From: Microcaldota archaeon
Lineage (GTDB): Archaea; Micrarchaeota; Micrarchaeia; Micrarchaeales; Micrarchaeaceae
Assembly (NCBI GenBank): GCA_021799475.1
Contig: JAJZAJ010000001.1
Span: 62,001-126,000 of the forward strand
Reading direction: 5' to 3'
Length of the DNA stretch: 64,000 nucleotides
This document shows, one piece after another, positions 1 through 64,000 of this stretch. Position numbers and translations under genes: made by a program. The notes under the pieces are model-generated. The model saw only the letters and a list, made by a program, of their open reading frames with translations. It was not told the DNA's origin and did not search any database. The stretch's first letter is position 1. Each line of letters begins with the position of its first letter.

Positions 1-756
1 CTCCAGTTTTCTTTTCCTCTGCAATTCGGATTTCATTTTCTCGAGGCGTGATGACGCATCGTGTATTTTTTCACTTATTTCCTTTGCCTGGCGCTCTATG
101 GCTTCCTGCTCTCCAAAAAGCCTCTTTCTCTCTTCAGACATCGACTTTAACTGCTCCTTCAGAGCATCGATATCAAAATTTGACAGGGCGTCCTCTTCAG
201 ACTGCACCATCGACTTCAGGCTGTTGATTAAACTGGTAACATTCTCCTCAGCCATGGCGAATTGGTCAAGCCCAAGCATCCTGTCTATATCTTTCTTCCT
301 CTCTCCTTTGCTCAGCTCGAGGAAATAATCAAGGCGGTTCTGCTCCGCATATATCGCCCTGCAGAAAGTATCATAATCGAGCTTCAGCTGCGCCTCTATC
401 TCCTCGGTCACCTTGGACGGCTGTGACTGCAGGTATTCACCGTTCTTTTCCAATGTCGATGAGCTACCACCATTGCCTATCCTCCTTCTCACGACATAAG
501 TATCATCGCCGAGCTTGAACTCCAGTTTCACTTCTGCGTTTTCTGACTGCACAGGCATGCTGGTTATTATATTTGACAAAGAGATGCGCTTGCTGTTCAA
601 TGCCGGAAACGTGCCGAACAGGGCAAAAGATATCGCATCCATTACCGAGCTCTTTCCCGCACCCATCAGGCCTATAAGTACGTTGACGCCTTTCTGGAAA
701 TGGAGGGTCGTGCTCCTGTGCGTCTTCCAGTTGGTCATCTCAATCGAAGTAATCAA
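1..756 (-). CDS. rad50: DNA repair ATPase Rad50, N-terminal part (cut by window edge)
   Basis: Rad50 is the SMC-like ATPase that works with Mre11 in double-strand break processing. The reading frame runs without a stop from 756 to the window start, giving 252 codons. It opens with a beta strand, then a P-loop reading GLMGAGKSS at about residues 33-41. After the N-terminal ATPase lobe the sequence turns into a charged coiled coil. I chose TTG at 756 because it gives the family-typical beginning MITSIEM; an ATG 18 bases further in is the alternative. A T/A-rich TATA-like element lies near 793-800. The zinc hook and C-terminal lobe lie outside the window, as would any mre11 neighbour. Confidence 0.88.
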   Translation of the reverse strand, partial: MITSIEMTNWKTHRSTTLHFQKGVNVLIGLMGAGKSSVMDAISFALFGTFPALNSKRISLSNIITSMPVQSENAEVKLEFKLGDDTYVVRRRIGNGGSSSTLEKNGEYLQSQPSKVTEEIEAQLKLDYDTFCRAIYAEQNRLDYFLELSKGERKKDIDRMLGLDQFAMAEENVTSLINSLKSMVQSEEDALSNFDIDALKEQLKSMSEERKRLFGEQEAIERQAKEISEKIHDASSRLEKMKSELQRKRKLE

Positions 757-858
757 AAAATCAGCCGTACAGATATATGCGCGGCTTTCTATTTAATCTT
801 TATCTATTTTGCCTTGTTGCGCCGGGGATGAGCAACATGGTTCCATTGGCACTGCTTA

Positions 859-1107
859 TCAGAGCAGGCTCTCCTCATAGACCTCTACTTCGCTGACGCA
901 TTCGAGCTTCCTTATCTTATCCTCTATCTGGGATGAGCTGTTTTCCGCATCGTTGAATTTGAACAGAGCCTTTATCATCTTTATTCCGAAGCCTATCTCC
1001 TCTGTCTGCATTCCGGCAGGGCTGAACTTCGCCTTTAGCTCCGCTACTGTCTTGTCGAACTCCCCGTCTTTGGGGTATATCTTGAAAACTACGGCCACCA
1101 TTGACAT
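859..1107 (-). CDS. Elongation factor 1-beta (aEF1B)
   Basis: This 82-residue protein matches archaeal aEF1B, the nucleotide exchange factor that recharges aEF1A with GTP. It has the ferredoxin-like alpha-beta pattern of the family, with MVAVVFKIYPKD at the N-terminus, GFGIKMIKALF in the middle and the acidic end VSEVEVYEESLL. The length is normal for archaea (about 88). Its ATG overlaps the stop codon of the upstream zinc-ribbon gene (TAATG), so the two genes are translationally coupled, an arrangement known from other archaea. Confidence 0.93.
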   Translation of the reverse strand: MSMVAVVFKIYPKDGEFDKTVAELKAKFSPAGMQTEEIGFGIKMIKALFKFNDAENSSSQIEDKIRKLECVSEVEVYEESLL

Positions 1108-1277
1108 TATGGTCCCTCAAACGAGCAGGCCGTGCACTTGTATTTGTTGGTTATCTCCCTGCAGTGCCTGCATCTTATTATTATCCCTTCCCCGCATTTG
1201 GGGCATTTGAACTCCGTATATTGGTTGGTAAGCCTCCCGCATGAGACGCATACCTTGCCAGGTATAACTTCTGCCAT
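1107..1277 (-). CDS. Small zinc-ribbon protein, probable RNA-binding partner of aEF1B
   Basis: A 56-residue protein with four cysteine pairs: CVSCG, CPKCG, CRHC and CTAC. These form two zinc knuckles characteristic of the small archaeal zinc-ribbon proteins often encoded next to aEF1B. It begins MAEVIPGKVCVSCG and ends CSFEGP. The TAA stop overlaps the aEF1B start codon. The family is thought to bind RNA and is linked to translation by gene context; the exact role is not settled. The gene is easily missed because it is so short. Confidence 0.85.
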   Translation of the reverse strand: MAEVIPGKVCVSCGRLTNQYTEFKCPKCGEGIIIRCRHCREITNKYKCTACSFEGP

Positions 1278-1306
1278 ATTATCATCTTTTGGTTTGCAGC
1301 TTGCAG

Positions 1307-1411
1307 CTAGTGGCTAGAGTGAGACGCATTCCCGTCCTTAATGGGGGCTTCTTCAGGCCGCAGATGGATATGTGAGCCATCTCCCGAAGCATTACTTCCT
1401 CTGTGTCCCAT
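1307..1411 (-). pseudogene. Decayed C-terminal tail of an IS200/IS605-type TnpB
   Basis: A 34-codon open stretch reads HRGSNASGDGS, then RPEEAPIKDGN, and ends before TAG. The NA(C/S)GDG and EAP pieces resemble the tail that follows the last zinc knuckle of many TnpB (OrfB) proteins. No DED catalytic motifs or CxxC pairs remain upstream, where an unrelated gene begins. I read this as the residue of a lost transposon right end, which in such elements also encodes the guide-RNA region. Evidence is motif resemblance only, so confidence is moderate at best. Confidence 0.35.
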
Positions 1412-1457
1412 GACAGCTTTTACAAGCATGAGTAGTTTGTGCTTAATGAATAAAAAC

Positions 1458-1970
1458 TTATGCTTTTGGGCGCCGTCGTATAACAGTGCCCTTTAGCGCA
1501 TCATTGGCACGCATGAACAGTTCCTCTGTCTCAGTTTCGTCATATCTCCTAATCAGCAAGCATGCGGATCTCGGATTTGAAGCTATGGCCTTTAGATCAC
1601 GGGACCTGTTTCTGCATGCTACTATGATGTTCATAACATTTGCAGGTTCTGTGTTCATCTCCGCATCCATTCCTGCATCATGTTCCATAGATGCGATCAG
1701 CTTGGACGCGTTATGCTCTATGCTTGACAATATCTTTATAGCGGCATATGATTCAGTGTTGCCCTGCCTCAAACGCAGGAAGAGGCCTGTGCATATCGGA
1801 AATAGCTTAACGAGCACGGCCGCAGTGCTAGAAATATCATCCTTCTCAATGCTCTGTCTATTATCATTATCATCAAACCTCATCGTCGCATACGGGATTT
1901 CACGTACGGATTCCCTATCTCTAAGTGGCACGCCCTTAAATCCCCTAAATCTTACCTTGTTACGACGCAT
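1458..1970 (-). CDS. Hypothetical helical protein
   Basis: A 170-residue soluble protein that I do not recognise. The N-terminus is basic (MRRNKVRFRGFKGVP) and the rest appears mostly alpha-helical, with no membrane segment or signal peptide. A T/A-rich promoter-like stretch (TATA at about 2026-2036) lies upstream. The opposite strand also holds a 172-codon frame. I prefer this strand because of its normal charge pattern, its promoter, and the same orientation as its neighbours. It sits between a transposon relic and another orphan gene, so it may be an accessory acquisition. Confidence 0.55.
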   Translation of the reverse strand: MRRNKVRFRGFKGVPLRDRESVREIPYATMRFDDNDNRQSIEKDDISSTAAVLVKLFPICTGLFLRLRQGNTESYAAIKILSSIEHNASKLIASMEHDAGMDAEMNTEPANVMNIIVACRNRSRDLKAIASNPRSACLLIRRYDETETEELFMRANDALKGTVIRRRPKA

Positions 1971-2156
1971 CGTATCACAACGAAATCCAGCTATATACCT
2001 GTAAACTAAAAATAAACCATTATTCTATTTTTATATATGCGCAGTGCGGTCATACATCTGAAACAGCATACAGCTCTTTGGCATGTTCCCAAAAGAATAC
2101 CGCCATCCTGTTCAAAAATGGAGTATGTCCAGATATTTATAGCTAGCGAAAAGAGG

Positions 2157-2633
2157 TCACTTTTCAGTTGTCTCAGATAGCATGCTGAGCAGCTTACCGA
2201 AATAATCACGCATATCATCAATCGAGAGCGCAGTCTCATCATAACGATATGAAGAACCAGGGCTTCGTTGGACATCTATCCTTAAGTCAAGGACACTGTT
2301 TTGTACGCGCAGCTCGATGGTGCTCAGTTGCACGGTAAGCTCTGTCAGAATACTGTCCCAACGCCGGGCTCCGTCAGCAATATTCTTCGATGGGACGCGG
2401 TTCAGCATGTTCCATGACTTGTTAATAATTGTCATAAGAAGGTTCCATTCTTGACAGTACTCGCCCATAATCGGCTTAACTTCAGCAGCAGTGCTTTCCT
2501 TCCTTATTATTTTGGTTATCCCCTCATGCAGCCTCAGAGTAATATGGTACAAGTTCCTTTTTTCCTCCATAAGCTTCATAACCATCTCTCTGCACTGGGT
2601 ATCGGAGACGCTTATTTTTGCCAGTTCGGTCAT
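2157..2633 (-). CDS. Hypothetical helical protein
   Basis: A 158-residue protein starting MTELAKISVSD. It is predicted helical and soluble; no known motif is visible. The frame extends 54 codons further upstream, but that part is hydrophobic, tyrosine-rich and crosses the divergent promoter (TATA-like run near 2660-2678), so I start at 2633. Function unknown. With the gene at 1458 it forms a pair of orphan proteins ahead of truD. Confidence 0.55.
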   Translation of the reverse strand: MTELAKISVSDTQCREMVMKLMEEKRNLYHITLRLHEGITKIIRKESTAAEVKPIMGEYCQEWNLLMTIINKSWNMLNRVPSKNIADGARRWDSILTELTVQLSTIELRVQNSVLDLRIDVQRSPGSSYRYDETALSIDDMRDYFGKLLSMLSETTEK

Positions 2634-2729
2634 CACGGAATCCACAAACAAACTGATGATGTTTATATATTTATATATGACCGGTAAGAAGTGTGTATCG
2701 TTCGCATTCCGGTACATGTTGTGGTATAA

Positions 2730-3953
2730 ATGAAAAAGGCAAAAGGAACAATAAAGTGCGCTGCAGAGGATTTTATCGTAGAAGAGATAGCGCAAAATGG
2801 AACTGTGCTTGAACTTGGCAAGGTGTTCTTTCCGGAAGAGCTTGGCATGCAGGAATCAGAAGAAGGGAAATTCACGACATTCGTGATGCAAAAGAGGAAC
2901 TGGAACACTGCGCAGGCGCTGAAAACGATAGCACGGAGGTTCAGCAGGGGCATAAAGTCCACCAGCTTTGCCGGAACCAAGGACAGGACGGCAGTATCAA
3001 CGCAGCTATGCTCGATATTCGGAGTATCTCCAGAAGAATTGTCTTCCGCAAAAATAAAAGATATAACTATTAACGGGGCATGGCGCAGCGACAAAAAGGT
3101 TGAAATGGGCTCGCTTTACGGGAACAGGTTTACAGTGATTGTCAGAGACGCCAGTGATACGGAACTGATAAAAAATGCTGCAGATTCTCTACACGGCCTG
3201 TTCCCGAACTATTTCGGAGAACAGCGCTTTGGGAGCAGGGGCAATAACGTGCTTATAGGGATAGACATACTTAAAGGCGATTTGGAGAGCGCTACGATGC
3301 GGTTTCTGACCGATACCATTAACGAGAGGAGAGAAGATTCGATAGCTGCAAGGAAAAGGCTTTCAGAAGAGTTGGATTTCGCTGCTGCGCTGGAGTACTT
3401 CCCATCACATCTCAAATACGAAAGGCTGGTTATAGAGCATCTTTCCATGATGCCGACTGATTATGCCGGTGCTATGAGACGGCTGCCAAGGTCGATTACC
3501 CTGATGCTCATTCATTCCGTCGATGCATATATATTTAACCAGGAGCTAGATGAGCGGATTAGGTCTGGAAAAACAACACAGGAAGCCGGTGATATTGCAT
3601 GCAAGGCTGATGCATATGGGTTTCCGGATATTAGGACTGTGAAAAAAACAGAATTATCCGATCAAGGATACATATTCCCGGTAGCAAGCATTGTTGGCTA
3701 CGAACAGAAGACCAACGACTTAGAGGAAGAGATAATGAGGAAACTGGGGATTACAAAAGATATGTTCAAGGTAAAAAGCATGCCGGAGCTCAACTGCAGG
3801 GGCAGCTATAGAGTCCTGTTTGCTCCATTTATCGGCTTCGTTTTCGAGCACGGAGCAGCAGGCAGCGCCAAGCTCGGATTTTCGCTTCCCTCAGGATCAT
3901 ATGCGACTGTGCTTCTAGACCAGCTTATGGACAGAGGCATGCATCAGGAATAA
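2730..3953 (+). CDS. truD: tRNA pseudouridine synthase D (TruD)
   Basis: TruD isomerises uridine 13 of tRNA (and other sites in archaea) to pseudouridine. The 407-residue protein shows the family signatures in order: an N-terminal DFIVEEI segment, QKRNWNTAQAL, the catalytic loop AGTKDRTAVSTQ with Asp85, YGNRFTVIVRD, and NYFGEQRFGSRG. The length and layout, including the inserted TRUD domain, are normal. The gene stands alone with a promoter shared divergently with the orphan gene upstream. Confidence 0.95.
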   Translation: MKKAKGTIKCAAEDFIVEEIAQNGTVLELGKVFFPEELGMQESEEGKFTTFVMQKRNWNTAQALKTIARRFSRGIKSTSFAGTKDRTAVSTQLCSIFGVSPEELSSAKIKDITINGAWRSDKKVEMGSLYGNRFTVIVRDASDTELIKNAADSLHGLFPNYFGEQRFGSRGNNVLIGIDILKGDLESATMRFLTDTINERREDSIAARKRLSEELDFAAALEYFPSHLKYERLVIEHLSMMPTDYAGAMRRLPRSITLMLIHSVDAYIFNQELDERIRSGKTTQEAGDIACKADAYGFPDIRTVKKTELSDQGYIFPVASIVGYEQKTNDLEEEIMRKLGITKDMFKVKSMPELNCRGSYRVLFAPFIGFVFEHGAAGSAKLGFSLPSGSYATVLLDQLMDRGMHQE

Positions 3954-3983
3954 GTACACTTTAGATCCAACCGGTAGACAAAA

Positions 3984-4109
3984 CGCCAGGGTAGGGATTT
4001 GAACCCCAAAGCCCGTAAGGGCACCGGTTCGCCCGTTGCATCACGAAATCAGCTCTCGAGATTTTTAAAATTCGAGACCGGCGCATTAACCAGATTCTGC
4101 CACCCTGGC
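3984..4109 (-). tRNA. tRNA-Ser(CGA) with a 41-nt intron
   Basis: The acceptor stem is GCCAGGG/CCCUGGC with discriminator G. A class II variable arm (GCCC-UUAC-GGGC) and the T-loop UUCAAAU are present. The anticodon stem CCGGU/ACCGG closes a 7-base loop only if 41 bases (about 4030-4070) are removed between positions 37 and 38, the canonical archaeal intron site. The loop then reads CU-CGA-AA, so the tRNA decodes UCG. Splicing would need the archaeal splicing endonuclease. No CCA is encoded. The acceptor stem is identical to that of the second tRNA-Ser at 32015. Confidence 0.9.
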
Positions 4110-4141
4110 ATTCTCCGCAGAATAGTTTCTATTGATGATAT

Positions 4142-4153
4142 ACCTATATATAT
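4142..4153. promoter_or_regulatory. TATA-type promoter between tRNA-Ser and the GT2 gene
   Basis: The run acctatatatat lies about 35 bases behind the 5' end of the minus-strand tRNA and about 60 bases before the plus-strand glycosyltransferase. Its near-palindromic sequence could serve either direction. Motif and spacing only. Confidence 0.45.
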
Positions 4154-4206
4154 GCGTTGTCATAAGTAGTTGCGTTTCACTGTAATGCAATAGGAAACAT
4201 GGGCAC

Positions 4207-5784
4207 GTGGTACTGATGCAGGCTCAAGCTTATGAGGAAGCGGGCTCCCCGGTCAGGGAGTACATAGGCAGACTTCTGACCGTATTCCTATTCCTTATTC
4301 TGTCAATAGCTGGGTTAATATTCTCAGTATACCTATTCTATGTTGCCAACAGCCTTTACATGTTCACGCTGGCTGTCTCGTTCACCGCATTATCCCTTAT
4401 AGCCGGATTCTTCAACGTTTACGCCTCGATATGGTACTTCAGATCGTACTTTTACAAAGGATACCTGAAAAAGATAAATGACAGCCTCAGGCCATTGAAC
4501 AAGCTTCCGTCCGTCGCAATCGTCATGCCGGTATACAACGAGGATCCTGACATGGTAGAGAGAAACATCAAGAGCATAAAGCGCATGAATTACAAGGGAA
4601 AGCTGGAGATATTCGTTGCGGACGATTCAAGCGAGAGGAGTTACAGTAATAGGATAGAGGCAGTATGCAGGAAGCTCGGCATCACCTTCGTGCACAGGGA
4701 TGACAGGAGAGGTTACAAAGCAGGGGCAATCAACAACGTGATAATTAACTGCACAAGGGCCGAGTTCTTTGCCGTTTTCGACGCAGACGAATACCTGGTC
4801 AACAGGAACTTCCTGATGGATCTGCTGCCGTATTTCAACGACAAGAAGATGGCATATATACAGACGGAGAAAAGATATGCAAAAGGGACTTTCTTCTCAG
4901 ACTGTGTCGACATATTCGACGCATTCTTCTTCAAGTTTATACAGCCTGCAAGGGCTCTGGACAACAACGCGATATTTGCGGGCTCATGCGGAGTGATCAG
5001 AAGATCGGCTTTCTTAAAGACCGGAGGCTTTCCGGAATACGTAATAGAGGATACCTTCTTCAGTTTTGAGACGGACATGCACGGCTTCAAGAGCCTTTAT
5101 ATCGAGAAAGTATATGCTCTCGGAAGACCCGTCAAAACATTCACGGAACTGGCGAAGATGCAGTGGCGATATAATTACGGCGACACGCAGTTCATAAGCT
5201 ACTATTTCAAGCGCAAGGGGTATAGGAATAGGAAGACTCCGTTTTCCGTGCCGAACTATGTAACTCACGGGTTCGGGCTTAACTACATTTCTGTGGTGCT
5301 AATATTCTTTACTATAATATCTGTCGGGATAGTTTTCTCGGCTGCACCTTTCGCGCACATAGACCTTTTCACGCTAACACATGGAACATTCAGCCTATAT
5401 CTTGAGCTTCTTGGGTTCTTCGCCTTTACACTTTCTCTCCTGACTCCAGCGCTCCTTACCAAGATATACTTCAAGTCGCTATCTAAGGGCATAATGGTAT
5501 TCCTGCTAAACTATGCGCTTGCATTCGTCAGGACAAAGGCAGCCATAGCAACCTTCCTCGACAGGAATCCGGGAATCCATTGGAACAAACTAAAGTACAG
5601 GGGATTGAGCGGAAATATCCTGTTCTCGCTCAGGAACACTAAGACAGAAGTAGCATTCATGTCAATAATGTTCGGCCTTTCCGCGTTTGCATTCTCCCAA
5701 TATAACATAGCGGGAGGGATGTGGCTCGCATGGTACGGCATACTATATCTTCTTGCGACACTTTTCCTGTATAAGTACGGGTGA
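4207..5784 (+). CDS. Membrane GT2 glycosyltransferase (cellulose-synthase-like, processive type)
   Basis: A 525-residue membrane glycosyltransferase. Two N-terminal transmembrane helices (about 22-75) precede a cytoplasmic GT-A domain. Its signatures are VMPVYNEDPDM, VADDSS (first Asp), FAVFDADEY (DxD), EDTFFS and QWRYNYG, the last a variant of QxxRW. Four or more helices follow. This plan matches BcsA-like synthases that polymerise and export a polysaccharide from nucleotide sugars. The substrate cannot be read from sequence. The frame starts at GTG 4207; ATG 4216 is also possible. Translation probably continues into the DUF424 gene 5 bases downstream. Confidence 0.85.
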   Translation: MVLMQAQAYEEAGSPVREYIGRLLTVFLFLILSIAGLIFSVYLFYVANSLYMFTLAVSFTALSLIAGFFNVYASIWYFRSYFYKGYLKKINDSLRPLNKLPSVAIVMPVYNEDPDMVERNIKSIKRMNYKGKLEIFVADDSSERSYSNRIEAVCRKLGITFVHRDDRRGYKAGAINNVIINCTRAEFFAVFDADEYLVNRNFLMDLLPYFNDKKMAYIQTEKRYAKGTFFSDCVDIFDAFFFKFIQPARALDNNAIFAGSCGVIRRSAFLKTGGFPEYVIEDTFFSFETDMHGFKSLYIEKVYALGRPVKTFTELAKMQWRYNYGDTQFISYYFKRKGYRNRKTPFSVPNYVTHGFGLNYISVVLIFFTIISVGIVFSAAPFAHIDLFTLTHGTFSLYLELLGFFAFTLSLLTPALLTKIYFKSLSKGIMVFLLNYALAFVRTKAAIATFLDRNPGIHWNKLKYRGLSGNILFSLRNTKTEVAFMSIMFGLSAFAFSQYNIAGGMWLAWYGILYLLATLFLYKYG

Positions 5785-5788
5785 CAAA

Positions 5789-6100
5789 ATGTTATACCTT
5801 AAAATACATGATAATGAGCATGGCGCAGTGATAGCCATGTGCGATGAGAACCTGATAGGAAAGGTGCTCGATGACGGGAAACTGCACATCGACCTGAAGC
5901 AATATGCGGGTTTCTACAAAGGAGAGCTTGTGAACAGGAAGAAAGCGCTCGAACTGATGGCTGACGAGAGGATATATTCTGCTAATGTGATCGGAAAGGA
6001 AGCTGTGGAAACAGCAATAGAAGGTAAGGTAATACAGAAGGAAAATGTAAGTATGGTAGATGGTGTGCCATACGCACATGCGTACAAGGTAGACTACTGA
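5789..6100 (+). CDS. DUF424 family archaeal protein
   Basis: A 103-residue protein with the pattern of archaeal DUF424: LYLKIHDNEHGAVIAMCDE, GKVLDDGKLHIDL, FYKGELV and SANVIGKEAVETAIE. The family is widespread in archaea and is suspected to be linked to translation; its biochemical role is unknown to me. It starts 5 bases after the glycosyltransferase stop, with GGGTGA serving as a ribosome-binding site inside that gene's end. Confidence 0.75.
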   Translation: MLYLKIHDNEHGAVIAMCDENLIGKVLDDGKLHIDLKQYAGFYKGELVNRKKALELMADERIYSANVIGKEAVETAIEGKVIQKENVSMVDGVPYAHAYKVDY

Positions 6101-6147
6101 TATATAGGATATATAAGCATGCTCGGAATAATCCTTAATGTGATATA

Positions 6148-7254
6148 ATGGATGCGCCGACAGTACAAATCAGGGAATATCTAGATGGGCTCTTCCATTT
6201 TCCCGAAGCGGCGCTCAGCGCTGAAGAATCAAGGGTTGCGACAGAGGATATTGTAAAGTTCATAGTCAACAGGCTTTTCTCCAGGCAGTTCCGCAGGACC
6301 AAGGTGCATCCTGACACGCAGAAGGATATAGAGGATAAGGTAAAGAAGAGTGTCGAATCTAATAAGCCGATATATCTCGTAATCTGCTTTGGCGGTTACA
6401 AGCATTACTGGAATCCATCATATCCGAACGTTGACTTCGCAGAGCTGTTCAACTTCCACTTCATGGCTGAATGGGTCGCACCAATACTAAAAGTTTACAA
6501 ACCGGGGGTCAACATCGATTACGAATTCGAGAACATAGTTGTCCCGATGGTCGATAATTACCCGAAGCGGGACATTGACATTTATGCTGATAGCTTCAAG
6601 GCGCTGATTGCGGAATATATGACTAGGGCGAAGCCTCCCCAGAACTTCAGGATCAATGCATTCATTCCTCAAGAGCTTGAGGAGTACAGACAAAAGGATT
6701 ACGAGAATAGGCTTTTCAAGAGGATGGAAGAACTTATGCCGAAGAGAGCAGAGGAATGGGCTGGCATATCAGATGATGAAAGGAAGAACAGGCTCCACCG
6801 CACTCCGAAGGCATTCATGTGGAAGGGGGACAAGGACCTTTCCGGCCTAAGCGAAAAGGAGAAGGAAGATATCATGATACGGTCAAAGGAACTGATAGAG
6901 GCGTACTACGAAGCAGACTTCGAACTGAGAGGAGACTACTTTGTAGGCGGCAACCATATCCCTGTACTCCTATCATTCGGACTGAGTGCGGAGAACGTCG
7001 GCCATTGGCTTACGATTACTGCCGCTAAGGGAAGCAACGTTGACTTCTGGGTAGGAAGGGGAATAGTAGAGGCATCGGAGGGCAGGATAGTGCCGCGTAT
7101 AGTGTCGCATAATCAGTATGATGCGTTAAAACAAAAGATCAAAACAACAGAAGGATTCAAATGGGTCGCAGAAGGAAGTCTGCTAAAGAACCTGAAGAGC
7201 ATAGACGTCGTTGCGACAGAGGACTTCAATAGGCTTGTAATCAGCCATTCTTGA
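6148..7254 (+). CDS. Uncharacterised 368-aa protein
   Basis: I do not recognise this protein. It is soluble, with a central alpha/beta region that includes IYLVICFGGYKHYWNP, FAELFNFHFMAEW and KVYKPGVNIDYEF. A charged helical segment (about 190-250) and a C-terminal region with GGNHIPVLLSFGLSAEN follow. The order hydrophobic strand, acidic AE helix, then Y-x-PGV-x-I is loosely like the core of isocyanide synthases (Pvc/DIT1 type), but I would not assign that function. Its own TATA-like box (gatatataagc) lies about 35 bases upstream. It converges on the NAC gene and the two 3' ends overlap by 14 bases. Confidence 0.75.
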   Translation: MDAPTVQIREYLDGLFHFPEAALSAEESRVATEDIVKFIVNRLFSRQFRRTKVHPDTQKDIEDKVKKSVESNKPIYLVICFGGYKHYWNPSYPNVDFAELFNFHFMAEWVAPILKVYKPGVNIDYEFENIVVPMVDNYPKRDIDIYADSFKALIAEYMTRAKPPQNFRINAFIPQELEEYRQKDYENRLFKRMEELMPKRAEEWAGISDDERKNRLHRTPKAFMWKGDKDLSGLSEKEKEDIMIRSKELIEAYYEADFELRGDYFVGGNHIPVLLSFGLSAENVGHWLTITAAKGSNVDFWVGRGIVEASEGRIVPRIVSHNQYDALKQKIKTTEGFKWVAEGSLLKNLKSIDVVATEDFNRLVISHS

Positions 7255-7585
7255 GCTTGAGTATCGCCTCGGCTATGTTGCTATTGGTTTCCTCAAGCGC
7301 TGCCCTTACCTTATCCCTGTCAGAAACTCCGCTGCTCTCAACAACCATCTGGATATCCTCTTCCGTTATCTCAATACTTACCTTTTTCTCTCGCTCCGAT
7401 ACGTTGCCCGCAATCTGGAACGACTTTGTGCCTTGAGCTTCTATAAGGGTGACTTGCGGCTCCGATATAACTATATCCCTGCCTGGGCATTCTATCGTGA
7501 CGCTTATTGCATCTATGTCGGTTGACTTTATGCCCATCTTGGCCATCATGTTCTTCATTGCTCTAGGATCTATTCCTCCCATCAT
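7241..7585 (-). CDS. nac: Nascent polypeptide-associated complex protein (aNAC)
   Basis: The archaeal homodimeric NAC binds nascent chains at the ribosome exit. The 114-residue protein has the NAC domain (KMGIKSTDIDAISVTIECPG through GNVSEREK) followed by a C-terminal UBA domain (VSDRDKVRAALEETNSNI-AEAILKLKNG, residues about 87-114). The N-terminal MMGGIDPRAMKNMMAKMG is typical. The next gene on the same strand, an RNA methyltransferase, ends 5 bases upstream, so they share a transcript. Confidence 0.95.
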   Translation of the reverse strand: MMGGIDPRAMKNMMAKMGIKSTDIDAISVTIECPGRDIVISEPQVTLIEAQGTKSFQIAGNVSEREKKVSIEITEEDIQMVVESSGVSDRDKVRAALEETNSNIAEAILKLKNG

Positions 7586-7589
7586 TATA

Positions 7590-8597
7590 TCACTTTTTCA
7601 CGGCAAACAGAGTTACCTCTTTCCTATTGTGCGGCAGCTTCTTTAGCTTTATCGATTCGAATTGTTCTGACATCAACTCTCTTGCATTCCCAATATGCCT
7701 TGCTATGCGCTCATCTACGAGCTTTACCGTCATCAGCAGAATTCCTCCTTTTGGCAGAAGTACGGAGAACCTTTTTGCTATCTCTGTGCTTTTGTCCTGG
7801 CTTATGTTCATATCAAGCAGCAGAATATCAAACTTTCCCATATCTACAATTGATTTCTCTTCGATTCTGTCAGAATTTTTTTGTATATGCGTGAGACGCG
7901 GGAACTCTTTTATTAATCCAGCATCCATCGAAGCCGCATCGATGGCTACTACAGATGCGCCTCTCCTCAGGCAGTATCTGCTCCATCCGCCCGGTGCGGC
8001 ACCTATGTCAAGCACCCTTGTGCCCTTATCAATTCTGATGCTGAAGTATCTTGCTGCTTCCTCGAGCTTGAATTCGGATCTGCTTATTTTTTCATCCTTT
8101 CTATTCACAACTTCTCGGAATCTATCGGCTATGAAATAGCCGGAACCTTCTCCGGAAGCTGCTATAATCATGGTGCTTGTAAATAGCAGATACGCTGCAC
8201 TATCAGGATGTTCCAAATCCGCAACGAATCCGCGGTTTTCCAGCGCGCTGCCCACAGCTACCTCTATATCCTTCGCGCTGCTCTTTATCTTTGAATCTAT
8301 CCTCAACGCCTCTATCTTGAATGTTTTCTTTTTATCCAGAGTTCTGGAAAGCGTATCTATCGCTTCCGTAAGGTCGTCGCCATATCCCTTTACCTCAAAC
8401 AGCACAGGCAGCGCCGCATCGATAAATACATATCCTGTGCTTTGGATATCTGCTTCTGTGCTTACTAAAATAGGGGTTTTCTTCGTCACTACGCCTGTGC
8501 CGTAGAATTTTATGCCCCTGTCTACTGACCGAAGTTCAGCCACAGCCTGTTCAAGGAACCGCTCGTCACAGAATACTATATACCTCTTTGCAACCAT
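7590..8597 (-). CDS. THUMP-domain FtsJ/RrmJ-type RNA 2'-O-methyltransferase
   Basis: A 335-residue protein with an N-terminal THUMP-like RNA-binding half and a C-terminal Rossmann methyltransferase of the FtsJ/RrmJ class. The SAM motif VLDIGAAPGGWSRYC, the catalytic tetrad candidates (K in EFKLEEA, D in LLLDMN, K in MTVKL, E in RKEVT) and the C-terminal beta strand are all visible. It resembles the Cm2498 rRNA methyltransferase RlmM; the target here, rRNA or tRNA, is not determined. I start at MVAKRYIVFC; 24 more codons upstream belong to the end of the preceding gene region. It is followed by aNAC. Confidence 0.85.
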   Translation of the reverse strand: MVAKRYIVFCDERFLEQAVAELRSVDRGIKFYGTGVVTKKTPILVSTEADIQSTGYVFIDAALPVLFEVKGYGDDLTEAIDTLSRTLDKKKTFKIEALRIDSKIKSSAKDIEVAVGSALENRGFVADLEHPDSAAYLLFTSTMIIAASGEGSGYFIADRFREVVNRKDEKISRSEFKLEEAARYFSIRIDKGTRVLDIGAAPGGWSRYCLRRGASVVAIDAASMDAGLIKEFPRLTHIQKNSDRIEEKSIVDMGKFDILLLDMNISQDKSTEIAKRFSVLLPKGGILLMTVKLVDERIARHIGNARELMSEQFESIKLKKLPHNRKEVTLFAVKK

Positions 8598-8607
8598 TGA
8601 ATCACGT

Positions 8608-9024
8608 TCACGATCCTGCTGCCTTTGTGTAGCTGACTTTCCATCCGGTGCAGTTTGCAGGTATTGCACTATAAGAATCCGGGGTCAGGAATACCGGGAC
8701 ATTGGCCCCTATTTTTAATTCGGAGTTTGCACTTAGCACGTTGCCAGCGTAAAGCCTGTTGCTCTGGTTACTATAGCTGAACTCCAGTTTCTTCTGATTT
8801 GGGAGAATACAGTAAAAATAATTTACGTTTATGGCGTATTGCAAGGTATTTTCCATGAATCCGCTCTCGACTCCGAGCAGTGCGTTATAGCTTAGCACAA
8901 GATGTGGCTGCGGTACTGACATAACACCGTACCAGTAATATACGAGTGCGACCGTAACAACAACAGCTGCAAGATAAGCAGTAATGACTAACTTTCTATT
9001 AGCTTTCAAAGTATACCGCGGCAT
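8608..9024 (-). CDS. Membrane-anchored hypothetical protein
   Basis: A 138-residue protein with a basic N-terminus (MPRYTLKANRK), one transmembrane helix at about residues 13-33, and an exported C-terminal part with potential N-glycosylation sequons (NQS, NCT). Two cysteines (in YCILPN and ANCTGW) might form a disulfide. No family recognised. It lies 11 bases ahead of the methyltransferase start, so is probably its operon partner. An AT-rich stretch at 9048-9080 may hold the promoter. Confidence 0.65.
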   Translation of the reverse strand: MPRYTLKANRKLVITAYLAAVVVTVALVYYWYGVMSVPQPHLVLSYNALLGVESGFMENTLQYAINVNYFYCILPNQKKLEFSYSNQSNRLYAGNVLSANSELKIGANVPVFLTPDSYSAIPANCTGWKVSYTKAAGS

Positions 9025-9106
9025 ACAGCATTACTGTACAGGAGCAGACATTTAAAGGTTATCCTCTACTTATTTTTATTCGGTGGGCATATTCTGGAAC
9101 ACGACT

Positions 9107-9303
9107 TCACTGGAAGCGCTTCCTGAACTGCTGCATGACCATCTTCCGAATATCCACTAGGTCATGTTTGGGCAAGTAAGGCAGTACCTGTGACAGTCCT
9201 GCTTTTATGTGTGCAGTTTGCGCTTTTGTGCCGCACCCAGACTTTTGATAAACCTTTTCGTAAAAAGGTTACGCATACAGTTTTTGTAAAGCCCTTCGCC
9301 AAG
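9107..9303 (-). pseudogene. Possible decayed reading frame behind the ATPase gene
   Basis: Just after the ATPase stop, one frame reads RNLFTKRFIKSLGAAQ and ends at TAA. A second frame then continues with AGLSQVLPYLPKHDLV and KMVMQQFRKRFQ before TGA at 9107. Together they could be one frameshifted short gene, but the stretch also has an open third frame and an imperfect 23-bp direct repeat, so chance is possible. There is no recognisable family. This is what the 281-base gap between 9024 and 9306 holds, with a small hairpin CCTTTTcgtAAAAAGG near 9253-9268. Confidence 0.25.
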
Positions 9304-9305
9304 CA

Positions 9306-10583
9306 TTATCCTAATTCTTTATCCAGTAGCCACTTCCATAATGGAACAAGTACTATTCTCTTTCCTTCTGTTACAATACTACCCTCATAATCCCACGTGA
9401 CTATAAAGAGATTCTTGCATCTCAGTTCTTTAGAAGCCATTACTAGCGACTTTATTTCCCTATCTTCAATTGCTTCACGGCTTGTTGCGTAAGTAGCTTG
9501 GATTAGCTTAGTGATTTCTCTGCCTTCCTTAATAATAAAATCTACCTCCCTTCCTTGATGGTCTTTCCAGTAAAATACCTCAAACCCGACATTTTTGCTG
9601 CCCTTTATTAGTTCCACTGCAACAGTATTCTCCATCAACCTGCCTTTGTTGCCCATCGGCTCCGGGCTTATCTCTTTTATTATACCGACATCGACGCAGT
9701 ATATCTTTTTAGGCGCGAGGATTGTTTGCTTCAGTTTATATGAAAACCGCTCTATTTTGAAGATAAGATATGCCTCTTCAAGGTATCTCACCCAATTCGA
9801 TAGAGTTATAAGACTCTTGGCCCTAGTCACACCTTTAAGCGAAGAGTATGTAAATTCCTTTGAGCTGTTTGATACCAAAAACCGCGCTACCTGCCTTAAA
9901 TCGTCTATATGCTTTATCTTATGCCTTATTACAACGTCTTTTGTTATTATATCATTGTAAATGTTCCTGATTATCTGCCTGCCCAGAGTAAACTGCTCTG
10001 GGAATCCCCCTGAGTTCATATATTCATCGAGTAATCCTACAACCTCTGCCCTGTCTGTAGTAGAGAAAGCCTTGGGTATGTCCCAGTGTTTATACATAAG
10101 AAACTCATTAAAGCTGAACGGAAACAACAGGAGGTCGATTTGCCTGCCTGTCAACCTGGTCGAAAGCTCGCCACTAAGCAGTTTAGAGCTAGACCCTGTG
10201 ACTATGACCTTCTTTGTATCCCTAAGCCTGCTTACAAACGGTTCCCAACCAGGTACTAATTGTATCTCATCGAGTATTATATTGCCAAGATCAGATCCGT
10301 ACAATTCATAGAATATCTGAAGTATGACATTAAGATCATCCTTAGTTGCGCCTAGGAGCCTCTCATCATCAAAATTTATATAACCGAACTTATCTTCAAT
10401 AAACAGCTGTTCCGAAAGTGTAGACTTGCCAGAGCGCCTGACCCCGAGGACTATGAAGGCGGTCGGGGCTTTCAGTATTATCGACTTACTTGCCTCTCGG
10501 ACGATTATGTTTTTATCTCTAAATTTCCCTTCAATGCTCTTTCTCTGGTCAACTATTACGAACCTGAGCGTTTCTTTATCCAT
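9306..10583 (-). CDS. AAA+ ATPase with DUF4143-type C-terminal domain
   Basis: A 425-residue ATPase of the AAA_14/DUF4143 class, common and often multicopy in archaea and in mobile gene pools. It has a Walker A GVRRSGKS at residues 47-54, Walker B NIILDEIQLV, a sensor-like VTGSSSKLLSGE, and a winged-helix and nuclease-like C-terminal part with YWKDHQGREVDFIIKEG. The last motif has the (E)VDF..K form seen in PD-(D/E)XK-like folds. The function is unclear; such proteins have been discussed as toxin-like or defence-related. It sits in an accessory patch and is preceded by an operator-like repeat. Confidence 0.85.
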   Translation of the reverse strand: MDKETLRFVIVDQRKSIEGKFRDKNIIVREASKSIILKAPTAFIVLGVRRSGKSTLSEQLFIEDKFGYINFDDERLLGATKDDLNVILQIFYELYGSDLGNIILDEIQLVPGWEPFVSRLRDTKKVIVTGSSSKLLSGELSTRLTGRQIDLLLFPFSFNEFLMYKHWDIPKAFSTTDRAEVVGLLDEYMNSGGFPEQFTLGRQIIRNIYNDIITKDVVIRHKIKHIDDLRQVARFLVSNSSKEFTYSSLKGVTRAKSLITLSNWVRYLEEAYLIFKIERFSYKLKQTILAPKKIYCVDVGIIKEISPEPMGNKGRLMENTVAVELIKGSKNVGFEVFYWKDHQGREVDFIIKEGREITKLIQATYATSREAIEDREIKSLVMASKELRCKNLFIVTWDYEGSIVTEGKRIVLVPLWKWLLDKELG

Positions 10584-10640
10584 GATATAGTGTACTATAT
10601 GATATTATTTAAATCTTTGCTATTACACTATATAATATCA
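10584..10640. promoter_or_regulatory. Promoter with operator-like repeats ahead of the ATPase gene
   Basis: Directly upstream of the ATPase ATG, TATAGTGTA (10586-10594) is mirrored by TACACTATA (10624-10632). A 14-base unit ACTATATGATATTA (10594-10607) also recurs as ACTATATAATATCA (10627-10640), 33 bases apart. A TTTAAA core lies between them. The arrangement looks like paired binding sites around a promoter, suggesting control of the ATPase gene, perhaps by itself. No regulator can be named. Confidence 0.45.
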
Positions 10641-10660
10641 ATAATGCCAATCGAAGTAAA

Positions 10661-10700
10661 TGGACTATGCGGGGATCGCACCCGCGACCTTCCGCTTGAA
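10661..10700 (-). pseudogene. 3' fragment of a tRNA-Ala gene
   Basis: Read on the minus strand, these 40 bases match the 3' half of the intact tRNA-Ala at 11478, from the 3' side of the anticodon loop to the discriminator A, with about six mismatches. The T-loop is damaged (TGCGATC instead of TTCGATT). No 5' half lies near it, so it cannot be a functional gene on its own. Position and orientation fit a displaced tRNA end left by tRNA-targeted integration. Confidence 0.7.
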
Positions 10701-10774
10701 AAATATGGTCATCGTAAGATTATTAATGTGTTACGCCTAATAAAATATAAAATCAAAGAGTCAAATGGTAAAAT

Positions 10775-11224
10775 ATGAAACCGGGAATCGATTATGTTGG
10801 AATATCAACACCATTCTATTGCAATGATGGAAAAGGACATTTTGTAATGCATAAAAGAAGCGACATGTGCCGTGATGAAAAGGGTAAGTGGGATTTCGGA
10901 TCAGGTCAGTTGGAATTTGGTGAACAGCCGGAAAGATCTGTCCTTAGAGAGGTGGAAGAGGAATATGGGGTCAAAGGAGAGATACAGGAACAACTGCCTG
11001 CACATTCAATATTGAGAAAGCATAATGGCGTAAATACGCACTGGTTGGCAATTCCTTTTTTTATAAGGGTAGATATAGAAAAAGCAAGGATAATGGAACC
11101 GAATAAGGCAACTGACATCGGCATATTTACCCTGAACAAGCTCCCGCAACCACTTCATTCAGGAGTCCAATTTACCATGCACAAGTACACGGAGCAATTC
11201 AAAAAATATAAAACAAAGATATGA
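10775..11224 (+). CDS. NUDIX hydrolase
   Basis: A 149-residue NUDIX pyrophosphohydrolase. The NUDIX box G-x5-E-x7-REVEEEYGV is perfect and spans residues 44-66, so the metal-binding glutamates are intact. Such enzymes cleave nucleoside diphosphates linked to another group; the substrate is not predictable. The gene lies alone between a tRNA-Ala fragment and the intact tRNA-Ala gene, so it could be cargo of a former integrated element. AT content just upstream is high. Confidence 0.9.
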   Translation: MKPGIDYVGISTPFYCNDGKGHFVMHKRSDMCRDEKGKWDFGSGQLEFGEQPERSVLREVEEEYGVKGEIQEQLPAHSILRKHNGVNTHWLAIPFFIRVDIEKARIMEPNKATDIGIFTLNKLPQPLHSGVQFTMHKYTEQFKKYKTKI

Positions 11225-11366
11225 GCGGATTCTGTCCAGCATCTGGTCTTAGCAGGATTCCAGATACGGCAGGTTTAACTGTATTCTCGGCTTTATTGCA
11301 ATAATGAATAAACCAGTTAATGAACCAGTTGTTGATTTTGTTATCATTCGTGTCCTTATCTGCCAT
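11199..11366 (-). CDS. Possible small protein (55 aa)
   Basis: A short frame begins MADKDTNDNKINNWFINWF and has a good archaeal ribosome-binding site (AGGTGTG) four bases before the ATG. It is open for 55 codons and ends inside the antisense 3' end of the NUDIX gene. No similarity recognised. It lies within the same tRNA-bounded patch. The ribosome-binding site is the main argument for it. Confidence 0.3.
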   Translation of the reverse strand: MADKDTNDNKINNWFINWFIHYCNKAENTVKPAVSGILLRPDAGQNPLISLFYIF

Positions 11367-11477
11367 ATTCACACCTAAAAGAGGCTTTGGTAGTGCATCC
11401 TTTTATTTTTCTCCCGCGCTCTTTCCCAAAGAGCAGAGCCCCCTTTTCTTGATAAAACTTCTTCCCAAGAAGTTTTA

Positions 11478-11549
11478 TGGACTCTGCGGGAATCGAACCC
11501 GCAACCTCCCGCTTGCAAAGCGGGCGCTCTACCATTGAGCCAAGAGCCC
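11478..11549 (-). tRNA. tRNA-Ala(UGC)
   Basis: A complete 72-base cloverleaf: acceptor GGGCUCU/AGAGUCC including the G3:U70 pair that identifies alanine tRNA, D-arm, anticodon stem CCCGC/GCGGG with loop UUUGCAA (anticodon UGC), T-loop UUCGAUU and discriminator A. No intron and no encoded CCA. A partial copy of its 3' half lies at 10661. Confidence 0.95.
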
Positions 11550-11641
11550 TCTATTAGATTTGCCAGCTATCTATTAATTATTTGTGATTTGGCTGCGCTG
11601 CCGCAAAACATTCAGAATCCGACGCCAAACACGGCAAAGGG

Positions 11642-12004
11642 TTAACGCCTATGTTTAGCGCGTTTCTTCAAAAACCGCAAGGTTTTCTTTACTTTCATCC
11701 TGCCGTTTTTCTCTTTCCTTATCTTTGTCTTGCTCTCCCTGACTACAGTATCTGACGCTCCTTTTGTAATAAGCTTCTCTACTATTTCGAGCTCCTTCTC
11801 GCTTGATCCTTCGTTTCTCTGCACTTTTTGCAGGAGGTCATCAAGTACGGTCTCATTCATCGATTCCGTGTCCTTCGCAGCATTTGATAACAAAACATTC
11901 TCTATGTCGCCAACCTTCAGCAGCCTATTGATGCTCTTAAGTCGTCTTATCTCGTCTATCTCCTTTGCGTACTTACCATTCTTCGAATCTTTTCCACCCA
12001 TCAT
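11642..12004 (-). CDS. Hypothetical basic helical protein
   Basis: A 120-residue, strongly charged, helical protein with a basic tail (MKVKKTLRFLKKRAKHRR). It has no membrane segment and no known motif. The lysine/arginine-rich end suggests nucleic-acid or ribosome contact, which is inference only. A TATA-like element (tataaagg on the minus strand near 12050) lies upstream. Function unknown. Confidence 0.6.
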   Translation of the reverse strand: MMGGKDSKNGKYAKEIDEIRRLKSINRLLKVGDIENVLLSNAAKDTESMNETVLDDLLQKVQRNEGSSEKELEIVEKLITKGASDTVVRESKTKIRKEKNGRMKVKKTLRFLKKRAKHRR

Positions 12005-12140
12005 CTACACCAAACCTCAAAGCCAAGATTAGGTTAGAGCGGCATACCTTTATATTCCTTGCGCAGGACGGATGATAAGTCTAATACGGAAAGGCGCTGT
12101 TTGGTAATAGACGGAGCGCATAGGTATGGTTAAAAAGCAT

Positions 12141-13448
12141 TTATATGCTGTATGACTCGCCGAGCTTTGGTATTGTTACCCTGTACTTTGCCGACAGGTA
12201 TGATTTTAAGTCCTCCATTTTATCCGGTTCGCCGTGCACCAGGAATATGTGCTTGAGCCCCTTTATCTTCTTAGGTATCATTTCAAGCTGCTTCCTGTCA
12301 GCATGAGCCGACATGTGGAAAGTTTCCACTTTCAGCGCTATCTTTACCTTCTTTCTGTCTATGTTAAGCTCCCTTTCTCCGTCCTGTAGCTGACGGCCCC
12401 TTGTCCCGCGTGGCTGGTACCCTATAAGTATAAGCTTATTGGCAGGGTTCCCTCCCCATTTTGTCAGGTAGTACAAAACAGGTCCTCCTGTTATCATGCC
12501 GCTGGTAGTAACTACTATGCAGCTCTGGTCAATCTTCCCTGTCTTCTCCCTCTGCTGCCTGCTCTCTATTGGGGTGAAGTTCGGGCTCCTGAACGGATCA
12601 TAATCGCTCATCAGTATCCTCATCTGCAGTTCCTTCCTGCAGAATATGACGTTGTGCCGATGTATCCTCATAGTCTTGTTTATCATTCCGTCGACATATA
12701 TCGGCACTTTTGGGATTATGCCGGAGTTAAGGTAGTCATCAAGGAAAAGCAGCACTTCCTGTGCTCTTCCTACCGCAAAGCTCGGTATTATTATCTTTCC
12801 ACCCTGAAGCAGCGTGTCCTTTATGCTCTTCAGGAAGAGCGGAGACTGTTCCTTTTCATTGGCTTTTATATCATCTTTCCCGCCGTATGTAGATTCTGTT
12901 ATCAGGACATCTGCCTTTATATCCTTCAGATCAGCGCCGTTTAACAGCCTGGTCTGTGTCAGGTTTATATCTCCCGTGTATATAACCGTCTGTTTCCCAT
13001 CGGTTACCCTTATCAGTGCGCTGCCCACTATATGCCCGGCAGGGATGAACTCGCATTTTAGATCTCCTATTACGAATTCCTTCTTGTAGTCCGTTATCTT
13101 GAAATGCTTGTTCAGCGAAGCAAGCCCCTCTTTCGTCACGTCCTTGGGATTGGCCAGATGCATATAGTCCGGTATCAGTATGTTGAGCAGCTCCATTGTG
13201 GGTTTTGTCATGTAGACATAGCCCTTGAACCCCTTCGAATATATGTGTGGCAGATAAGCGCTATGGTCCATGTGCGCATGCGATACCAATATCGCATCTA
13301 CATTCTTCAGCACACTGTCCTCTATCTTTGGAGGCTCATTGTCCTCCGGCCTGATCCCTGCATCAAGCAATACTCTTGTCTTTTCGGTGCTTATCATTAT
13401 GCAGCTTCTTCCCACCTCCTGTGCTGCTCCATAAAATGTAACTTTCAT
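12141..13448 (-). CDS. Beta-CASP metallo-beta-lactamase ribonuclease (aCPSF2-type)
   Basis: A 435-residue beta-CASP nuclease. The zinc motif SHAHMDHS (His57, His59, Asp61, His62), PAGHIVGSA, YTGDIN and ESTYGGKD (motifs 3-4), the beta-CASP segments, and GYQPRGTRGRQL, FHMSAHADR and LVHGEP all match archaeal CPSF73-like enzymes. It lacks the N-terminal KH domains of aCPSF1, so it is the shorter aCPSF2-like form, an RNA endo/exonuclease for RNA processing or decay. The start MKVTFYGAAQ is preferred over an ATG six codons upstream. A long polypurine leader precedes it. Confidence 0.92.
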   Translation of the reverse strand: MKVTFYGAAQEVGRSCIMISTEKTRVLLDAGIRPEDNEPPKIEDSVLKNVDAILVSHAHMDHSAYLPHIYSKGFKGYVYMTKPTMELLNILIPDYMHLANPKDVTKEGLASLNKHFKITDYKKEFVIGDLKCEFIPAGHIVGSALIRVTDGKQTVIYTGDINLTQTRLLNGADLKDIKADVLITESTYGGKDDIKANEKEQSPLFLKSIKDTLLQGGKIIIPSFAVGRAQEVLLFLDDYLNSGIIPKVPIYVDGMINKTMRIHRHNVIFCRKELQMRILMSDYDPFRSPNFTPIESRQQREKTGKIDQSCIVVTTSGMITGGPVLYYLTKWGGNPANKLILIGYQPRGTRGRQLQDGERELNIDRKKVKIALKVETFHMSAHADRKQLEMIPKKIKGLKHIFLVHGEPDKMEDLKSYLSAKYRVTIPKLGESYSI

Positions 13449-13451
13449 AAA

Positions 13452-13533
13452 ATCATCTTCTTTCAATTTTCCTTTTTCGTATTTTTCGTTTTCCTTTATT
13501 TTTTAATTTCCTCTTTCTTTCTGTTTATCTTTC
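13452..13533 (-). repeat. Polypurine leader before the aCPSF2-type gene
   Basis: On the coding (minus) strand about 80 bases directly before the start are almost entirely A and G, with only scattered pyrimidines. Two similar tracts lie ahead of other genes (25859-25912 and 30979-31031). The tract is on the non-terminator strand for the neighbouring genes, so it is not a poly-U terminator. Confidence 0.6.
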
Positions 13534-13607
13534 GTGTGGATGAACCTGGTATCTTCTACTGGTCCCTCCTTAGAATATAGAATCTCTGCGAAGGTTTTAA
13601 GCTGTGC

Positions 13608-14417
13608 TTATTCCTCGCTCTCTTCTTTCTTCGTCTTCTTCTTTATCACTGCGATATCCTCAAAGCTTATCTCCTGTGAAATAGGCTGCTGTCTCTGCTT
13701 CTGTTGCGGTTTTTTCTTGTCTCTGCCTCCCTCAATCCCAAGGAGCTTTCTCAGTTTGGTGTAGAGCTCGTCAAGCTTCCTGTCGCTCTCCACTACCTGC
13801 TTGTCCAGATCTATAAGGATGCTCTTGTGCTGCTCCATGTCGCTCTTGATCAGCTCCTTCTTGCGCTCCAGCCGTACCCCCTTATATGCCTCACGAAGCT
13901 GCGCGTTGACCTCATCTATCTTCCTGATAAGCTCTTTCTCAGCCGACAGGGATGAGGCTTCTGTGGCAATCTTGAATTCAAGCCTGTTCTTCATCTTTTT
14001 AAGATACCCTATCTTGCTAGTGTGCCCTTTTTCAGTGGATGCTTTGGCTTTCTCTGCCTCTATCTGCTTTGCTATCGATGCGCTTTCAGCCTCTTTATAG
14101 ATTAGCTGCCTCCTTCTCCTCTTTATCTGTATTATCGTGTCATTCCTCTGTTTCCTTATCATATCTATCTCTTCCTTAATCTTAAGGGCTTCCTGGTTGC
14201 CTGATTCTTTTATCAGTTCGTTGAGCATCTGGCCGTAATTCTGTTTCTGGTTGTCGTTTCCGGCACCGCTGCCGCTGTTGGCCTTCTGCGTGTTTGTCGC
14301 AGCACCATGCTGCTGTGCTGCCTTGCTTGGAGGATTAGCCACTGCAGGCGGAATCTGTGCCTGCCCCGAACCTTCACTGCTGTCTGTCAGTATATGCACC
14401 TTTGTGATTAAAATCAA
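13608..14417 (-). CDS. Archaeal coiled-coil protein (COG1340-like)
   Basis: A 269-residue protein with a low-complexity Gln/Ala/Pro/Ser/Gly-rich N-terminus (about 15-65), a long heptad-rich coiled coil (about 75-225) rich in Lys/Glu/Arg, and a basic C-terminus (KKKPQQKQRQQP). The layout resembles the archaeal COG1340 coiled-coil family, whose role is not defined. The frame opens with TTG at 14417; GTG at 14399 is an equally plausible start. A TATA-like ctataaac lies near 14475. Confidence 0.65.
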   Translation of the reverse strand: MILITKVHILTDSSEGSGQAQIPPAVANPPSKAAQQHGAATNTQKANSGSGAGNDNQKQNYGQMLNELIKESGNQEALKIKEEIDMIRKQRNDTIIQIKRRRRQLIYKEAESASIAKQIEAEKAKASTEKGHTSKIGYLKKMKNRLEFKIATEASSLSAEKELIRKIDEVNAQLREAYKGVRLERKKELIKSDMEQHKSILIDLDKQVVESDRKLDELYTKLRKLLGIEGGRDKKKPQQKQRQQPISQEISFEDIAVIKKKTKKEESEE

Positions 14418-14510
14418 ATGAGTAGAGCCGCAATTTTACCCTTCGAACCTGGAAGCACTGTCTACCTATGTAAGTTTATAGAACGCAACAATTATTAATG
14501 CTGTGGTAAG

Positions 14511-15668
14511 TCAGACCGTCATAGAATCTATGACCTTCTGGTACACATCGATGAGCATATCAGTAGTGCCCTCCAAAGAATAGTCCTTTGCTGTCTTTAC
14601 TGTATACTTATATGCATCGGTATTATTTATAGCTTTCCTTATCTTCTTTGCGCAGTCTTTCGGGTCATTTGGCCGGAATTTCTCCCCGTTCTTCCCGTTG
14701 ATTATCAGGTCGCTAAGGGCCAGCTTGTTGGCACCGACAACCGGCTTTCCCATAGCCATTGCTTCAAGACACACTATCCCCTGTGTCTCGAATGTCGAAG
14801 GGATGCAGAATATGTCGCACGCCGCATAATACTTTACAATCTCATTATCAGGTACGAATCCGGTGAATAGCACATTTTCTAGCTTCATCCGTTCCGCCAT
14901 CCTCATATAGTACTCAAGAGCAGGGCCTGTCCCGGCGAGCACGAACCTTACATTCTGCCCTCTCATACTCCTCGCTGCCTTCAACAGAACCTCTACCCTC
15001 TTCTCTTTGCTCATCCTGCCGAGATAGAGCACTATCTTCTCTGATCTGTTCCTCTTCAGCTTTTTCCTTATCTTTCCTGCATTTACATTCTGGTTGAACC
15101 TCTTCATATCTATGCTGTTAGGCACTACATACACATTCTCTATCCCCATCTTGAGCAATTCCTTTTTGGTCGACTCGCTCGGAGCGATTACTCCATTGCA
15201 TCTGCTATAAAATATCTTTGCGTATCTTTCTGAGTATCTTTGCAGTGTATTGACCGCGAACTTAGCCGCGTATTCCTTTATTACCAGTTTATCGGTAAAC
15301 ATAGTATGGAATGTGCTGACGACAGGTATCTTCTCTATCTTCGCGCTTGCCAGGGCCCAGCTACCCATTATGAATGGAGTATGCGCATGGATTATATCCG
15401 GGTTTATCTGGCTCAATTTCGCCTCTGACACAAATGGGAGCAATGCGAGGCTGTACTGGGGGTATTTCCTGAATTTTATGCCCTTTACGACAAATACGTC
15501 CCCATCGCCCTTCACCGAATCCCGCGTATCGGAATTTCCGCTGGCGAACAGGTATACCTTATGTCCTCTGCGTATAAGCTCCTTCCTGAAATTCAATATA
15601 GATGTGACTACTCCATCCCGTGCGGGAAGGAAAGAATCAGTGTAAAAAACGATTGTTAGTTTCGACAT
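14511..15668 (-). CDS. GT4-family glycosyltransferase
   Basis: A 385-residue GT-B glycosyltransferase. The N-terminal lobe opens with IVFYTDSFLPARDGVVTSI and contains IIHAHTPF. The C-terminal lobe carries YLGRMSKEKR, FVLAGTGP and the nucleotide-sugar loop IPSTFETQGIVCLEAMAMG-KP with the E-x7-E motif. It is probably a cytoplasmic or membrane-associated transfer enzyme for glycolipid or surface glycan. The closest described types are mannosyl/glucosyl-diacylglycerol synthases; substrate unproven. It ends 93 bases from the coiled-coil gene and starts just downstream of rpl15, which it may follow in the same transcript. Confidence 0.88.
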   Translation of the reverse strand: MSKLTIVFYTDSFLPARDGVVTSILNFRKELIRRGHKVYLFASGNSDTRDSVKGDGDVFVVKGIKFRKYPQYSLALLPFVSEAKLSQINPDIIHAHTPFIMGSWALASAKIEKIPVVSTFHTMFTDKLVIKEYAAKFAVNTLQRYSERYAKIFYSRCNGVIAPSESTKKELLKMGIENVYVVPNSIDMKRFNQNVNAGKIRKKLKRNRSEKIVLYLGRMSKEKRVEVLLKAARSMRGQNVRFVLAGTGPALEYYMRMAERMKLENVLFTGFVPDNEIVKYYAACDIFCIPSTFETQGIVCLEAMAMGKPVVGANKLALSDLIINGKNGEKFRPNDPKDCAKKIRKAINNTDAYKYTVKTAKDYSLEGTTDMLIDVYQKVIDSMTV

Positions 15669-15683
15669 GAAGAGGCCGCAGCA

Positions 15684-16082
15684 TCATTCTATTACGATAG
15701 CTTCTCCTCCAGAGCTCTTGATTTTTTCTGCCGCGTGCTTTGAAAAGGACGCTGCCTTTATGGTTGCTGGTTTCTCGAGGGTTCCGTTGCCAAGCACCTT
15801 GTAGTCGTTCAGTTCAATGGTAGATCCCTGTTCCTTTATCATAGCGCTCAGCTGTATCAAATTTATCTGCTTGAGATCCCTCCTGTTGATTGAATAAAAG
15901 CCCTTCTTCTTCATCAGGTGCCTTGCTTTCGCCGTTATGTATGTCCAATCATGCTTTCTTCTCCTGTTTACCGAACCGGTACCTCCCTGATCTCCCTTAC
16001 CCCTGGCATTCTTGATATTTCCGACTCCCCATCTCCTTGTCCCTTGGTACTTCCTGTCACGCTGCTTCTTTCTAACTACCAT
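15684..16082 (-). CDS. rpl15: 50S ribosomal protein L15 (uL15)
   Basis: The 132-residue sequence MVVRKKQRDRKYQGTRRWG, then a glycine-rich loop GKGDQGGTGSVNRRRKHDW and the C-terminal AVIE-type ending (GGEAIVIE) are archaeal uL15. ATG at 16082 is chosen; it follows the uL30 stop after two bases. In most archaea uL30-uL15 precede secY and adk, but secY is absent here and adk is 47 kb away, so the spc cluster is broken up. Confidence 0.92.
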   Translation of the reverse strand: MVVRKKQRDRKYQGTRRWGVGNIKNARGKGDQGGTGSVNRRRKHDWTYITAKARHLMKKKGFYSINRRDLKQINLIQLSAMIKEQGSTIELNDYKVLGNGTLEKPATIKAASFSKHAAEKIKSSGGEAIVIE

Positions 16083-16084
16083 GC

Positions 16085-16504
16085 TCACACCATTCTCTTT
16101 ATGAGGCTATTTATCTCGCCGCCCATATATCCCAGGGTACCGCCTTGGTTAAAGTGAAGCCTAACGTTCCTGTGGCCGTGCCTTGGCGGGTGCAGCCTCA
16201 GAGGCAGCTTTTCCTTAAGTTCCTTTGCATCAACCTTTCCGCTTATCAGGGCCTTCGGATCCATATTCAGCTTGAATTTCGTTACAAGCTTCCCTAAAGT
16301 GTCTTCGTCAATCTCGCCGTAGGCTATGTGATTTGTTGCCTTGTTGAGCATTCCTCTATACTGCGGGGTCACCTTTATCAGCGCGCAGTTGTTGACTCTT
16401 TTCAGCCTTAGCCTGTTCAGCGTCTCTGTTATGTCATGTCTAACATTGACAGTGCCGCGAACCCTGACTGCTACGATAAGCTTATCATTCAGATTGACTT
16501 TCAT
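16085..16504 (-). CDS. rpl30: 50S ribosomal protein L30 (uL30)
   Basis: A 139-residue archaeal-type uL30. It begins MKVNLNDKLIVAVRVRGTVN and contains LNRLRLKRVNNCALI, the typical uL30 core, followed by the archaeal C-terminal extension with LRLHPPRHGHRNVRLHF. The extra 55 codons upstream in the frame lie across the promoter region (TATA near 16570-16584) and are not part of the protein. It is coupled to uL15. Confidence 0.92.
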   Translation of the reverse strand: MKVNLNDKLIVAVRVRGTVNVRHDITETLNRLRLKRVNNCALIKVTPQYRGMLNKATNHIAYGEIDEDTLGKLVTKFKLNMDPKALISGKVDAKELKEKLPLRLHPPRHGHRNVRLHFNQGGTLGYMGGEINSLIKRMV

Positions 16505-16665
16505 AAAAACACGATTAAAAATCGCTGTGTGCGCCTTGCTCACAAAACGCAGTAATCTATCTTTTGACAATATATATAATCCTTGTGGTCTGTGAGGCTG
16601 CGAGTCTGAGAGTCTGTGTTTACCATATGCGGAATGCTCACATACCGCGTCGCGGCAGTTCCGCT

Positions 16666-18066
16666 TCAATAGCCGAGCAGGGTGGAACCTGCATATGTGG
16701 CTGCGGTTATAATGGGCTGTGGATATATTCCGAACAGTATTATCGCAGCTACTACTATCAGCAGGACAGCCTTTACCTCCCAGCCCATAGGAATCGGCTT
16801 CGCCTCCTTCCTAGAATACATTGACAGGATGACCTTTGCATAGTAGTATACGGATATAAAACTGTTTATTATCGCCAATACAGCCAGCGCCAGCAGGCCG
16901 CTGCTTATTGCGCTGCTGAACAGCAGGAACTTGCCCACGAAACCCATAAGCGGAGGCACTCCTATCAGCGATAGCATTATCAGCGTCAATGACAATGCCG
17001 CTAATGGGCTTCGCCTGCCCAGTGCTGCATAATCGTCGATAGTCTTTATGTTCTTCTGTTCCAGCCAAGTGATTATGGCAAATGCTCCTATTATCATGAG
17101 CATGTGTGCAAGGATCTGGAATGCGCTTGCTTCGATGCCGTACAGAGAAGCCGCTGCGAAGCCTATCAATATGTAGCCGGCCTGCGATATCGACGAATAC
17201 GCAAACAGCCTCTTCACGTTCTCCTGCACAAGCGCCACTATGTTGCCGAAGAACATGGTAACTACGGACAGTGCAAGAAACACGGTAGAGAGCAGCTGAA
17301 GATTGTTTATGAAAAGGACGAAGAATATCTCGAACATAGCGACGAATGCTACTTTCTTGTTTATTCCGGAAAGAAGGGCGGTGACGTTTCCGGGTGCTCC
17401 CTGATACACGTCTGGTATCCAGAGATTGAATGGGAATACTGCCCCCTCCATTGCAAGAGCACCAGCAAATAACAGCAGCGAAAGGAGCACGAAATATGTG
17501 CCTACCGATGCAGCCGGAATCTGCCCGATGGATAGCTGCGGGTCATATTGGAATATCAGCGCCATCGCGAATCCCATTACGGCAACGGCGATAGCCGCAA
17601 GGACAAACAGCTTGACAGCGGGCTCAACATACTGCTTTCCGTTGATTATTATCATGAAGGCCGTGGAGAGCGCCATAATCTCAATGCCGAATATAATCGC
17701 GATCAAAGAAAAGGATAGAGCAACTATGAAGGCGCCTGAAGCCGTGAAGGCCAATAGCATGGAGAAAGATGGGAAATCCTTCGAGTACCTGTAAGATAGC
17801 ATATTGACTAGCAGCAACCCGACTGAGAATACGGAGATGAAGAATGTGGAAAAGGGATATACCTTGAAAACTTGGAGTATGGTGACGTTGATACCGTGTA
17901 TGAAAATATATGAGGAAACAGAGAATATCGCCAATAGAATGATGGAACTTATTGCAAGCTGGGCCTTGGCTTTCCTCAAGAACATGGCCGCGATTCCCGA
18001 AATCAGGAATAGGACTAGCAGGGCTATCAGCGCAGTTACTGGCGTAATAGATATTGCTGGCAGCAT
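16666..18066 (-). CDS. nuoN: NADH-quinone oxidoreductase subunit N
   Basis: A 466-residue antiporter-like membrane subunit with about 14 transmembrane helices. FPFNLWIPDVYQGAPGNVTAL is the signature of NuoN; LFAYSSISQAGYILIGF and the later LIGVPPLMGFVGKFLLFSS are the conserved helices 8 and 12 regions. It conducts protons in the membrane arm of complex I. It is the last gene of the nuoHIJKLMN operon, 7 bases after nuoM. Confidence 0.93.
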   Translation of the reverse strand: MLPAISITPVTALIALLVLFLISGIAAMFLRKAKAQLAISSIILLAIFSVSSYIFIHGINVTILQVFKVYPFSTFFISVFSVGLLLVNMLSYRYSKDFPSFSMLLAFTASGAFIVALSFSLIAIIFGIEIMALSTAFMIIINGKQYVEPAVKLFVLAAIAVAVMGFAMALIFQYDPQLSIGQIPAASVGTYFVLLSLLLFAGALAMEGAVFPFNLWIPDVYQGAPGNVTALLSGINKKVAFVAMFEIFFVLFINNLQLLSTVFLALSVVTMFFGNIVALVQENVKRLFAYSSISQAGYILIGFAAASLYGIEASAFQILAHMLMIIGAFAIITWLEQKNIKTIDDYAALGRRSPLAALSLTLIMLSLIGVPPLMGFVGKFLLFSSAISSGLLALAVLAIINSFISVYYYAKVILSMYSRKEAKPIPMGWEVKAVLLIVVAAIILFGIYPQPIITAATYAGSTLLGY

Positions 18067-18073
18067 ATTATCA

Positions 18074-19486
18074 CTAAGTGAAAAGTTTCAAGATCATAAA
18101 CGGAAGGATCCCGAATATTATTATGGCAAGCATCAATATTCCAAACCCTACCTTCTGGCTTAATCCTATATAGTTAACGTTCTTGCTCGAATCTTTGGCC
18201 GATAAGAACGATTTGTTTATCACAAAATACATGAATGCGCCGGTGATCAGCAGAGCTCCGAGAGGCAGCAGCCCGATATTTCCAAACGCGCTCTGCGCAC
18301 CGGAAAATATTAGGATGTCTCCTATGAATGCGGCAGTCAGAGGGACTCCGGTAGTTGCGAAAGTGCCTATCAGGAAAGTATATGCGGTGGATAGCGATGT
18401 GGTTATTACGCCTTTCACCTCCCTTATGTCCCTGTCGGCGAATAGGTGGCCGACGGACCCGGCTGCGAGGAACAGCATCGCAACAGCGAATCCATGCGCC
18501 AGCATGCCGTAAGCCGCACCGTACGTGCCGAAGCTGTCAAGCGACGCGATGCCTATCAGTATTATACTCATCTCGACTATGGTCGTGTAAGCCACGACCC
18601 TCTTTATGTCGTGCTGTCTCATTAGAACAAAAGCAGCATAGAATGCAGAGATTATGGCCAGTATCGCTACATAATACGAGAATGAGGAGGCTATAGGGAT
18701 CGTGGCAAACAGCAGCAGCATGCCATAACCCCCGAATTTCGTAAGGATGCCAGATAGTGCCATCGAGCCTTGTGTCGATGCTTCAGTGTGCGCATCTGGA
18801 AGCCACAGGTGCACAGGAAATACCGGCATATTTATCAGGAACGCGAAAAACAGTATTAAGAATATCAAAGACTGCACCCCTTGGCTTACGAGATGGAAAT
18901 TCAGTGCGATGTAAGACAGGTCGAACGAGTGCAACGGCGTGTAGAAATAAATCATCAGTATGCCGAGGAGCAGAAGCGAGCTCGCGAGTATCTCATATAT
19001 GAGGAACTTTATGGCGGCGCGTTTCCTGCCGGCAGATCCGAACAGGTATATCATGAAGAATAGCACGACTACGCCGATATCCCAGAATATGAAGAAAAGA
19101 AGGAAATTGGCTGAAGTGAAAAGACCTATGGCTGCGAACTCGAACAGCAGGAGCAGCGCGCTTGACGCTTTAGGGGATTCCTTCTCTATATTGCCTGCAT
19201 ATATTGCAGCCAGGGAGACGATGGAGGCCATGAGCAGCAGGGCAAAAGATATTGGCGTAAACTGCATCTCGAACGCGACGTTGAGCGAAGGCAAGTAATA
19301 GGCATACTGTTCGGAATGGACTATGTTTCCTGTCAGCAACGAATTGAACAATACAGATATGACTATGACAAGGACGACGAGGGATGCCGCTGTCGCGATC
19401 GCCCTGCTATGCCTTTCGTCTAATGCTATCGTAGCGACTAGCCCTATGATAAGGATCAGCAGCATCGCACCTATTATCGGAATCAT
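18074..19486 (-). CDS. nuoM: NADH-quinone oxidoreductase subunit M
   Basis: A 470-residue antiporter-like subunit. The segment FPVHLWLPDAHTEASTQGSM is diagnostic for NuoM, followed by LTKFGGYGMLL and VAYTTIVEMSIILIGI. About 14 hydrophobic helices. It acts as one of three proton channels of the complex I membrane arm. It starts 3 bases after the nuoL stop. Confidence 0.94.
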   Translation of the reverse strand: MIPIIGAMLLILIIGLVATIALDERHSRAIATAASLVVLVIVISVLFNSLLTGNIVHSEQYAYYLPSLNVAFEMQFTPISFALLLMASIVSLAAIYAGNIEKESPKASSALLLLFEFAAIGLFTSANFLLFFIFWDIGVVVLFFMIYLFGSAGRKRAAIKFLIYEILASSLLLLGILMIYFYTPLHSFDLSYIALNFHLVSQGVQSLIFLILFFAFLINMPVFPVHLWLPDAHTEASTQGSMALSGILTKFGGYGMLLLFATIPIASSFSYYVAILAIISAFYAAFVLMRQHDIKRVVAYTTIVEMSIILIGIASLDSFGTYGAAYGMLAHGFAVAMLFLAAGSVGHLFADRDIREVKGVITTSLSTAYTFLIGTFATTGVPLTAAFIGDILIFSGAQSAFGNIGLLPLGALLITGAFMYFVINKSFLSAKDSSKNVNYIGLSQKVGFGILMLAIIIFGILPFMILKLFT

Positions 19487-19489
19487 TCA

Positions 19490-21277
19490 CTACACCAAGA
19501 AAGCAATGGCTATGATAGCTATGCCGAGTACAAATGCGAGCACGTAGGTATTTACCTGCCCGTTCACCATGCTGCGGCCTGCCTTGCCGATTGCAACAAA
19601 ATAGCTTGCAGTAGAATATACGGCTTTGTCAAACTCGTAATCGAACTTAGCCACCGCTTCTGCAACATAGGTAACAACCGCGGTTATCGCAACGTATGCG
19701 GAATTTGTTATCGTGCTGTTATGCAAAGCAGCATAGATATATCTGTGAGTGGATGATAAGTAAACCCTGCGGTTCTTCCTGTATATGAAATACGCAGCTG
19801 CGATGCCGATGGATGAGACAATCGTGCTTATTGCCGCATCGACTGCATTTACCTGTGCCGGAGCAGCTATCCCGCTGAGATATCCGGGAAGATAAAGGTA
19901 TACTGCAGAAGAGGCTATGATAAGCACAACCATGATAACCATCGGCGCCCTCATGCTCTTCGGAATCACATAAAACGAGATAAACCCTTCATTCCCTGTT
20001 TCTGCCCTATTGTGCCTTGCGGGCAGGATAAGCCACCTGAAGATGTAGATGCTTGTAGCAAGGCCTATCAGCATCAGCACAGCGTATATCGCGAGATTCG
20101 GCATCGCGCTGTCCTCTATGGCTGACTTGGCAAAGAAGCCACCAAACGGAGGGAATGCGGCGATGGAAAGAGCGGAAATGGCTATTAACGCGAAGATGAA
20201 TTTGTTGTACGCGGAGTTGTATAGGTTATACAGGTCTTCCCTTCCGTCATTTGCTTTGATTATAATCCCGGCGGAAAAAAATAACGCGGCTTTATAGAAG
20301 GTCTGCACGATAAAGAGCATTATCGCCGCGAACAATGAGCCGAGGCCGAGCGCCACAAGCATCAGCCCAAGATCCTCTATAGTAGAATATGCGAGAACTT
20401 TCTTGACGTGGCGTTCTGTGAGTGCGTTGCCTGCCCCTATAAGCGCGCTGATAAGGCCTACTGCAAGTATAACGTTGGAGAGTCCGCTCTCCTGGAACAG
20501 GGGCAGAAGGACGATTACCAGGAATACTCCTGCCTTTACCATTGTAGAGGAATGCAGGAAAGAGGATACGGGAGTAGGGCCCTCCATCGCATCCGATAGC
20601 CATTCATGAAACGGGAACTGCGCCGATTTGGTGAATATTGCGATAAGCATCAATGCCATCGCCAAGGAGAGCTGCGCCGATTGAGGCGAACTCAGTATGA
20701 CTGAATATTCAAGGCTGTGATAGGCGTTCAGTATAAGTATTATCGCAGCAAGCATCGCAATGTCTCCTATTATGATTGTGGTTATCGCCTTCCTTGCGGC
20801 ATTCGGCGGCTCGTTTTTCCTATAGTAGAAGCCTATCAGGAGATAGCTCGTTATCCCGAGAAGCTCCCATGCTATGAACATCGTCAGCAGGCTGGCGGAT
20901 ATAGCGAACAGCATCATGGCCGCAGCGAATATGCACATCTCGGAATAGAATCTCCCCTGTTCACTGGGCAGCTGCATGTAGCCTATCGAGTACAGGAATA
21001 CTACAGGAGTCACTATCGAGACAAGCAGAAGCAGCATCGCATTCAGCGGGGCCGTGCTTGTAGATAATCCAAAAGAGTAGCCTGATATGCTGAACCAGTT
21101 GAAGCTCTGGTACGTGTTCTGAGAATAAACAAACAAGTATAATGTAAGGACTAGGGATATCAAGCTGGCGCCCAGGGCTATGTACTTTATCGGCTTGGGG
21201 TCGTTATACAGGACTATTGCAAGGAACGCCGCAAGTAGAGGAGGAAGCGCAACTACTATCGCTGGTACCAATATCAT
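19490..21277 (-). CDS. nuoL: NADH-quinone oxidoreductase subunit L
   Basis: A 595-residue subunit with AQFPFHEWLSDAMEGPTPVS (NuoL signature), SFLHSSTMVKAGVFL with the conserved lysine, KVLAYSTIEDLGLM, and a C-terminal amphipathic/transmembrane extension typical of the NuoL lateral helix. It is the distal proton channel of complex I. It lies 9 bases downstream of nuoK. Confidence 0.94.
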   Translation of the reverse strand: MILVPAIVVALPPLLAAFLAIVLYNDPKPIKYIALGASLISLVLTLYLFVYSQNTYQSFNWFSISGYSFGLSTSTAPLNAMLLLLVSIVTPVVFLYSIGYMQLPSEQGRFYSEMCIFAAAMMLFAISASLLTMFIAWELLGITSYLLIGFYYRKNEPPNAARKAITTIIIGDIAMLAAIILILNAYHSLEYSVILSSPQSAQLSLAMALMLIAIFTKSAQFPFHEWLSDAMEGPTPVSSFLHSSTMVKAGVFLVIVLLPLFQESGLSNVILAVGLISALIGAGNALTERHVKKVLAYSTIEDLGLMLVALGLGSLFAAIMLFIVQTFYKAALFFSAGIIIKANDGREDLYNLYNSAYNKFIFALIAISALSIAAFPPFGGFFAKSAIEDSAMPNLAIYAVLMLIGLATSIYIFRWLILPARHNRAETGNEGFISFYVIPKSMRAPMVIMVVLIIASSAVYLYLPGYLSGIAAPAQVNAVDAAISTIVSSIGIAAAYFIYRKNRRVYLSSTHRYIYAALHNSTITNSAYVAITAVVTYVAEAVAKFDYEFDKAVYSTASYFVAIGKAGRSMVNGQVNTYVLAFVLGIAIIAIAFLV

Positions 21278-21286
21278 GTATGCACC

Positions 21287-21595
21287 TTATTTGTCCTTAA
21301 GCCTGGACAGCTTTGCTACGTCCATGCTTAGTTCGTACCTTGAGAGATACCTGTAGAACACTATCAGCGTCATTACCTCCGCAGCAGCTATCGTGAAAAG
21401 GGCGAACAGCAGCTGCATTATCCCGGCCTGGCCTCCGGCCGTGAATATAACAGTAGCGAGCAGCGTCGCCGCAACAATCGCTATCTCTATCGAAAGCATC
21501 ATCACGATGAAGTTCCTGCTGGCAGCGACCCCGCTTATCCCGAGCGCGAACAGCGCAAAGCAAACATAAACGAAATACGTCATCATCGTTATCAT
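21287..21595 (-). CDS. nuoK: NADH-quinone oxidoreductase subunit K
   Basis: A 102-residue, three-helix subunit. NFIVMMLSIEIAIVAATLL holds the conserved membrane glutamate of NuoK, and a second acidic residue sits in TIAAAEVMTLIVFYRYLSR. The start codon overlaps the nuoJ stop (ATGA). Confidence 0.9.
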   Translation of the reverse strand: MITMMTYFVYVCFALFALGISGVAASRNFIVMMLSIEIAIVAATLLATVIFTAGGQAGIMQLLFALFTIAAAEVMTLIVFYRYLSRYELSMDVAKLSRLKDK

Positions 21596-22077
21596 CTGCC
21601 GTCACCCATCCTTTTCAGCGCCACGATAGCACCTATCGAAACAGTAAAGAGCAGGAGCATCATCACATAATACAGCGCATAATACTGGCCGAGCGAGGCA
21701 GCTATTTCCTGTGTCCCGAATGTGTTAATGCTTGTCGATGATATCCGCACACCTTTGCTGTACATCGGATATGCTATCGCAGCAAACACTACAACCCACA
21801 GCAGCAGCAACCCTGCCAATTTCGTGAACCTGAACTGCATCAGCTCGGCTGATGCGACTCCGACGAATAGGAAAGTAGACACTCCGCCGACCATTATAAA
21901 TATCTGGATTACGGCCAAGAGGGGTTGCTGGAGAACAAGAAACAGAAGAGAATTGAAGATAAAGAGCATAGTGAGGGCCAGCACCGCATACAGCATGTCT
22001 TTCAGGAAGAAAACCAGCACTGAAGACAGCAACGCGAGAAACGATGCGATAAAGAATATCACGATAACGTAATCCAT
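21592..22077 (-). CDS. nuoJ: NADH-quinone oxidoreductase subunit J
   Basis: A 161-residue, five-helix membrane subunit. The second to third helix region (KDMLYAVLALTMLFIFN and QPLLAVIQIFIMVGGVSTF) matches NuoJ, including the pi-bulge helix environment. I chose ATG 22077 with AAGTGG ahead of it. It overlaps nuoK by four bases. Confidence 0.88.
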   Translation of the reverse strand: MDYVIVIFFIASFLALLSSVLVFFLKDMLYAVLALTMLFIFNSLLFLVLQQPLLAVIQIFIMVGGVSTFLFVGVASAELMQFRFTKLAGLLLLWVVVFAAIAYPMYSKGVRISSTSINTFGTQEIAASLGQYYALYYVMMLLLFTVSIGAIVALKRMGDGR

Positions 22078-22098
22078 CAAACCACTTGCAATACCTGC

Positions 22099-22470
22099 CT
22101 ACTCCAAATCCTCCGGCCTCTTTATGAAATCCCTCCTGTCAAACTTTTCAAAATCATAGTCCTTTGTAAGAACCAGGCATTTTGTTGGGCATACCTCCTC
22201 GCAGAGCGCGCAGAACAGGCACCTTTCAAGGTTTATTTCAGGCATTATGCCCTTTCCGGAAGGCTTGCTTGGAACATCAACCTCTACCATTACTATTGTC
22301 TGGTTCGGGCATATCCTTGCGCATGCCGAGCATTCTATGCATGTGTTCATATCGAGTTTGTGTATTCCTCTATAGTTATCGGTTATCGCTTCCCGGTTCT
22401 CCGGAAATTCCAGCGTAGCCGGCCTTCTCTTTATGTTTGATGCAACTCTCACAAGAGACCCGATTATCAT
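22099..22470 (-). CDS. nuoI: NADH-quinone oxidoreductase subunit I (2x[4Fe-4S] ferredoxin)
   Basis: A 123-residue iron-sulfur subunit with two complete cluster motifs, CIECSACARICP and CLFCALCEEVCP, which hold the N6a and N6b clusters passing electrons to quinone. ATG at 22470 lies 5 bases after the nuoH stop with GGTTGAT as ribosome-binding site; a TTG eight codons upstream would overlap nuoH and is less likely. Confidence 0.93.
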   Translation of the reverse strand: MIIGSLVRVASNIKRRPATLEFPENREAITDNYRGIHKLDMNTCIECSACARICPNQTIVMVEVDVPSKPSGKGIMPEINLERCLFCALCEEVCPTKCLVLTKDYDFEKFDRRDFIKRPEDLE

Positions 22471-22474
22471 GCGA

Positions 22475-23518
22475 TCAACCAACGAATAATACAAATGAAA
22501 TCAATAAATTAACCACTGCGAGCGGCATCAGGTATGTCCAACCCAGCCTCAGCAGCCTGTCTATGCGCATTCTCACCGTGGTTGCTCTGACTATTATTAT
22601 CAGAAATGCCACTGCCACTACCTTTATCATCATCCATGCAAACTGCGGCAGCATGGGCCCGTTCCAGCCCCCGAGAAACAGCACAGAGATTATGAGGCTG
22701 CCGACGAACATCCTCACATAATCGAGGAATAGCACAAGCCCGTAATACGGTGCGCTGACATCCGTCAGCCAACCTGCGATCAGCTCGCTGTCCGCTTCCC
22801 TGAGGTCGAATGGCGGCCTCTCAAGCTCCGCCAGCATGGCTATGAAGAACACTATGAATCCTATAGGCATTATGGCTATGTACCACATGCTGGACTGTGA
22901 AGCCACTATGTTTGCGAAATCGTAGCTGTTTGACAGCAGGGCAACCGCTGCTATAACCAGTATTATGGGAGCCTCGTAGCTCAGAAGCATCACGACCGAC
23001 CTTTGTGCAGCTATCGATGAGAATTTGTTCCCGCTGGTCCATCCTGTAAGGAATACCAATATCGGGCTGAATGAGAGCAGCATGAATATGAATATGAGCC
23101 CTATGCTGATGTTTATTCCGACGAATCCGCTTGTTACCGGTATGAACATCAAAGCGAAGACTACCAGGGCAAGCAGCATGGGTATCGTATATGGGAATAT
23201 GTGTTTGTCCGCCTTGTCTGGCATGATATTCTCCTTAGCGACAAGTTTTACAAGATCAGCGAGGTTCTGCAGTATCCCCCATTTGCCGACATACGTCGGT
23301 CCATGCCTGCTCTGGGCTCTTGCCATTATCTTTCTCTCGACCCATCCGAAAACATACGAGAATACCGAGAACAGCAGGGACATCAGGATTACAAAGATCA
23401 CTATCGCGAGCAGCACTGCGATTGCAGATACATATGGCAGAGACTGCGGCAGCAGCGAATATACGTATGAGTAGTAGCCGCTTATCGCCCCAGAATCCAC
23501 CTGCATTACCGGCAACAC
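22475..23518 (-). CDS. nuoH: NADH-quinone oxidoreductase subunit H
   Basis: A 347-residue, eight-helix subunit forming the quinone-entry site with the hydrophilic arm. WVERKIMARAQSRHGPTYVG and the glutamate-rich loop LAELERPPFDLREADSELIA are hallmark motifs. It heads the operon HIJKLMN. The subunits that complete complex I (A, B, C, D and an electron-input module) are not in this window, so they must lie elsewhere or the complex is unusual. Confidence 0.95.
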   Translation of the reverse strand: MLPVMQVDSGAISGYYSYVYSLLPQSLPYVSAIAVLLAIVIFVILMSLLFSVFSYVFGWVERKIMARAQSRHGPTYVGKWGILQNLADLVKLVAKENIMPDKADKHIFPYTIPMLLALVVFALMFIPVTSGFVGINISIGLIFIFMLLSFSPILVFLTGWTSGNKFSSIAAQRSVVMLLSYEAPIILVIAAVALLSNSYDFANIVASQSSMWYIAIMPIGFIVFFIAMLAELERPPFDLREADSELIAGWLTDVSAPYYGLVLFLDYVRMFVGSLIISVLFLGGWNGPMLPQFAWMMIKVVAVAFLIIIVRATTVRMRIDRLLRLGWTYLMPLAVVNLLISFVLFVG

Positions 23519-23539
23519 AATCTAGTTTCAAAAGCAAAC

Positions 23540-23548
23540 TTTATAAAG
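23540..23548 (-). promoter_or_regulatory. TATA box of the nuo operon
   Basis: TTTATAAAG on the minus strand is centred about 26 bases before the nuoH ATG. This predicts a transcription start at or very near the start codon, meaning a leaderless operon mRNA. Confidence 0.65.
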
Positions 23549-23752
23549 CGTCACAGATAAATGAGACAATATAGAGATATAGATAAAGAGCATAGGCAGG
23601 CGGCAAACAAGCAGCAGTAGGATCCTGGAGCGCGTTATATGGCGCCAGCCCAGAGCCATACGGCCTTTTGCTCTTTTGGCAGCGACTGCTGTGTCCTGTT
23701 CAATGCATTATAGAGCAGTAGATATGTGCATGCGCGCACCTATAGTGGTATC

Positions 23753-24016
23753 ATGGTATCAGAGAGTGCATTGAGAATAATAAAAGAAGGCAGAGCCAAA
23801 CTGAGGGTGCAGCGCTCGGGGATGTGGCAGCAGCAGATATTCATTGTCAAACGGGTACAGTCCGGAAAAGACTTGTTTGTAGAGCTTTTTCTTAATAAAA
23901 TAGTTGATATGAACGAGCTTGTCAGGATTGCCAATGAGACTGGCCTTCCCGTAGAGGCTGAAAACGGGAGAGCATTCCCGAAAGGCACCGGTGCGGAAAA
24001 CTTCCTCAATCTATGA
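23753..24016 (+). CDS. Hypothetical small protein
   Basis: An 87-residue protein, MVSESALRIIKEGRAKLRVQ to GTGAENFLNL, with no motif that I recognise. It appears soluble and mixed alpha/beta. I place the start at ATG 23753 rather than at the in-frame ATG 27 bases upstream, because the nearer one gives a more usual N-terminus; both are possible. The 230-base spacer to nuoH carries the nuo promoter and otherwise nothing I can name. Confidence 0.5.
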   Translation: MVSESALRIIKEGRAKLRVQRSGMWQQQIFIVKRVQSGKDLFVELFLNKIVDMNELVRIANETGLPVEAENGRAFPKGTGAENFLNL

Positions 24017-24084
24017 GTATGAGCCGGAGTTGGCACAAAGAGGGGAAACTACTGCGTATCGTGTCGTGCGATGCAGATAGGCAA

Positions 24085-25830
24085 TCATTTGAAGAACGTG
24101 AAATTAAAGATTCCGCTATCAGACATATGCTGGCCATTTACAATATACGTTGCGTTTAGGCTCTCCTGTATTCCTACCACGAAACCTAGTGGCGGGCTGA
24201 GCGAGCAAGGCACGCTGAATGACAGGGTATTGCCAGGCTGCATGACCACGTCTATCGGCGTGACCTTTGGCTGCGCATCATACGAACAGCTCACATTCTG
24301 TAGGGTTATCTTAGATGGATAGTTGTTTGTCAGTGTGAACGATGGCGCATATGAGGATATATTGACTCCGACAAACCCGCAGCCTATCTGTTCCGATGCA
24401 TTGAATATGCAGGAATTCTGGTACATGCTCTTCCAATGCACCCGGCTCTCGTTAAGCTTTAGCGACTGCATCAGCGCCACCGCATCTAAGTGTGCTGCAG
24501 GCGCTATTGAACCATTCACCAGAGAATACAGCGATATAGTGTAGTTGCTGGTAATCTGCGTCGAGTTAAGCAATATCGGCTCTCCGAAATAGCCTGTAGA
24601 CGTCGATGTGTATCTGCTGCAGACGTTTGCAGTATTTCCATTGAACACTATTCCGTCAAAACACAATCTCTGCATGCTGTTTGCCGGCGGAATGTTTCTT
24701 TTCATCAAACCCGCAAAAAATGCGCCTGAGGATGAATTTGTTGCGTATGTCTGGAAGAAGTTTATCGTGGTAAGTACCCCGTTGTCACTGGCTATGGAGC
24801 TGCCTATTGGGTATGCTCCTTCATAGATAAATGTCGGGATGTTCGCATTGTATGCTCTTGTTATGTTCTGGTAATTGAACATTACGGGGTCAGCCTTGAG
24901 CTGCTGGACGAGAGTATTGCTTTCGCTTCCAGAGTATGTGTGCATAATGATATCTCTGCACGTGGATGCGGAAGAATCATTTCCATATACCACTATCTTT
25001 GTCCACCCCTGGTCATAGTACATGCACATGCTTGTAGTCGCATTAAGTTTCGTGTAGAATGCCGGTTCGGATCCTACCGTGAAATTGCTAATACTGTAGT
25101 TGTACCTGTTGAGCAGGACAGCCATATCCGCGGCAGAAGCGCCGCTCTGCACCCACGCGGTATATGCTGCCGTTCCGTTGGTGTAGTTGGCATACGCTCC
25201 GTTGAAATATCCTATATATGGGAAAAGTGGCTTGAATATCTGCATCAGCGCAGGGACATTGCCGTCGAATATGTCGCTGAATTGCTGCAGAGAATAGTTG
25301 GAATCTAGGTAGAGCGCTTCACCAGTTCCGTTTTTTGTAAAAGAAAAACTCTGGGTGTCCATTATTCCATTGTTCGGGATTGACAGGTATACATTAGGCA
25401 GTTCCGCAGCATATACTTTTGCTGTAAAGGAGGTCTCTGCAGCCTGTCTATTCTGAATATTGAACAAGTGAGATGGATCCGCGATGACCGAGAAGTTATA
25501 CGAACCGCTGGATGGATACGTGTAGCTGAAGTTCTCTTGGCTGACATGATCAGGGGGAAGCGATTGGATATCAAGCGTCTGCAACGCAACCCCATTCAAG
25601 TACAGCACAACCGGAAGGCTTGATATATCCGCTCCTCCCGTATTGTTTATGTACAGGTGCAGGATTGTAGTATTATACGGGTATAATGTGCTTGGCTGTG
25701 TTGCAGGAGAAAGCTGCATGCTTATAGAATATGAGGGATTAAGGGCAGAGCTGGCGAAGGCATAGACCCCTACAAGCACTATAACCGCTATGGCTGCGTA
25801 GACCACAATGTTCTTGTTCCTGTCCTCCAT
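24085..25830 (-). CDS. Large membrane-anchored, sequon-rich surface protein
   Basis: A 581-residue exported protein. A short charged N-terminus (MEDRNKN) is followed by one transmembrane anchor (about 8-26) and a long extracellular part with well over 15 NxS/T sequons, many Tyr/Ser/Asn residues and scattered cysteines. The first 120 residues look like a CARDB/Ig-type beta sandwich (LHLYINNTGGADISSLPVV). The rest matches nothing I know; KADPVMFNYQNITRAYNANI and the cysteine pairs suggest a folded, possibly thioredoxin-like globular domain, but that is speculative. A 54-base polypurine leader precedes it. Confidence 0.75.
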   Translation of the reverse strand: MEDRNKNIVVYAAIAVIVLVGVYAFASSALNPSYSISMQLSPATQPSTLYPYNTTILHLYINNTGGADISSLPVVLYLNGVALQTLDIQSLPPDHVSQENFSYTYPSSGSYNFSVIADPSHLFNIQNRQAAETSFTAKVYAAELPNVYLSIPNNGIMDTQSFSFTKNGTGEALYLDSNYSLQQFSDIFDGNVPALMQIFKPLFPYIGYFNGAYANYTNGTAAYTAWVQSGASAADMAVLLNRYNYSISNFTVGSEPAFYTKLNATTSMCMYYDQGWTKIVVYGNDSSASTCRDIIMHTYSGSESNTLVQQLKADPVMFNYQNITRAYNANIPTFIYEGAYPIGSSIASDNGVLTTINFFQTYATNSSSGAFFAGLMKRNIPPANSMQRLCFDGIVFNGNTANVCSRYTSTSTGYFGEPILLNSTQITSNYTISLYSLVNGSIAPAAHLDAVALMQSLKLNESRVHWKSMYQNSCIFNASEQIGCGFVGVNISSYAPSFTLTNNYPSKITLQNVSCSYDAQPKVTPIDVVMQPGNTLSFSVPCSLSPPLGFVVGIQESLNATYIVNGQHMSDSGIFNFTFFK

Positions 25831-25858
25831 ATGAAAACCCACTCCTATATATTTGCTA

Positions 25859-25912
25859 TTTTCTCTTTTCTTTTTTCCTTTTTCCTTTTTCCTTTTTCTT
25901 TTTCTTTTTCCC
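25859..25912 (-). repeat. 54-base uninterrupted polypurine tract
   Basis: The coding (minus) strand is purine only across these 54 bases, built partly from four AAAAAGG units. It lies in the leader between a 49-aa gene and the surface-protein start. Such mirror-like purine runs can adopt unusual DNA structure, and the heptamer array could change length by slippage. Confidence 0.75.
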
Positions 25913-25969
25913 TGTTTGCTGTCTCCTATCCTTTCTTCACGGTTCAGGGCAGCATAATCCGTTTCTTCC

Positions 25970-26119
25970 TCAACCGCTTTGCAGCCTCATTACATTTATT
26001 GCTTGGAGTATGAGCCTCGCATCATCTACAGTAAGTTTCTCTTCGATGGTTTTTCCGCGTAGTATGCGTGCTATCGGTCTTGCTTTTTCCGGTATCCTTT
26101 CAATCGTATTCTTACCCAT
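25970..26119 (-). CDS. Small hypothetical protein (49 aa)
   Basis: A 49-residue charged helical protein: MGKNTIERIPEKARPIARI, a Lys/Glu-rich centre and DDARLILQAINVMRLQSG at the end. It starts 7 bases after the stop of the winged-helix-like gene, which supports a shared operon. No family recognised. The regular charge pattern and the close spacing make it a likely real gene. Confidence 0.55.
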   Translation of the reverse strand: MGKNTIERIPEKARPIARILRGKTIEEKLTVDDARLILQAINVMRLQSG

Positions 26120-26125
26120 GATGCA

Positions 26126-26584
26126 TCATCTGTTCTTTAGTTCCTTCAGAGCAAATAAAAGCTTTTCCTTTATTGGAGCTATCTCGCTTTCGAAATAGTA
26201 GCTCACCCACGCGCTCTCATCGTACTTTTCGCCATTGGATGGCTGCAGCAGGAAATACTGTCCCTTTGAATTGTTTATTATGTTTGATTTCTTCAGCTGG
26301 AGAAGATGATACCTCAAAGTCTTCTCGTTTATCGGCTCCCATGATTTTGATATATACTCCATGAGTTCAGGCACGTTCGGATCCTTCCTCTGGTTGAATT
26401 GGAAATACAGCAGGCTGTCGAGCACTGACAGAGCGCCAAGCCTTGTCTCTCCGGGATTTATTATTCCCAAGGACAGCGCAAGCCATCTAATCAGTGACCT
26501 TCTGGTTTCCGATACCTCCTTTGTGAAGCGGAGGTTGCGCACCTTGATCTCTCTCTCTATAAGTTTTGATTCGTTGAGTTCCAT
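26126..26584 (-). CDS. Winged-helix-like putative DNA-binding protein
   Basis: A 152-residue helical protein. The stretch NEKTLRYHLLQLKKSNIINN followed by KGQYFLLQ looks like the recognition helix and beta wing of a winged helix-turn-helix domain, so a transcription regulator is plausible. The preceding helical part (VSETRRSLIRWLALSLGI) could be a dimerisation or a second helical domain. It is probably co-transcribed with the 49-aa gene. The call rests on pattern only. Confidence 0.55.
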   Translation of the reverse strand: MELNESKLIEREIKVRNLRFTKEVSETRRSLIRWLALSLGIINPGETRLGALSVLDSLLYFQFNQRKDPNVPELMEYISKSWEPINEKTLRYHLLQLKKSNIINNSKGQYFLLQPSNGEKYDESAWVSYYFESEIAPIKEKLLFALKELKNR

Positions 26585-26650
26585 GAAGTCGCCGTAGTGA
26601 ATGTGTACGGATAGTTTTTATTACTTGAAGGTTTAATAAAGTGTGGTTAT

Positions 26651-27037
26651 ATGAGCAACATAGAAATATCAGCGGATTTCTCGCCCCAAAAGCTCAAGGC
26701 GTATTCGAGAAACGAGGTAATAGCGAGCATCACAGTAAAAAACCTTTCCGACGTCAACACTTACTGGTGCGAATGCGACGTGAATGTCACTCCGCCCCTT
26801 ACCCTGTCGCATGATTCCGAGCTCTCTTTGGGGAGGATACGTATCGGAATACTAAAGCCGAAAGGAATCATCAGGAAACAGGTAAAAGTCTATACAAGGC
26901 CGAACAACTATCCTGATGAATATAAAATAAGCGTGGTAAGCTTCATCTATGAGGAGGACGGTACAATTTCAGAGAGGGGGGAGCACAGGATGCTTATCCC
27001 GTGCACTGATAATGCCGTAAGGAATGTGGAAAAATAG
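26651..27037 (+). CDS. Ig-like/CARDB-type small protein
   Basis: A 128-residue protein of alternating strands (IEISADFSPQKLKAYSRNEV, ITVKNLSDVNTYWCECDV, RKQVKVYTRPNNYPDEYKI) that resembles an immunoglobulin-like or CARDB beta sandwich. No signal peptide is visible, so it may be cytoplasmic. It is followed after 14 bases by the cysteine hydrolase and shares its transcript. Confidence 0.55.
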   Translation: MSNIEISADFSPQKLKAYSRNEVIASITVKNLSDVNTYWCECDVNVTPPLTLSHDSELSLGRIRIGILKPKGIIRKQVKVYTRPNNYPDEYKISVVSFIYEEDGTISERGEHRMLIPCTDNAVRNVEK

Positions 27038-27051
27038 ATGAAAGTGATCCT

Positions 27052-27627
27052 TTGACCGAGATAGATCCGAAAAAGACTGCGCTTGTAGTAATAGACATGC
27101 AGAAGGGCATAGCTGCGATGGGCAGGAGCTTTGCGCCAAACAGCGCCGACATTGTCATCGCAAACTCCGCGCGACTGGCGGAGACGATGAGGCAGAAAGG
27201 GGCGACCGTGATACTCGTCAACGTCACGTCTCTGGACGGGAAAGACATGCTGAATCCAAAACTGGACGGGTCTCCACAGTATAATCTTGCGGAGAGACCG
27301 AAAGATTGGGCTGACCTGCTGCCGCAGATAGGCCCAAAGCAAGGCGATATAACGATAACGAAGAGGCAATGGGGCGCGTTTCACGGAACGGAATTAGATC
27401 TGCAGCTTAGGAGAAGAGGCATAGATATGATAATACTGTGCGGCATATCGACAAATATAGGGGTCGAAACAACAGCGCGAGAGGCGTACCAACATGGCTA
27501 TAGCCAAATCTTTGCGACTGACGCAATGACCGCATCCACCGAAGCAGAGCATAACTCGGCGCTTAACTTCACGTTCAGTAGGATTGGCAGGCTCAGGTCC
27601 ACCGAGCAGATCATTGCAATGCTTTAG
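27052..27627 (+). CDS. Isochorismatase-like cysteine hydrolase
   Basis: A 191-residue member of the cysteine hydrolase superfamily (isochorismatases, nicotinamidases, N-carbamoylsarcosine amidases). The catalytic triad is visible as Asp in ALVVIDMQKG, Lys in ITKRQWGAF and Cys in ILCGISTNIGVE with the cis-peptide-like G-I. The substrate is unknown. TTG at 27052 is used as start because it gives the regular N-terminus TEIDPKKTALVVIDMQ; no ATG is available in frame before the first strand. Confidence 0.88.
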   Translation: MTEIDPKKTALVVIDMQKGIAAMGRSFAPNSADIVIANSARLAETMRQKGATVILVNVTSLDGKDMLNPKLDGSPQYNLAERPKDWADLLPQIGPKQGDITITKRQWGAFHGTELDLQLRRRGIDMIILCGISTNIGVETTAREAYQHGYSQIFATDAMTASTEAEHNSALNFTFSRIGRLRSTEQIIAML

Positions 27628-27646
27628 TCTATAAATATACCTGCGT

Positions 27647-28150
27647 ATGTATAACAATATCCATGAATCAATACCGGTGAATGTAATGGTCGGAGAAAAT
27701 GTATTGGGATTCGTAGACGCACTGACGTCATTCGGCATAATAGCGCCAAGGAAGAGAAGCCTTGTAGTTACGGATAAGCGTCTCCTGATACTCAGCGCTT
27801 CGACTATCTCTACTACTGCCGCATCCGCCGGTTTTGCGTACATATTCGGGGTTTTTGGGCGGGGAATGGCCAACCGCATAAATAAGGAAGAACTGGAAAA
27901 GGCAGCACAGACCGTCTCGAGTGGAAACCTTGACGAGATGCTGAAATCAGATCCTGAAAACATGAGCATCGATATCGCCAGCATAGAAAAAGTAGAAGTA
28001 AGCAGAAAGAACCTCACGATACTTGCAGGCGGAAAGAAATTCGGCTACTCTCTCGGAAATCCTGATGCAAGAAATAAGAAGAGTGACGTCTACGATATTT
28101 ATGTGCAGGCACTGCGCAAAGCGCTAGGCGACAGAGTAATAGCGAAGTGA
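27647..28150 (+). CDS. Hypothetical protein, possibly PH-like fold
   Basis: A 167-residue protein with LVVTDKRLLILSAS near residues 39-52, a pattern common in bacterial and archaeal PH-like domains. A glycine/alanine-rich, possibly membrane-contacting segment (FAYIFGVFGRGMA) and a C-terminal strand set (KVEVSRKNLTILAGGKKFGY) follow. A second start, MVGENVLGFV at 27686, is possible. It lies 19 bases after the hydrolase gene. Confidence 0.5.
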   Translation: MYNNIHESIPVNVMVGENVLGFVDALTSFGIIAPRKRSLVVTDKRLLILSASTISTTAASAGFAYIFGVFGRGMANRINKEELEKAAQTVSSGNLDEMLKSDPENMSIDIASIEKVEVSRKNLTILAGGKKFGYSLGNPDARNKKSDVYDIYVQALRKALGDRVIAK

Positions 28151-28224
28151 TCACGTGTCACAGCAGAAACCCAAGCGGCAAGGAACCATTACGCTCCTTA
28201 CTATAAGTTGAAAATCCTTCGGAA

Positions 28225-30237
28225 TCAGCCTGCGATATGCAGCAGCAGCGGAAGCGAGTACACTATTATTGTGGGTGCTATCAGCAGCGACACCATGTTT
28301 ATTACCTTTATCAGGGGGTTAATTCCAGGCCCTGCCGTATCCTTGAAAGGATCTCCGACGGTGTCGCCTACTACGGCTGCTTTATGCGCCTCGCTGCCTT
28401 TCCCGCCGAACTTTCCTCCTTCTATAAACTTCTTTGCATTGTCCCACGCAGCTCCCCCTGTTGTCATCATGAGCGCAAGAACAAGCCCTGAGACTATCAC
28501 TCCGGCAAGAAGCCCTGCGAGCGCCTGAGCCCCAAGCAGGAACCCAACGACTATTGGAGAGCCTATGCCAAGGAGGGCAGGCATTACAAGGGATGAGAGA
28601 GCAGCCTTTGTTGTTATATCCACAGCCTTTGCATAATCCGGCTCCGCCTTCCCTGCAGACAATCCTTTTATCGTTTTGAACTGCCTGCGCACTTCCTCGA
28701 CTATCTTGGCTGCTGCAGATCCTACTGCGCGCATCGTTATGGCTGAGAACACGTATGGTATCATAGCGCCTATGAACAGCCCTGCGACTACGAACGGATT
28801 CAGTATATTAATCACAGAAAGCTTTGCGGCGCTTGAGAATGCGACGAACAGAGACAATGCCGCAAGAGCGGCGGCGCCTATCGCAAACCCTTTCGTAACC
28901 GCTTTTGTAGTGTTTCCCACTGCATCCAGGGGGTCTGTTATCTCCCTTACGCTGTGCGGCATTCCCGACATCTCAGCTATCCCTCCTGCATTATCGGTTA
29001 TCGGCCCGTAGCTGTCTACTGAAACCACTATGCCTGTAAGCGAAAGCATCGACATCGAGCTTAAGGCTATTCCGAATACGCCTGCAGCAAGGTAAGACGC
29101 GAGTACCGCTATCACTATCGTAATAACCGGGAGCAGAGTGGCACGCATCCCATTGGCAACCCCGTAGATTATGTTAGTTCCTGCTCCTGATTTTGAAGCT
29201 ATCGCAATCTCCCTGACCGCAGCAGTATTCAGATTAGTGTAATGGCCGGTTATCTGCGCAAGTGCCACGGCGACTATTATGCCGAAGAGCAGTGGTATGA
29301 AGTACTCAAGGGCGCCGGGCAGCACCCATGTCAGGGCAAAGAACCCGACAAGCGCGAAAGCAGCCGATAGCATCATAGATGAATTCAGCGCGCTCCATAT
29401 CTTGTGCTTGTTATCTGTCCCTACAACAAACGTGCCTAGAATTGATGCTATTATTGCAATGCCTCCTATCGCAAGTGGCAGCTCAAGTATCACCTGCGGA
29501 AGATTAACGAAATACGCCAGCAACATGGATGCAAGGACAGTTATCACATATGACTCATAAAGATCGGCTGCCATCCCTGCGCAGTCTCCGACGTTATCCC
29601 CTACATTGTCTGCTATTACCGCTGGGTTTCTCGGATCATCTTCAGGTATGCCCATTTCCGCTTTGCCGACCAAATCAGCGCCTACATCCGCGCCTTTTGT
29701 GTAGATTCCGCCACCGACCCTTGCAAACAGGCTGACAAGGCTGGCACCGAAGCCGAAGCCGATAAGCACGACGGGGTTGCCATACACTAAGTACATAATG
29801 GAGAAACCAAGCAGCGCGAGACCCACAACCGCCATCCCTGTTACAGTCCCTCCTGAAAATGCGACTTTGAGTGCGCGTCTCAATCCTTTCTCCGCAGCCT
29901 TTGCCGTCTTAAGGTTTGCCCTGACTGATATCTCCATCCCTATATAGCCCGCAAGAGCAGATAGGAAAGCTCCGAGGCTGAATGCTATCGGAGTCGCGGC
30001 AGGCACCGCGCCGTATCGGGCCGCAATTGCAAAGACTATAACGAGTATCAGCCAGAATATGAACACCGTCTTGTACTGCCGTTTCAAAAACGCATTTGCT
30101 CCTTTCCTTATTGCGGCGGCGACTTTATTCATCCTCTCGTTGCCGGAAGGCTGTTTCAGCACATAAAGCGCGTTCCACGCCGCGAAGAGCAGCGCTATCA
30201 AAGAAGCCCCTATTGACAATGCTATCATGTAATCCAT
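28225..30237 (-). CDS. hppA: Membrane H+-translocating pyrophosphatase, K+-independent type
   Basis: A 670-residue polytopic pyrophosphatase that couples PPi hydrolysis to proton pumping. Active-site motifs are DNVGDNVGDCAGM, the GGGIYTKGADVGADLVGK segment, and the C-terminal GDTVGDPFKDTAGP. At the potassium-selectivity position the sequence reads GNTTKAVTKG, with Lys where K+-dependent enzymes have Ala, so I assign the K+-independent proton-pumping class. The start MDYMIALSIGASL is chosen over a GTG or ATG upstream inside the acylphosphatase end. About 16 helices are visible. Confidence 0.95.
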   Translation of the reverse strand: MDYMIALSIGASLIALLFAAWNALYVLKQPSGNERMNKVAAAIRKGANAFLKRQYKTVFIFWLILVIVFAIAARYGAVPAATPIAFSLGAFLSALAGYIGMEISVRANLKTAKAAEKGLRRALKVAFSGGTVTGMAVVGLALLGFSIMYLVYGNPVVLIGFGFGASLVSLFARVGGGIYTKGADVGADLVGKAEMGIPEDDPRNPAVIADNVGDNVGDCAGMAADLYESYVITVLASMLLAYFVNLPQVILELPLAIGGIAIIASILGTFVVGTDNKHKIWSALNSSMMLSAAFALVGFFALTWVLPGALEYFIPLLFGIIVAVALAQITGHYTNLNTAAVREIAIASKSGAGTNIIYGVANGMRATLLPVITIVIAVLASYLAAGVFGIALSSMSMLSLTGIVVSVDSYGPITDNAGGIAEMSGMPHSVREITDPLDAVGNTTKAVTKGFAIGAAALAALSLFVAFSSAAKLSVINILNPFVVAGLFIGAMIPYVFSAITMRAVGSAAAKIVEEVRRQFKTIKGLSAGKAEPDYAKAVDITTKAALSSLVMPALLGIGSPIVVGFLLGAQALAGLLAGVIVSGLVLALMMTTGGAAWDNAKKFIEGGKFGGKGSEAHKAAVVGDTVGDPFKDTAGPGINPLIKVINMVSLLIAPTIIVYSLPLLLHIAG

Positions 30238-30289
30238 TATCACACCAGTGGCCCGGAAGATGCGGGCACTAATTATTTGAGGAAAGGCT

Positions 30290-30613
30290 TTAAATCGTTT
30301 GGCTTTGTCGCCCAGATTCAATTACGTCAAATCCCTGATGCAAAACGGGAAGCCGTTCCGGGAATCTTTTATCATCTTCGCGTATCACGTCAACGGAAAA
30401 TACCTGCGGACCATGCTCCATATCCACAGCTATCGCCTTCAAAAAAACTTCCAGAAGGTTTCTGTCTTCAGCTTCGGCAAGCACTTCGACGCTTCCGTCT
30501 TCCATGTTCCTCACAAAGCCATGTACATGGCATTGCTCTGCAACTGATCTGACAAAATACCTGTATCCGACACCCTGCACTATGCCATGTATTATTGCGA
30601 ATACTCTTTCCAT
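30290..30613 (-). CDS. acyP: Acylphosphatase
   Basis: A 107-residue acylphosphatase hydrolysing carboxyl-phosphate bonds. The motif GIVQGVGYRYFVRSVAE holds the catalytic Arg, and GFVRNMEDGSVEVLAEAE holds the catalytic Asn. It lies downstream of aIF1A in the same orientation, 44 bases away. The start MERVFAIIHG is the family-like one. Confidence 0.92.
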   Translation of the reverse strand: MERVFAIIHGIVQGVGYRYFVRSVAEQCHVHGFVRNMEDGSVEVLAEAEDRNLLEVFLKAIAVDMEHGPQVFSVDVIREDDKRFPERLPVLHQGFDVIESGRQSQTI

Positions 30614-30657
30614 GGAAACCTCCAAGCGCTTGACCGCAGTATTTTGCACCAGGCCGG

Positions 30658-30978
30658 TTAACCGGGAAGCATGCCGCGTTCCCTGAGCTTGGACATGTCC
30701 ATAACGCTGTACCTCCACACTATGTCCCCCCGTTCATCTCCCTGTATACTCCACGGCCTGACTATTACCACGTCGTTCTCCTTTATCCAAAACTGTCTGC
30801 GCAGCCTTCCTGGTATGATGCACAGCCTATCATTCCCATCTGCGCAGCGTACGTTGAATTTCGACGCTCCAGCAATCCTAACAACGATTCCGATAAGCTC
30901 GCCTTCCTGTGGCATCTTCAACCTATACTCTATAGGTGCGCCCCTCCTATTATCATGTTCTCTGTTTGGCCTCGGCAT
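30658..30978 (-). CDS. Translation initiation factor 1A (aIF1A)
   Basis: A 106-residue S1/OB-fold factor that binds the decoding site of the small subunit during initiation. KMPQEGELIGIVVRIAGASK, VRCADGNDRLCIIPGRLRR and VIVRPWSIQGDERGDIVWRY are the diagnostic blocks. The ATG directly follows a polypurine leader. Confidence 0.96.
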   Translation of the reverse strand: MPRPNREHDNRRGAPIEYRLKMPQEGELIGIVVRIAGASKFNVRCADGNDRLCIIPGRLRRQFWIKENDVVIVRPWSIQGDERGDIVWRYSVMDMSKLRERGMLPG

Positions 30979-31031
30979 TTATTCACTTTTTATATTCTCT
31001 TTTTATTTTCTTTATTTTCTTCATTTTCTTT
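30979..31031 (-). repeat. Polypurine leader before aIF1A
   Basis: On the minus strand the 50 or so bases before the aIF1A start are nearly all A and G (AAAGAAAATAAAG-like units with occasional T). This is the third tract of its kind in the window. Confidence 0.55.
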
Positions 31032-31033
31032 CT

Positions 31034-31144
31034 TCATTTTCCGGCTATTTCTTCCAGGTCATGCGCGTTTTTCTGCGACGATGTCGCCATCTCTATATTT
31101 GGGATTTCCCGATGCGGGCACCTAGTATAACGAAATCCTTCCAT
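31034..31144 (-). CDS. Possible small protein (36 aa)
   Basis: A short frame MEGFRYTRCPHREIPNIEM... ending DLEEIAGK lies between the aIF2-beta stop and the aIF1A leader, in the same direction. It is too short to judge by composition and has no recognised family. It is listed because the gap is otherwise empty and the frame begins just 8 bases after aIF2-beta. Confidence 0.25.
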   Translation of the reverse strand: MEGFRYTRCPHREIPNIEMATSSQKNAHDLEEIAGK

Positions 31145-31152
31145 GAAAATTT

Positions 31153-31569
31153 CTAGTAGTTCTTTATCCCGTACCTCGCCCCGCACGCTTCGCATATGAA
31201 GCTGAACATGCCCCTGCTGGAGCTTTCGAGGTGCGAGTCCGGTTTGTGGCACTCTTTGCATATCACATATGTCTCAAAGTACTTCGATATTTTTTTATTA
31301 AGGTCTTCAGCGCTGAATTTCCCGTTTATCATCAGCCTGCCGTCTTCAACGCTAATCGGTACAGCAAACTCCTTGCTCATATACCTTGCTATGTCAGCTG
31401 CCGGCCTTCTCGCTCTGTCTGCTATAGCTGTCAGGTTCCTAAGTATCGTCTTCGTGCCCTGCACAATAGAATCCGCAGGAGGTATCACAAAGTCCGTTTT
31501 TTCCGTAGAAAGCTTTGGCATTCTTGCGAATGCCCTGTCAAGCAGTTGCACATATTCATCGCCACTCAT
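31153..31569 (-). CDS. Translation initiation factor 2 subunit beta (aIF2-beta)
   Basis: A 138-residue aIF2-beta, part of the initiator-tRNA carrier. The core FVIPPADSIVQGTKTILRNL is typical, with YMSKEFAVPISVEDGRLMI and the C-terminal zinc ribbon (CKECHKPDS, then CEACGARYG). Length agrees with archaeal orthologs. It probably shares a transcript with aIF1A and acylphosphatase. Confidence 0.95.
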   Translation of the reverse strand: MSGDEYVQLLDRAFARMPKLSTEKTDFVIPPADSIVQGTKTILRNLTAIADRARRPAADIARYMSKEFAVPISVEDGRLMINGKFSAEDLNKKISKYFETYVICKECHKPDSHLESSSRGMFSFICEACGARYGIKNY

Positions 31570-31690
31570 TTGCTATCACTAATGCGCGTGTATAGATATG
31601 TCGCCATGGAGGTATTTATGGCTTGTGTCAATGGAACTTCTATGTAAAAATCCTCAATCTGCGCAATCGGCACGGCATATCGCATGGAAA

Positions 31691-31700
31691 CCTATATATT
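31691..31700 (+). promoter_or_regulatory. TATA box of the SRP RNA gene
   Basis: CCTATATATT lies about 26 bases before the predicted 5' end of the 7S RNA, the normal archaeal distance. Confidence 0.6.
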
Positions 31701-31720
31701 ATCTACAAGAGCAACAATAT

Positions 31721-31978
31721 CGGCAGATAGGCGGGATGCTAAGGGTATCCCATCCGCAAATCCCTTTTGGCGGGCCAATGCCGCTGCAGTGTTATGAATG
31801 CGCACAGAGCCTGCATCAAAGCGTCGACGCTTTGCCCCAGGTGGTGGCTTCATATGTGAACCAGGCCAGGCCGGAAGGAGCAACCTTAATCATATGGCAG
31901 CCATGCTTCTGGGATACAGGGCTGAGCAGAGGTGCAGTCAACCCTGTGAACATGCATAATGCAAGGCGGCTTCTGCCG
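31721..31978 (+). ncRNA. Signal recognition particle RNA (7S RNA)
   Basis: The helix 8 signature, with the GGAA tetraloop and the asymmetric AGCAAC loop (CAGGCCGGAAGGAGCAAC), lies near 31864-31882. The flanking strands pair to give helix 5. The ends can pair (CGGCAG at 31721-31726, CTGCCG at 31973-31978), as archaeal SRP RNAs close with helix 1. The length of about 258 bases is slightly short for archaea. It has its own TATA box and is followed by a tRNA-Ser gene. Ends are accurate to several bases only. Confidence 0.88.
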
Positions 31979-32014
31979 TTTGTCATAAATAGATATCACT
32001 GCAAATACCATCAT

Positions 32015-32100
32015 GCCAGGGTCGCCTAGAGGTAGGGCGGCAGCCTGCTAAGCTGTTTAGTCAGAAATGGCTTTCGAGGGTTCGATTCCCTCCCCTGGCG
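32015..32100 (+). tRNA. tRNA-Ser(GCU)
   Basis: An 86-base class II tRNA: acceptor GCCAGGG/CCCUGGC, anticodon stem GCAGC/GCUGU with loop CUGCUAA (anticodon GCU), long variable arm AGUCA-GAAA-UGGCU, T-loop UUCGAUU and discriminator G. No intron and no encoded CCA. It follows the SRP RNA by about 36 bases. Confidence 0.95.
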
Positions 32101-32126
32101 TTTCCTTTTTACACGTCTTTTTATTC
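32101..32126 (+). terminator. T-rich terminator behind the tRNA-Ser
   Basis: Immediately after the tRNA, the sense strand has two U-runs (TTTCCTTTTT and CTTTTTATT), the usual archaeal transcription stop. It lies ahead of the pilin start at 32154. Confidence 0.45.
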
Positions 32127-32153
32127 CTTCCTTTCCATTTCTTACTGACCACC

Positions 32154-33110
32154 ATGCCGTTAGCGCATACGCACAATATTCTGACTGGAAAGTCCCAATC
32201 AGCGATGGAGTATCTGATGACGTACGGATGGGCCATCCTCATCATCGCGGTTGTATTGGGAGTGCTGTTCCAATTAGGTGTCTTCTCAGGCAGCGCGCTG
32301 ACGCCGAAGGCGGCTCCGGGTGCATGTCAAGTCGTGCGGCTGGGAGGTCAGGTATCTCTCGAAGGAGAGTGTCAGGGGCAGCTGCCTCAGTATGTTGGGC
32401 AGTTTCCAAGTAATAGCTTTTACAGCGTTCCCTATTCTTCTGCAGATATATGGGGCGGCGGAAGCTATACTATTACAGCGTGGGTAAATGTGCACGGGCC
32501 AGTTACTACATCGGGAGCCGAGCAGGCTTTCGTAGAAGATGGTTGGGGGTGTATATCAGGACTTCTTGACGCAAGGTATACTGGTTATTATGTGGCAGTT
32601 GTTTCTGAGGATTATGGGAGCGGTTCGACCTGCGGTGTGTTTGCTGGTGGAGTTTCAGAAAGGTCGGCGACCCATGCCTACTACAACACATGGGAGTTTG
32701 TTACCGGTGTCCTCCATTACACATCCGGGACTGGAAATTATCTGGCTGCATGTGTCAATGCCGTATGCTCTAACCTTACATGGACATTTGGAACACCTGC
32801 AGATTACAATCCAGAACTCCCAACCACACAGTTTGGCAGCGTAGGCTGCTGCAACCCTCTGTACGATAATATATCAATGGCGAATGTGCAGGTATACAAT
32901 GTTTCATTATCCTCGAATGAGATAGAGGCCCTATATCTTGAGGGCATCGGCGGCGCGCCGATAAAGATACAGAACCTGGTCGGATGGTGGCCCATTAACG
33001 GCAACGCACAGGATTACTCAGGAAACAACAATAATGCTGGAATCCAAACATACTACTCCTTAAACCCGTCGATGAATGGGACGTGGGATGTGCAGTACAC
33101 CCCGCCTTAG
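32154..33110 (+). CDS. Class III signal-peptide pilin with LamG-like domain, paralog 1
   Basis: A 318-residue archaeal pilin-like surface protein. The class III signal GKS|QSAMEYL (Gln +1, Glu +5) is followed directly by the hydrophobic helix YGWAILIIAVVLGVLFQLGVF, which anchors and polymerises pilins after peptidase processing. About 50 constant residues lead into a variable LamG/concanavalin-like region (SYTITAWVNVHG, VQVYNVSLSSNEIEALYLEG). It ends with VGWWPINGNAQDYSGNNNN and a constant tail TPP. Two paralogs lie at 37124 and 38013. Its N-terminus is longer than theirs (MPLAHTHNILTGKSQ). It abuts the convergent GT2 gene without a gap. Confidence 0.85.
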   Translation: MPLAHTHNILTGKSQSAMEYLMTYGWAILIIAVVLGVLFQLGVFSGSALTPKAAPGACQVVRLGGQVSLEGECQGQLPQYVGQFPSNSFYSVPYSSADIWGGGSYTITAWVNVHGPVTTSGAEQAFVEDGWGCISGLLDARYTGYYVAVVSEDYGSGSTCGVFAGGVSERSATHAYYNTWEFVTGVLHYTSGTGNYLAACVNAVCSNLTWTFGTPADYNPELPTTQFGSVGCCNPLYDNISMANVQVYNVSLSSNEIEALYLEGIGGAPIKIQNLVGWWPINGNAQDYSGNNNNAGIQTYYSLNPSMNGTWDVQYTPP

Positions 33111-33767
33111 TCAGCGCAGCAGGAACTTGAAATTTATAGCAAGCAGCTTTAGGCCATCAAGCAGCTTCATCTGCTTCGACTGGCCTATCCTCTTGTAGTA
33201 GTGCGCCGGTATCTCGACCACCTTAAACCCTTTTTTCTTTGCCATTACTACCATCTCGGTCTCTATGCCGAAATGTGTCTCCCTGAGTTTCATGGCGTCG
33301 AAAACGCTCTTCTTCATAGCTCTGATTCCCGTCTGTGAATCCTTAACATGCATAAAATATAGTGTATTGGCTACTACAGTAAGTACGTGGTTCCCAAGCT
33401 GGACGTACCAGGGCATCGCCTCCCTGCTTATCGACTCGAACCTGTTGCCCATGACCATATCCGCACCTTCGCGCACAAGCCCTACGAGCTTTCTGAGATC
33501 CTTCGGCTCGTATGTGGCATCTCCGTCTATGAAACACATTATCGGGGTCTTAACAAGCTTTACCGCCTGCCTGCACGCCACCCCTTTGCCAGAGCCTACC
33601 TGTTCAACGACTTTTACCTGCGCATTTACTTTGTTGTAGTGCGGTTCTCCTTTGTAGATTATTATTATCCTGCAGTTGGGAAGGTGCTTCAGGACCGACA
33701 TCGCGACCTTCTCGGTAGCGAGTTCGTCCTTAACAGGTATTATGACCGTTGTATCTTTGTAATCCAT
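33111..33767 (-). CDS. GT2 glycosyltransferase, dolichyl-phosphate sugar synthase-like
   Basis: A 218-residue GT-A enzyme without membrane segments. TTVIIPVKDELATEKVAMSV, GSGKGVACRQAV, FIDGDATYEPKDL (DxD-like) and DSQTGIRAMKKSVFDAM match the DPM1/AglD-like group that moves a sugar onto a lipid carrier. Such an enzyme could feed N-glycosylation of the pilins and surface proteins around it. It differs from DPM1 in its short length. Its stop abuts the pilin stop on the other strand. Confidence 0.88.
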   Translation of the reverse strand: MDYKDTTVIIPVKDELATEKVAMSVLKHLPNCRIIIIYKGEPHYNKVNAQVKVVEQVGSGKGVACRQAVKLVKTPIMCFIDGDATYEPKDLRKLVGLVREGADMVMGNRFESISREAMPWYVQLGNHVLTVVANTLYFMHVKDSQTGIRAMKKSVFDAMKLRETHFGIETEMVVMAKKKGFKVVEIPAHYYKRIGQSKQMKLLDGLKLLAINFKFLLR

Positions 33768-33833
33768 GTCAGTGCGCCGCTGCCTATTAACGCAACGCTA
33801 GTCTTAAAATGGCAATTACTATATAGATAACGT

Positions 33834-34421
33834 ATGAGCGGGACAAGAGCATTCATCGCAATAGACATAGACGGCTCGTTATGGAAGCCCATTTCCACGG
33901 TGTCTGCGGAGCTTGCTGCTCTCGGATGTACAGTTTCTACATCAAAATCAAACCTGCATATAACCCTTTTCTTCTTCGAAAGCATTTCAGACAGTGAGAT
34001 AAAGCTAATAGAAGCAGCAATGAGGATCGCGAAGTGCAACGAATTCCTGTTGACTCTCAAGGGAGTAGATTTTTTCATGCACAAGAATGACCCCCTGGTA
34101 GCGTATATAGGGATAAAACACAGTATTCCACTGCTCTCATTGTACAGAACGCTAAATGAAGCCCTTTCCGTTGCTGGAGTTGCTACCGAAAAAAAGCCGT
34201 TCTCTCCCCATCTTACAGTAGGGAGGGTAAGACGTGGGAGCAATCCAGTAAAAAGAGAGGCCCTGATAGCGATGAGGTCGAAATACGCTGCAAGCGAATT
34301 CGGCTCCTTTATCTGCAGGAGCATGGTATTAAAGAGGAGAGTGCTATCAGAGCATGGTCCGGTATACAGCGACATCTACAAGATAGATTTTAGCAAGATG
34401 TCCGCAAAACCGAAAACCTAA
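33834..34421 (+). CDS. thpR: RNA 2',3'-cyclic phosphodiesterase (ThpR, LigT family)
   Basis: A 195-residue 2H phosphoesterase. Both HxTx motifs are present: LHITLFFFE (about residue 42) and PHLTVGRV (about 125). RAFIAIDID at the start is typical. It opens 2',3'-cyclic phosphates on RNA ends and is historically called 2'-5' RNA ligase. It fits with the tRNA-splicing needs seen in this window. Confidence 0.93.
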   Translation: MSGTRAFIAIDIDGSLWKPISTVSAELAALGCTVSTSKSNLHITLFFFESISDSEIKLIEAAMRIAKCNEFLLTLKGVDFFMHKNDPLVAYIGIKHSIPLLSLYRTLNEALSVAGVATEKKPFSPHLTVGRVRRGSNPVKREALIAMRSKYAASEFGSFICRSMVLKRRVLSEHGPVYSDIYKIDFSKMSAKPKT

Positions 34422-34505
34422 AGGTTTAAAAGCGCAAAACACCAATAGCATTAGACGGTAAGCCTAATTTTGAAGCTTTCAGGCAAGACTGTTTAAGTGA
34501 TTCGA

Positions 34506-34913
34506 ATGAGCCAGTTTGGCGTGCAGATACACGGAAAATCAAGAACGAAGAGATTCGGTAACGGAAAGAGAAAAGTAAAATTCAGCGATAAGAGACGGAG
34601 CAACATAGGCAACTATTTCAGCGCGACGAAGCTAGCTGACGCAAAACACGAGAAGGATTCAAAGAAAGAGGTAAGAAGGAGAGGGGGTTTCGTTACTTTA
34701 GTTCTGAAGAGCGCAGCGTTCGCAAATGTCCTGACAAAATCCGGATACAAAAAAGCAAGGATAAAAGGAGTAATGGAGTCAAAGGACAACAGGAACTTTG
34801 CGAGGCAGAATATTATAACGAAAGGCACGATAATAAATACTGATCTTGGCAGAGCTGTAGTTCTCAATAGGCCGGGAAGAGAGGGCAGCGTCAATGCAAA
34901 GCTCTCAGAATAA
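34506..34913 (+). CDS. 30S ribosomal protein S8e (eS8)
   Basis: A 135-residue archaeal eS8. The N-terminal HGKSRTKRFGNGKRKVKF and RRSNIGNYFSATKL, plus the C-terminal NIITKGTIINTDLGRAVVLN and RPGREGSVNAKL, are characteristic. ATG at 34506 is preferred; a GTG three codons upstream is also in frame. Confidence 0.93.
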   Translation: MSQFGVQIHGKSRTKRFGNGKRKVKFSDKRRSNIGNYFSATKLADAKHEKDSKKEVRRRGGFVTLVLKSAAFANVLTKSGYKKARIKGVMESKDNRNFARQNIITKGTIINTDLGRAVVLNRPGREGSVNAKLSE

Positions 34914-34940
34914 ACCGGTAAATCGGTAAGGTGGTAATCC

Positions 34941-35360
34941 ATGCCAGTGCATGTTTATGAGGTTGACAGGAGCGAGGTAAAGCAGATTGAGAAGCTGATG
35001 AAATACGATCCCTATCTAGATCCCAACCTGATACCGAAGTCTAAAGAGGATAAATCTGGGAAGACGGATCCGGCGGTCGCAGAGGCGATAAAGAAGCTAA
35101 GGGAGGACAGATTCGCGAATGTCATTTATGCAAGGCATGAATGCGAGATAAAGGAGGGCAGATACCTAGGGATAGAAGGCGAAAAGTTCTATTTCTACGT
35201 AAGCGCCCCGGAGGAATTTCTTGCCCTTTCAGATGAGAAGCTCTCAAAAGAATTCAAGACGGTAAAAAGGGCACCTCCAGAGATAGAGCAGAAATACATA
35301 AAGATAAAGCAGGAAGAGGAAGAGAAAAGCAACGCTGGGTTCGGCGCGATATTCGGGTGA
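34941..35360 (+). CDS. Hypothetical charged protein
   Basis: A 139-residue soluble, strongly charged protein. The N-terminal HVYEVDRSEVKQIEKLMKYDP and middle RFANVIYARHECEIKEGRYL hint at an alpha/beta fold; the C-terminus is an acidic coil (IKQEEEEKSNAGFGAIFG). No family recognised. It sits 27 bases after eS8 and 4 bases before argF, so it is part of their operon. Confidence 0.65.
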   Translation: MPVHVYEVDRSEVKQIEKLMKYDPYLDPNLIPKSKEDKSGKTDPAVAEAIKKLREDRFANVIYARHECEIKEGRYLGIEGEKFYFYVSAPEEFLALSDEKLSKEFKTVKRAPPEIEQKYIKIKQEEEEKSNAGFGAIFG

Positions 35361-35364
35361 GGCA

Positions 35365-36261
35365 TTGAACCTGCTGGGCTCTGACGATCTAACGAGCGAA
35401 GGAATAAAGAAGATATTCGACCTTGCAGACAGACTCAAATCTGGGAAGGAGGATCTTGCGCTAAAAGACGGGTTCACAATCGCCCTTCTTTTTGAGGAAC
35501 CGTCAACCAGGACGCTGCTGTCTCTTGAAGTCGCGGCGGCGCAGCTGCGCGGTACGGCAATATACTTAGATATGGAACATACCCAAACGGCAAGAGGCGA
35601 GACGCTCGGGGATACTGCAAAAGTTGTAAGCGGCTACTGCGACATGGCAGCAGCAAGAATGAAATCCCATAAGAGCCTTCTTGAATTCGCGGAAAACTCG
35701 TCAATACCTGTAATAAACGCGCTGACTGACTTGGAACATCCGACACAGGCGCTTGCCGACATGTACACCATAAAGCAGGTAAAGCCAAACCTGAAGAAGC
35801 TAAAAATCGCATTCTTGGGAGATATCGCAACAAACACTGCCAATTCTCTGATGATAACGGCGGCAAAACTGGGTTCCGAGATAGTGCTCATAGGCCCGAA
35901 GGAGTGCAAGCCGAATCCTATGTATCTGAACAAGGCGAAGGAGTTCAGCAAGGTGCAAGTGACCGATTCGATAGAAAATGGTCTTGATGAAGCGGATATA
36001 ATCTACACTGATACTTATGTAAGCATGGGAAAGGAGAAAGAAAGTGAAAAAAGAAGGAAGCTGTTCGCGAGCTACCAGGTAAACAGCAAGCTGCTTGAGT
36101 ACGCAGATGCAAACGCAATGGTGATGCATTGCCTGCCTGCACACAGGGGCGAGGAGATAACAGCGGAAGTCCTGGATGGCCAGAGGAGCATAGTATGGGA
36201 ACAGGCAAGAAATAAGCTGCTTCTCAACAAGGCAATAATGCTGTATCTGTCAGAGAAGTAG
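35365..36261 (+). CDS. argF: Ornithine carbamoyltransferase
   Basis: A 298-residue carbamoyltransferase. FEEPSTRT (carbamoyl-phosphate loop, residues 43-50), HPTQALADMYT, and the C-terminal MHCLPAHRGEEI, whose Cys-Leu-Pro lid marks the ornithine enzyme rather than the aspartate one, are all present. It transfers a carbamoyl group to ornithine to make citrulline, or works in reverse in arginine fermentation. No other arginine gene is near. The start is a TTG four bases after the previous stop. Confidence 0.92.
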   Translation: MNLLGSDDLTSEGIKKIFDLADRLKSGKEDLALKDGFTIALLFEEPSTRTLLSLEVAAAQLRGTAIYLDMEHTQTARGETLGDTAKVVSGYCDMAAARMKSHKSLLEFAENSSIPVINALTDLEHPTQALADMYTIKQVKPNLKKLKIAFLGDIATNTANSLMITAAKLGSEIVLIGPKECKPNPMYLNKAKEFSKVQVTDSIENGLDEADIIYTDTYVSMGKEKESEKRRKLFASYQVNSKLLEYADANAMVMHCLPAHRGEEITAEVLDGQRSIVWEQARNKLLLNKAIMLYLSEK

Positions 36262-36315
36262 AAAATACGACAGCCAAAGCCTCATCAATCACAATTATAG
36301 ACTTATCATTCGATA

Positions 36316-36951
36316 ATGAAACAGTATCGGAAAGAAGGTGGGAGAATGGACCTGATAATGAAAGTGTTCGTGATAGTCATAATTGCGATAGCTGTTCTTA
36401 GCGGAGTGCTGATGATAATGAACGGCAGTTCTGGAAACCAGGGGCAGAAACCGCTTAACGAGACGACTGCCACACAGCTTGTCTTAACAGATCTGAAAGC
36501 ATCTAACCCGAACGCTACAATAAACATACTGTCTATAACCCCATCAATGCTCCAGAACAAGAGCTGGAACATAGTTGTGTCGTTTGCGTACAATTCAACA
36601 AGACCTTGTCCGAGATATTTGACCGAAGCCTTTGATTATCCGGCAACAGGGCTTGCCCCAACTACGTACGACATATTTACAAATTACACTGCCGGTCAAT
36701 GCAAGGTGTTTGTGGCCACAAATTCGACAACTATAAATGTACCGGAAATCGCAATAGCAACGGCATTCAACGCCAACGCTGTCCAGAAATTCATATCATT
36801 GAATAGATATAATGAAACATCTGCAAAGGCGCAACTCAATGGCACTGTATGGGTGATAAATTACTCTGCGCCATATGCAGGTTATTATCAGTACGTCAAA
36901 CTCAACATGTACGGAAAGCTTATTGGGAATTATACTGTCGCGGCGAAGTAA
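36316..36951 (+). CDS. Membrane-anchored exported protein
   Basis: A 211-residue protein with one N-terminal transmembrane helix (LIMKVFVIVIIAIAVLSGVL) and an exported domain rich in NxT/S sequons (at least eight). The exported part repeats a strand-turn pattern (TINILSITPSMLQNKSWNIV, GTVWVINYSAPYAGYYQYVK) and has two cysteines that might pair. ATG 36346 (MDLIMKV) is an alternative start. No family recognised. It is placed beside the pilin cluster and may be part of the cell envelope. Confidence 0.65.
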   Translation: MKQYRKEGGRMDLIMKVFVIVIIAIAVLSGVLMIMNGSSGNQGQKPLNETTATQLVLTDLKASNPNATINILSITPSMLQNKSWNIVVSFAYNSTRPCPRYLTEAFDYPATGLAPTTYDIFTNYTAGQCKVFVATNSTTINVPEIAIATAFNANAVQKFISLNRYNETSAKAQLNGTVWVINYSAPYAGYYQYVKLNMYGKLIGNYTVAAK

Positions 36952-37018
36952 GGATATTGAAAATACAGTATGCTCAGCGGATCCTGTGGTTTTAGTAATG
37001 CGTGCAGTGATAAATTAA

Positions 37019-37065
37019 TGGTAATCTTCAACGGAACATGGCAGAGCGGGTATACTCTTCCGTAA
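37019..37065 (+). pseudogene. 3'-end relic of a fourth pilin/LamG paralog
   Basis: The bases spell FNGTWQSGYTLP and a stop, matching the last codons of the two neighbouring pilins (FNGTWQSGYTPP). Only about 14 codons remain, with an unrelated stop upstream. The flanking sequence that follows (to 37127) repeats the intergenic sequence behind paralog 2. It marks the position of a lost gene copy. Confidence 0.8.
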
Positions 37066-37127
37066 AACCAGAGAGACTAAGCGATGATTTTTATTCCTTC
37101 TTCTCTATTAACTAGAGGTTGTAATGT
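37025..37127 (+). repeat. Direct repeat of pilin tail plus promoter, copy 1
   Basis: This stretch and 37917-38015 are nearly identical over about 100 bases. It contains the pilin 3' end, a pyrimidine-rich spacer (TTTTTATTCCTTCTTCT) and the ATG of the next pilin. It is the constant linker of the pilin array, and would allow recombination between units. Confidence 0.85.
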
Positions 37128-37954
37128 ACAAATCACAGTCAGCGATGGAGTATCTGATGACATACGGATGGGCGATACTCATCATCGCAGTGGTGTTGGG
37201 TGTGCTGTTCCAGTTGGGGGTCTTTTCCGGCAGCGCGCTGACGCCGAAGGCAGCTCCAGGAGCGTGCCAGGTGGTGCGGCTGGGAGGTCAGATGTCCCTT
37301 GAAGGAGAATGCCAGGGGCAGCTGCCGCAGTATGTTGGTCAGTTTGAAGGAGGTTCAGCGTTAATAAACATACCATACAGCAGCTCACTTGGAAGTGTCA
37401 ACACACTAACAGTTGCATTTTGGATAAATCAAAATGCGGTAAGCAATATAAATTACGAAAACATATTGTATTTTGGTGGGGCGTCTGTGCTAAGTGCGCA
37501 AGCGAAGTTTGATTCCAGCAACAATGAATGGATGGGATTTCCTGGGCAGGTTCTTGGATTTACCCCGATAAAACCAGGAGAGTGGGGATTTATGACTGGA
37601 ACGGATAATGGAGTATACTGCAGTGTATTCGAAAATGGTACACTTTTACCATCTACGGTATTTCCCTGTTCTACAGCTTACTACACAAGCGGCACCAGCT
37701 ATATCGGAGGAACTTCGGTTTTCTATGGAGAACTTTCGAACGTGCAACTGTACAATAGCTCCTTATCTCTGAATGAGATACGTGCACTCTACTTAGAGGG
37801 CATCGGCGGCGCGCCGATAAAAATACAGAACCTTGTCGGGTGGTGGCCCCTTAATGGCAATGGTAATGACTATTCCGGAAACAACAACAACGGGCAGATA
37901 GCAGGCAATGTACTATTCAACGGAACATGGCAGAGCGGGTATACTCCTCCGTAA
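37124..37954 (+). CDS. Class III signal-peptide pilin with LamG-like domain, paralog 2
   Basis: A 276-residue protein with the processing site MYKS|QSAMEYL and the same first 70 or so residues as paralogs 1 and 3. The centre (SLGSVNTLTVAFWINQNAVS to YIGGTSVFYGELSNVQLYN) is very different from theirs but keeps LamG landmarks. LEGIGGAPIKIQNLVGWWPL then returns to the constant C-terminus. The signal cut leaves Gln at +1 and Glu at +5. The product should be a pilus or surface-filament subunit with a carbohydrate-binding-like head. Confidence 0.85.
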   Translation: MYKSQSAMEYLMTYGWAILIIAVVLGVLFQLGVFSGSALTPKAAPGACQVVRLGGQMSLEGECQGQLPQYVGQFEGGSALINIPYSSSLGSVNTLTVAFWINQNAVSNINYENILYFGGASVLSAQAKFDSSNNEWMGFPGQVLGFTPIKPGEWGFMTGTDNGVYCSVFENGTLLPSTVFPCSTAYYTSGTSYIGGTSVFYGELSNVQLYNSSLSLNEIRALYLEGIGGAPIKIQNLVGWWPLNGNGNDYSGNNNNGQIAGNVLFNGTWQSGYTPP

Positions 37955-38015
37955 AACCAGAGAGATTAAGCGATGATTTTTATTCCTTCTTCTATATTAA
38001 CTAGAGGTTGTAATG
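37917..38015 (+). repeat. Direct repeat of pilin tail plus promoter, copy 2
   Basis: Second copy of the linker described at 37025-37127, differing at only a few positions; it joins the end of paralog 2 to the start of paralog 3. Confidence 0.85.
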
Positions 38016-38897
38016 TACAAATCACAGTCAGCGATGGAGTATCTGATGACGTACGGTTGGGCCATCCTCATCATCGCGGTGGTGTTAGGGGTTCTGTTCC
38101 AATTAGGTGTCTTCTCCGGCAGCGCGCTGACGCCGAAGGCGGCTCCGGGAGCGTGCCAGGTGGTGCGGCTGGGAGGGCAGGTGTCTCTCGAAGGAGAATG
38201 CCAGGGGCAGCTGCCTCAGTATGTGGCTGGGTTCAACGGAACCATAACCACCAATGTTATTACACCGCTTCCAACAACTGCTACTTATGGAACTACAATT
38301 TCGGCGTGGTTCTACCAGACCAGCACGTCAGATGTTGGTGGAATATTCTATTTAGGGAGCACTCCCGGATATCCGAACTCAAACGGTTATGGACTAGTGG
38401 CTGTGAGTCAGATCAACTCCATATGCTCAAATGCTGCACCAGAAATAGCTGTGCTGCAATCGGGATTGGGATGGTGGTGCTTCTCTGCTTTGCCCTACAA
38501 GGTTGGCCAATGGAATAATATCATTCTTGTCACAGTGCAGAACGGGTTAAACGTAAATTACGATCTGTATCTTAATGGAGTATCGGCTGCCATAAATAAC
38601 GTCGGTGGAGGCAAGACCCCAGAGGGGGATGCTGTTATAGGAGGCACAACAGAACAAGATCCATATACTGGTTTTATAAGCAATATCCAGGTGTACAATA
38701 CAACGCTATCCCCACCAGAGGCAAATGCGCTCTATTTAGAGGGAGTAGGGGGCGCTCCGGTACGTCCGCAGAATCTTATTGGATGGTGGCCCCTTAATGG
38801 CAATGGTAATGACTATTCCGGAAACAACTACAATGGGCAGATAAACGGAAGGGTAAACTTCAACGGAACATGGCAGAGCAGGTATACTCCACCGTGA
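38013..38897 (+). CDS. Class III signal-peptide pilin with LamG-like domain, paralog 3
   Basis: A 294-residue member of the pilin family. The signal MYKS|QSAMEYL, the helix and the constant block up to LPQYV match paralogs 1 and 2. A variable LamG-like centre follows (TYGTTISAWFYQTSTSDVGG, NIQVYNTTLSPPEANALYLE), then NLIGWWPLNGNGNDYSGNN and the constant tail. Synonymous differences in the constant blocks show that the copies are not just a recent duplication. It is the last unit before the convergent 23S gene. Confidence 0.85.
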   Translation: MYKSQSAMEYLMTYGWAILIIAVVLGVLFQLGVFSGSALTPKAAPGACQVVRLGGQVSLEGECQGQLPQYVAGFNGTITTNVITPLPTTATYGTTISAWFYQTSTSDVGGIFYLGSTPGYPNSNGYGLVAVSQINSICSNAAPEIAVLQSGLGWWCFSALPYKVGQWNNIILVTVQNGLNVNYDLYLNGVSAAINNVGGGKTPEGDAVIGGTTEQDPYTGFISNIQVYNTTLSPPEANALYLEGVGGAPVRPQNLIGWWPLNGNGNDYSGNNYNGQINGRVNFNGTWQSRYTPP

Positions 38898-38925
38898 CTT
38901 TGCAGCGCTCACGCTAGACTGATGG

Positions 38926-38942
38926 AATAAAAAAGAAAATAT
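38926..38942 (-). terminator. U-rich terminator of the 23S rRNA transcript
   Basis: Downstream of the 23S 3' end the minus strand reads ATTTTCTTTTTTATTCC, a typical archaeal U-run terminator. It lies between the convergent 23S gene and pilin paralog 3. Confidence 0.55.
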
Positions 38943-38959
38943 CGGAGAAGGTTTGCCGC

Positions 38960-41823
38960 ACACAGGTATAATTAGCCTTTAGTAATGGAATGTTCACGAG
39001 TCGCGTGAGCTTCTCGTTTACGCACCCATCCTATCAAAGCGGTCTATTGCCGCCGGCCTAGTGTCTCGTTTCAGGTCTGGCTTCGACCTTAGATGCCTTC
39101 AGGTCTTATCCATATGGCGCGTGGCTACCCGGCAATGCTTTCACAACCGGTACACTAGAGGCGCCGTTCCCCTGTTCCTCTCGTACTATGGGGAACTTAT
39201 CTTCTGACACTAACACTCCCAGTAGATACTACCGTACTGTCTCACGACGTACTTAACGCAGCTCGCGTGGTTTTTTAATGGGCGAGCAGCCCAACCATTG
39301 GTGGCTTATGCACCACCAGGATAAACCGTGGCCATATCGATGTATCAAACCGCGAGGTCGCTGTGGACGCTCACCCGCGACGAATCGGTTACCTCTAGAG
39401 TAACTTGTCTGACAGATTGAAGCCCCATTAAAAGAGCTATCAATGTTCGTTAAGCCCTACTTTCGTATCTGCGCATCACGCTTTTCGATGCACAGTCAGC
39501 CCGGCATTTGCCTTTATGCTTATCAGCGGGTTCCCAACCCGCTTAAGCCGAGCGTTGGTCAATTTCGTTTCCTTATCGAAATCAACCGTCCAGTCTAACT
39601 ATCCACCTGCAGCTGTCCCCTATCGGGTTAGCTGTGCGATGAGGTAAAATTGGTGTTACATTGACGCTCCATCTGGGCCGCAGCCCAAACTTCGACGCTC
39701 CCAATTACGCTATGTATACCACATTACACAACAACTACAGGCTATAGTAAAGTTTCATAGAGACTTCGTTTCCCACTGGGAGATCGTGGCATATTCACCA
39801 CGCAGTGAGTTCACCGGATCCATTGTTGGGACATTGGGACGGTCGTTACGCCATTCATGCAAGTCACCTATTAAGTGACGAGGTATTACGCTACCTCAAG
39901 AGAGTCAGAGTTACTCCCGCTCTTTGCCAGGGCTTACTCCTGTTGAAACAGGTCTTCGCTTACTGGCGGTGAGCAGGCGTCACCCACTGTACTAAGCCTT
40001 TCGGCTTCGCGGTGAGTTGTGTTTTAAATAAACAGTCGCCGTCCCCGTGTTGATGCTATCTGCGCATACCATACGCAGACATGGCTTATCGTTACCTTAC
40101 GCCACTAAAATGCCGAATTCCCTAACTATGGTTACTCCGTCACACCTTGGCTTTTTCAGCCTGCAGCACTTGTACTAGTTCTAGGTACGGTGTAATATGA
40201 TCGTTGCAGATTCCCTTTTCACGGGCTCAGGAACTCATACCAACAGTTCATTTAGCTGTTTCTCCTCATAACGAGACTCCGCAGCCCTTTGCACTTTCTT
40301 GCGGTACTATCCCCAAGCGTCAGAAATCTGCCTTGCGTTGCCGCTCCTACATATCACGGGCAGGAATATTGACCTGCTTCCCTTTCGCCCCAAGGTGATT
40401 GGCCTGGGGCTTAGGATCGCCTAACTCTCCGCTGACGAGCGTTGCGAAGAAACCCGTGTGCTTTCGGTGTATGGGATTCTCACCCATATATGCTGTTACT
40501 AACACCAAGATTTTCACTGCAGCGCGCTCCATATGTGCTTTCGCGCATACTTCGTGGCGCACTGCACGCCTTCTTACCAGATCTTTCGATCTCCGAGGTC
40601 TCGGTACCTAATTTAGCCCCGTATATCGTCGGAAAGGAAGCCCTCAACTGGTACGCTATTACGCGTTTTTTAAAGGATGGCTGCTTCTGAGCCTACCTCC
40701 CAGCTGTCTACGAGCTTCCTCTCCTTTGATCACACTCAATTAGGATTTGGGGACCTTAACCCCGGTCACTATCTTTGCAGTCTCGCGCATCTAGCTTACC
40801 CAAATGCGCCGACTCCTGGGGTCTACGCAGTACATGCATTCGGAGTTTGACAGTTGCGTGGGACCTTTCGATCCCGTCCGCGACAATCGGTCGCTCTACC
40901 GCATGCACAAGCTCGCCCAGAGCTATCCTAAAGATACTTCAGAAGGGACCCGCTATTGCCTCGCTCGATAGGTATATCGCCGCTACTCAAACCTCACCCA
41001 ACAGGACATGCCATGACAGGTTGCGGACCTCCAGCAGGCGTTAGCCTACCTTCGTCCTGGGCTCGAGTAGTTCGCAGAGGCTTCGGGTCGTATAACAGTG
41101 ACTTCGGCATTTTCATACCGTGCGCCTCGCATGCTGCGCGCAATCGCTTTCGCTACGCCTTTCGGCTCGCCACTGCTATACACTCCTTGGCTCTTGCTTC
41201 AAGAAGAATGATGGGACGCTGGTCCACGCACCTCGCTGACACATTTCTATGCTTCGCTTCGGCGCGCTTCGATCCTTTCGCGCCCACACCTTCGTTTTAC
41301 CACCTAGTTTCAGATCTGATTTCACTCCCACGCGTGTGGGATCTTTTCAGCTTTCGCTCGCGCTACTTGTTCACTATCGGTCTGTAGCCAATATTTAGGG
41401 TTGGAGTTTAATGCCCCCATGTTCATTCTGCGTATTTAGGCAGAATTACTCTCTTGCAGCAATCTCCGAAAAGCTTAGCCTACGAGGCTGTCACTCTCTA
41501 TGGCCGCGCTTTCCAACGCGCTCGGCTCACTTTCCGGATAAAACACTGCACCACATCTCCGACCACGTTGCCATGGTGGATTCAGTTTGCCCTCTGTGGG
41601 TTTCACTCGCGTTACTTGCCACATCTCGTTTGATTTCTTCTCCTGCGGGTACTAAGATATTTCAGTTCCCCGCGTATGCCCGCATGCTTGCGCATGCGCA
41701 ATTCGATTATCCCCGGTTCAAAGCCTGACCTGCGGCTACCCGGGGCTTATCGCAGCTTGCCACGATCTTCATCGCTGCTACAGCCAAGCCATCCTCTAGG
41801 TGGTTTGAAGTCTATATCTGTGT
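38960..41823 (-). rRNA. 23S ribosomal RNA
   Basis: Large-subunit rRNA on the minus strand, about 2,860 bases. The 5' part contains GGATGGCTTGGCTGTAGCAG and CGATGAAGATCGTGGCAAGC. Further on, conserved peptidyl-transferase and sarcin-ricin regions are readable (AGTACGAGAGGAACAGGG on the minus strand, near 39171-39190). The ends pair (ACACAG at 41818-41823, CTGTGT at 38960-38965). No large intron is evident. No 16S, 5S or tRNA is attached, so this is a stand-alone transcription unit. Ends are approximate. Confidence 0.93.
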
Positions 41824-42066
41824 TTAAACACTTGTTCGTTAGTGTTTCTGTGTGTTCCTTTTGGAACATCTCGGCAAACACTTCTCCTCACGTCGATCGT
41901 GAAAAACACGATCCCATACGGCACATATAAATCATAGCAGTTTTAATCCCATGAGGGATTGAAGCCTCTAAAGGTTACGTAATTTCATCAAGCACTGCCC
42001 TCGAGAAGGGGGCAGTATAGCTTTCCAATACGAGCCATTAGAGACTCATGCTGCCATAAATAGCAC
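41824..42066 (-). other. 23S rRNA leader with hairpins
   Basis: The 240 bases between the promoter and the mature 5' end hold several inverted repeats: CTGCCC/GGGCAG (41995-42015), AATCCC/GGGATT (41945-41960), and a CGTG..CACG hairpin near 41898-41912. They may direct rRNA processing. No gene is seen here. Confidence 0.45.
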
Positions 42067-42090
42067 CAGCAGTAATTACGTCCTAAAAGG

Positions 42091-42100
42091 TATATATATG
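42091..42100 (-). promoter_or_regulatory. TATA box of the 23S rRNA gene
   Basis: CATATATATA on the minus strand, with ACCTTTTAGG following, is a strong archaeal TATA element. It predicts initiation near 42066, giving the 23S gene its own promoter. Confidence 0.6.
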
Positions 42101-42189
42101 TTGCTGTTCTTTTGGCTTTGCGCTAATACAAGGTCATGTGCACGAAAGTGTTTGCCTATGGAAGGATGAGAGGCCCTGTCCTGCTATGT

Positions 42190-44088
42190 TTATTGGTTGG
42201 CGGAACGCTGTTTTGCCTGCTTGCCCTGCCTTGACCTGTTCCTTGACTCGAGCTGCCTGTGCTGCTCCTGATGCATCTTGTTCCTGTGCACGTATGTTAT
42301 CAGCATCCCTACGAAAAGACCGAATATGCCCATAGCTACTGCGAGCACCATCAGCGATATTATGTACAGCTTATTTTCCACATCAGTCAGTTCCGCTATC
42401 TGTATCTGAGTGGCTGATGAAGAAGCGGCGTTTTGGCTTGGAGACGATGAGTAAAGGCTCTGTCCTATAGCAGCGGTGTCATTGCTTATCAGAGAGGCGA
42501 GGACCGCAGAGGAATGCGCCTCGTCTGCATATGTAGCCATGAGGCCGTTGTTGCTCGTGGATCTTGCTTCCTGGATATAAAACTCTGCCTCGTTGGCGAA
42601 TTGCGATGCCCATGCCCCATAGGTAGAATTCCTTGCTAGGGCGTCTGAACTGTTGAGCACTTGTGCCACGCTCATGTTCGCGGTTGTCAATGATGCGTTG
42701 TATATGGCATATGCATAATCTGATCCTATTATCGAAACAGCGTACTCTCCGTCCATATATGCCTGTTTTGCAGTATCCGTGTACATGCCGGCTGGTGACG
42801 ATGCTTCTGCTCTTTTCAGGCGCAGGTATGCAAGGTTTGCAAGAGAAGGCCCGTATGATGAGGCTGTGCCGCCTGCTGATGCTGATAGTGAGTATAATTT
42901 GTCTGCTGCGGTGCACCAACCTTCTGACTGCGCTCCGGTATATAATTCGTTGAGCACGTCATCCGTTGTCTCAGTAGTTGAGTTGTAGGCTGAAAGCGTG
43001 CTGTTTATCGAATACTGCCCCCACAGCTGCCTAAGCCTTCCGGCTATTGCATACTCATAGTTGCTGTCGGTCACCTGCGGCGCCGTAAGTCCGCTGCAAT
43101 ACCCTTTTATGCTCTGGAGGATATTGTATCCGTTGCTTATGCTTATGTTATCGTTTGCGTTTGATATGAAGAATTCATTCAGGAACTGGAGGAAAGAGAG
43201 GTCCGCGGCAGTATAAAGATAACCCTTTGAACTTATCGCTGATATGTCGCTGAGCTCGTGGTTGAACTGCCCGGTGAGGTTGCTGAAATTGGAATCATTT
43301 GAGAAGCCTGAGAGCTGGTCAGATGTTAGGTTTATTGTGCTGTCGGCCAGCTGCACAAAAGGCTGCATGTTGCAGTTGTTTGAGCATGAAAGAGGGGCTG
43401 CAGTTAGCGTTGGAACACTATAATTGGTGTAGAAATCATAGCTTGTCGTGTTTCCTGTCAGAGGCGCACCATCAAACGCGAACTTATACGCATCTGATAT
43501 GTTTGCGACCTGCACAAGAGGGATTCCGAATTTGGCCTGCACTGCTGCATACAGCTCATCCATTATGCTCTGTGCCGGCACTGCCGGTACCATGATAAAC
43601 TTCATCCCTCCAGCATGAGCCGCTGCACTTTTGTCATACACTCCCCCTATCGGACCTATCGCTCCGTTCGGGCTTATCGTGCCAGTTATCGTGAAAGTGC
43701 CAGAGAAATGCTTGTGCTGAAGAGCCGAAAGCGCAAGGAGGGTCATTGCCGCGCCTGCGCTTGGACCCGACACGTTGCTTACATTGACTATATCATAATT
43801 GAAGTCGTAGTTCTTGTAGTTTAGCCCAAGATATGATGTCGCGTATTCCGCTGCAGTCTGTGCCGACTGTTGTGTAGACTCGTTTACCACTGAAGGTCCG
43901 GTAACCATGGTTGTGCCGTTACCAGCCGTTACAGTAAGGTTGAAGAGAGTCAGGCTGCCGCTGTTGTTCGAGAGTATCACTGCTGGAGCGAGGATAGATG
44001 CGGATCCTATGGTGCTTTGTGCTGCAGTGAAACAGACAAAAGACAACAGTGCTGAAAAAGCCAACAGCGTGAATCCTTTCGTGCTCAT
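42190..44088 (-). CDS. Secreted, membrane-tethered Lon-type (S16) serine protease
   Basis: A 632-residue exported protease. A signal peptide (MSTKGFTLLAFSALLSFVCF) leads into a Lon proteolytic domain without any ATPase domain. The Ser-Lys dyad is Ser110 in VSGPSAGAAM and Lys153 in GGVYDKSAAAH; the spacing of 43 residues equals that in Lon. GTISPNGAIGPIGGV is also a Lon hallmark. A long sequon-rich helical region (about 230-560), one C-terminal transmembrane helix (about 574-596) and a basic tail (HRQLESRNRSRQGKQAKQR) follow. It should face outside, tethered at the C-terminus. An ATG at 44112 is an alternative start. Confidence 0.88.
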   Translation of the reverse strand: MSTKGFTLLAFSALLSFVCFTAAQSTIGSASILAPAVILSNNSGSLTLFNLTVTAGNGTTMVTGPSVVNESTQQSAQTAAEYATSYLGLNYKNYDFNYDIVNVSNVSGPSAGAAMTLLALSALQHKHFSGTFTITGTISPNGAIGPIGGVYDKSAAAHAGGMKFIMVPAVPAQSIMDELYAAVQAKFGIPLVQVANISDAYKFAFDGAPLTGNTTSYDFYTNYSVPTLTAAPLSCSNNCNMQPFVQLADSTINLTSDQLSGFSNDSNFSNLTGQFNHELSDISAISSKGYLYTAADLSFLQFLNEFFISNANDNISISNGYNILQSIKGYCSGLTAPQVTDSNYEYAIAGRLRQLWGQYSINSTLSAYNSTTETTDDVLNELYTGAQSEGWCTAADKLYSLSASAGGTASSYGPSLANLAYLRLKRAEASSPAGMYTDTAKQAYMDGEYAVSIIGSDYAYAIYNASLTTANMSVAQVLNSSDALARNSTYGAWASQFANEAEFYIQEARSTSNNGLMATYADEAHSSAVLASLISNDTAAIGQSLYSSSPSQNAASSSATQIQIAELTDVENKLYIISLMVLAVAMGIFGLFVGMLITYVHRNKMHQEQHRQLESRNRSRQGKQAKQRSANQ

Positions 44089-44157
44089 ACTCTTACCCAC
44101 ACCACGTGACATCCTTATTTGTCTGGATGTTTTTAATCTTTCTGTCCGAATCGCCCA

Positions 44158-44718
44158 TTATTTATGGGCGGCTTGGGATTTGCCCTTTCTTCCCATTGCA
44201 TAATACGCCAGGAGTGCGACTATTATTATCACTATCACGACCGCGATAGCATCTGTTGCTCCGCCGGCAGAACCGCTACCGATTCCGCTGGAATTCGTTA
44301 CCGTAGTCACTGCCATGGCAGTGGTCGTAGGTACCGTAATTACTGAAGTAGTGACAGTGTTGGTGCTGGTAGAAGGAGAGCATGCCCCAGGTGTCTCGCC
44401 TGGCTGCAGTATCGAGTAGTTTCTCTCCACAATGCCCGCTTTCCCGTTTGGAGTCTGATATGAACTTGGTATGTATCCGGAAGCTGATATCGTCAGGTTC
44501 CATGCGCCCTTTGGCAAGTAAAGCAAATAGGCACCTTGCGCATTTGTGACGTTAGTGGCACCGGTGAAGTTTGCATGCACAGAGGCTCCCGGTACAGGAA
44601 GGCATGTGCCTCCGTTTACTATAAGACCTTTTATCTCCCATGCGGAAGCCGAGGCGTACTGGGACACCATAAGGATTGCAAACATCGCATAAGCCATCTT
44701 AGCGTATATACCTTTCAT
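44158..44718 (-). CDS. Surface protein with carboxypeptidase-regulatory-like domain
   Basis: A 186-residue exported protein. A signal peptide (MAYAMFAILMVSQYASASA) precedes a beta-sandwich of the carboxypeptidase-regulatory-like or PEGA-like type (IKGLIVNGGTCLPVPGASV, then AQGAYLLYLPKGAWNLTIS). Next come a Thr/Ser-rich stalk (about 115-145) and one C-terminal transmembrane helix (AIAVVIVIIIVALLAYYAMG) with a basic tail. It lies 45 bases upstream of the Lon-type protease gene and has the same membrane topology, suggesting a partner or substrate. Confidence 0.75.
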   Translation of the reverse strand: MKGIYAKMAYAMFAILMVSQYASASAWEIKGLIVNGGTCLPVPGASVHANFTGATNVTNAQGAYLLYLPKGAWNLTISASGYIPSSYQTPNGKAGIVERNYSILQPGETPGACSPSTSTNTVTTSVITVPTTTAMAVTTVTNSSGIGSGSAGGATDAIAVVIVIIIVALLAYYAMGRKGKSQAAHK

Positions 44719-44888
44719 GATATTCACTCTGATAACTTAAATGGGAGAGGATTTAAACGTTGCGATTCTGTGGGTTTTGCACCCTTAGTCCGTCTTTACC
44801 CTAAAGCAGGCGGACTGCTTGTTTATTCCCATTTCTGCCGGAAGATAAAAGACACAGCATTTCCCGGAGAAACCCAATCCCTAGCAAC

Positions 44889-44904
44889 AATTATATATTA
44901 TACA
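44889..44904 (+). promoter_or_regulatory. TATA element of the helical-repeat protein gene
   Basis: CAATTATATATTATAC ends about 26 bases before the ATG at 44930, predicting a leaderless or very short-leader transcript. Confidence 0.55.
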
Positions 44905-44929
44905 GAACACCATTCACTGCAGTGGTAAT

Positions 44930-46078
44930 ATGCCTGACAAAACACTCTTGGCGGATCAGCAGAAACTCATGGCACTTATAGAAGAGCTGACTCCAGACGC
45001 GAGAACAACAGCACTGAAAAGAGCAGAAGAGATAGGGCTGCTTCCCGGTAATAAAGCTGCGGTTGCAGAAGAATATGAGAAGAAGGGGCAATATGACGCT
45101 GCCGCAGAAATCTGGGTACAATTAGGTAAGAAAGAGAAGGCAGCGGAAGTATATGAGAAGAATGAGTGGTATGTCTCTGCCGCAGAAATCTGGCTACAAT
45201 TAGGTAATAAAGACAGAGCTGCAGCATGCGCGGAAGCATGTGAGAAGAAGGGACGGTATGTCTCTGCAGCAAAAATCTGGATAGAATTGGATAACAAAGA
45301 AAAGGCAGCGGAAGCATATGAGAAGACGGGAGAGTATGCTTATGCAGCCAAAATCTGGATACAATTAGATAAGAAAGAGAAGGCAGCGGAAGTATATGAG
45401 AAGAATGGAGAGTATGCCAATGCAGCAAAAATCTGGATACAATTAGATAAGAAAGACAGAGCTGCAGCATGCGCGGAAGTATATGAGAAGGAGGGAAGGT
45501 ATTTCGCTGCAGCAGAAATCTGGATACAATTAGATAAGAAAGAGAAGGCAGCGGAAGTATATGAGAAGAATATGAGGTATACCTTAGCAGCAGAAATCTG
45601 GATACAATTAGATAAGAAAGAGAAGGCAGCGGAAGTATATGAGAAGAATGGAGAATATGACGTTGCTGCAAAAATCTGGCTGCAATTAGATAATAAAGTG
45701 AAGGCAGCGGAAGCATATGAGAAGAGGGGATGGTATGCCCCTGCCGCGAAAATCTGGCTACAATTAGATGATAAAGTGAAGGCAGCGGAAGCATATGAGA
45801 AGATGAGAGAGTATTCCAATGCTGCAGAAATCTGGCTGCAATTAGATAAGAAAGACAGAGCTGCAGCATGCGCGGAAGCATATGAGAAAAGGGGACAGTA
45901 TGACGACGCCGCCAAAATCTGGCTACAATTAGATAAGAAAGAGAAGGCAGCGGAAGCATATGAGAAGATGGAGAGGTATTATGATGCCGCAACGATATAC
46001 GAGATGCTGGGAAACGCTCAAAAAGCATCAGCGCTTACGGAACTGTCAAAGATGCTCCGGATTAATTTGCTAAAATAA
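44930..46078 (+). CDS. Tandem helical-repeat (TPR/SEL1-like) protein
   Basis: A 382-residue soluble protein almost wholly built from about a dozen helix-turn-helix repeats. The usual unit is 26 residues, EKAAEVYEKNGEYxxAAKIW followed by (I/L)QLDKK. Some units carry three extra residues (DRAAACAEVYE), giving 29. The N-terminal 45 residues and the last 30 (TIYEMLGNAQKASALTELSK) are unlike the repeats. The consensus A--Y-----Y--AA-IW is TPR-like but shorter than the 34-residue TPR. It probably serves as a protein-binding scaffold; the partner is unknown. Confidence 0.8.
   Translation: MPDKTLLADQQKLMALIEELTPDARTTALKRAEEIGLLPGNKAAVAEEYEKKGQYDAAAEIWVQLGKKEKAAEVYEKNEWYVSAAEIWLQLGNKDRAAACAEACEKKGRYVSAAKIWIELDNKEKAAEAYEKTGEYAYAAKIWIQLDKKEKAAEVYEKNGEYANAAKIWIQLDKKDRAAACAEVYEKEGRYFAAAEIWIQLDKKEKAAEVYEKNMRYTLAAEIWIQLDKKEKAAEVYEKNGEYDVAAKIWLQLDNKVKAAEAYEKRGWYAPAAKIWLQLDDKVKAAEAYEKMREYSNAAEIWLQLDKKDRAAACAEAYEKRGQYDDAAKIWLQLDKKEKAAEAYEKMERYYDAATIYEMLGNAQKASALTELSKMLRINLLK
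45087..45965 (+). repeat. Tandem 78/87-bp DNA repeats within the helical-repeat gene
   Basis: About eleven units of 78 bp (87 bp in the three-residue variant) share long identical stretches such as AAAGAGAAGGCAGCGGAAG and ATCTGGATACAATTAGATAA. The near identity at DNA level, including synonymous sites, points to recent expansion or ongoing homogenisation. Confidence 0.9.
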
Positions 46079-46186
46079 ATGGATAAATGCGCAAGCTCTG
46101 GATTGGCTGCGCAAGAGATTTTTTATTTACAGCCAGATCCTCGGCGTCAGGCGCATCATTAAATCATTTGGCTGCGAAATAGCTTC

Positions 46187-48007
46187 ATGAAATTCCTATC
46201 ACGGTATGGGAAGCTGCGCGCTGTTCAGTCAGAGATGATGGTTGACATATATTCTGCTTTATCCAATGGAAAGAGCATTCTGGCGAACGCGCCTACAGGT
46301 ACAGGAAAGACGGATGCCGCAATAGGAGCCGCGCTTACCTACGCGATGGAGCACGATCTGAGCCTCTTCTTCCTGACTCCGAAAACTTCGCAGCACAGGA
46401 TAGCCGTTGAAGCGCTATCAGGCATAAGGAAAGCAAACGGCATGGATATCGGGTTTGTCGATTTTGTTGGCAAGAGCAACTTGTGCATCAACGGAGAGGT
46501 TTCTTCGTTAGGCAGGGATGCGTTTTACGGTGCATGTGATGCGAAAGTAAAGGCAGGGAAGTGCAGTTATTTCAATAAGGCAAGGGATATGTCCATGGAC
46601 GTTCCGGAGAACCTTTTTGAGGCTTCATTAGAAGGGCATAACTCGCTGCTAAACGCTTCTCGCTCGAAAGGAGTCTGCGCTTATGAGATATCTTCTTTCC
46701 TAGCAAAAAAAGCAAAGGTAGTGATAGCAGATTATGCACATCTGCTCAACCCATATACAAAATCCACTTTCATGAAAAAGATCTCCGGAAGCCTGTCAAA
46801 CGCGGTTATAATCTGGGACGAGGCGCACAATATACTTGGGTCTGCGAGCGGCTACCTTAGCTCCAGCCTCTCGCTTAACATGCTTGAGAGTGCGCAGAAA
46901 GAGCTGCAAGCCGTCGATAGCAAAATCGACTTGGGGTACCTGAAGTTTGCTGTGGAGAGGACAGCACAGAAAAAGCTCAGGGCAAAAAAAGAAGCGTTTG
47001 CCGGCATCGAGGACCTGCCCGAGGAACTGGTGAAAGATGGGAGAAACCTGTCGGAGCAGTTGGAAAAGGCAGGGCTCGAATACTCGGAAAAAACCAGGGC
47101 AAAACGTTCGTCGCTGATACGCTTATCGAGATTCATAACGGCGTGGCAGGACAGCGATGAATCGGTAGCGAGGATAATATCAAAGGAAGGCAAGCAGGTT
47201 AGGATTACTCTTGGATGCCTGTATCCGGAAAAATCCGTTTCGGTATTCAAGGAAGCGTATGCGAACGTATTCATGAGCGCTACGCTGGTGCCGCTGCGTA
47301 TGTATGCCGAGCTGTTCGGTATTGGCGATGCCGAATGTAAGGATTACAAGGGATCTTTCCCTCAGAAGAACAGAGTATCTCTTATAGATGACAGCGTAAC
47401 CACGAGATATGAGAACAGGTCAGTAGAGCAGTACAGAAAGATAGCTGCAAGGCTTATGACACTTAAAGGCAGGGTTCCGGGCAATGTCGCGGTGTTCTTT
47501 CCCAGTTTTGCTTTGCTAGATGACGTCTATAGATATATGTCAGACGTGGTAGTTTTCCGGCAGAGACCAGAGATGAAAAGCAGCGCTTTGGAAGAACTGC
47601 TCTGCCGGTTTAGGAAAAGCGATGACTCGCTGCTCTTCGGGGTGATGGGAGGCAGCCTGAGCGAAGGTGTCGATTATTCTGGAAACGTGATAAAGTGTAT
47701 CGCAGTGGTAGGCGTACCGCTTGAGAAGCCGAACCTCGAGCTTAGCGCTAAGATAGAGTACTACGAAAAAAGGTTTGAAGGCAGGGGGAATTCCTACGCA
47801 TATACTATCCCTGCGGTCATTAGGGCAGTGCAAGCGGCAGGAAGGGCAATAAGGAGCGAAACCGACAGGGCTGTGATTGTTTTCATGGACAGCAGGTACA
47901 GATGGAACATATACTCATCGCTTATAAGAAACTCGATGCCGGAGATGGAGGTTTTCGACATAAAGAAGATAGACAGGTTCTGGGCCGCGGAAAAGGAAAC
48001 GGCATGA
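46187..48007 (+). CDS. xpd: XPD/Rad3-type FeS DNA helicase
   Basis: A 606-residue superfamily 2 helicase that unwinds DNA 5' to 3' and acts in repair. Walker A APTGTGKT (residues 35-42), the iron-sulfur cysteines C100, C117, C126 and C164, DEAH at 211-214, and the C-terminal motifs MGGSLSEGVDYSGN (V) and QAAGRAIRSETDRA (VI) are present. The FeS and Arch domains fall where XPD has them. Confidence 0.94.
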   Translation: MKFLSRYGKLRAVQSEMMVDIYSALSNGKSILANAPTGTGKTDAAIGAALTYAMEHDLSLFFLTPKTSQHRIAVEALSGIRKANGMDIGFVDFVGKSNLCINGEVSSLGRDAFYGACDAKVKAGKCSYFNKARDMSMDVPENLFEASLEGHNSLLNASRSKGVCAYEISSFLAKKAKVVIADYAHLLNPYTKSTFMKKISGSLSNAVIIWDEAHNILGSASGYLSSSLSLNMLESAQKELQAVDSKIDLGYLKFAVERTAQKKLRAKKEAFAGIEDLPEELVKDGRNLSEQLEKAGLEYSEKTRAKRSSLIRLSRFITAWQDSDESVARIISKEGKQVRITLGCLYPEKSVSVFKEAYANVFMSATLVPLRMYAELFGIGDAECKDYKGSFPQKNRVSLIDDSVTTRYENRSVEQYRKIAARLMTLKGRVPGNVAVFFPSFALLDDVYRYMSDVVVFRQRPEMKSSALEELLCRFRKSDDSLLFGVMGGSLSEGVDYSGNVIKCIAVVGVPLEKPNLELSAKIEYYEKRFEGRGNSYAYTIPAVIRAVQAAGRAIRSETDRAVIVFMDSRYRWNIYSSLIRNSMPEMEVFDIKKIDRFWAAEKETA

Positions 48008-48057
48008 ATATGATATGTGCAACGGCAGCCAGAACTGCTGGTGACATTCGCCGCGGT

Positions 48058-49053
48058 CTATAGCACTATGTACAGAAGAAAGTAGGCTGCCATGCCTATA
48101 GTACATCCGAAAAGAAGCGGTGGCAATGCCGGCAGCATGCGCTTCATCCTGTTCAGTATGAAAAATAGCATAACGAACCCAAGAAGCGCTCCGAATATTA
48201 TAAACAGGCTTAGCACAAAGTTCAGATTCACAGTATATGCAGATATGGCAAGCGCCATTGGGATAACTATGTCTCCTGTGCCAAGTGCATTGCCGACTGG
48301 AACTGGCACCATCTTCTGTTTCCTTATATCTTTTGTGAATGAATCGCTCTTTGCCATCCTGTCCATATCCCTCACGTACTTTGCGTTCTTCTGCATCACA
48401 TCGCGCTCCGGCAGCGCCTGCACATCCCCTACCTGTACCATGAAAGTGAGGTTCTTTCCTATCATGGCGTTTGCCATGGTCACCATATGCTTTGTTATGA
48501 ATACAGCTATCACGTCGTATACCGCGAGTATCGCAAATAATATGTATGTTGTGATGAAGCCGAAGTTGTATCCCCAGATGAGCCCTACGCCTGCGGAAAT
48601 CAGTATTGTGACATAATTCCTCGTCCTCGGCACAATGTTCTTTATCGCTATCACTGCGATGGAGAGAACTACGGCGCTGATTAGCAGGTCTCCCTGCGTA
48701 GCAGCATTGTTCTGCAGGCCGATATAATTAAACAGGCTGCTGAGCAGCGTCGCGAATGCAAAGAAAGCGGCTCCGAATATCACTACCGACTCTATCACAT
48801 ACAGCAGCTTTGCGCCTTTGTACAGCTTTGTTATCAGTATCATTATAAGAGAGAAGCCTATTATCAGCGCTATCACGTACAGGGCGTAATCTATGCTCCC
48901 TGACAGGGCAGACGCGGACTGCGCACCCTGTATTTCCTGGAAAGTCTGTCCGCTGAACAGCTGGGTAGCGAGGAAAAGTCCGGCAAACTGGGCAGCGAGG
49001 AATATCACTATTATGTGTAAGAACTCCCTGTGCTCTACCTTTCTTATGTCCAT
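48058..49053 (-). CDS. Presenilin/signal-peptide-peptidase-type intramembrane protease
   Basis: A 331-residue A22-family protease with nine hydrophobic segments. The catalytic Asp180 is in AVYDVIAVF and Asp261 in the GxGD motif GTGD (258-261); the PAL motif is at 308-310. These three motifs together are diagnostic. The loop between the catalytic helices (about 210-250) is long and charged, as in archaeal PSH. The substrate is unknown; it could clear signal peptides from the many exported proteins. Confidence 0.93.
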   Translation of the reverse strand: MDIRKVEHREFLHIIVIFLAAQFAGLFLATQLFSGQTFQEIQGAQSASALSGSIDYALYVIALIIGFSLIMILITKLYKGAKLLYVIESVVIFGAAFFAFATLLSSLFNYIGLQNNAATQGDLLISAVVLSIAVIAIKNIVPRTRNYVTILISAGVGLIWGYNFGFITTYILFAILAVYDVIAVFITKHMVTMANAMIGKNLTFMVQVGDVQALPERDVMQKNAKYVRDMDRMAKSDSFTKDIRKQKMVPVPVGNALGTGDIVIPMALAISAYTVNLNFVLSLFIIFGALLGFVMLFFILNRMKRMLPALPPLLFGCTIGMAAYFLLYIVL

Positions 49054-49200
49054 CGTCTATCATCGCTCAGTCCGGTTATATTATACTATCTGTTTCGTTT
49101 CATTGCGTTCTATGCATTATCTTTTCATCTCTAAATGATGCATATGATTCATTATGCATATACTGCTTTTATATCATGTTTTTACTTTTAAGTTGATGTG

Positions 49201-51963
49201 TCATGCGGACCAGTACTTCTTCGTCTTTATGAAATTCTTCTGCGCTTCTATCAGATCCATATAAAACATCCTGTCCTCCCTCCTTAGCATCCTCAGCGCC
49301 CTTGCGGCGCTCGCCGGCCCTATCCCGTATGTCGACAGAGCTATGGCTGCCTTCCCGCCGTGAGCCTCGAGCAGGCTCGCTATCTTCATCGCTCCTTTGA
49401 GCTTCGTGATTTCCTGATGGGACAGCTTTGCGCCTTTTGCCCTCTTCGCCACGACGGCGTAGAATTCATCGCTGTCAAACGTAATCATTGGGCTGGAGCA
49501 GCTCGGGCAGTTTATCTTATCCATCCCTTTCAATTCCGACAGCTTTCTCTTGAACCGGAACCCGCAGTAAGTGCAGAGCAGGTTGACGCTTTTAGACATT
49601 GCCTTTGCTATGAACGAATCTATTACGACATCGCTTGGTAGCAACGGCATTATCAGTTCCTTCGTGTAATATGCGGAATCCAATATCGCCTTTGATAGGG
49701 GCGACAGTGACGGGCTCCTTATCCTTTCAATCCTTATTGCTCCTGATTCTATCTTCGATGACATATCCTGCATGGATTTTATGTCGAAATAATTCTGCAT
49801 GAGCTCCCTGATGGTTTCTCTGTGTATAGGGGTGTCCTCAAACAGCTTGAGCAGTCTCTTCGCCAAAGACCTAGATATGGAGGCTTCCTTGTCGACAGCT
49901 CCGAACAGCTTTGCTATGGTTATGAATTTGTACCTGAAGAGCTCCGTGTCCCTGACCGCCTCATAAAGTTTGCCCTCTATCGAAGCAGGCTTGATAGAGC
50001 TGATGATGTGCCGTACATCAGTAGTAAGGTCTCCTCCGGCTTCGACGAATATCATGTATGGAGAGGATTTGACATTGATGCTTTTCCCTGTCTTTGTTAC
50101 AATCTCGTGTGCGATGAGTCTCGAAAGCGCCTCGTTGGCCAGTGTCCCGAGGCCCGTGTACACTATGCTGTACCCGTCACCGTCTTCTATTAGAAGCCTT
50201 CTTCCTGAAGGCATCCCTGACTTGCTTTGTGATTCGGAAAGAAGGGCTATCGACTCTGCGGCATTTCTATCGGTTATGTCATTCCCTGAAGACGGGTTCG
50301 CAAGGAGCTCGAATACCCTGGTAGCGGCTTCCCTGCTTACAGGTATATCTTCTCCTACCCAGTCCGGCACCGCGGCTTCTAGGTCGGTGCTCGGCTCCAC
50401 GCTTATTACGTTGTCATCGATGCTGATTACCCTCCATGGAAGGCCTTTAGTTATGAATACGCTGTTCTCCTCTACGGAATTGACTACGAAAAATTCATCG
50501 AGTGATGATATCGTTCTGTTGTCGACCGCGGTCTTTACGATGTAGCGCTTCCTGTCCGGTATTACACTGAGATGCCCATAGTAATACATTCTCGTCGCAG
50601 GCCCCGAATATATATCTGAACCGTCAAATCCTATGAGCCTTTGCCGGGACATGAACTCGAGCAGATTGTTAAACTCTATAGGATCCATGCTGGAGTATGC
50701 AGGCGATCTTCTTACGATTGCCAGCGCCTCCTCTTTCCTGCATTTTCCCTTGTCGAGTGCGATGCCGCAGAGCTGGTTTGCCAGTACATCGAGCGCGCCG
50801 CGCTGCATATCAAATTTTTCAAGCTGCTTATCTCGTGCGTTCATCGATATTGCGGTTGCTTCCGCCGAATCTATCGCGCTGGTGCATATTATAGATGCGT
50901 TTGGCACTCCCTTTACAGTATGGCCGCTCCTTCCCGCCCTCTGTATTAATCGCAGAGCCTGCCTTGGAGAGCCGTACTGCATTACCATATCTATGCTCCC
51001 TATGTCTATGCCCAGCTCCAGGGAGCTTGTCGCTATTATGCTCTTGAGCTTTCCTTCCTTGAAACGGTTCTCAAGAGATATCCTCTCTTCCTTGTCCAGC
51101 GAGCTGTGATGTACGCCTATTCCGCCAAATGGCGATATGCTGTTCAGGTAAACTAATCTGCTGCCGAGCGCCTCGACTATTTGGCGCGTGTTTGCAAATA
51201 TAAGGGAAGTCTTCGATGTCTTTATATTGCTGGCGATTGCCTCAAGCCTGGCCATGGAGCTTTCGTCAAGACCGAACTTCTCCATCGTCTCGATGTTCTT
51301 GCCTGAACTCTTTGTGGGAAGCTCAACTCTTAGCTTTATGCGCTTCTGGTCGTCTGATGATACCACCGCGCAATCCCTGGCACCGCATAGGAACCTTGAG
51401 ATTGTTTCCGGAACGCCGACAGTTGCGCTGATAGCTATTCTCTGGAAAGATGGAGCGAGCTCTTCCAGCCTTTCCAGTCCCAACGATAGCTGCGCGCCCC
51501 TTTTGTTATAGTAGAGCTCGTGCACTTCGTCTACAACCACAGCTGAAACGCTCCGCAGCGAATCCCTTATTGTTTTCGCCGGAAGTATGCTCTGCAGCGT
51601 CTCCGGTGTTGTTATCAGGACGGATGGCGCAGACCTTGCTTGCCTCGCCCGCTCTTTCGGAAGCGTGTCGCCATGCCTTACTGCTACGCTTATGCCCAAA
51701 GTGGAACATAATTCGCTGAAGCGCTTTACCATATCCCTGTTTAGCGCCCTTAGTGGAGTGATGTAGAGCAGCCTCACTCCGGCGGCGTTGCCCTGCCGTG
51801 AAAGTTTTTCTAATATAGGTATCGTTGCCGCTTCCGTCTTTCCCGAGCCGGTCGGCGCTATTATCACGCAGTTCTTCCCAGATGCGACTATGGGAAATGC
51901 CCTTTTCTGTATATCGGTGAATGAGCCGTATCTCTTTAGAAGAATATCATATGCGCCGGACAT
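49201..51963 (-). CDS. lhr: Lhr-type DEAD/DEAH helicase
   Basis: A 920-residue superfamily 2 helicase of the large-helicase-related group. Walker A IAPTGSGKTEA, TPLRALNRDM (Ia), DEVHELY (II), SATVG (III), THRQ-like region FANTRQIVEAL (IV) and QRAGRSGHT (VI) are visible. The C-terminal part holds the winged helix and Lhr-type domains plus a zinc ribbon (CTYCGFRF, CPSCSSP). ATG 51963 has a better ribosome-binding site (AGTGGT) than ATG 51978. It acts in DNA or RNA strand separation and repair. dtdA lies upstream in the same direction. Confidence 0.92.
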   Translation of the reverse strand: MSGAYDILLKRYGSFTDIQKRAFPIVASGKNCVIIAPTGSGKTEAATIPILEKLSRQGNAAGVRLLYITPLRALNRDMVKRFSELCSTLGISVAVRHGDTLPKERARQARSAPSVLITTPETLQSILPAKTIRDSLRSVSAVVVDEVHELYYNKRGAQLSLGLERLEELAPSFQRIAISATVGVPETISRFLCGARDCAVVSSDDQKRIKLRVELPTKSSGKNIETMEKFGLDESSMARLEAIASNIKTSKTSLIFANTRQIVEALGSRLVYLNSISPFGGIGVHHSSLDKEERISLENRFKEGKLKSIIATSSLELGIDIGSIDMVMQYGSPRQALRLIQRAGRSGHTVKGVPNASIICTSAIDSAEATAISMNARDKQLEKFDMQRGALDVLANQLCGIALDKGKCRKEEALAIVRRSPAYSSMDPIEFNNLLEFMSRQRLIGFDGSDIYSGPATRMYYYGHLSVIPDRKRYIVKTAVDNRTISSLDEFFVVNSVEENSVFITKGLPWRVISIDDNVISVEPSTDLEAAVPDWVGEDIPVSREAATRVFELLANPSSGNDITDRNAAESIALLSESQSKSGMPSGRRLLIEDGDGYSIVYTGLGTLANEALSRLIAHEIVTKTGKSINVKSSPYMIFVEAGGDLTTDVRHIISSIKPASIEGKLYEAVRDTELFRYKFITIAKLFGAVDKEASISRSLAKRLLKLFEDTPIHRETIRELMQNYFDIKSMQDMSSKIESGAIRIERIRSPSLSPLSKAILDSAYYTKELIMPLLPSDVVIDSFIAKAMSKSVNLLCTYCGFRFKRKLSELKGMDKINCPSCSSPMITFDSDEFYAVVAKRAKGAKLSHQEITKLKGAMKIASLLEAHGGKAAIALSTYGIGPASAARALRMLRREDRMFYMDLIEAQKNFIKTKKYWSA

Positions 51964-51987
51964 AATACCACTTGCCATCCTGTCAGA

Positions 51988-52779
51988 TTATATCTTTTCG
52001 TGATCGATGCCTAAGTCATCAAGCACCTTTAACGCCCTCTCCCTGACTGCGCCTGACATGCAGTCCCATTCTATCACAGCAATTTCCGGTTTCGGATTGC
52101 TGCGCTCGTACGCCTGTCTTATCATATCAGTATTCTCTACATAATGCTTTGACATTATGTGGCCGAATGCGTATTTGCCCTGCAGAGCACGCTTCGCAAA
52201 CCTGTCGGCATAGTGCAACCCGCCGATCCCGAGAGCAACCTTGTCGTATTCCGCATCGCAGTCCATCGATTCGATTATTGAGTCGGATACGACTGCAGCA
52301 AGCTCTTTGCTGCTCCTTGCGGGCTCGTTGCCGCCTATCTCAGCGAAGAGTGAGGGGGTCTTTAGAAGGGGGCCGTGGTGCGTTGCTTCATACGTCACTC
52401 CTATCCCGCTTGTATCCTTCTCCTTCATCTTTTTCAGTATGCGCAGCATCGCCTCAGGAGCCGCGACGCTTAGCTGCTTCGGCATCCCCCCAACCCTTGC
52501 CTCGTCTGACCAGTTCCCTTCCGCATGCACAGTATATGATGGTATATTTCTGTTGCTGCTGTGCCTGCTCAGGAATATTATCAGGTCGGTGCTGGTTACG
52601 CTGTCGACGAAATCCGCGGTCACGTTTGGGGTCTTTATCTCGAGCATGCTGATGCTGCCTGCCCTGAACAGCCTGTTGCCATTTACCTTGCGCTCCTCTT
52701 TGGGGGAAATGGCCGACTTTACGGCGTCGGCTATATTCACAGAAGTGGGATCCGTAATGGAATAAACGAGGAGCGGCAT
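51988..52779 (-). CDS. dtdA: D-aminoacyl-tRNA deacylase (DtdA/GEK1 type)
   Basis: A 263-residue archaeal-plant deacylase that frees D-amino acids from mischarged tRNA. DLIIFLSRHSSNRNIPSYTVH, GVTYEATHHGP and ALGIGGLHYADRF, with conserved histidines, are diagnostic for the family. It ends 10 bases before the Lhr gene begins (counting its upstream ATG), so it is likely co-transcribed with it. Confidence 0.93.
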   Translation of the reverse strand: MPLLVYSITDPTSVNIADAVKSAISPKEERKVNGNRLFRAGSISMLEIKTPNVTADFVDSVTSTDLIIFLSRHSSNRNIPSYTVHAEGNWSDEARVGGMPKQLSVAAPEAMLRILKKMKEKDTSGIGVTYEATHHGPLLKTPSLFAEIGGNEPARSSKELAAVVSDSIIESMDCDAEYDKVALGIGGLHYADRFAKRALQGKYAFGHIMSKHYVENTDMIRQAYERSNPKPEIAVIEWDCMSGAVRERALKVLDDLGIDHEKI

Positions 52780-52824
52780 AGGACCAGCAGTAGGTTTTTA
52801 GAGGGCAAAATATATAGCCTATTC

Positions 52825-53139
52825 ATGAAGGAAACAAGGAGATTCTCCAGGAGAGAGGAGGATTTTGTATGCGAGAACTGCGGAGCCAGGGTCAGCGGAA
52901 GCGGTTATACAGACCACTGCCCTGAATGCCTGTTCAGCAGGCACGTTGACAACAACCCGGGAGATAGGAAATCAAGCTGCAGGGGAATGATGGAGCCTAC
53001 GAATGCGGTGATGGAGAGAGGATATTTCATTATATACTACAGGTGCCTTAAGTGCGGGATGGAGAAACGTGTCAAGGCGGCACAGAATGACAATGAAGAG
53101 CTGTTGCAGATGTTTTCCGATATGAATATGCGGGAATGA
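52825..53139 (+). CDS. RNHCP-domain zinc-binding protein
   Basis: A 104-residue protein of the RNHCP family. CENCGARV, then TDHCPECLFSRHVDNNPGD with C-RGMM-P, and the C-terminal CLKCG give at least six cysteines/histidines for zinc. The family is widespread, and its function is unknown to me. ATG at 52825 is supported by a TATA-like tatatag just upstream; the longer frame overlaps dtdA antisense. Confidence 0.8.
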   Translation: MKETRRFSRREEDFVCENCGARVSGSGYTDHCPECLFSRHVDNNPGDRKSSCRGMMEPTNAVMERGYFIIYYRCLKCGMEKRVKAAQNDNEELLQMFSDMNMRE

Positions 53140-53333
53140 TTTATTTGACATATATGTACGTCGCTATTTCTGCGCGCGTTGGCTTCGACCATCCCGCTTC
53201 TTGCGCTCAGCATGCACAGTTGATGTCCCTCTCTTCCGGTTTTCCGCCGGTGCCGCTGATGGCTGCTGTACATGCCGGTATATGGCATATGATGAGTTGC
53301 CCTTATCCTCTCGAAAAGAAAACGGTTTTTAGA

Positions 53334-55403
53334 CTACTCGGTTCTCTTCACTGTCTTTAATATCCCGCTTCTCGGGCTATAGATGTCTCCTGCGCGATCC
53401 AGTTCTGATATGTACTTCGAAGCCGTTGACTGCTCTATCCCTGCTTTTGACGCTTCGTCCAGCACCTGCTGGTATTTCGCGCCTGTTCCCCCCGATTCTC
53501 CTTCCAGCTTCTTTATGATTGAGAGCACCATGTTCATCTTATCGACTTTCTCTCTCGGTTGTCCTGTCAGTATCGTATCTATATCTCTCCTTCCGCTCGT
53601 GTCGACAGCAAGGGTCTTCATCATATATTCTGCCAGGTTTATCGAGCGTTCCGCATCTATAAGTTCCACTATCTGCGACAGCCTGGTCTTTGCGCTTGAT
53701 TCGGCCATTCTCACTAGCCCTTCTATCTGCCTTGGGGTTATAGCAGTAGTCCCGCTCCTTGCGCCCTGTCGCCTTAGATCTATATAGTATTCCTGGATTT
53801 TCTTCGATGCGTCTTCGCTGAGCCTTGGGTTGATGTTCTTCCTGGCGTAAGCTATGTATTTCCTGAAGAGCTCTATCTCTATCGGCGGCCTCTCTACCTG
53901 CTCTATCCCGGACACCGACGCAAGCTCCGCTCCCGCAGCTTCGTGCTGGGTCAGTATATGCCTTGCTATCTTCTTGTCCTGTTCTTCGTCCATTATGTCC
54001 TTTATCGGGAATACTAAGTCGAACCTGGAAAGCAGTGTTGTCGGTATGTTGAACTGCTCTGCAGGATATTGGTGCGGATCAAACCTTCCGAACCTCGGGT
54101 TTGCCGCAGCGAGCACTGCGGTCCTTGCATTGAATGTCGCGACTATCCCTGCCTTTGCGACGCTTATCGTCTGCGATTCAAGTGCTTCGTGGAGAGATGC
54201 CCTGTCTTCTTCCCCTATCTTATCGAATTCGTCTATCGCGACTACGCCGCCGTTTCCCAGCACCATGGCTCCGGCTTTGAGCGTCCACCCGGATTCGGAA
54301 AATTCATCCCTTTCCGCTACCGCGGTCATTCCCCCTCCCGTAACAGATTTGCCGCTGACGTATATCCCTTTTGGCACAAGCCGTATCACAGACTGCAGTA
54401 TCCTTGTCTTTGCGCTTCCCGGATCCCCTATGAGCAAGATATGCGTGTCGCTCCTTATCCTTCCTCCGTCGACGAGGAACTTGCCCTGGGTGCCGCCAAA
54501 CAGCTGCAGGGCAACCGCTTGCTTTATCTCGTCGAATCCGTATATGGACGGCGCGACTGATTTTGCTATCCTTTCGAATATCTGCGGGTCCTTTGACAGC
54601 TCTAATATCTGCCGTTCTTCCTCTTCTGTTATCTGTATGTCTGCAAACTCTTTTTGTTTTGTGAGGATCGAAACCGATTCTACGAACATAGTGTACAGGT
54701 TGTTTTCCGCCTTGCCTTTCGCGTTCCGTCTTGGTCTTATCCTCAATATCCCGGTTATGTCTACCCTGTCCCCCGGTATGACGGTATTTACCGTATCGTC
54801 ATCCATCCATATCTCAAGCTGCCATGTTGGAGTATTGCCACGGAGCCTTTCCAATGGATCCTGCACGGCTATCTTCTGAAAATTTGTGAATACGGAGATG
54901 GAAGGGTCCTGCTTTAGCGCCTTCTTCTTGCACTGCGGACACAGTTCAGGCACTTCGTCTTTGTCAGCCCTGAACTTGAAGACGCTTTCGCAGTTGCCGC
55001 ACACGTAGGCGTCGATTCTTGCCTTCGGGCTTATTTCCGACCTTTTCACTATCAACCCATCAAGAAGTATCAGCTTGCCTATGAATGCCGAGCCGACATC
55101 CTGCACCATAGGTGTGTTTATCGTCTGACCGAAGAACCTGGAGTGGGGCAGCTGCTCCGTCTGTGACGCAGATTCTCCAAGCTTGTTTTTCAGCGCTTCG
55201 TTCGCCGCCTCTATTACGATATCTGGCTTATCGATGAGCTCGTTCGCCAAGTCCGGGTCGAATTTCCCAAGATCCTTTACATCTATTAGCATGGATCTCT
55301 TTTCCGGGAAGGACACCATGAGCTCGTCGAGCTGTGCCCTGTAGTACTGCTCGAAGAAATCTTCGAACTTTGAACGTATGGCTTCGACAAGAGGATCATT
55401 CAT
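53334..55403 (-). CDS. mcm: Replicative helicase MCM
   Basis: A 689-residue archaeal MCM, the hexameric replicative helicase. The zinc-ribbon cysteines (CGNC, CPQC), beta-hairpin region, Walker A GDPGSAKTR, Walker B VVAIDEFDKI, sensor AAANPRFGRFD, arginine finger LLSRFDLVF and the C-terminal winged helix (VLDEASKAGIEQSTASKYIS) are all present. The start MNDPLVEAIRSKF is preceded by GGTGCAGC; a GTG nine bases earlier is possible. Confidence 0.96.
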   Translation of the reverse strand: MNDPLVEAIRSKFEDFFEQYYRAQLDELMVSFPEKRSMLIDVKDLGKFDPDLANELIDKPDIVIEAANEALKNKLGESASQTEQLPHSRFFGQTINTPMVQDVGSAFIGKLILLDGLIVKRSEISPKARIDAYVCGNCESVFKFRADKDEVPELCPQCKKKALKQDPSISVFTNFQKIAVQDPLERLRGNTPTWQLEIWMDDDTVNTVIPGDRVDITGILRIRPRRNAKGKAENNLYTMFVESVSILTKQKEFADIQITEEEERQILELSKDPQIFERIAKSVAPSIYGFDEIKQAVALQLFGGTQGKFLVDGGRIRSDTHILLIGDPGSAKTRILQSVIRLVPKGIYVSGKSVTGGGMTAVAERDEFSESGWTLKAGAMVLGNGGVVAIDEFDKIGEEDRASLHEALESQTISVAKAGIVATFNARTAVLAAANPRFGRFDPHQYPAEQFNIPTTLLSRFDLVFPIKDIMDEEQDKKIARHILTQHEAAGAELASVSGIEQVERPPIEIELFRKYIAYARKNINPRLSEDASKKIQEYYIDLRRQGARSGTTAITPRQIEGLVRMAESSAKTRLSQIVELIDAERSINLAEYMMKTLAVDTSGRRDIDTILTGQPREKVDKMNMVLSIIKKLEGESGGTGAKYQQVLDEASKAGIEQSTASKYISELDRAGDIYSPRSGILKTVKRTE

Positions 55404-55549
55404 TTGCTGCACCGCAGTATTGCATATTAGAACTGGAAGATTGGCTTCTTTCGATTATCTATGGCTATATTGGCATGTCGTAACCTTAATTAAGCTTACC
55501 GCAATAAATAGATAGGGAAGTGCACCAGCTTCTTTTCACGGTGATTTGA

Positions 55550-57004
55550 CTGCCTAAGTTTTACATAACCACACCGATCTACTATGTAAATGACAAGCCG
55601 CATATAGGCCACGCATATACGACAATAGCGGCTGACGTCATAGCGAGATGGCACAGGCTGAGGGGAGATGAGGTCTTCTTCCTGACTGGCACGGATGAAC
55701 ATGGAGAGAAGGTTGAAGCGGCTGCGAAAGCGGCGGGAAAGAGCCCGAAGGAGTTCGTGGACGGGATAGTCGGAGTGTACAAGGAAGTATGGAAAAAGCT
55801 GAACATCTCGAACGATGCATTCATAAGGACGAGCGACAGGTCCCATGAGGAAACTGTTGTAAAATTGATAGACAGAATAAAAAAGAAAGGCGACATCTAC
55901 AAAGGGCAGTACGAAGGATGGTATTGTGTTCCCGACGAGTCATTCTGGACTGAGCTGCAGCTCATAGACAGGAAATGCCCGGAATGCGGCAGGGCCGTAA
56001 AGCTGGTGAAGGAGGATTCGTATTTCTTCCGGCTTTCTGAATACCAGGATAAGCTTCTTGAGCTATACAGAAAGAATCCTGATTTTCTTTCTCCGGAATT
56101 CCGGTCCAAGGAGATAATCAACAGGGTGAAGGACGGGCTCAAGGATGTCAGCATAACAAGGACTACGGTAAAATGGGCCGTCCCTTTTCCCGGAGACAGC
56201 GCCCACTACATTTATGTCTGGGTAGACGCACTTACCAATTATATCAGCGCGCTTGATTGGCCGGATGGCGATGCCTTCGGGACTTTTTGGCCAGCAGATG
56301 TCCATCTCATCGGCAAGGAGATAAACTGGTTTCATTCCGTCATCTGGCCTGCGATGTTGATGTCTGCAGGCATCGAACTTCCGAAAAAGGTGTTCGCGCA
56401 CGGGTGGTGGACTGTCGATGGCAGGAAGATGAGCAAGAGCCTTGGTAACTTCATCAGTCCGATAGAGATGGCGGAACGCTACTCTGTGGATGCGCTGCGG
56501 TATGCTCTGCTGCGCGAGATGCCATTGGGGGAAGACGGGGACTTCTCGGAGAAGACCCTCACGGCAAGATTGAACAATGAACTGGCAGCGGAACTGGGCA
56601 ACCTGCTCAATAGGACGCTCACTATTGCTGAGAAATTCGATGGCGAGCTGGCAGGAAAGCAGGAGCTCCCTGATCCGGAAATTAAAAAGATAGATGATGC
56701 GATGCTGCGGCTAGACACTTTTGGGGCGCTCAATGAGATATTCTCGTTCATCAGGGCCGCAAACAAGTATGTAAACGACAAGGCACCATGGAAGCTGAAG
56801 GGAAAGGAGCTCGGGAGTGTCCTGTACAACCTTCTTGAGGCATGCAGGATAATATCGATACTGATGAGCCCGTTTACGCCAGAAACCTCGGAAAAGATGA
56901 ACATGCAGCTTGGTGTCAAGACGGGGACCCTGAAAGACTGCAGGTTCATGGAATACAATGGTAAAGCGAAGAAAGGAGAGCTGCTTTTCAGGAAGATAAG
57001 ATGA
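55550..57004 (+). CDS. metG: Methionyl-tRNA synthetase, apparent CTG start
   Basis: A 484-residue class I synthetase that charges tRNA-Met. The conserved opening PKFYITTPIYYVNDKPHIGH carries the HIGH motif (18-21). The zinc knuckle cysteines (WYCVPD, CPECG) and KMSKS (293-297) follow. In-frame TGA lies directly before the CTG at 55550 (CTG CCT AAG), with GGTGAT seven bases upstream as ribosome-binding site. The next usual start (GTG 55757) would remove the active-site HIGH region. So the start codon appears to be CUG. The tRNA-binding EMAP-like domain is encoded separately at 57023. Confidence 0.93.
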   Translation: MPKFYITTPIYYVNDKPHIGHAYTTIAADVIARWHRLRGDEVFFLTGTDEHGEKVEAAAKAAGKSPKEFVDGIVGVYKEVWKKLNISNDAFIRTSDRSHEETVVKLIDRIKKKGDIYKGQYEGWYCVPDESFWTELQLIDRKCPECGRAVKLVKEDSYFFRLSEYQDKLLELYRKNPDFLSPEFRSKEIINRVKDGLKDVSITRTTVKWAVPFPGDSAHYIYVWVDALTNYISALDWPDGDAFGTFWPADVHLIGKEINWFHSVIWPAMLMSAGIELPKKVFAHGWWTVDGRKMSKSLGNFISPIEMAERYSVDALRYALLREMPLGEDGDFSEKTLTARLNNELAAELGNLLNRTLTIAEKFDGELAGKQELPDPEIKKIDDAMLRLDTFGALNEIFSFIRAANKYVNDKAPWKLKGKELGSVLYNLLEACRIISILMSPFTPETSEKMNMQLGVKTGTLKDCRFMEYNGKAKKGELLFRKIR

Positions 57005-57022
57005 CTGAATTTCTCTCTGCTT

Positions 57023-57520
57023 TTACCCTATCTTGCTGCCTGCCCTGAACTCCCTGTCAGGACTCAGCAGGCTTACATCATTGCCGTTCTCCGCTGCGAG
57101 CAGCATTCCATGGGATAGTATTCCTGCTATCTTTCTTGGTTCGAGATTTGCAACTATCACTATCTGCCTTCCTATTAGCTCTTCCTTGGTATAGAAAGCC
57201 TTGATCCCGGCTACCAGCTGCCTCATCCCCAATTCCCCGACATCCACTTTGAGCTTGTAAAGAGGCTTCCTTGCCCCTGGGACGTCCTCAACTTCGAGAA
57301 TCCTCCCTACTCTCAGGTCGATTGCGGCGAAATGCCCGAATGGTATTATTCCCTCGGCATTCGGCTCTTTTTCTGCTGCTTCTGAAGGCTGGTGCCCGTA
57401 TGGCTCCGATGCAGTGTTTGGAGTATAGTCCTGTTGTGGCGCATTGGCTGCTGCATCCCTGCGCTCCTTTTCATTGATGTCATCCATTATCGAATCTATA
57501 TCTGCATTTTTCTTTCCCAT
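57023..57520 (-). CDS. MetRS beta-like tRNA-binding (EMAP/CsaA-fold) protein
   Basis: A 165-residue protein. The C-terminal OB fold (about 64-165; FAAIDLRVGRILEVEDVPGA, QLVAGIKAFYTKEELIGRQI, HGMLLAAENG) matches the C-terminal tRNA-binding domain of MetRS. The first 60 residues are low-complexity and hydrophilic. In many archaea this domain is a free subunit that associates with MetRS. It is convergent with metG here, with the stops 18 bases apart. Confidence 0.9.
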   Translation of the reverse strand: MGKKNADIDSIMDDINEKERRDAAANAPQQDYTPNTASEPYGHQPSEAAEKEPNAEGIIPFGHFAAIDLRVGRILEVEDVPGARKPLYKLKVDVGELGMRQLVAGIKAFYTKEELIGRQIVIVANLEPRKIAGILSHGMLLAAENGNDVSLLSPDREFRAGSKIG

Positions 57521-57564
57521 TGGATCACTTTATTCTTGTTTTTCAGAGCAGCATGTGTTTATCC

Positions 57565-59010
57565 TTAGTACGCCCTGGCAAAATATGCTTGGTGCTTTGC
57601 GTTTTTGCCGCATACTACGCACTGGCCGTGCTTTTTCATGTCTTTGAACGGTAACAGCCTGTTCGTCGCCCCAGTTTCCTCCTTTATCTTGATTTCGCAG
57701 CTGCTGTCGCCGCACCAATCCGATAGAACGAATCCGCCCTTCTTTACTGCTTCGCACAATTTTTTGTAATCGTTTGTCTCCGTTATGCTGTTTTTCATAT
57801 TTGCCTTTGCCCTGTCGAACATATCTTTCTGCATCGTTTCGATTAACGACAGCACGGTATTTGCGATATCGGAATCCGGTACGCTGCGCTTCTCGGAAGT
57901 ATCCCTTCTGACTATTACCGCCTTGCCTTCCTTGACATCCCTCGGGCCTATCTCTATCCTTATAGGAGTCCCTTTCATCTCGTGCTCGCTGAATTTCCAT
58001 CCGGGAGTCCTGTCATCCCTGTCATCAAGCTCCGAAGATACGCCTGAGGATTCTATCTTCTTTTTAATCTCCCTGGCTTTCTTTAGCACCTCTTTTTCCT
58101 CTCCAGTCTTGTATATCGGGATTATTACTGCTTGGACAGGAGCTATCTTTGGAGGGAGCACTGCGCCCTTGTCATCTCCATGTACCATCAGCACTGCCCC
58201 GATTAGCCTTGTTGACATCCCCCATGAGGTAATCCATGCAAGCTGCGACTTGTTCTCCTTGTCCATGAACCTTATTCCGAAAGCCTTGGAGAAATTTTGG
58301 CCGAGGTTATGCGAAGTTCCGCTCTGCAGCGCCTTGCCATCAGGCATCATCATCTCTATTGTTGTAGTATATAGCGCACCGGCAAACCTCTCGCTCTCGC
58401 TCTTAAATCCGGAGAGCACTGGCAATGCCAGGTATTTTTCTACCAGTTCCGTATAGAAATCCAATATCATCATCACTTCCTTGTCCGCTTCCTCTTTTGA
58501 TGCATGCACGGTGTGGCCCTCCTGCCATAGGAACTCGCTGCCCCGTATAAACGGCTTTGTGGATTTTATCTCGGCTCTTAAGACATTGCACCATTGATTG
58601 AGAAGCAGCGGCAGGTCCCTCCAACTGCGCACCCATTTGGCATAGAAACTGTAGATTATTGTTTCCGATGTCGGCCTGACCGCATATCTTTCGCCCAATT
58701 CGTTGTTGCCGCTATGAGTAACCCAGAATACCTCTGGAGCAAATCCCTTTACGTGCTCCTTTTCCTTGGCGAGGAAACTTTCCGGTATCAACAAAGGGAA
58801 ATATGCATTCCTATGGCCTGTGCCCTTTATCATGCCGTCAAAAACATTCTGGATTTTCTCCCAGATGGCATACGATGCTGGCCTGTAGGCTATTGTCCCC
58901 TGCACCGGCCCATAATCCGCAAACTCCCCTTTCGTCACTATCTGGGTATACCACTCAGAAAAGTCCTGCATCTTCTTTACGGTTATACCCTCTTGCCTCT
59001 GTTCTGACAT
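57565..59010 (-). CDS. proS: Prolyl-tRNA synthetase, archaeal/eukaryote-like type
   Basis: A 481-residue class II synthetase. RPTSETIIY (motif 2 TxE region), FIRGSEFLWQEGHT and GTSHNLGQNFSKAF (motif 3 area) are present. The C-terminal zinc-binding domain (CGDSSCEIKIKEETGA and CVVCGKNA) ends in ARAY with the C-terminal Tyr typical of this subclass. There is no bacterial editing insert. Confidence 0.95.
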   Translation of the reverse strand: MSEQRQEGITVKKMQDFSEWYTQIVTKGEFADYGPVQGTIAYRPASYAIWEKIQNVFDGMIKGTGHRNAYFPLLIPESFLAKEKEHVKGFAPEVFWVTHSGNNELGERYAVRPTSETIIYSFYAKWVRSWRDLPLLLNQWCNVLRAEIKSTKPFIRGSEFLWQEGHTVHASKEEADKEVMMILDFYTELVEKYLALPVLSGFKSESERFAGALYTTTIEMMMPDGKALQSGTSHNLGQNFSKAFGIRFMDKENKSQLAWITSWGMSTRLIGAVLMVHGDDKGAVLPPKIAPVQAVIIPIYKTGEEKEVLKKAREIKKKIESSGVSSELDDRDDRTPGWKFSEHEMKGTPIRIEIGPRDVKEGKAVIVRRDTSEKRSVPDSDIANTVLSLIETMQKDMFDRAKANMKNSITETNDYKKLCEAVKKGGFVLSDWCGDSSCEIKIKEETGATNRLLPFKDMKKHGQCVVCGKNAKHQAYFARAY

Positions 59011-59127
59011 CCTGCTGCACCGTTCAAAATAATAGATAGTATGCTTTTAGCGCTTGCTTCTATAAGCCTTGCGTGTGCCTCCGGGTAACTAGTTAAAAAG
59101 ATATGTGATAGAAACAGCGGTTTGCAC

Positions 59128-59979
59128 TCATTCGAACAGCGAAGATATGATGAGACGCATGTTGCTGGCTTCCTTAAGCCGTCTGTATGCGAATCTTACC
59201 CAGGATCTGCCAAAAGGCACGTAGACGGAACAGTCGTTGCTTTTCGCGAGCTGCAGCAGGTAATCCCTCTTTATCCCCATCAGCATTGCATAAGTGACAT
59301 TTTTCTTGTGCTTCCCGTTCATTTTCAATGCCTTTTCTATTATCCTGGTGTCATGCGTCGCGATAGTAAACCTTCTGCATTTCCTGAACATGATGTCCAT
59401 CAGTCTATAATAGTTTGCGGTGGTTTCTGCTCTTGTCTGGAATGCGTATCTGCCGCTGCCGCTGTATGCGCCTTTTACAAGACGTATGTTTGCCCCGTAT
59501 CTCGCCAATCTCATTATATCCCGCCTGCTCCTCTTCAGGTAAGACTGGATGCATATGCCAGTATTTCTGCTTTTTATTTTTGTAAGGAATAGCGCAATCG
59601 TTTTGCTCACATGCTCGCTCTCCTCCATATCGAGCCATACGTTTACCCTTTTCTTTGCCGCGTAATCGACCAGCTCGGAATAATGCATGGTTCCGTCAGC
59701 ATCGCTGACCAGCAGGCCGACCTCGCTCGGTTTTATCGAGATTTCTGCATCCAGCCTCTCTTTTGATATCACGTCTATCGCATGTTTGTATACGGCAATG
59801 GACTGAAGGACGTCTTTTTCCGAAGCCAGGTCCTCGCCTAGGTAGTTTATGATGCAGCGTATGCCATTTTTGTTAAACCATCGGCATCGCTTTATTGCGT
59901 CGCCGATTGTCGGTCCTGCTATATATCTGCCGGCAAGAATCCTCTCTGCTGCGTCTCCCATTCCTCTTAGGATAGTCAT
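59128..59979 (-). CDS. Proline dehydrogenase (PRODH-type)
   Basis: A 283-residue TIM-barrel FAD enzyme that oxidises proline to pyrroline-5-carboxylate. SIKPSEVGLLVSD, VNVWLDMEESEH, IRLVKGAYSGSGRYAFQT and the paired arginines in FAYRRLKE (substrate carboxylate) match the family. It starts within the HAD stop (4-base overlap), so they are coupled. No P5C dehydrogenase is in the window. Confidence 0.88.
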   Translation of the reverse strand: MTILRGMGDAAERILAGRYIAGPTIGDAIKRCRWFNKNGIRCIINYLGEDLASEKDVLQSIAVYKHAIDVISKERLDAEISIKPSEVGLLVSDADGTMHYSELVDYAAKKRVNVWLDMEESEHVSKTIALFLTKIKSRNTGICIQSYLKRSRRDIMRLARYGANIRLVKGAYSGSGRYAFQTRAETTANYYRLMDIMFRKCRRFTIATHDTRIIEKALKMNGKHKKNVTYAMLMGIKRDYLLQLAKSNDCSVYVPFGRSWVRFAYRRLKEASNMRLIISSLFE

Positions 59980-60572
59980 GCTATCCCTCTCTTGCGCAAC
60001 TCCTTTTCAAGCTGTGCATAATTCCTGAAAAGGATTGAGTCTATGCCTGTCTTTCTGGCGCCCTTGACGTTCTCGATGAGGTTGTCAATATACAATGCCT
60101 CGTTTGGCTTCACTCGCTGCTTTTTCAGGACGTTCCTGTATGCCCTTGGATCAGGTTTCCAGAAACCGGTCGAAAACGAAACATAGATATCCACTACATG
60201 CAGGTTGTCAAGGAATTTCTCCAGTGCCTCATGATATCTGCTGGAGCTGATATTTGACAGCAGGGCAACATCGTAGCTCTTCGAAAGGTCTTCTATGAGA
60301 TTGAAAACCCTCTTGTTAAGTTTTGCCATCCTGGCGTATGAGGATCTCCATTCCAGTTTTTCCTCGCTTAGCCCGGTCTTTTTATGCATGATCCTTACGA
60401 ACTGGCTCATGGTGAGCCTGCCCATCTCGAGTTTCCTGATCAGCGGGGCCATAACAGCATTGAGTTTTTTGTATCCGATCCCATATTTTTTGCTTAAGTA
60501 CATTATGTACTGGTCTTCCGTGAAGTCGATTATGACGCCGCCGATGTCGAATATAATAAGCTTTATAGCCAT
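59976..60572 (-). CDS. HAD-like hydrolase with altered motif I
   Basis: A 198-residue HAD fold: motif I IFDIGGVIIDF (first Asp present, second Asp replaced by Gly), motif II LLSNISSSRYH, motif III region KPDPRAYRNVLKK, and motif IV IDNLIENVKGARKTGI. The loss of the second motif-I Asp (acid/base) is known from FDxGGV-type relatives and makes phosphatase activity doubtful. It is translationally coupled to proline dehydrogenase. Confidence 0.85.
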   Translation of the reverse strand: MAIKLIIFDIGGVIIDFTEDQYIMYLSKKYGIGYKKLNAVMAPLIRKLEMGRLTMSQFVRIMHKKTGLSEEKLEWRSSYARMAKLNKRVFNLIEDLSKSYDVALLSNISSSRYHEALEKFLDNLHVVDIYVSFSTGFWKPDPRAYRNVLKKQRVKPNEALYIDNLIENVKGARKTGIDSILFRNYAQLEKELRKRGIA

Positions 60573-60647
60573 CGTATCTGTCTAACTGGAAAGACAAACT
60601 ATTTATTTATAGCCAGTAATAGCGTTGGTTAGCTGTTTGGTGCTATC

Positions 60648-61736
60648 GTGGCAGGAAAGAAGAGGAGAGAATCTGTATGGTATGCGATAACACATCCTCG
60701 TAAACTGGGCTCTGTTGAGTATCTAAGGCTCATAAACAGAGTAAGGATATTTGTCGCGGCCGGACTGCTTATCAGTATCTTCGTATTCCTTGTCCTCGCG
60801 TGGCTTGGTGGGATAAACAAGGTTGTTGATACGATTCTCTCGTCTGACTTTTATCTGTACGGGGCAGCATTCCTCGTGGTGTTCCTGGGCTTTGCTCTCA
60901 GGTTCGTCAAATGGAGCTATTATCTAAAACAGTTCAAGCTCAAAGTGCCCCTGCACAGAAGCATTCTCGTCTATTTTTCCCTGTACGCTATGGACATAAC
61001 TCCTGGTCAGATAGGCAGGATGATAGCCGCATATGCGCTGAGCAAGATATCCGACTCTGAAATAGTAGACGTGCTTCCTGTAGTCACAATGGATATATTC
61101 ACTGATTCGCTCGGATTTGCCGTTCTGACCCTGCTCGCCGCGCTGTACTTCAACCAATACCTGCTGCTTGTGATAGCGGCGGACCTGCTGCTTGTCCTGC
61201 CTACTTTCATCTTCCTTATAAACGGGTGGTTTTTCCACAGGACAAAGAATTTCATGGAAAGGCACACAATATTCAAGGTGTTTTCCCTCTATGGCGACGA
61301 ATACTTTGCCGCGCAGAGCAAGCTGAGCAGGCCGAAAGTATACGCAGTCTCTCTGCTTGTCACCATACCGTCTGCGTTCCTCTGGGCATCGGCGCTTTAC
61401 TTCACTTTTGCCGCTGTCGGAGTGAATGTGCCGCTTACCCAAAGCGTCTTTGTGTTCTCAACTTCTCAGCTTTTCGGAATGGTATCCGCAATACCAGGCA
61501 ACTTGGGAGTTACCGATGGAGCGCTCGTGGCGCTCAGCCAGAGCTATCTCCACGTCGCGGTGGCAACAAGCTATGCTGTTGCGATAATGGCAAGGCTTGC
61601 CACTCTGTGGTTTGGAATCCTATTCGGCTCAGTTTTCCTTTTCTATACCATGAAGTACTGGAAGATAAAGGATAAGGGAGGCGGGGTTGGCGGCAGATTT
61701 AAGTCAGCAGCTAGACGTTTGCGCCGGTTACGATAG
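60648..61736 (+). CDS. Flippase-like integral membrane protein (LPG synthase TM / UPF0104 type)
   Basis: A 362-residue protein with eight or nine transmembrane helices. GFALRFVKWSYYLKQFKL, DITPGQIGRMIAAYALSK and SAIPGNLGVTDGALVALSQS are typical of the lysylphosphatidylglycerol-synthase TM domain family, whose archaeal members (AglD-like) are linked to lipid-linked glycan handling. GTG at 60648 is the start. It overlaps the convergent threonine synthase 3' end by 26 bases. Confidence 0.85.
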   Translation: MAGKKRRESVWYAITHPRKLGSVEYLRLINRVRIFVAAGLLISIFVFLVLAWLGGINKVVDTILSSDFYLYGAAFLVVFLGFALRFVKWSYYLKQFKLKVPLHRSILVYFSLYAMDITPGQIGRMIAAYALSKISDSEIVDVLPVVTMDIFTDSLGFAVLTLLAALYFNQYLLLVIAADLLLVLPTFIFLINGWFFHRTKNFMERHTIFKVFSLYGDEYFAAQSKLSRPKVYAVSLLVTIPSAFLWASALYFTFAAVGVNVPLTQSVFVFSTSQLFGMVSAIPGNLGVTDGALVALSQSYLHVAVATSYAVAIMARLATLWFGILFGSVFLFYTMKYWKIKDKGGGVGGRFKSAARRLRRLR

Positions 61737-62754
61737 CGATAGAGCCAGCCGGTTTACTGATTTTCTCCCATGCGGCAACTGCGGACGCTCCTGCAAGCTC
61801 GGCTGTTATCCTTGCTTTTTCAAAAATAGATGATTTCGCGTCAGTCATTTCGTTTTCGCTTACAGACATAGCATACCCTCTTGTCTTCCGTATCGCATCA
61901 AGCGCATCTTCTCCGTATGTCGGATAGCCGACAGCTATGCCGTCCGCAGCGGTGTGCGGTTTTGCGTAGCGTATCTTCGAGGAGCCTGCGAATGCCATTA
62001 CTAGGGCGTCTGCTCCATCTGCCTGGACAGCTATTAGCCTCGGGTATCCGCGTATTGCGCCTGTTGAGCGCATGCGTTCATATGCTTTGAAGATCCCTGA
62101 GAATAGGGTTGCGTTGCCCACAGGCACGAATACATTCCTTATTCCTTTCGACTGGAGCGCAATCTCAAACCCGATCGTACTTTGACCCTCCTTCCTGTAG
62201 CAGTAGTCGCCTGCGAGAAACGCCCTTTTCCTTTTTGAATACTCCTCTGCAAGCTTTACCGCTTTCGTATAATCCCCTTCCACCAGGACCACATCCGCGT
62301 TGTGCGTATCGCGTATGTATTTTATTTTGACTTTATTTGTATATTTGCTTAAGTACACCTTCGCTCTTATACCGGATAGTTTTGCGAAGTATGATAGAGA
62401 TAGCGCCATGTTTCCCGTAGACGCACATACTATCTCTTTGTATCCGTATTCCTTTGCCTTCGAAATCTCGACAAGCGATCCCCTGTCCTTGAATGATCTT
62501 GTCGGCCATGAGGTTTCATCTTTTAACGCCAATCCGGCAAGATGGGATATGTGGGTCAGCGCATGGTTTTTTATGCGGTACCTGCAATGCGGAATGGCGC
62601 TGGAGAAATCCCAAAATGCCTTTGGAGATTCCGGCAATGTGAGCTTTCCTTTGTACTCGACTTCCAGCATGCTGCCGCACTTTCCACAGAGCTGCGAATC
62701 GTATGAGCTGTCGTATTCAGCATAGCACTTCCTGCATTCAAGGTAGTAGCGCAC
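61711..62754 (-). CDS. thrC: Threonine synthase
   Basis: A 347-residue PLP enzyme. An N-terminal zinc ribbon (CRKCYAEY, CGKCGSM) is followed by the PLP lysine in TRSFKDRGS and the phosphate-loop ASTGNMALSLS, then VPVGNATLFSG and IVTGANV. It makes threonine from O-phosphohomoserine. No neighbouring threonine genes. The length is a little short of the usual 390-400. Confidence 0.9.
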   Translation of the reverse strand: MRYYLECRKCYAEYDSSYDSQLCGKCGSMLEVEYKGKLTLPESPKAFWDFSSAIPHCRYRIKNHALTHISHLAGLALKDETSWPTRSFKDRGSLVEISKAKEYGYKEIVCASTGNMALSLSYFAKLSGIRAKVYLSKYTNKVKIKYIRDTHNADVVLVEGDYTKAVKLAEEYSKRKRAFLAGDYCYRKEGQSTIGFEIALQSKGIRNVFVPVGNATLFSGIFKAYERMRSTGAIRGYPRLIAVQADGADALVMAFAGSSKIRYAKPHTAADGIAVGYPTYGEDALDAIRKTRGYAMSVSENEMTDAKSSIFEKARITAELAGASAVAAWEKISKPAGSIAIVTGANV

Positions 62755-62821
62755 GCAGATAATTAGTAGTCTGTATTTTTATTTGGAAGCGTTTGCTGGC
62801 TGCTTTCTTCCGGAAGAGGAT

Positions 62822-63307
62822 TCATTTAGTCTCCAGCTGTACCGTGCCTTTTGAAGCACGCTTTGCCCTGATCCTGTCTCTTATCGATATGGATATAGAA
62901 AGCACGATTCCGCAGAGGAATGCAGATATGAAAAATATGTTTAGGTATGATAGAGGGACGAAGAAGTTGTAGACATCTCCGTTGAATGCTGCGAATGCGT
63001 TCGGCAGTGCGACATAATAGACAGCGAAGAACAGCGGCAGGATTATGAACATGGCTTTGAACTGGTGCTTCATGCTCTCACTCATCAACGGCATTAACTC
63101 CTTCTGCTTTTCCGTGATGTCCTCTTTCCTTTTCGACATCTCCTGCATCTCCTTCGTGAGTTCCTTCATGCGCAGCTGTATTTCCTTTACTCTTTTCTGA
63201 TTGACAAGCCTTCTCTGGAGGAACAGTGCAAAAGACGCATAGGCTACACCTATTACAAGCATGACTAAGACTATTTCTAGGGGCAATGGAGTTACTACAG
63301 CAACCAT
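62822..63307 (-). CDS. DUF106 / EMC3-TMCO1-type membrane protein insertase
   Basis: A 161-residue protein with three transmembrane helices (about 9-30, 83-105, 120-142) and a cytoplasmic coiled-coil hairpin between the first two (QKRVKEIQLRMKELTKEMQE). This is the topology of the archaeal YidC-like (Oxa1 superfamily) DUF106 proteins. It follows adk as in many archaeal secY-adk-DUF106 clusters. Confidence 0.9.
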   Translation of the reverse strand: MVAVVTPLPLEIVLVMLVIGVAYASFALFLQRRLVNQKRVKEIQLRMKELTKEMQEMSKRKEDITEKQKELMPLMSESMKHQFKAMFIILPLFFAVYYVALPNAFAAFNGDVYNFFVPLSYLNIFFISAFLCGIVLSISISIRDRIRAKRASKGTVQLETK

Positions 63308-63395
63308 GTCAAAACCAACAGCTCTGCTATCTAGCCAGTATAAGCACCTGTATGCTCATCTGCATATGCCATATGCATTTACAGATATATATAGA

Positions 63396-63977
63396 TTACT
63401 TTTCTGCTTCGTCGAAAGCATCTGCCGCGTGTTTTAGGAAAGCGCTGACCGTCTGTTTCATCCTCCCCTCTACGTTGTCTATTATATATAGAGGGATGTT
63501 TAGCGAAGATGAATAATAGGAGAGTATTGCGATGTTTATGCTCCTTTGCCTGTCAAGGATCAGGTCTGATTCTATCTCGCGTTTCCTTTTCCTGTCCCTT
63601 CTTCGCCTATCCCTTATCTCGTCATTGCTTGCATCGATGTAGACAAAGCCGACCGTATGCTTCATCACGTACAGCAGGTTAAAGGTTATCCCTGGAGAGA
63701 ACCTGCCGTTTTCTTCTACAGAAGCGTGCGTGTCAAGTATAGTATTTCCTTCCATCTTTGGAACATGCTTTGCTGCCTCCGTCTGCAGCTTTGTGCTGAT
63801 GCTATGCGGCAAGTACCTTATCTGATCCCTGTTCGTGACGTACTTCTTTTTGATAGCTATATCTAACAGGATATCGCCAAAGTTTACTACCTTGTAGTTT
63901 TCCCTTATGCGCCTGCTCGAGAGGATGGTTGTTTTTCCTGCGCCGGGAGAGCCGATCACTATGAGGAATTTTGGCAT
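63396..63977 (-). CDS. adkA: Archaeal adenylate kinase
   Basis: A 193-residue archaeal-type adenylate kinase, equilibrating AMP, ATP and ADP. P-loop VIGSPGAGKTT (7-17), VNFGDILLDIA, DQIRYLPHSI, ILDTHASV (archaeal AMP-binding variant) and DRRRRDRKRKRE (lid region) are clear. The usual partner secY would lie upstream, beyond the window edge. Confidence 0.93.
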   Translation of the reverse strand: MPKFLIVIGSPGAGKTTILSSRRIRENYKVVNFGDILLDIAIKKKYVTNRDQIRYLPHSISTKLQTEAAKHVPKMEGNTILDTHASVEENGRFSPGITFNLLYVMKHTVGFVYIDASNDEIRDRRRRDRKRKREIESDLILDRQRSINIAILSYYSSSLNIPLYIIDNVEGRMKQTVSAFLKHAADAFDEAEK

Positions 63978-64000
63978 ATTCTCAATAAGTAATAAATGTA

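What the first reader, a model, noticed from the sequence alone, without database searches (positions are those of the whole stretch)
44930..46078. Scaffold of near-identical 26/29-residue repeats
About eleven repeats are nearly identical at DNA level, with long shared strings at synonymous sites. This implies recent expansion. The 26-residue unit is shorter than TPR (34) or SEL1 (36). The 29-residue variant inserts the same three residues each time, at roughly every third or fourth unit, hinting at a higher-order period.
Basis: seen in the sequence. Interest (0 to 1): 0.55.

Follow-up and report, generated by a model that had tools for sequence, protein, structure and literature searches.

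The report
Six-gene family of short helical-repeat proteins
A small archaeon carries six related genes built from 7 to 16 copies of the same 26- or 29-residue helical unit, probably long flexible binding scaffolds that grew by recent copying and swapping of the unit.

Summary
The repeat array is real. ORF 44930-46078 encodes a short N-cap, exactly 11 units (eight of 26, three of 29 residues) and a C-cap. "Near-identical" is too strong: units average 81% DNA and 69% protein identity, but synonymous codons match at 86% against 43% expected, so expansion is recent.

The main new fact lies outside the window. The same 0.81-Mb archaeal genome holds five more genes of this family (7, 9, 12, 13 and 16 units). 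All share N-cap, C-cap, a TATA-like box and a palindrome (CACTGCAGTG; TACTGCAGTG in two) just before the ATG. Among 301 genomes of the phylum, only six others gave weak single matches at the cut-off used.

AlphaFold2 from the single sequence gives a confident (pLDDT 91.6) chain of 10-residue helices every 13 residues: a compact TPR-like alpha-solenoid, nearest by profile to Gemin5/IFT-type TPRs, not canonical 34-residue TPR or 36-residue SEL1. Variation concentrates at columns 12, 24, 26, 28 and 29, mostly the A-B turn and start of helix B.

Best reading: cytosolic protein-binding scaffolds, co-regulated, remodelled by recombination; the partner is unknown. The proposed 3-4-unit super-period fails; a weak 5-unit signal exists. 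A diversity-generating retroelement in the genome appears unrelated.

The parts
44930..46078 (+). repeat-protein gene, 382 aa, ATG start, TAA stop
   Evidence: five intact paralogs in the same genome
44892..44902 (+). TATA-like box TATATATTATA, at the same place in all six paralogs
   Evidence: promoter role inferred
44915..44924 (.). 10-bp palindrome CACTGCAGTG (TACTGCAGTG in paralogs C and D), candidate operator
   Evidence: 6 of 6 paralogs; elsewhere in the genome only two sites, each with 3 mismatches to the 18-base pattern; role inferred
44930..45100 (+). N-terminal cap (57 aa: two cap helices plus the first helix A)
   Evidence: conserved in six paralogs; helices predicted
45101..45178 (+). 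unit 1, 26 aa
45179..45265 (+). unit 2, 29 aa (long type)
45266..45343 (+). unit 3, 26 aa
45344..45421 (+). unit 4, 26 aa
45422..45508 (+). unit 5, 29 aa (long type)
45509..45586 (+). unit 6, 26 aa
45587..45664 (+). unit 7, 26 aa
45665..45742 (+). unit 8, 26 aa
45743..45820 (+). unit 9, 26 aa
45821..45907 (+). unit 10, 29 aa (long type)
45908..45985 (+). unit 11, 26 aa
45986..46078 (+). C-terminal cap (30 aa) and stop, conserved in the paralogs

Best explanation
The gene is one of six co-regulated paralogs for cytosolic TPR-like alpha-solenoids. Each unit is two antiparallel 10-residue helices with 3-residue turns; the 29-residue type has three more residues in its first helix. The arrays were built recently, by tandem duplication of one or more units and by exchange of units within and between the six genes, so each gene now has its own length and order of units. 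The proteins most likely act as protein-binding scaffolds or adaptors. The conserved residues make the solenoid; the variable columns, mostly in the A-B turn and the start of helix B, are the likeliest contact surface. Shown: array, paralogs, conserved upstream block, synonymous similarity, mixed unit ancestry. Predicted: the fold. Inferred: cytosolic location, binding role, co-regulation.
For: Six intact genes with common caps. 7 to 16 units per gene, 68 in all. Codon identity 0.86 within the gene against 0.43 expected. Units whose best match lies in the same gene: 0.40 against 0.16 for shuffled labels, so most best matches lie in other genes. 97 of 105 pairs of third-position biallelic sites show all four combinations. 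Visible block copies: E13-E14 and E15-E16 at 97% and 93%, C7-C8 at 98%. The N-cap of W and A differs little at silent sites (pS 0.030) although the arrays have 11 and 7 units. Fold: mean pLDDT 91.6, ten-residue helices. Profiles: PF23774 TPR_GEMI5 at 70.5 bits (cut-off 33) in the window protein, and matched by 6 of 6 members; PDB profile hits to IFT144, IFT122, WDR35 and WDR19. dN/dS across units 0.35, so the protein is under constraint.
Against: No partner, expression or location data. The fold is a single-sequence prediction (pTM 0.64). The six genes have unrelated neighbours, so context names no pathway. Repeats can be miscounted in assembly. Four-gamete patterns can also arise by recurrent mutation. 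Whole-protein profile scores of repeat proteins are inflated: clearly irrelevant families such as zf-CHCC also pass.
Confidence: 0.62

Rival explanations
1. The solenoids bind nucleic acid, like PPR or TALE repeats, with the variable columns 24, 26, 28 and 29 reading a sequence, one unit per base.
For: Regular short helical units with a few hypervariable columns at fixed places; the best Pfam family is named after Gemin5, an RNA-binding protein.
Against: Four of six proteins have a pI below 6; no PPR, OPR or TALE profile matched; the TPR-like part of Gemin5 is its dimerisation module, not its RNA site (passages of PMC8989681).
Confidence: 0.1
2. A diversity-generating retroelement (DGR) writes the variable codons: they look like NNC or NNG columns, and the genome has one reverse transcriptase.
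For: Column 26 varies at bases 1 and 2 with G at base 3 in 62 of 66 units; column 28 has C at base 3 in 55 of 66. The genome carries a DGR-like locus.
Against: Its template matches its own target (all 17 mismatches at template adenines); short-word BLAST shows no significant match between any of the six genes and that locus; the whole-genome search found no unit-like template outside the six genes; only one RT match was found.
Confidence: 0.03
3. The arrays are selfish or neutral repeat growth: units spread by slippage and conversion and the proteins have little function.
For: Patchy presence, variable unit number, fast turnover.
Against: Six of six frames are intact, unit lengths always keep the frame, dN/dS is 0.35, structural columns are nearly invariant, and the short upstream block is kept in all six although flanks differ.
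Confidence: 0.13
4. Host-facing repertoire: the family is exported or delivered into a partner cell, and its variety tracks partner surfaces.
For: The genome is small and probably DPANN, a group often dependent on hosts (literature; not tested here); lineage-specific expansion.
Against: The printed N-terminus shows no obvious signal peptide or membrane helix (by inspection); no secretion gene is consistently adjacent.
Confidence: 0.12

Closest known systems
Gemin5 TPR-like dimerisation domain (PF23774; PDB 6rnq)
   Same: Best Pfam family (70.5 bits, 6 of 6 members); structural match Z 12.3, 6.0 A over 203 residues; palisade of short antiparallel helices.
   Different: No WD40 part; regular 26/29 unit repeated up to 16 times; no evidence of dimerisation; Z under about 13 is not strong for helical repeats.
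IFT-A TPR solenoids (IFT144, IFT122, WDR35, WDR19)
   Same: Only PDB chains found by sequence profile (7 sequences, best 1.4e-08); A..YE..G.Y..AA.IW pattern.
   Different: Eukaryotic, fused to WD40, irregular repeats.
Canonical TPR and SEL1 repeats
   Same: Two-helix units in an alpha-solenoid; Foldseek and VIA-align rank OGT, LGN and SEL1 chains high.
Single divergent homologue in one species of the same genus (L009:911-1846, 311 aa)
   Same: N-cap and C-cap motifs alignable by eye and similar helical pattern.
   Different: Single copy with degenerate repeats and none of the conserved upstream block.

Membership tests
Canonical TPR | 34-residue unit | tested here: not met
   units are 26 or 29, two of 68 are 27
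Canonical TPR | two antiparallel helices per unit in a solenoid | tested here: met
   helix list of the model; packing seen only through structure matches; prediction only
Canonical TPR | Pfam TPR model above its cut-off | tested here: inconclusive
   TPR_7 33.5 against 27.9 and TPR_2 27.1 against 27, but scores sum over repeats and unrelated families also pass
SEL1 | 36-residue unit | tested here: not met
   unit lengths; no SEL1 profile listed
Gemin5/IFT-type TPR-like solenoid | profile match above cut-off | tested here: met
   PF23774 70.5 against 33 for the window protein; 6 of 6 members match at E <= 0.01
Gemin5/IFT-type TPR-like solenoid | WD40 propeller in the same protein | tested here: not met
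   no WD40 hit; only a 57-aa cap before the array
Gemin5/IFT-type TPR-like solenoid | dimerisation or complex assembly | not testable with these tools
   needs biochemistry
DGR target protein | template repeat like the variable region, differing at adenines | tested here: not met
   no template for the units; the genome's DGR has its own target

The most novel reading that the evidence does not exclude
A symbiotic archaeon with a very small genome keeps a co-regulated repertoire of natural consensus-like mini-solenoids (13 residues per helix), whose units are swapped between six loci so that a variable edge is recombined, with long units placed about once per five units to set the superhelix: a modular recognition system with no described counterpart.
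Probability: 0.15. Interest if true: 0.72.

Novelty: new variant of a known kind. Interest (0 to 1): 0.45.

Why it matters
Repeat proteins are thought to grow by copying short pieces, but most have diverged too far to watch it. Here 68 related units in six genes of one genome preserve the steps: block copies, two unit types, mixed ancestry between genes. The regular 13-residue helix unit, predicted confidently from one sequence, is also a candidate for a very compact natural repeat scaffold.

Tried and rejected
Higher-order 3- or 4-unit period: rejected. Lag 5 pooled over six genes: 29 matches against 19.6 expected, P = 0.003 for the best of lags 1-8; mostly gene E (10 against 5.1); without E, P = 0.04 uncorrected; DNA identity at offset 5 is not raised within unit types, so it is not a recent 5-unit duplication. 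Left as a weak lead.

Positive selection at variable columns: suggestive only. In W, pN at the five columns is 1.80 times overall pS (1.35-2.46), but silent changes are also raised in those columns; in 17 disjoint closest pairs the ratio (four columns) to overall pS is 1.54 (0.93-2.38) and to local pS 0.80. B and D show no clear excess. The same five columns are the most variable whichever gene is left out; they were chosen on pooled data. Not claimed.

RNA hairpin before the ATG: fold not better than shuffles (z 0.39). With the TATA-like box so close, the start would be nearly leaderless (rule recalled), so a DNA operator is likelier. The promoter and terminator scan of the region found nothing telling (bacterial-type consensus).

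DGR acting on the family: rejected, see rivals. Viral origin: a scan of viral contigs found no relative. Defence system: no PADLOC hit for the window protein. PHROG and NCBIfam hits of the window protein are short and judged chance. A scan of named genomes with two short peptide patterns found one Chloroflexi protein with a 41%-identical short stretch; own or very near records may be left out there. Folds of canonical TPR chains rank high in Foldseek and VIA-align, but with large rmsd.

Print: searches (Micrarchaeota/ARMAN with tetratricopeptide) gave 0 papers; others listed nothing that, by title and start of abstract, describes this family. Only the open-licence PMC library was searched.

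Rows dropped: two 27-residue units (D10, E10) of 68 were left out of unit statistics.

Full report
What is there. The window is G000:C3:62001-126000, an archaeal genome of 814,392 bases in 3 contigs, completeness 95.28; the 23S rRNA in the window is archaeal. ORF 44930-46078 encodes 382 residues: 57 residues before the first unit, 11 units, 30 residues after the last. Each unit has the form AAxIWLQLDNKxxA(AAC)AEAYEKxGxYxx; it is itself two 13-residue halves, each with AAxx(W/Y). The 29-residue type adds three residues in the first helix, here together with a K-D-R context, and its three copies share a 25-nt string exactly. Long units are thus copies of one another, not three separate insertions.

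More than chance. Self-identity is 0.61-0.64 at the lags of 78 and 243 bases against a maximum of 0.36 in 1000 codon shuffles. Within the gene, identical residues use the same codon in 0.861 of cases against 0.428 expected from four neighbouring genes. The units are alike but not near-identical: mean 0.81 at DNA and 0.69 at protein level.

The family. A search of the same genome finds five more genes, which I call A to E (W is the window gene): L025:4606-5442, L025:5784-6809, L026:5262-6518, L027:4826-6151 and L028:4398-5972 (minus strand), with 278, 341, 418, 441 and 524 residues and 7, 9, 12, 13 and 16 units. All six begin MPDKT (E could also start 16 codons earlier), end in a common cap and have intact frames. 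The orders of long (L) and short (S) units differ: W SLSSLSSSSLS, A LLSSSLS, B LLLSLLLLL, C LLLLSSLLSSSL, D SSLSLLSLS(27)SSL, E LSSLSLSSL(27)LLSLSL. By silent sites in the first 45 codons there are two groups, {W, A, E} and {B, C, D}: pS 0.03-0.12 within and 0.17-0.24 between.

How it changed. 0.40 of 66 units have their best DNA match in the same gene, against 0.16 for shuffled labels (maximum 0.33 of 5000), and 0.79 in the same group. W units match best in E in 6.5 of 11 cases and in W in 3.2 (ties shared). Variable sites are mixed: 97 of 105 pairs of third-position biallelic sites show all four combinations, and association falls from r2 0.13 at 1-5 bases to 0.02 beyond 30. Clear block copies exist in E (units 13-14 and 15-16) and in C (7 and 8). 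Silent divergence between the caps of W and A is 0.03, yet their arrays differ in number and order; so arrays turn over faster than, or the 5' ends have been homogenised since, the gene duplications. This is inference.

Upstream. In all six genes the last 40 or so bases before ATG are conserved: a TATA-like box, a GAACACC-like stretch, and a palindrome CACTGCAGTG or TACTGCAGTG followed by GTAAT-ATG. In E the similarity starts at about the TATA-like box. The 18-base pattern occurs 8 times in the genome at up to 3 mismatches: the six genes at 0-1 and two others at 3; the reversed control gave 0. A shared operator is the natural reading, but recent duplication alone could also keep it.

Distribution. 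Protein search: 2 of 40 relatives match at E <= 0.001 (G002, G014; 41 genomes with its own). With the six-gene profile 6 of 300 other genomes of the phylum match at E <= 1e-8, each once and weakly. The homologue of G002 used as query found, in 164 genomes of the order, itself, the six genes and one weak hit. The helicase gene downstream of the window gene was found in 3 of 13 other species of the genus; in these 3 loci no repeat gene lies next to it, and in 2 of 3 the presenilin-like gene follows it as here. So the window copy is probably an addition at this place in this lineage. Many of these genomes are incomplete.

Fold. AlphaFold2 without an alignment: mean pLDDT 91.6, pTM 0.64; four of five models have mean pLDDT 89-92, one is poor (57). 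Helices of 10 residues, 13 in the long units, separated mostly by 3. Foldseek and VIA-align give TPR-like and SEL1-like solenoids; Gemin5 6rnq aligns over 203 residues at 6.0 A (Z 12.3), gamma-SNAP over 143 at 3.5 A (Z 10.3). Such Z values are common for helical repeats. By sequence profile the only PDB matches at E <= 0.01 are IFT-A solenoids. I conclude: works like a TPR-type solenoid, but the unit length excludes canonical TPR and SEL1.

Variable columns. Columns 24, 26, 28, 29 and 12 carry most variation; they map mainly to the A-B turn and the start of helix B, while the B-A turn (LDNK) is conserved. That asymmetry suggests one edge as the contact surface. Tests for positive selection are mixed and I do not claim it.

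Function. Acidic pI in W, B, D and E (4.9-5.8), 6.6 in A and 8.4 in C, no signal sequence by inspection, no catalytic domain: a protein-binding scaffold or adaptor is the best reading. The neighbours differ at each locus (by my reading of the ORFs: PCNA-like, ribosomal protein L3-like, NuoD-like and pilin-like genes; helicase and presenilin-like genes in the window by Pfam).

Literature. Read: passages of PMC8975820, PMC4304861, PMC8989681 and PMC5498576 and the abstract of PMC1553488, which reports that repeats often grow by several units at a time and in the middle of the array. PMC4304861 reports TPR proteins in 80.73% (88 of 109) of archaeal species, so TPR in an archaeon is ordinary; a six-gene family of such similar units is what looks unusual. 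PMC8975820 has no occurrence of TPR, and PMC5498576 none of TPR or tetratricopeptide. Searches listed no description of this family.

Limits. No sister strain, no expression data, assembly not checked against reads, fold predicted only.

Noticed in passing
L073:4097-6231 (G000:C1, about 51096-53230): A diversity-generating-retroelement-like locus: target ORF 4097-4750, a 102-nt repeat at 4483-4584 and 4989-5090 with 17 mismatches, all at adenines of the second copy, and a reverse transcriptase read in two overlapping frames 5097-5555 and 5503-6231. The split may be an error or a broken gene.
   Followed up: partly
44976-46028, minus strand: A 350-aa open frame runs antisense through the repeat gene; similar antisense frames lie in the paralogs. 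Probably a by-product of codon make-up.
   Followed up: no
31722-31977, plus strand: Rfam calls a bacterial large SRP RNA just above its cut-off (63.4 against 60) in an archaeal genome, next to a tRNA at 32015-32100.
   Followed up: no
3984-4109, minus strand: A tRNA match spans 126 bases, which suggests an intron.
   Followed up: no
38963-41820, minus strand: A 23S rRNA gene with no 16S match in the window: the rRNA genes seem unlinked.
   Followed up: no
L027:2664-3548, L028:6241-7182, L028:8944-9846: Three ORFs share SAMEYLMTYGWAILIIAVVLGVLFQLGVFSG near their starts, like pilin signal segments (recalled); they lie near repeat genes D and E.
   Followed up: no
six-gene family: Long units recur at lag 5 more than expected (P = 0.003 over lags 1-8), without raised DNA identity at that offset.
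   Followed up: partly
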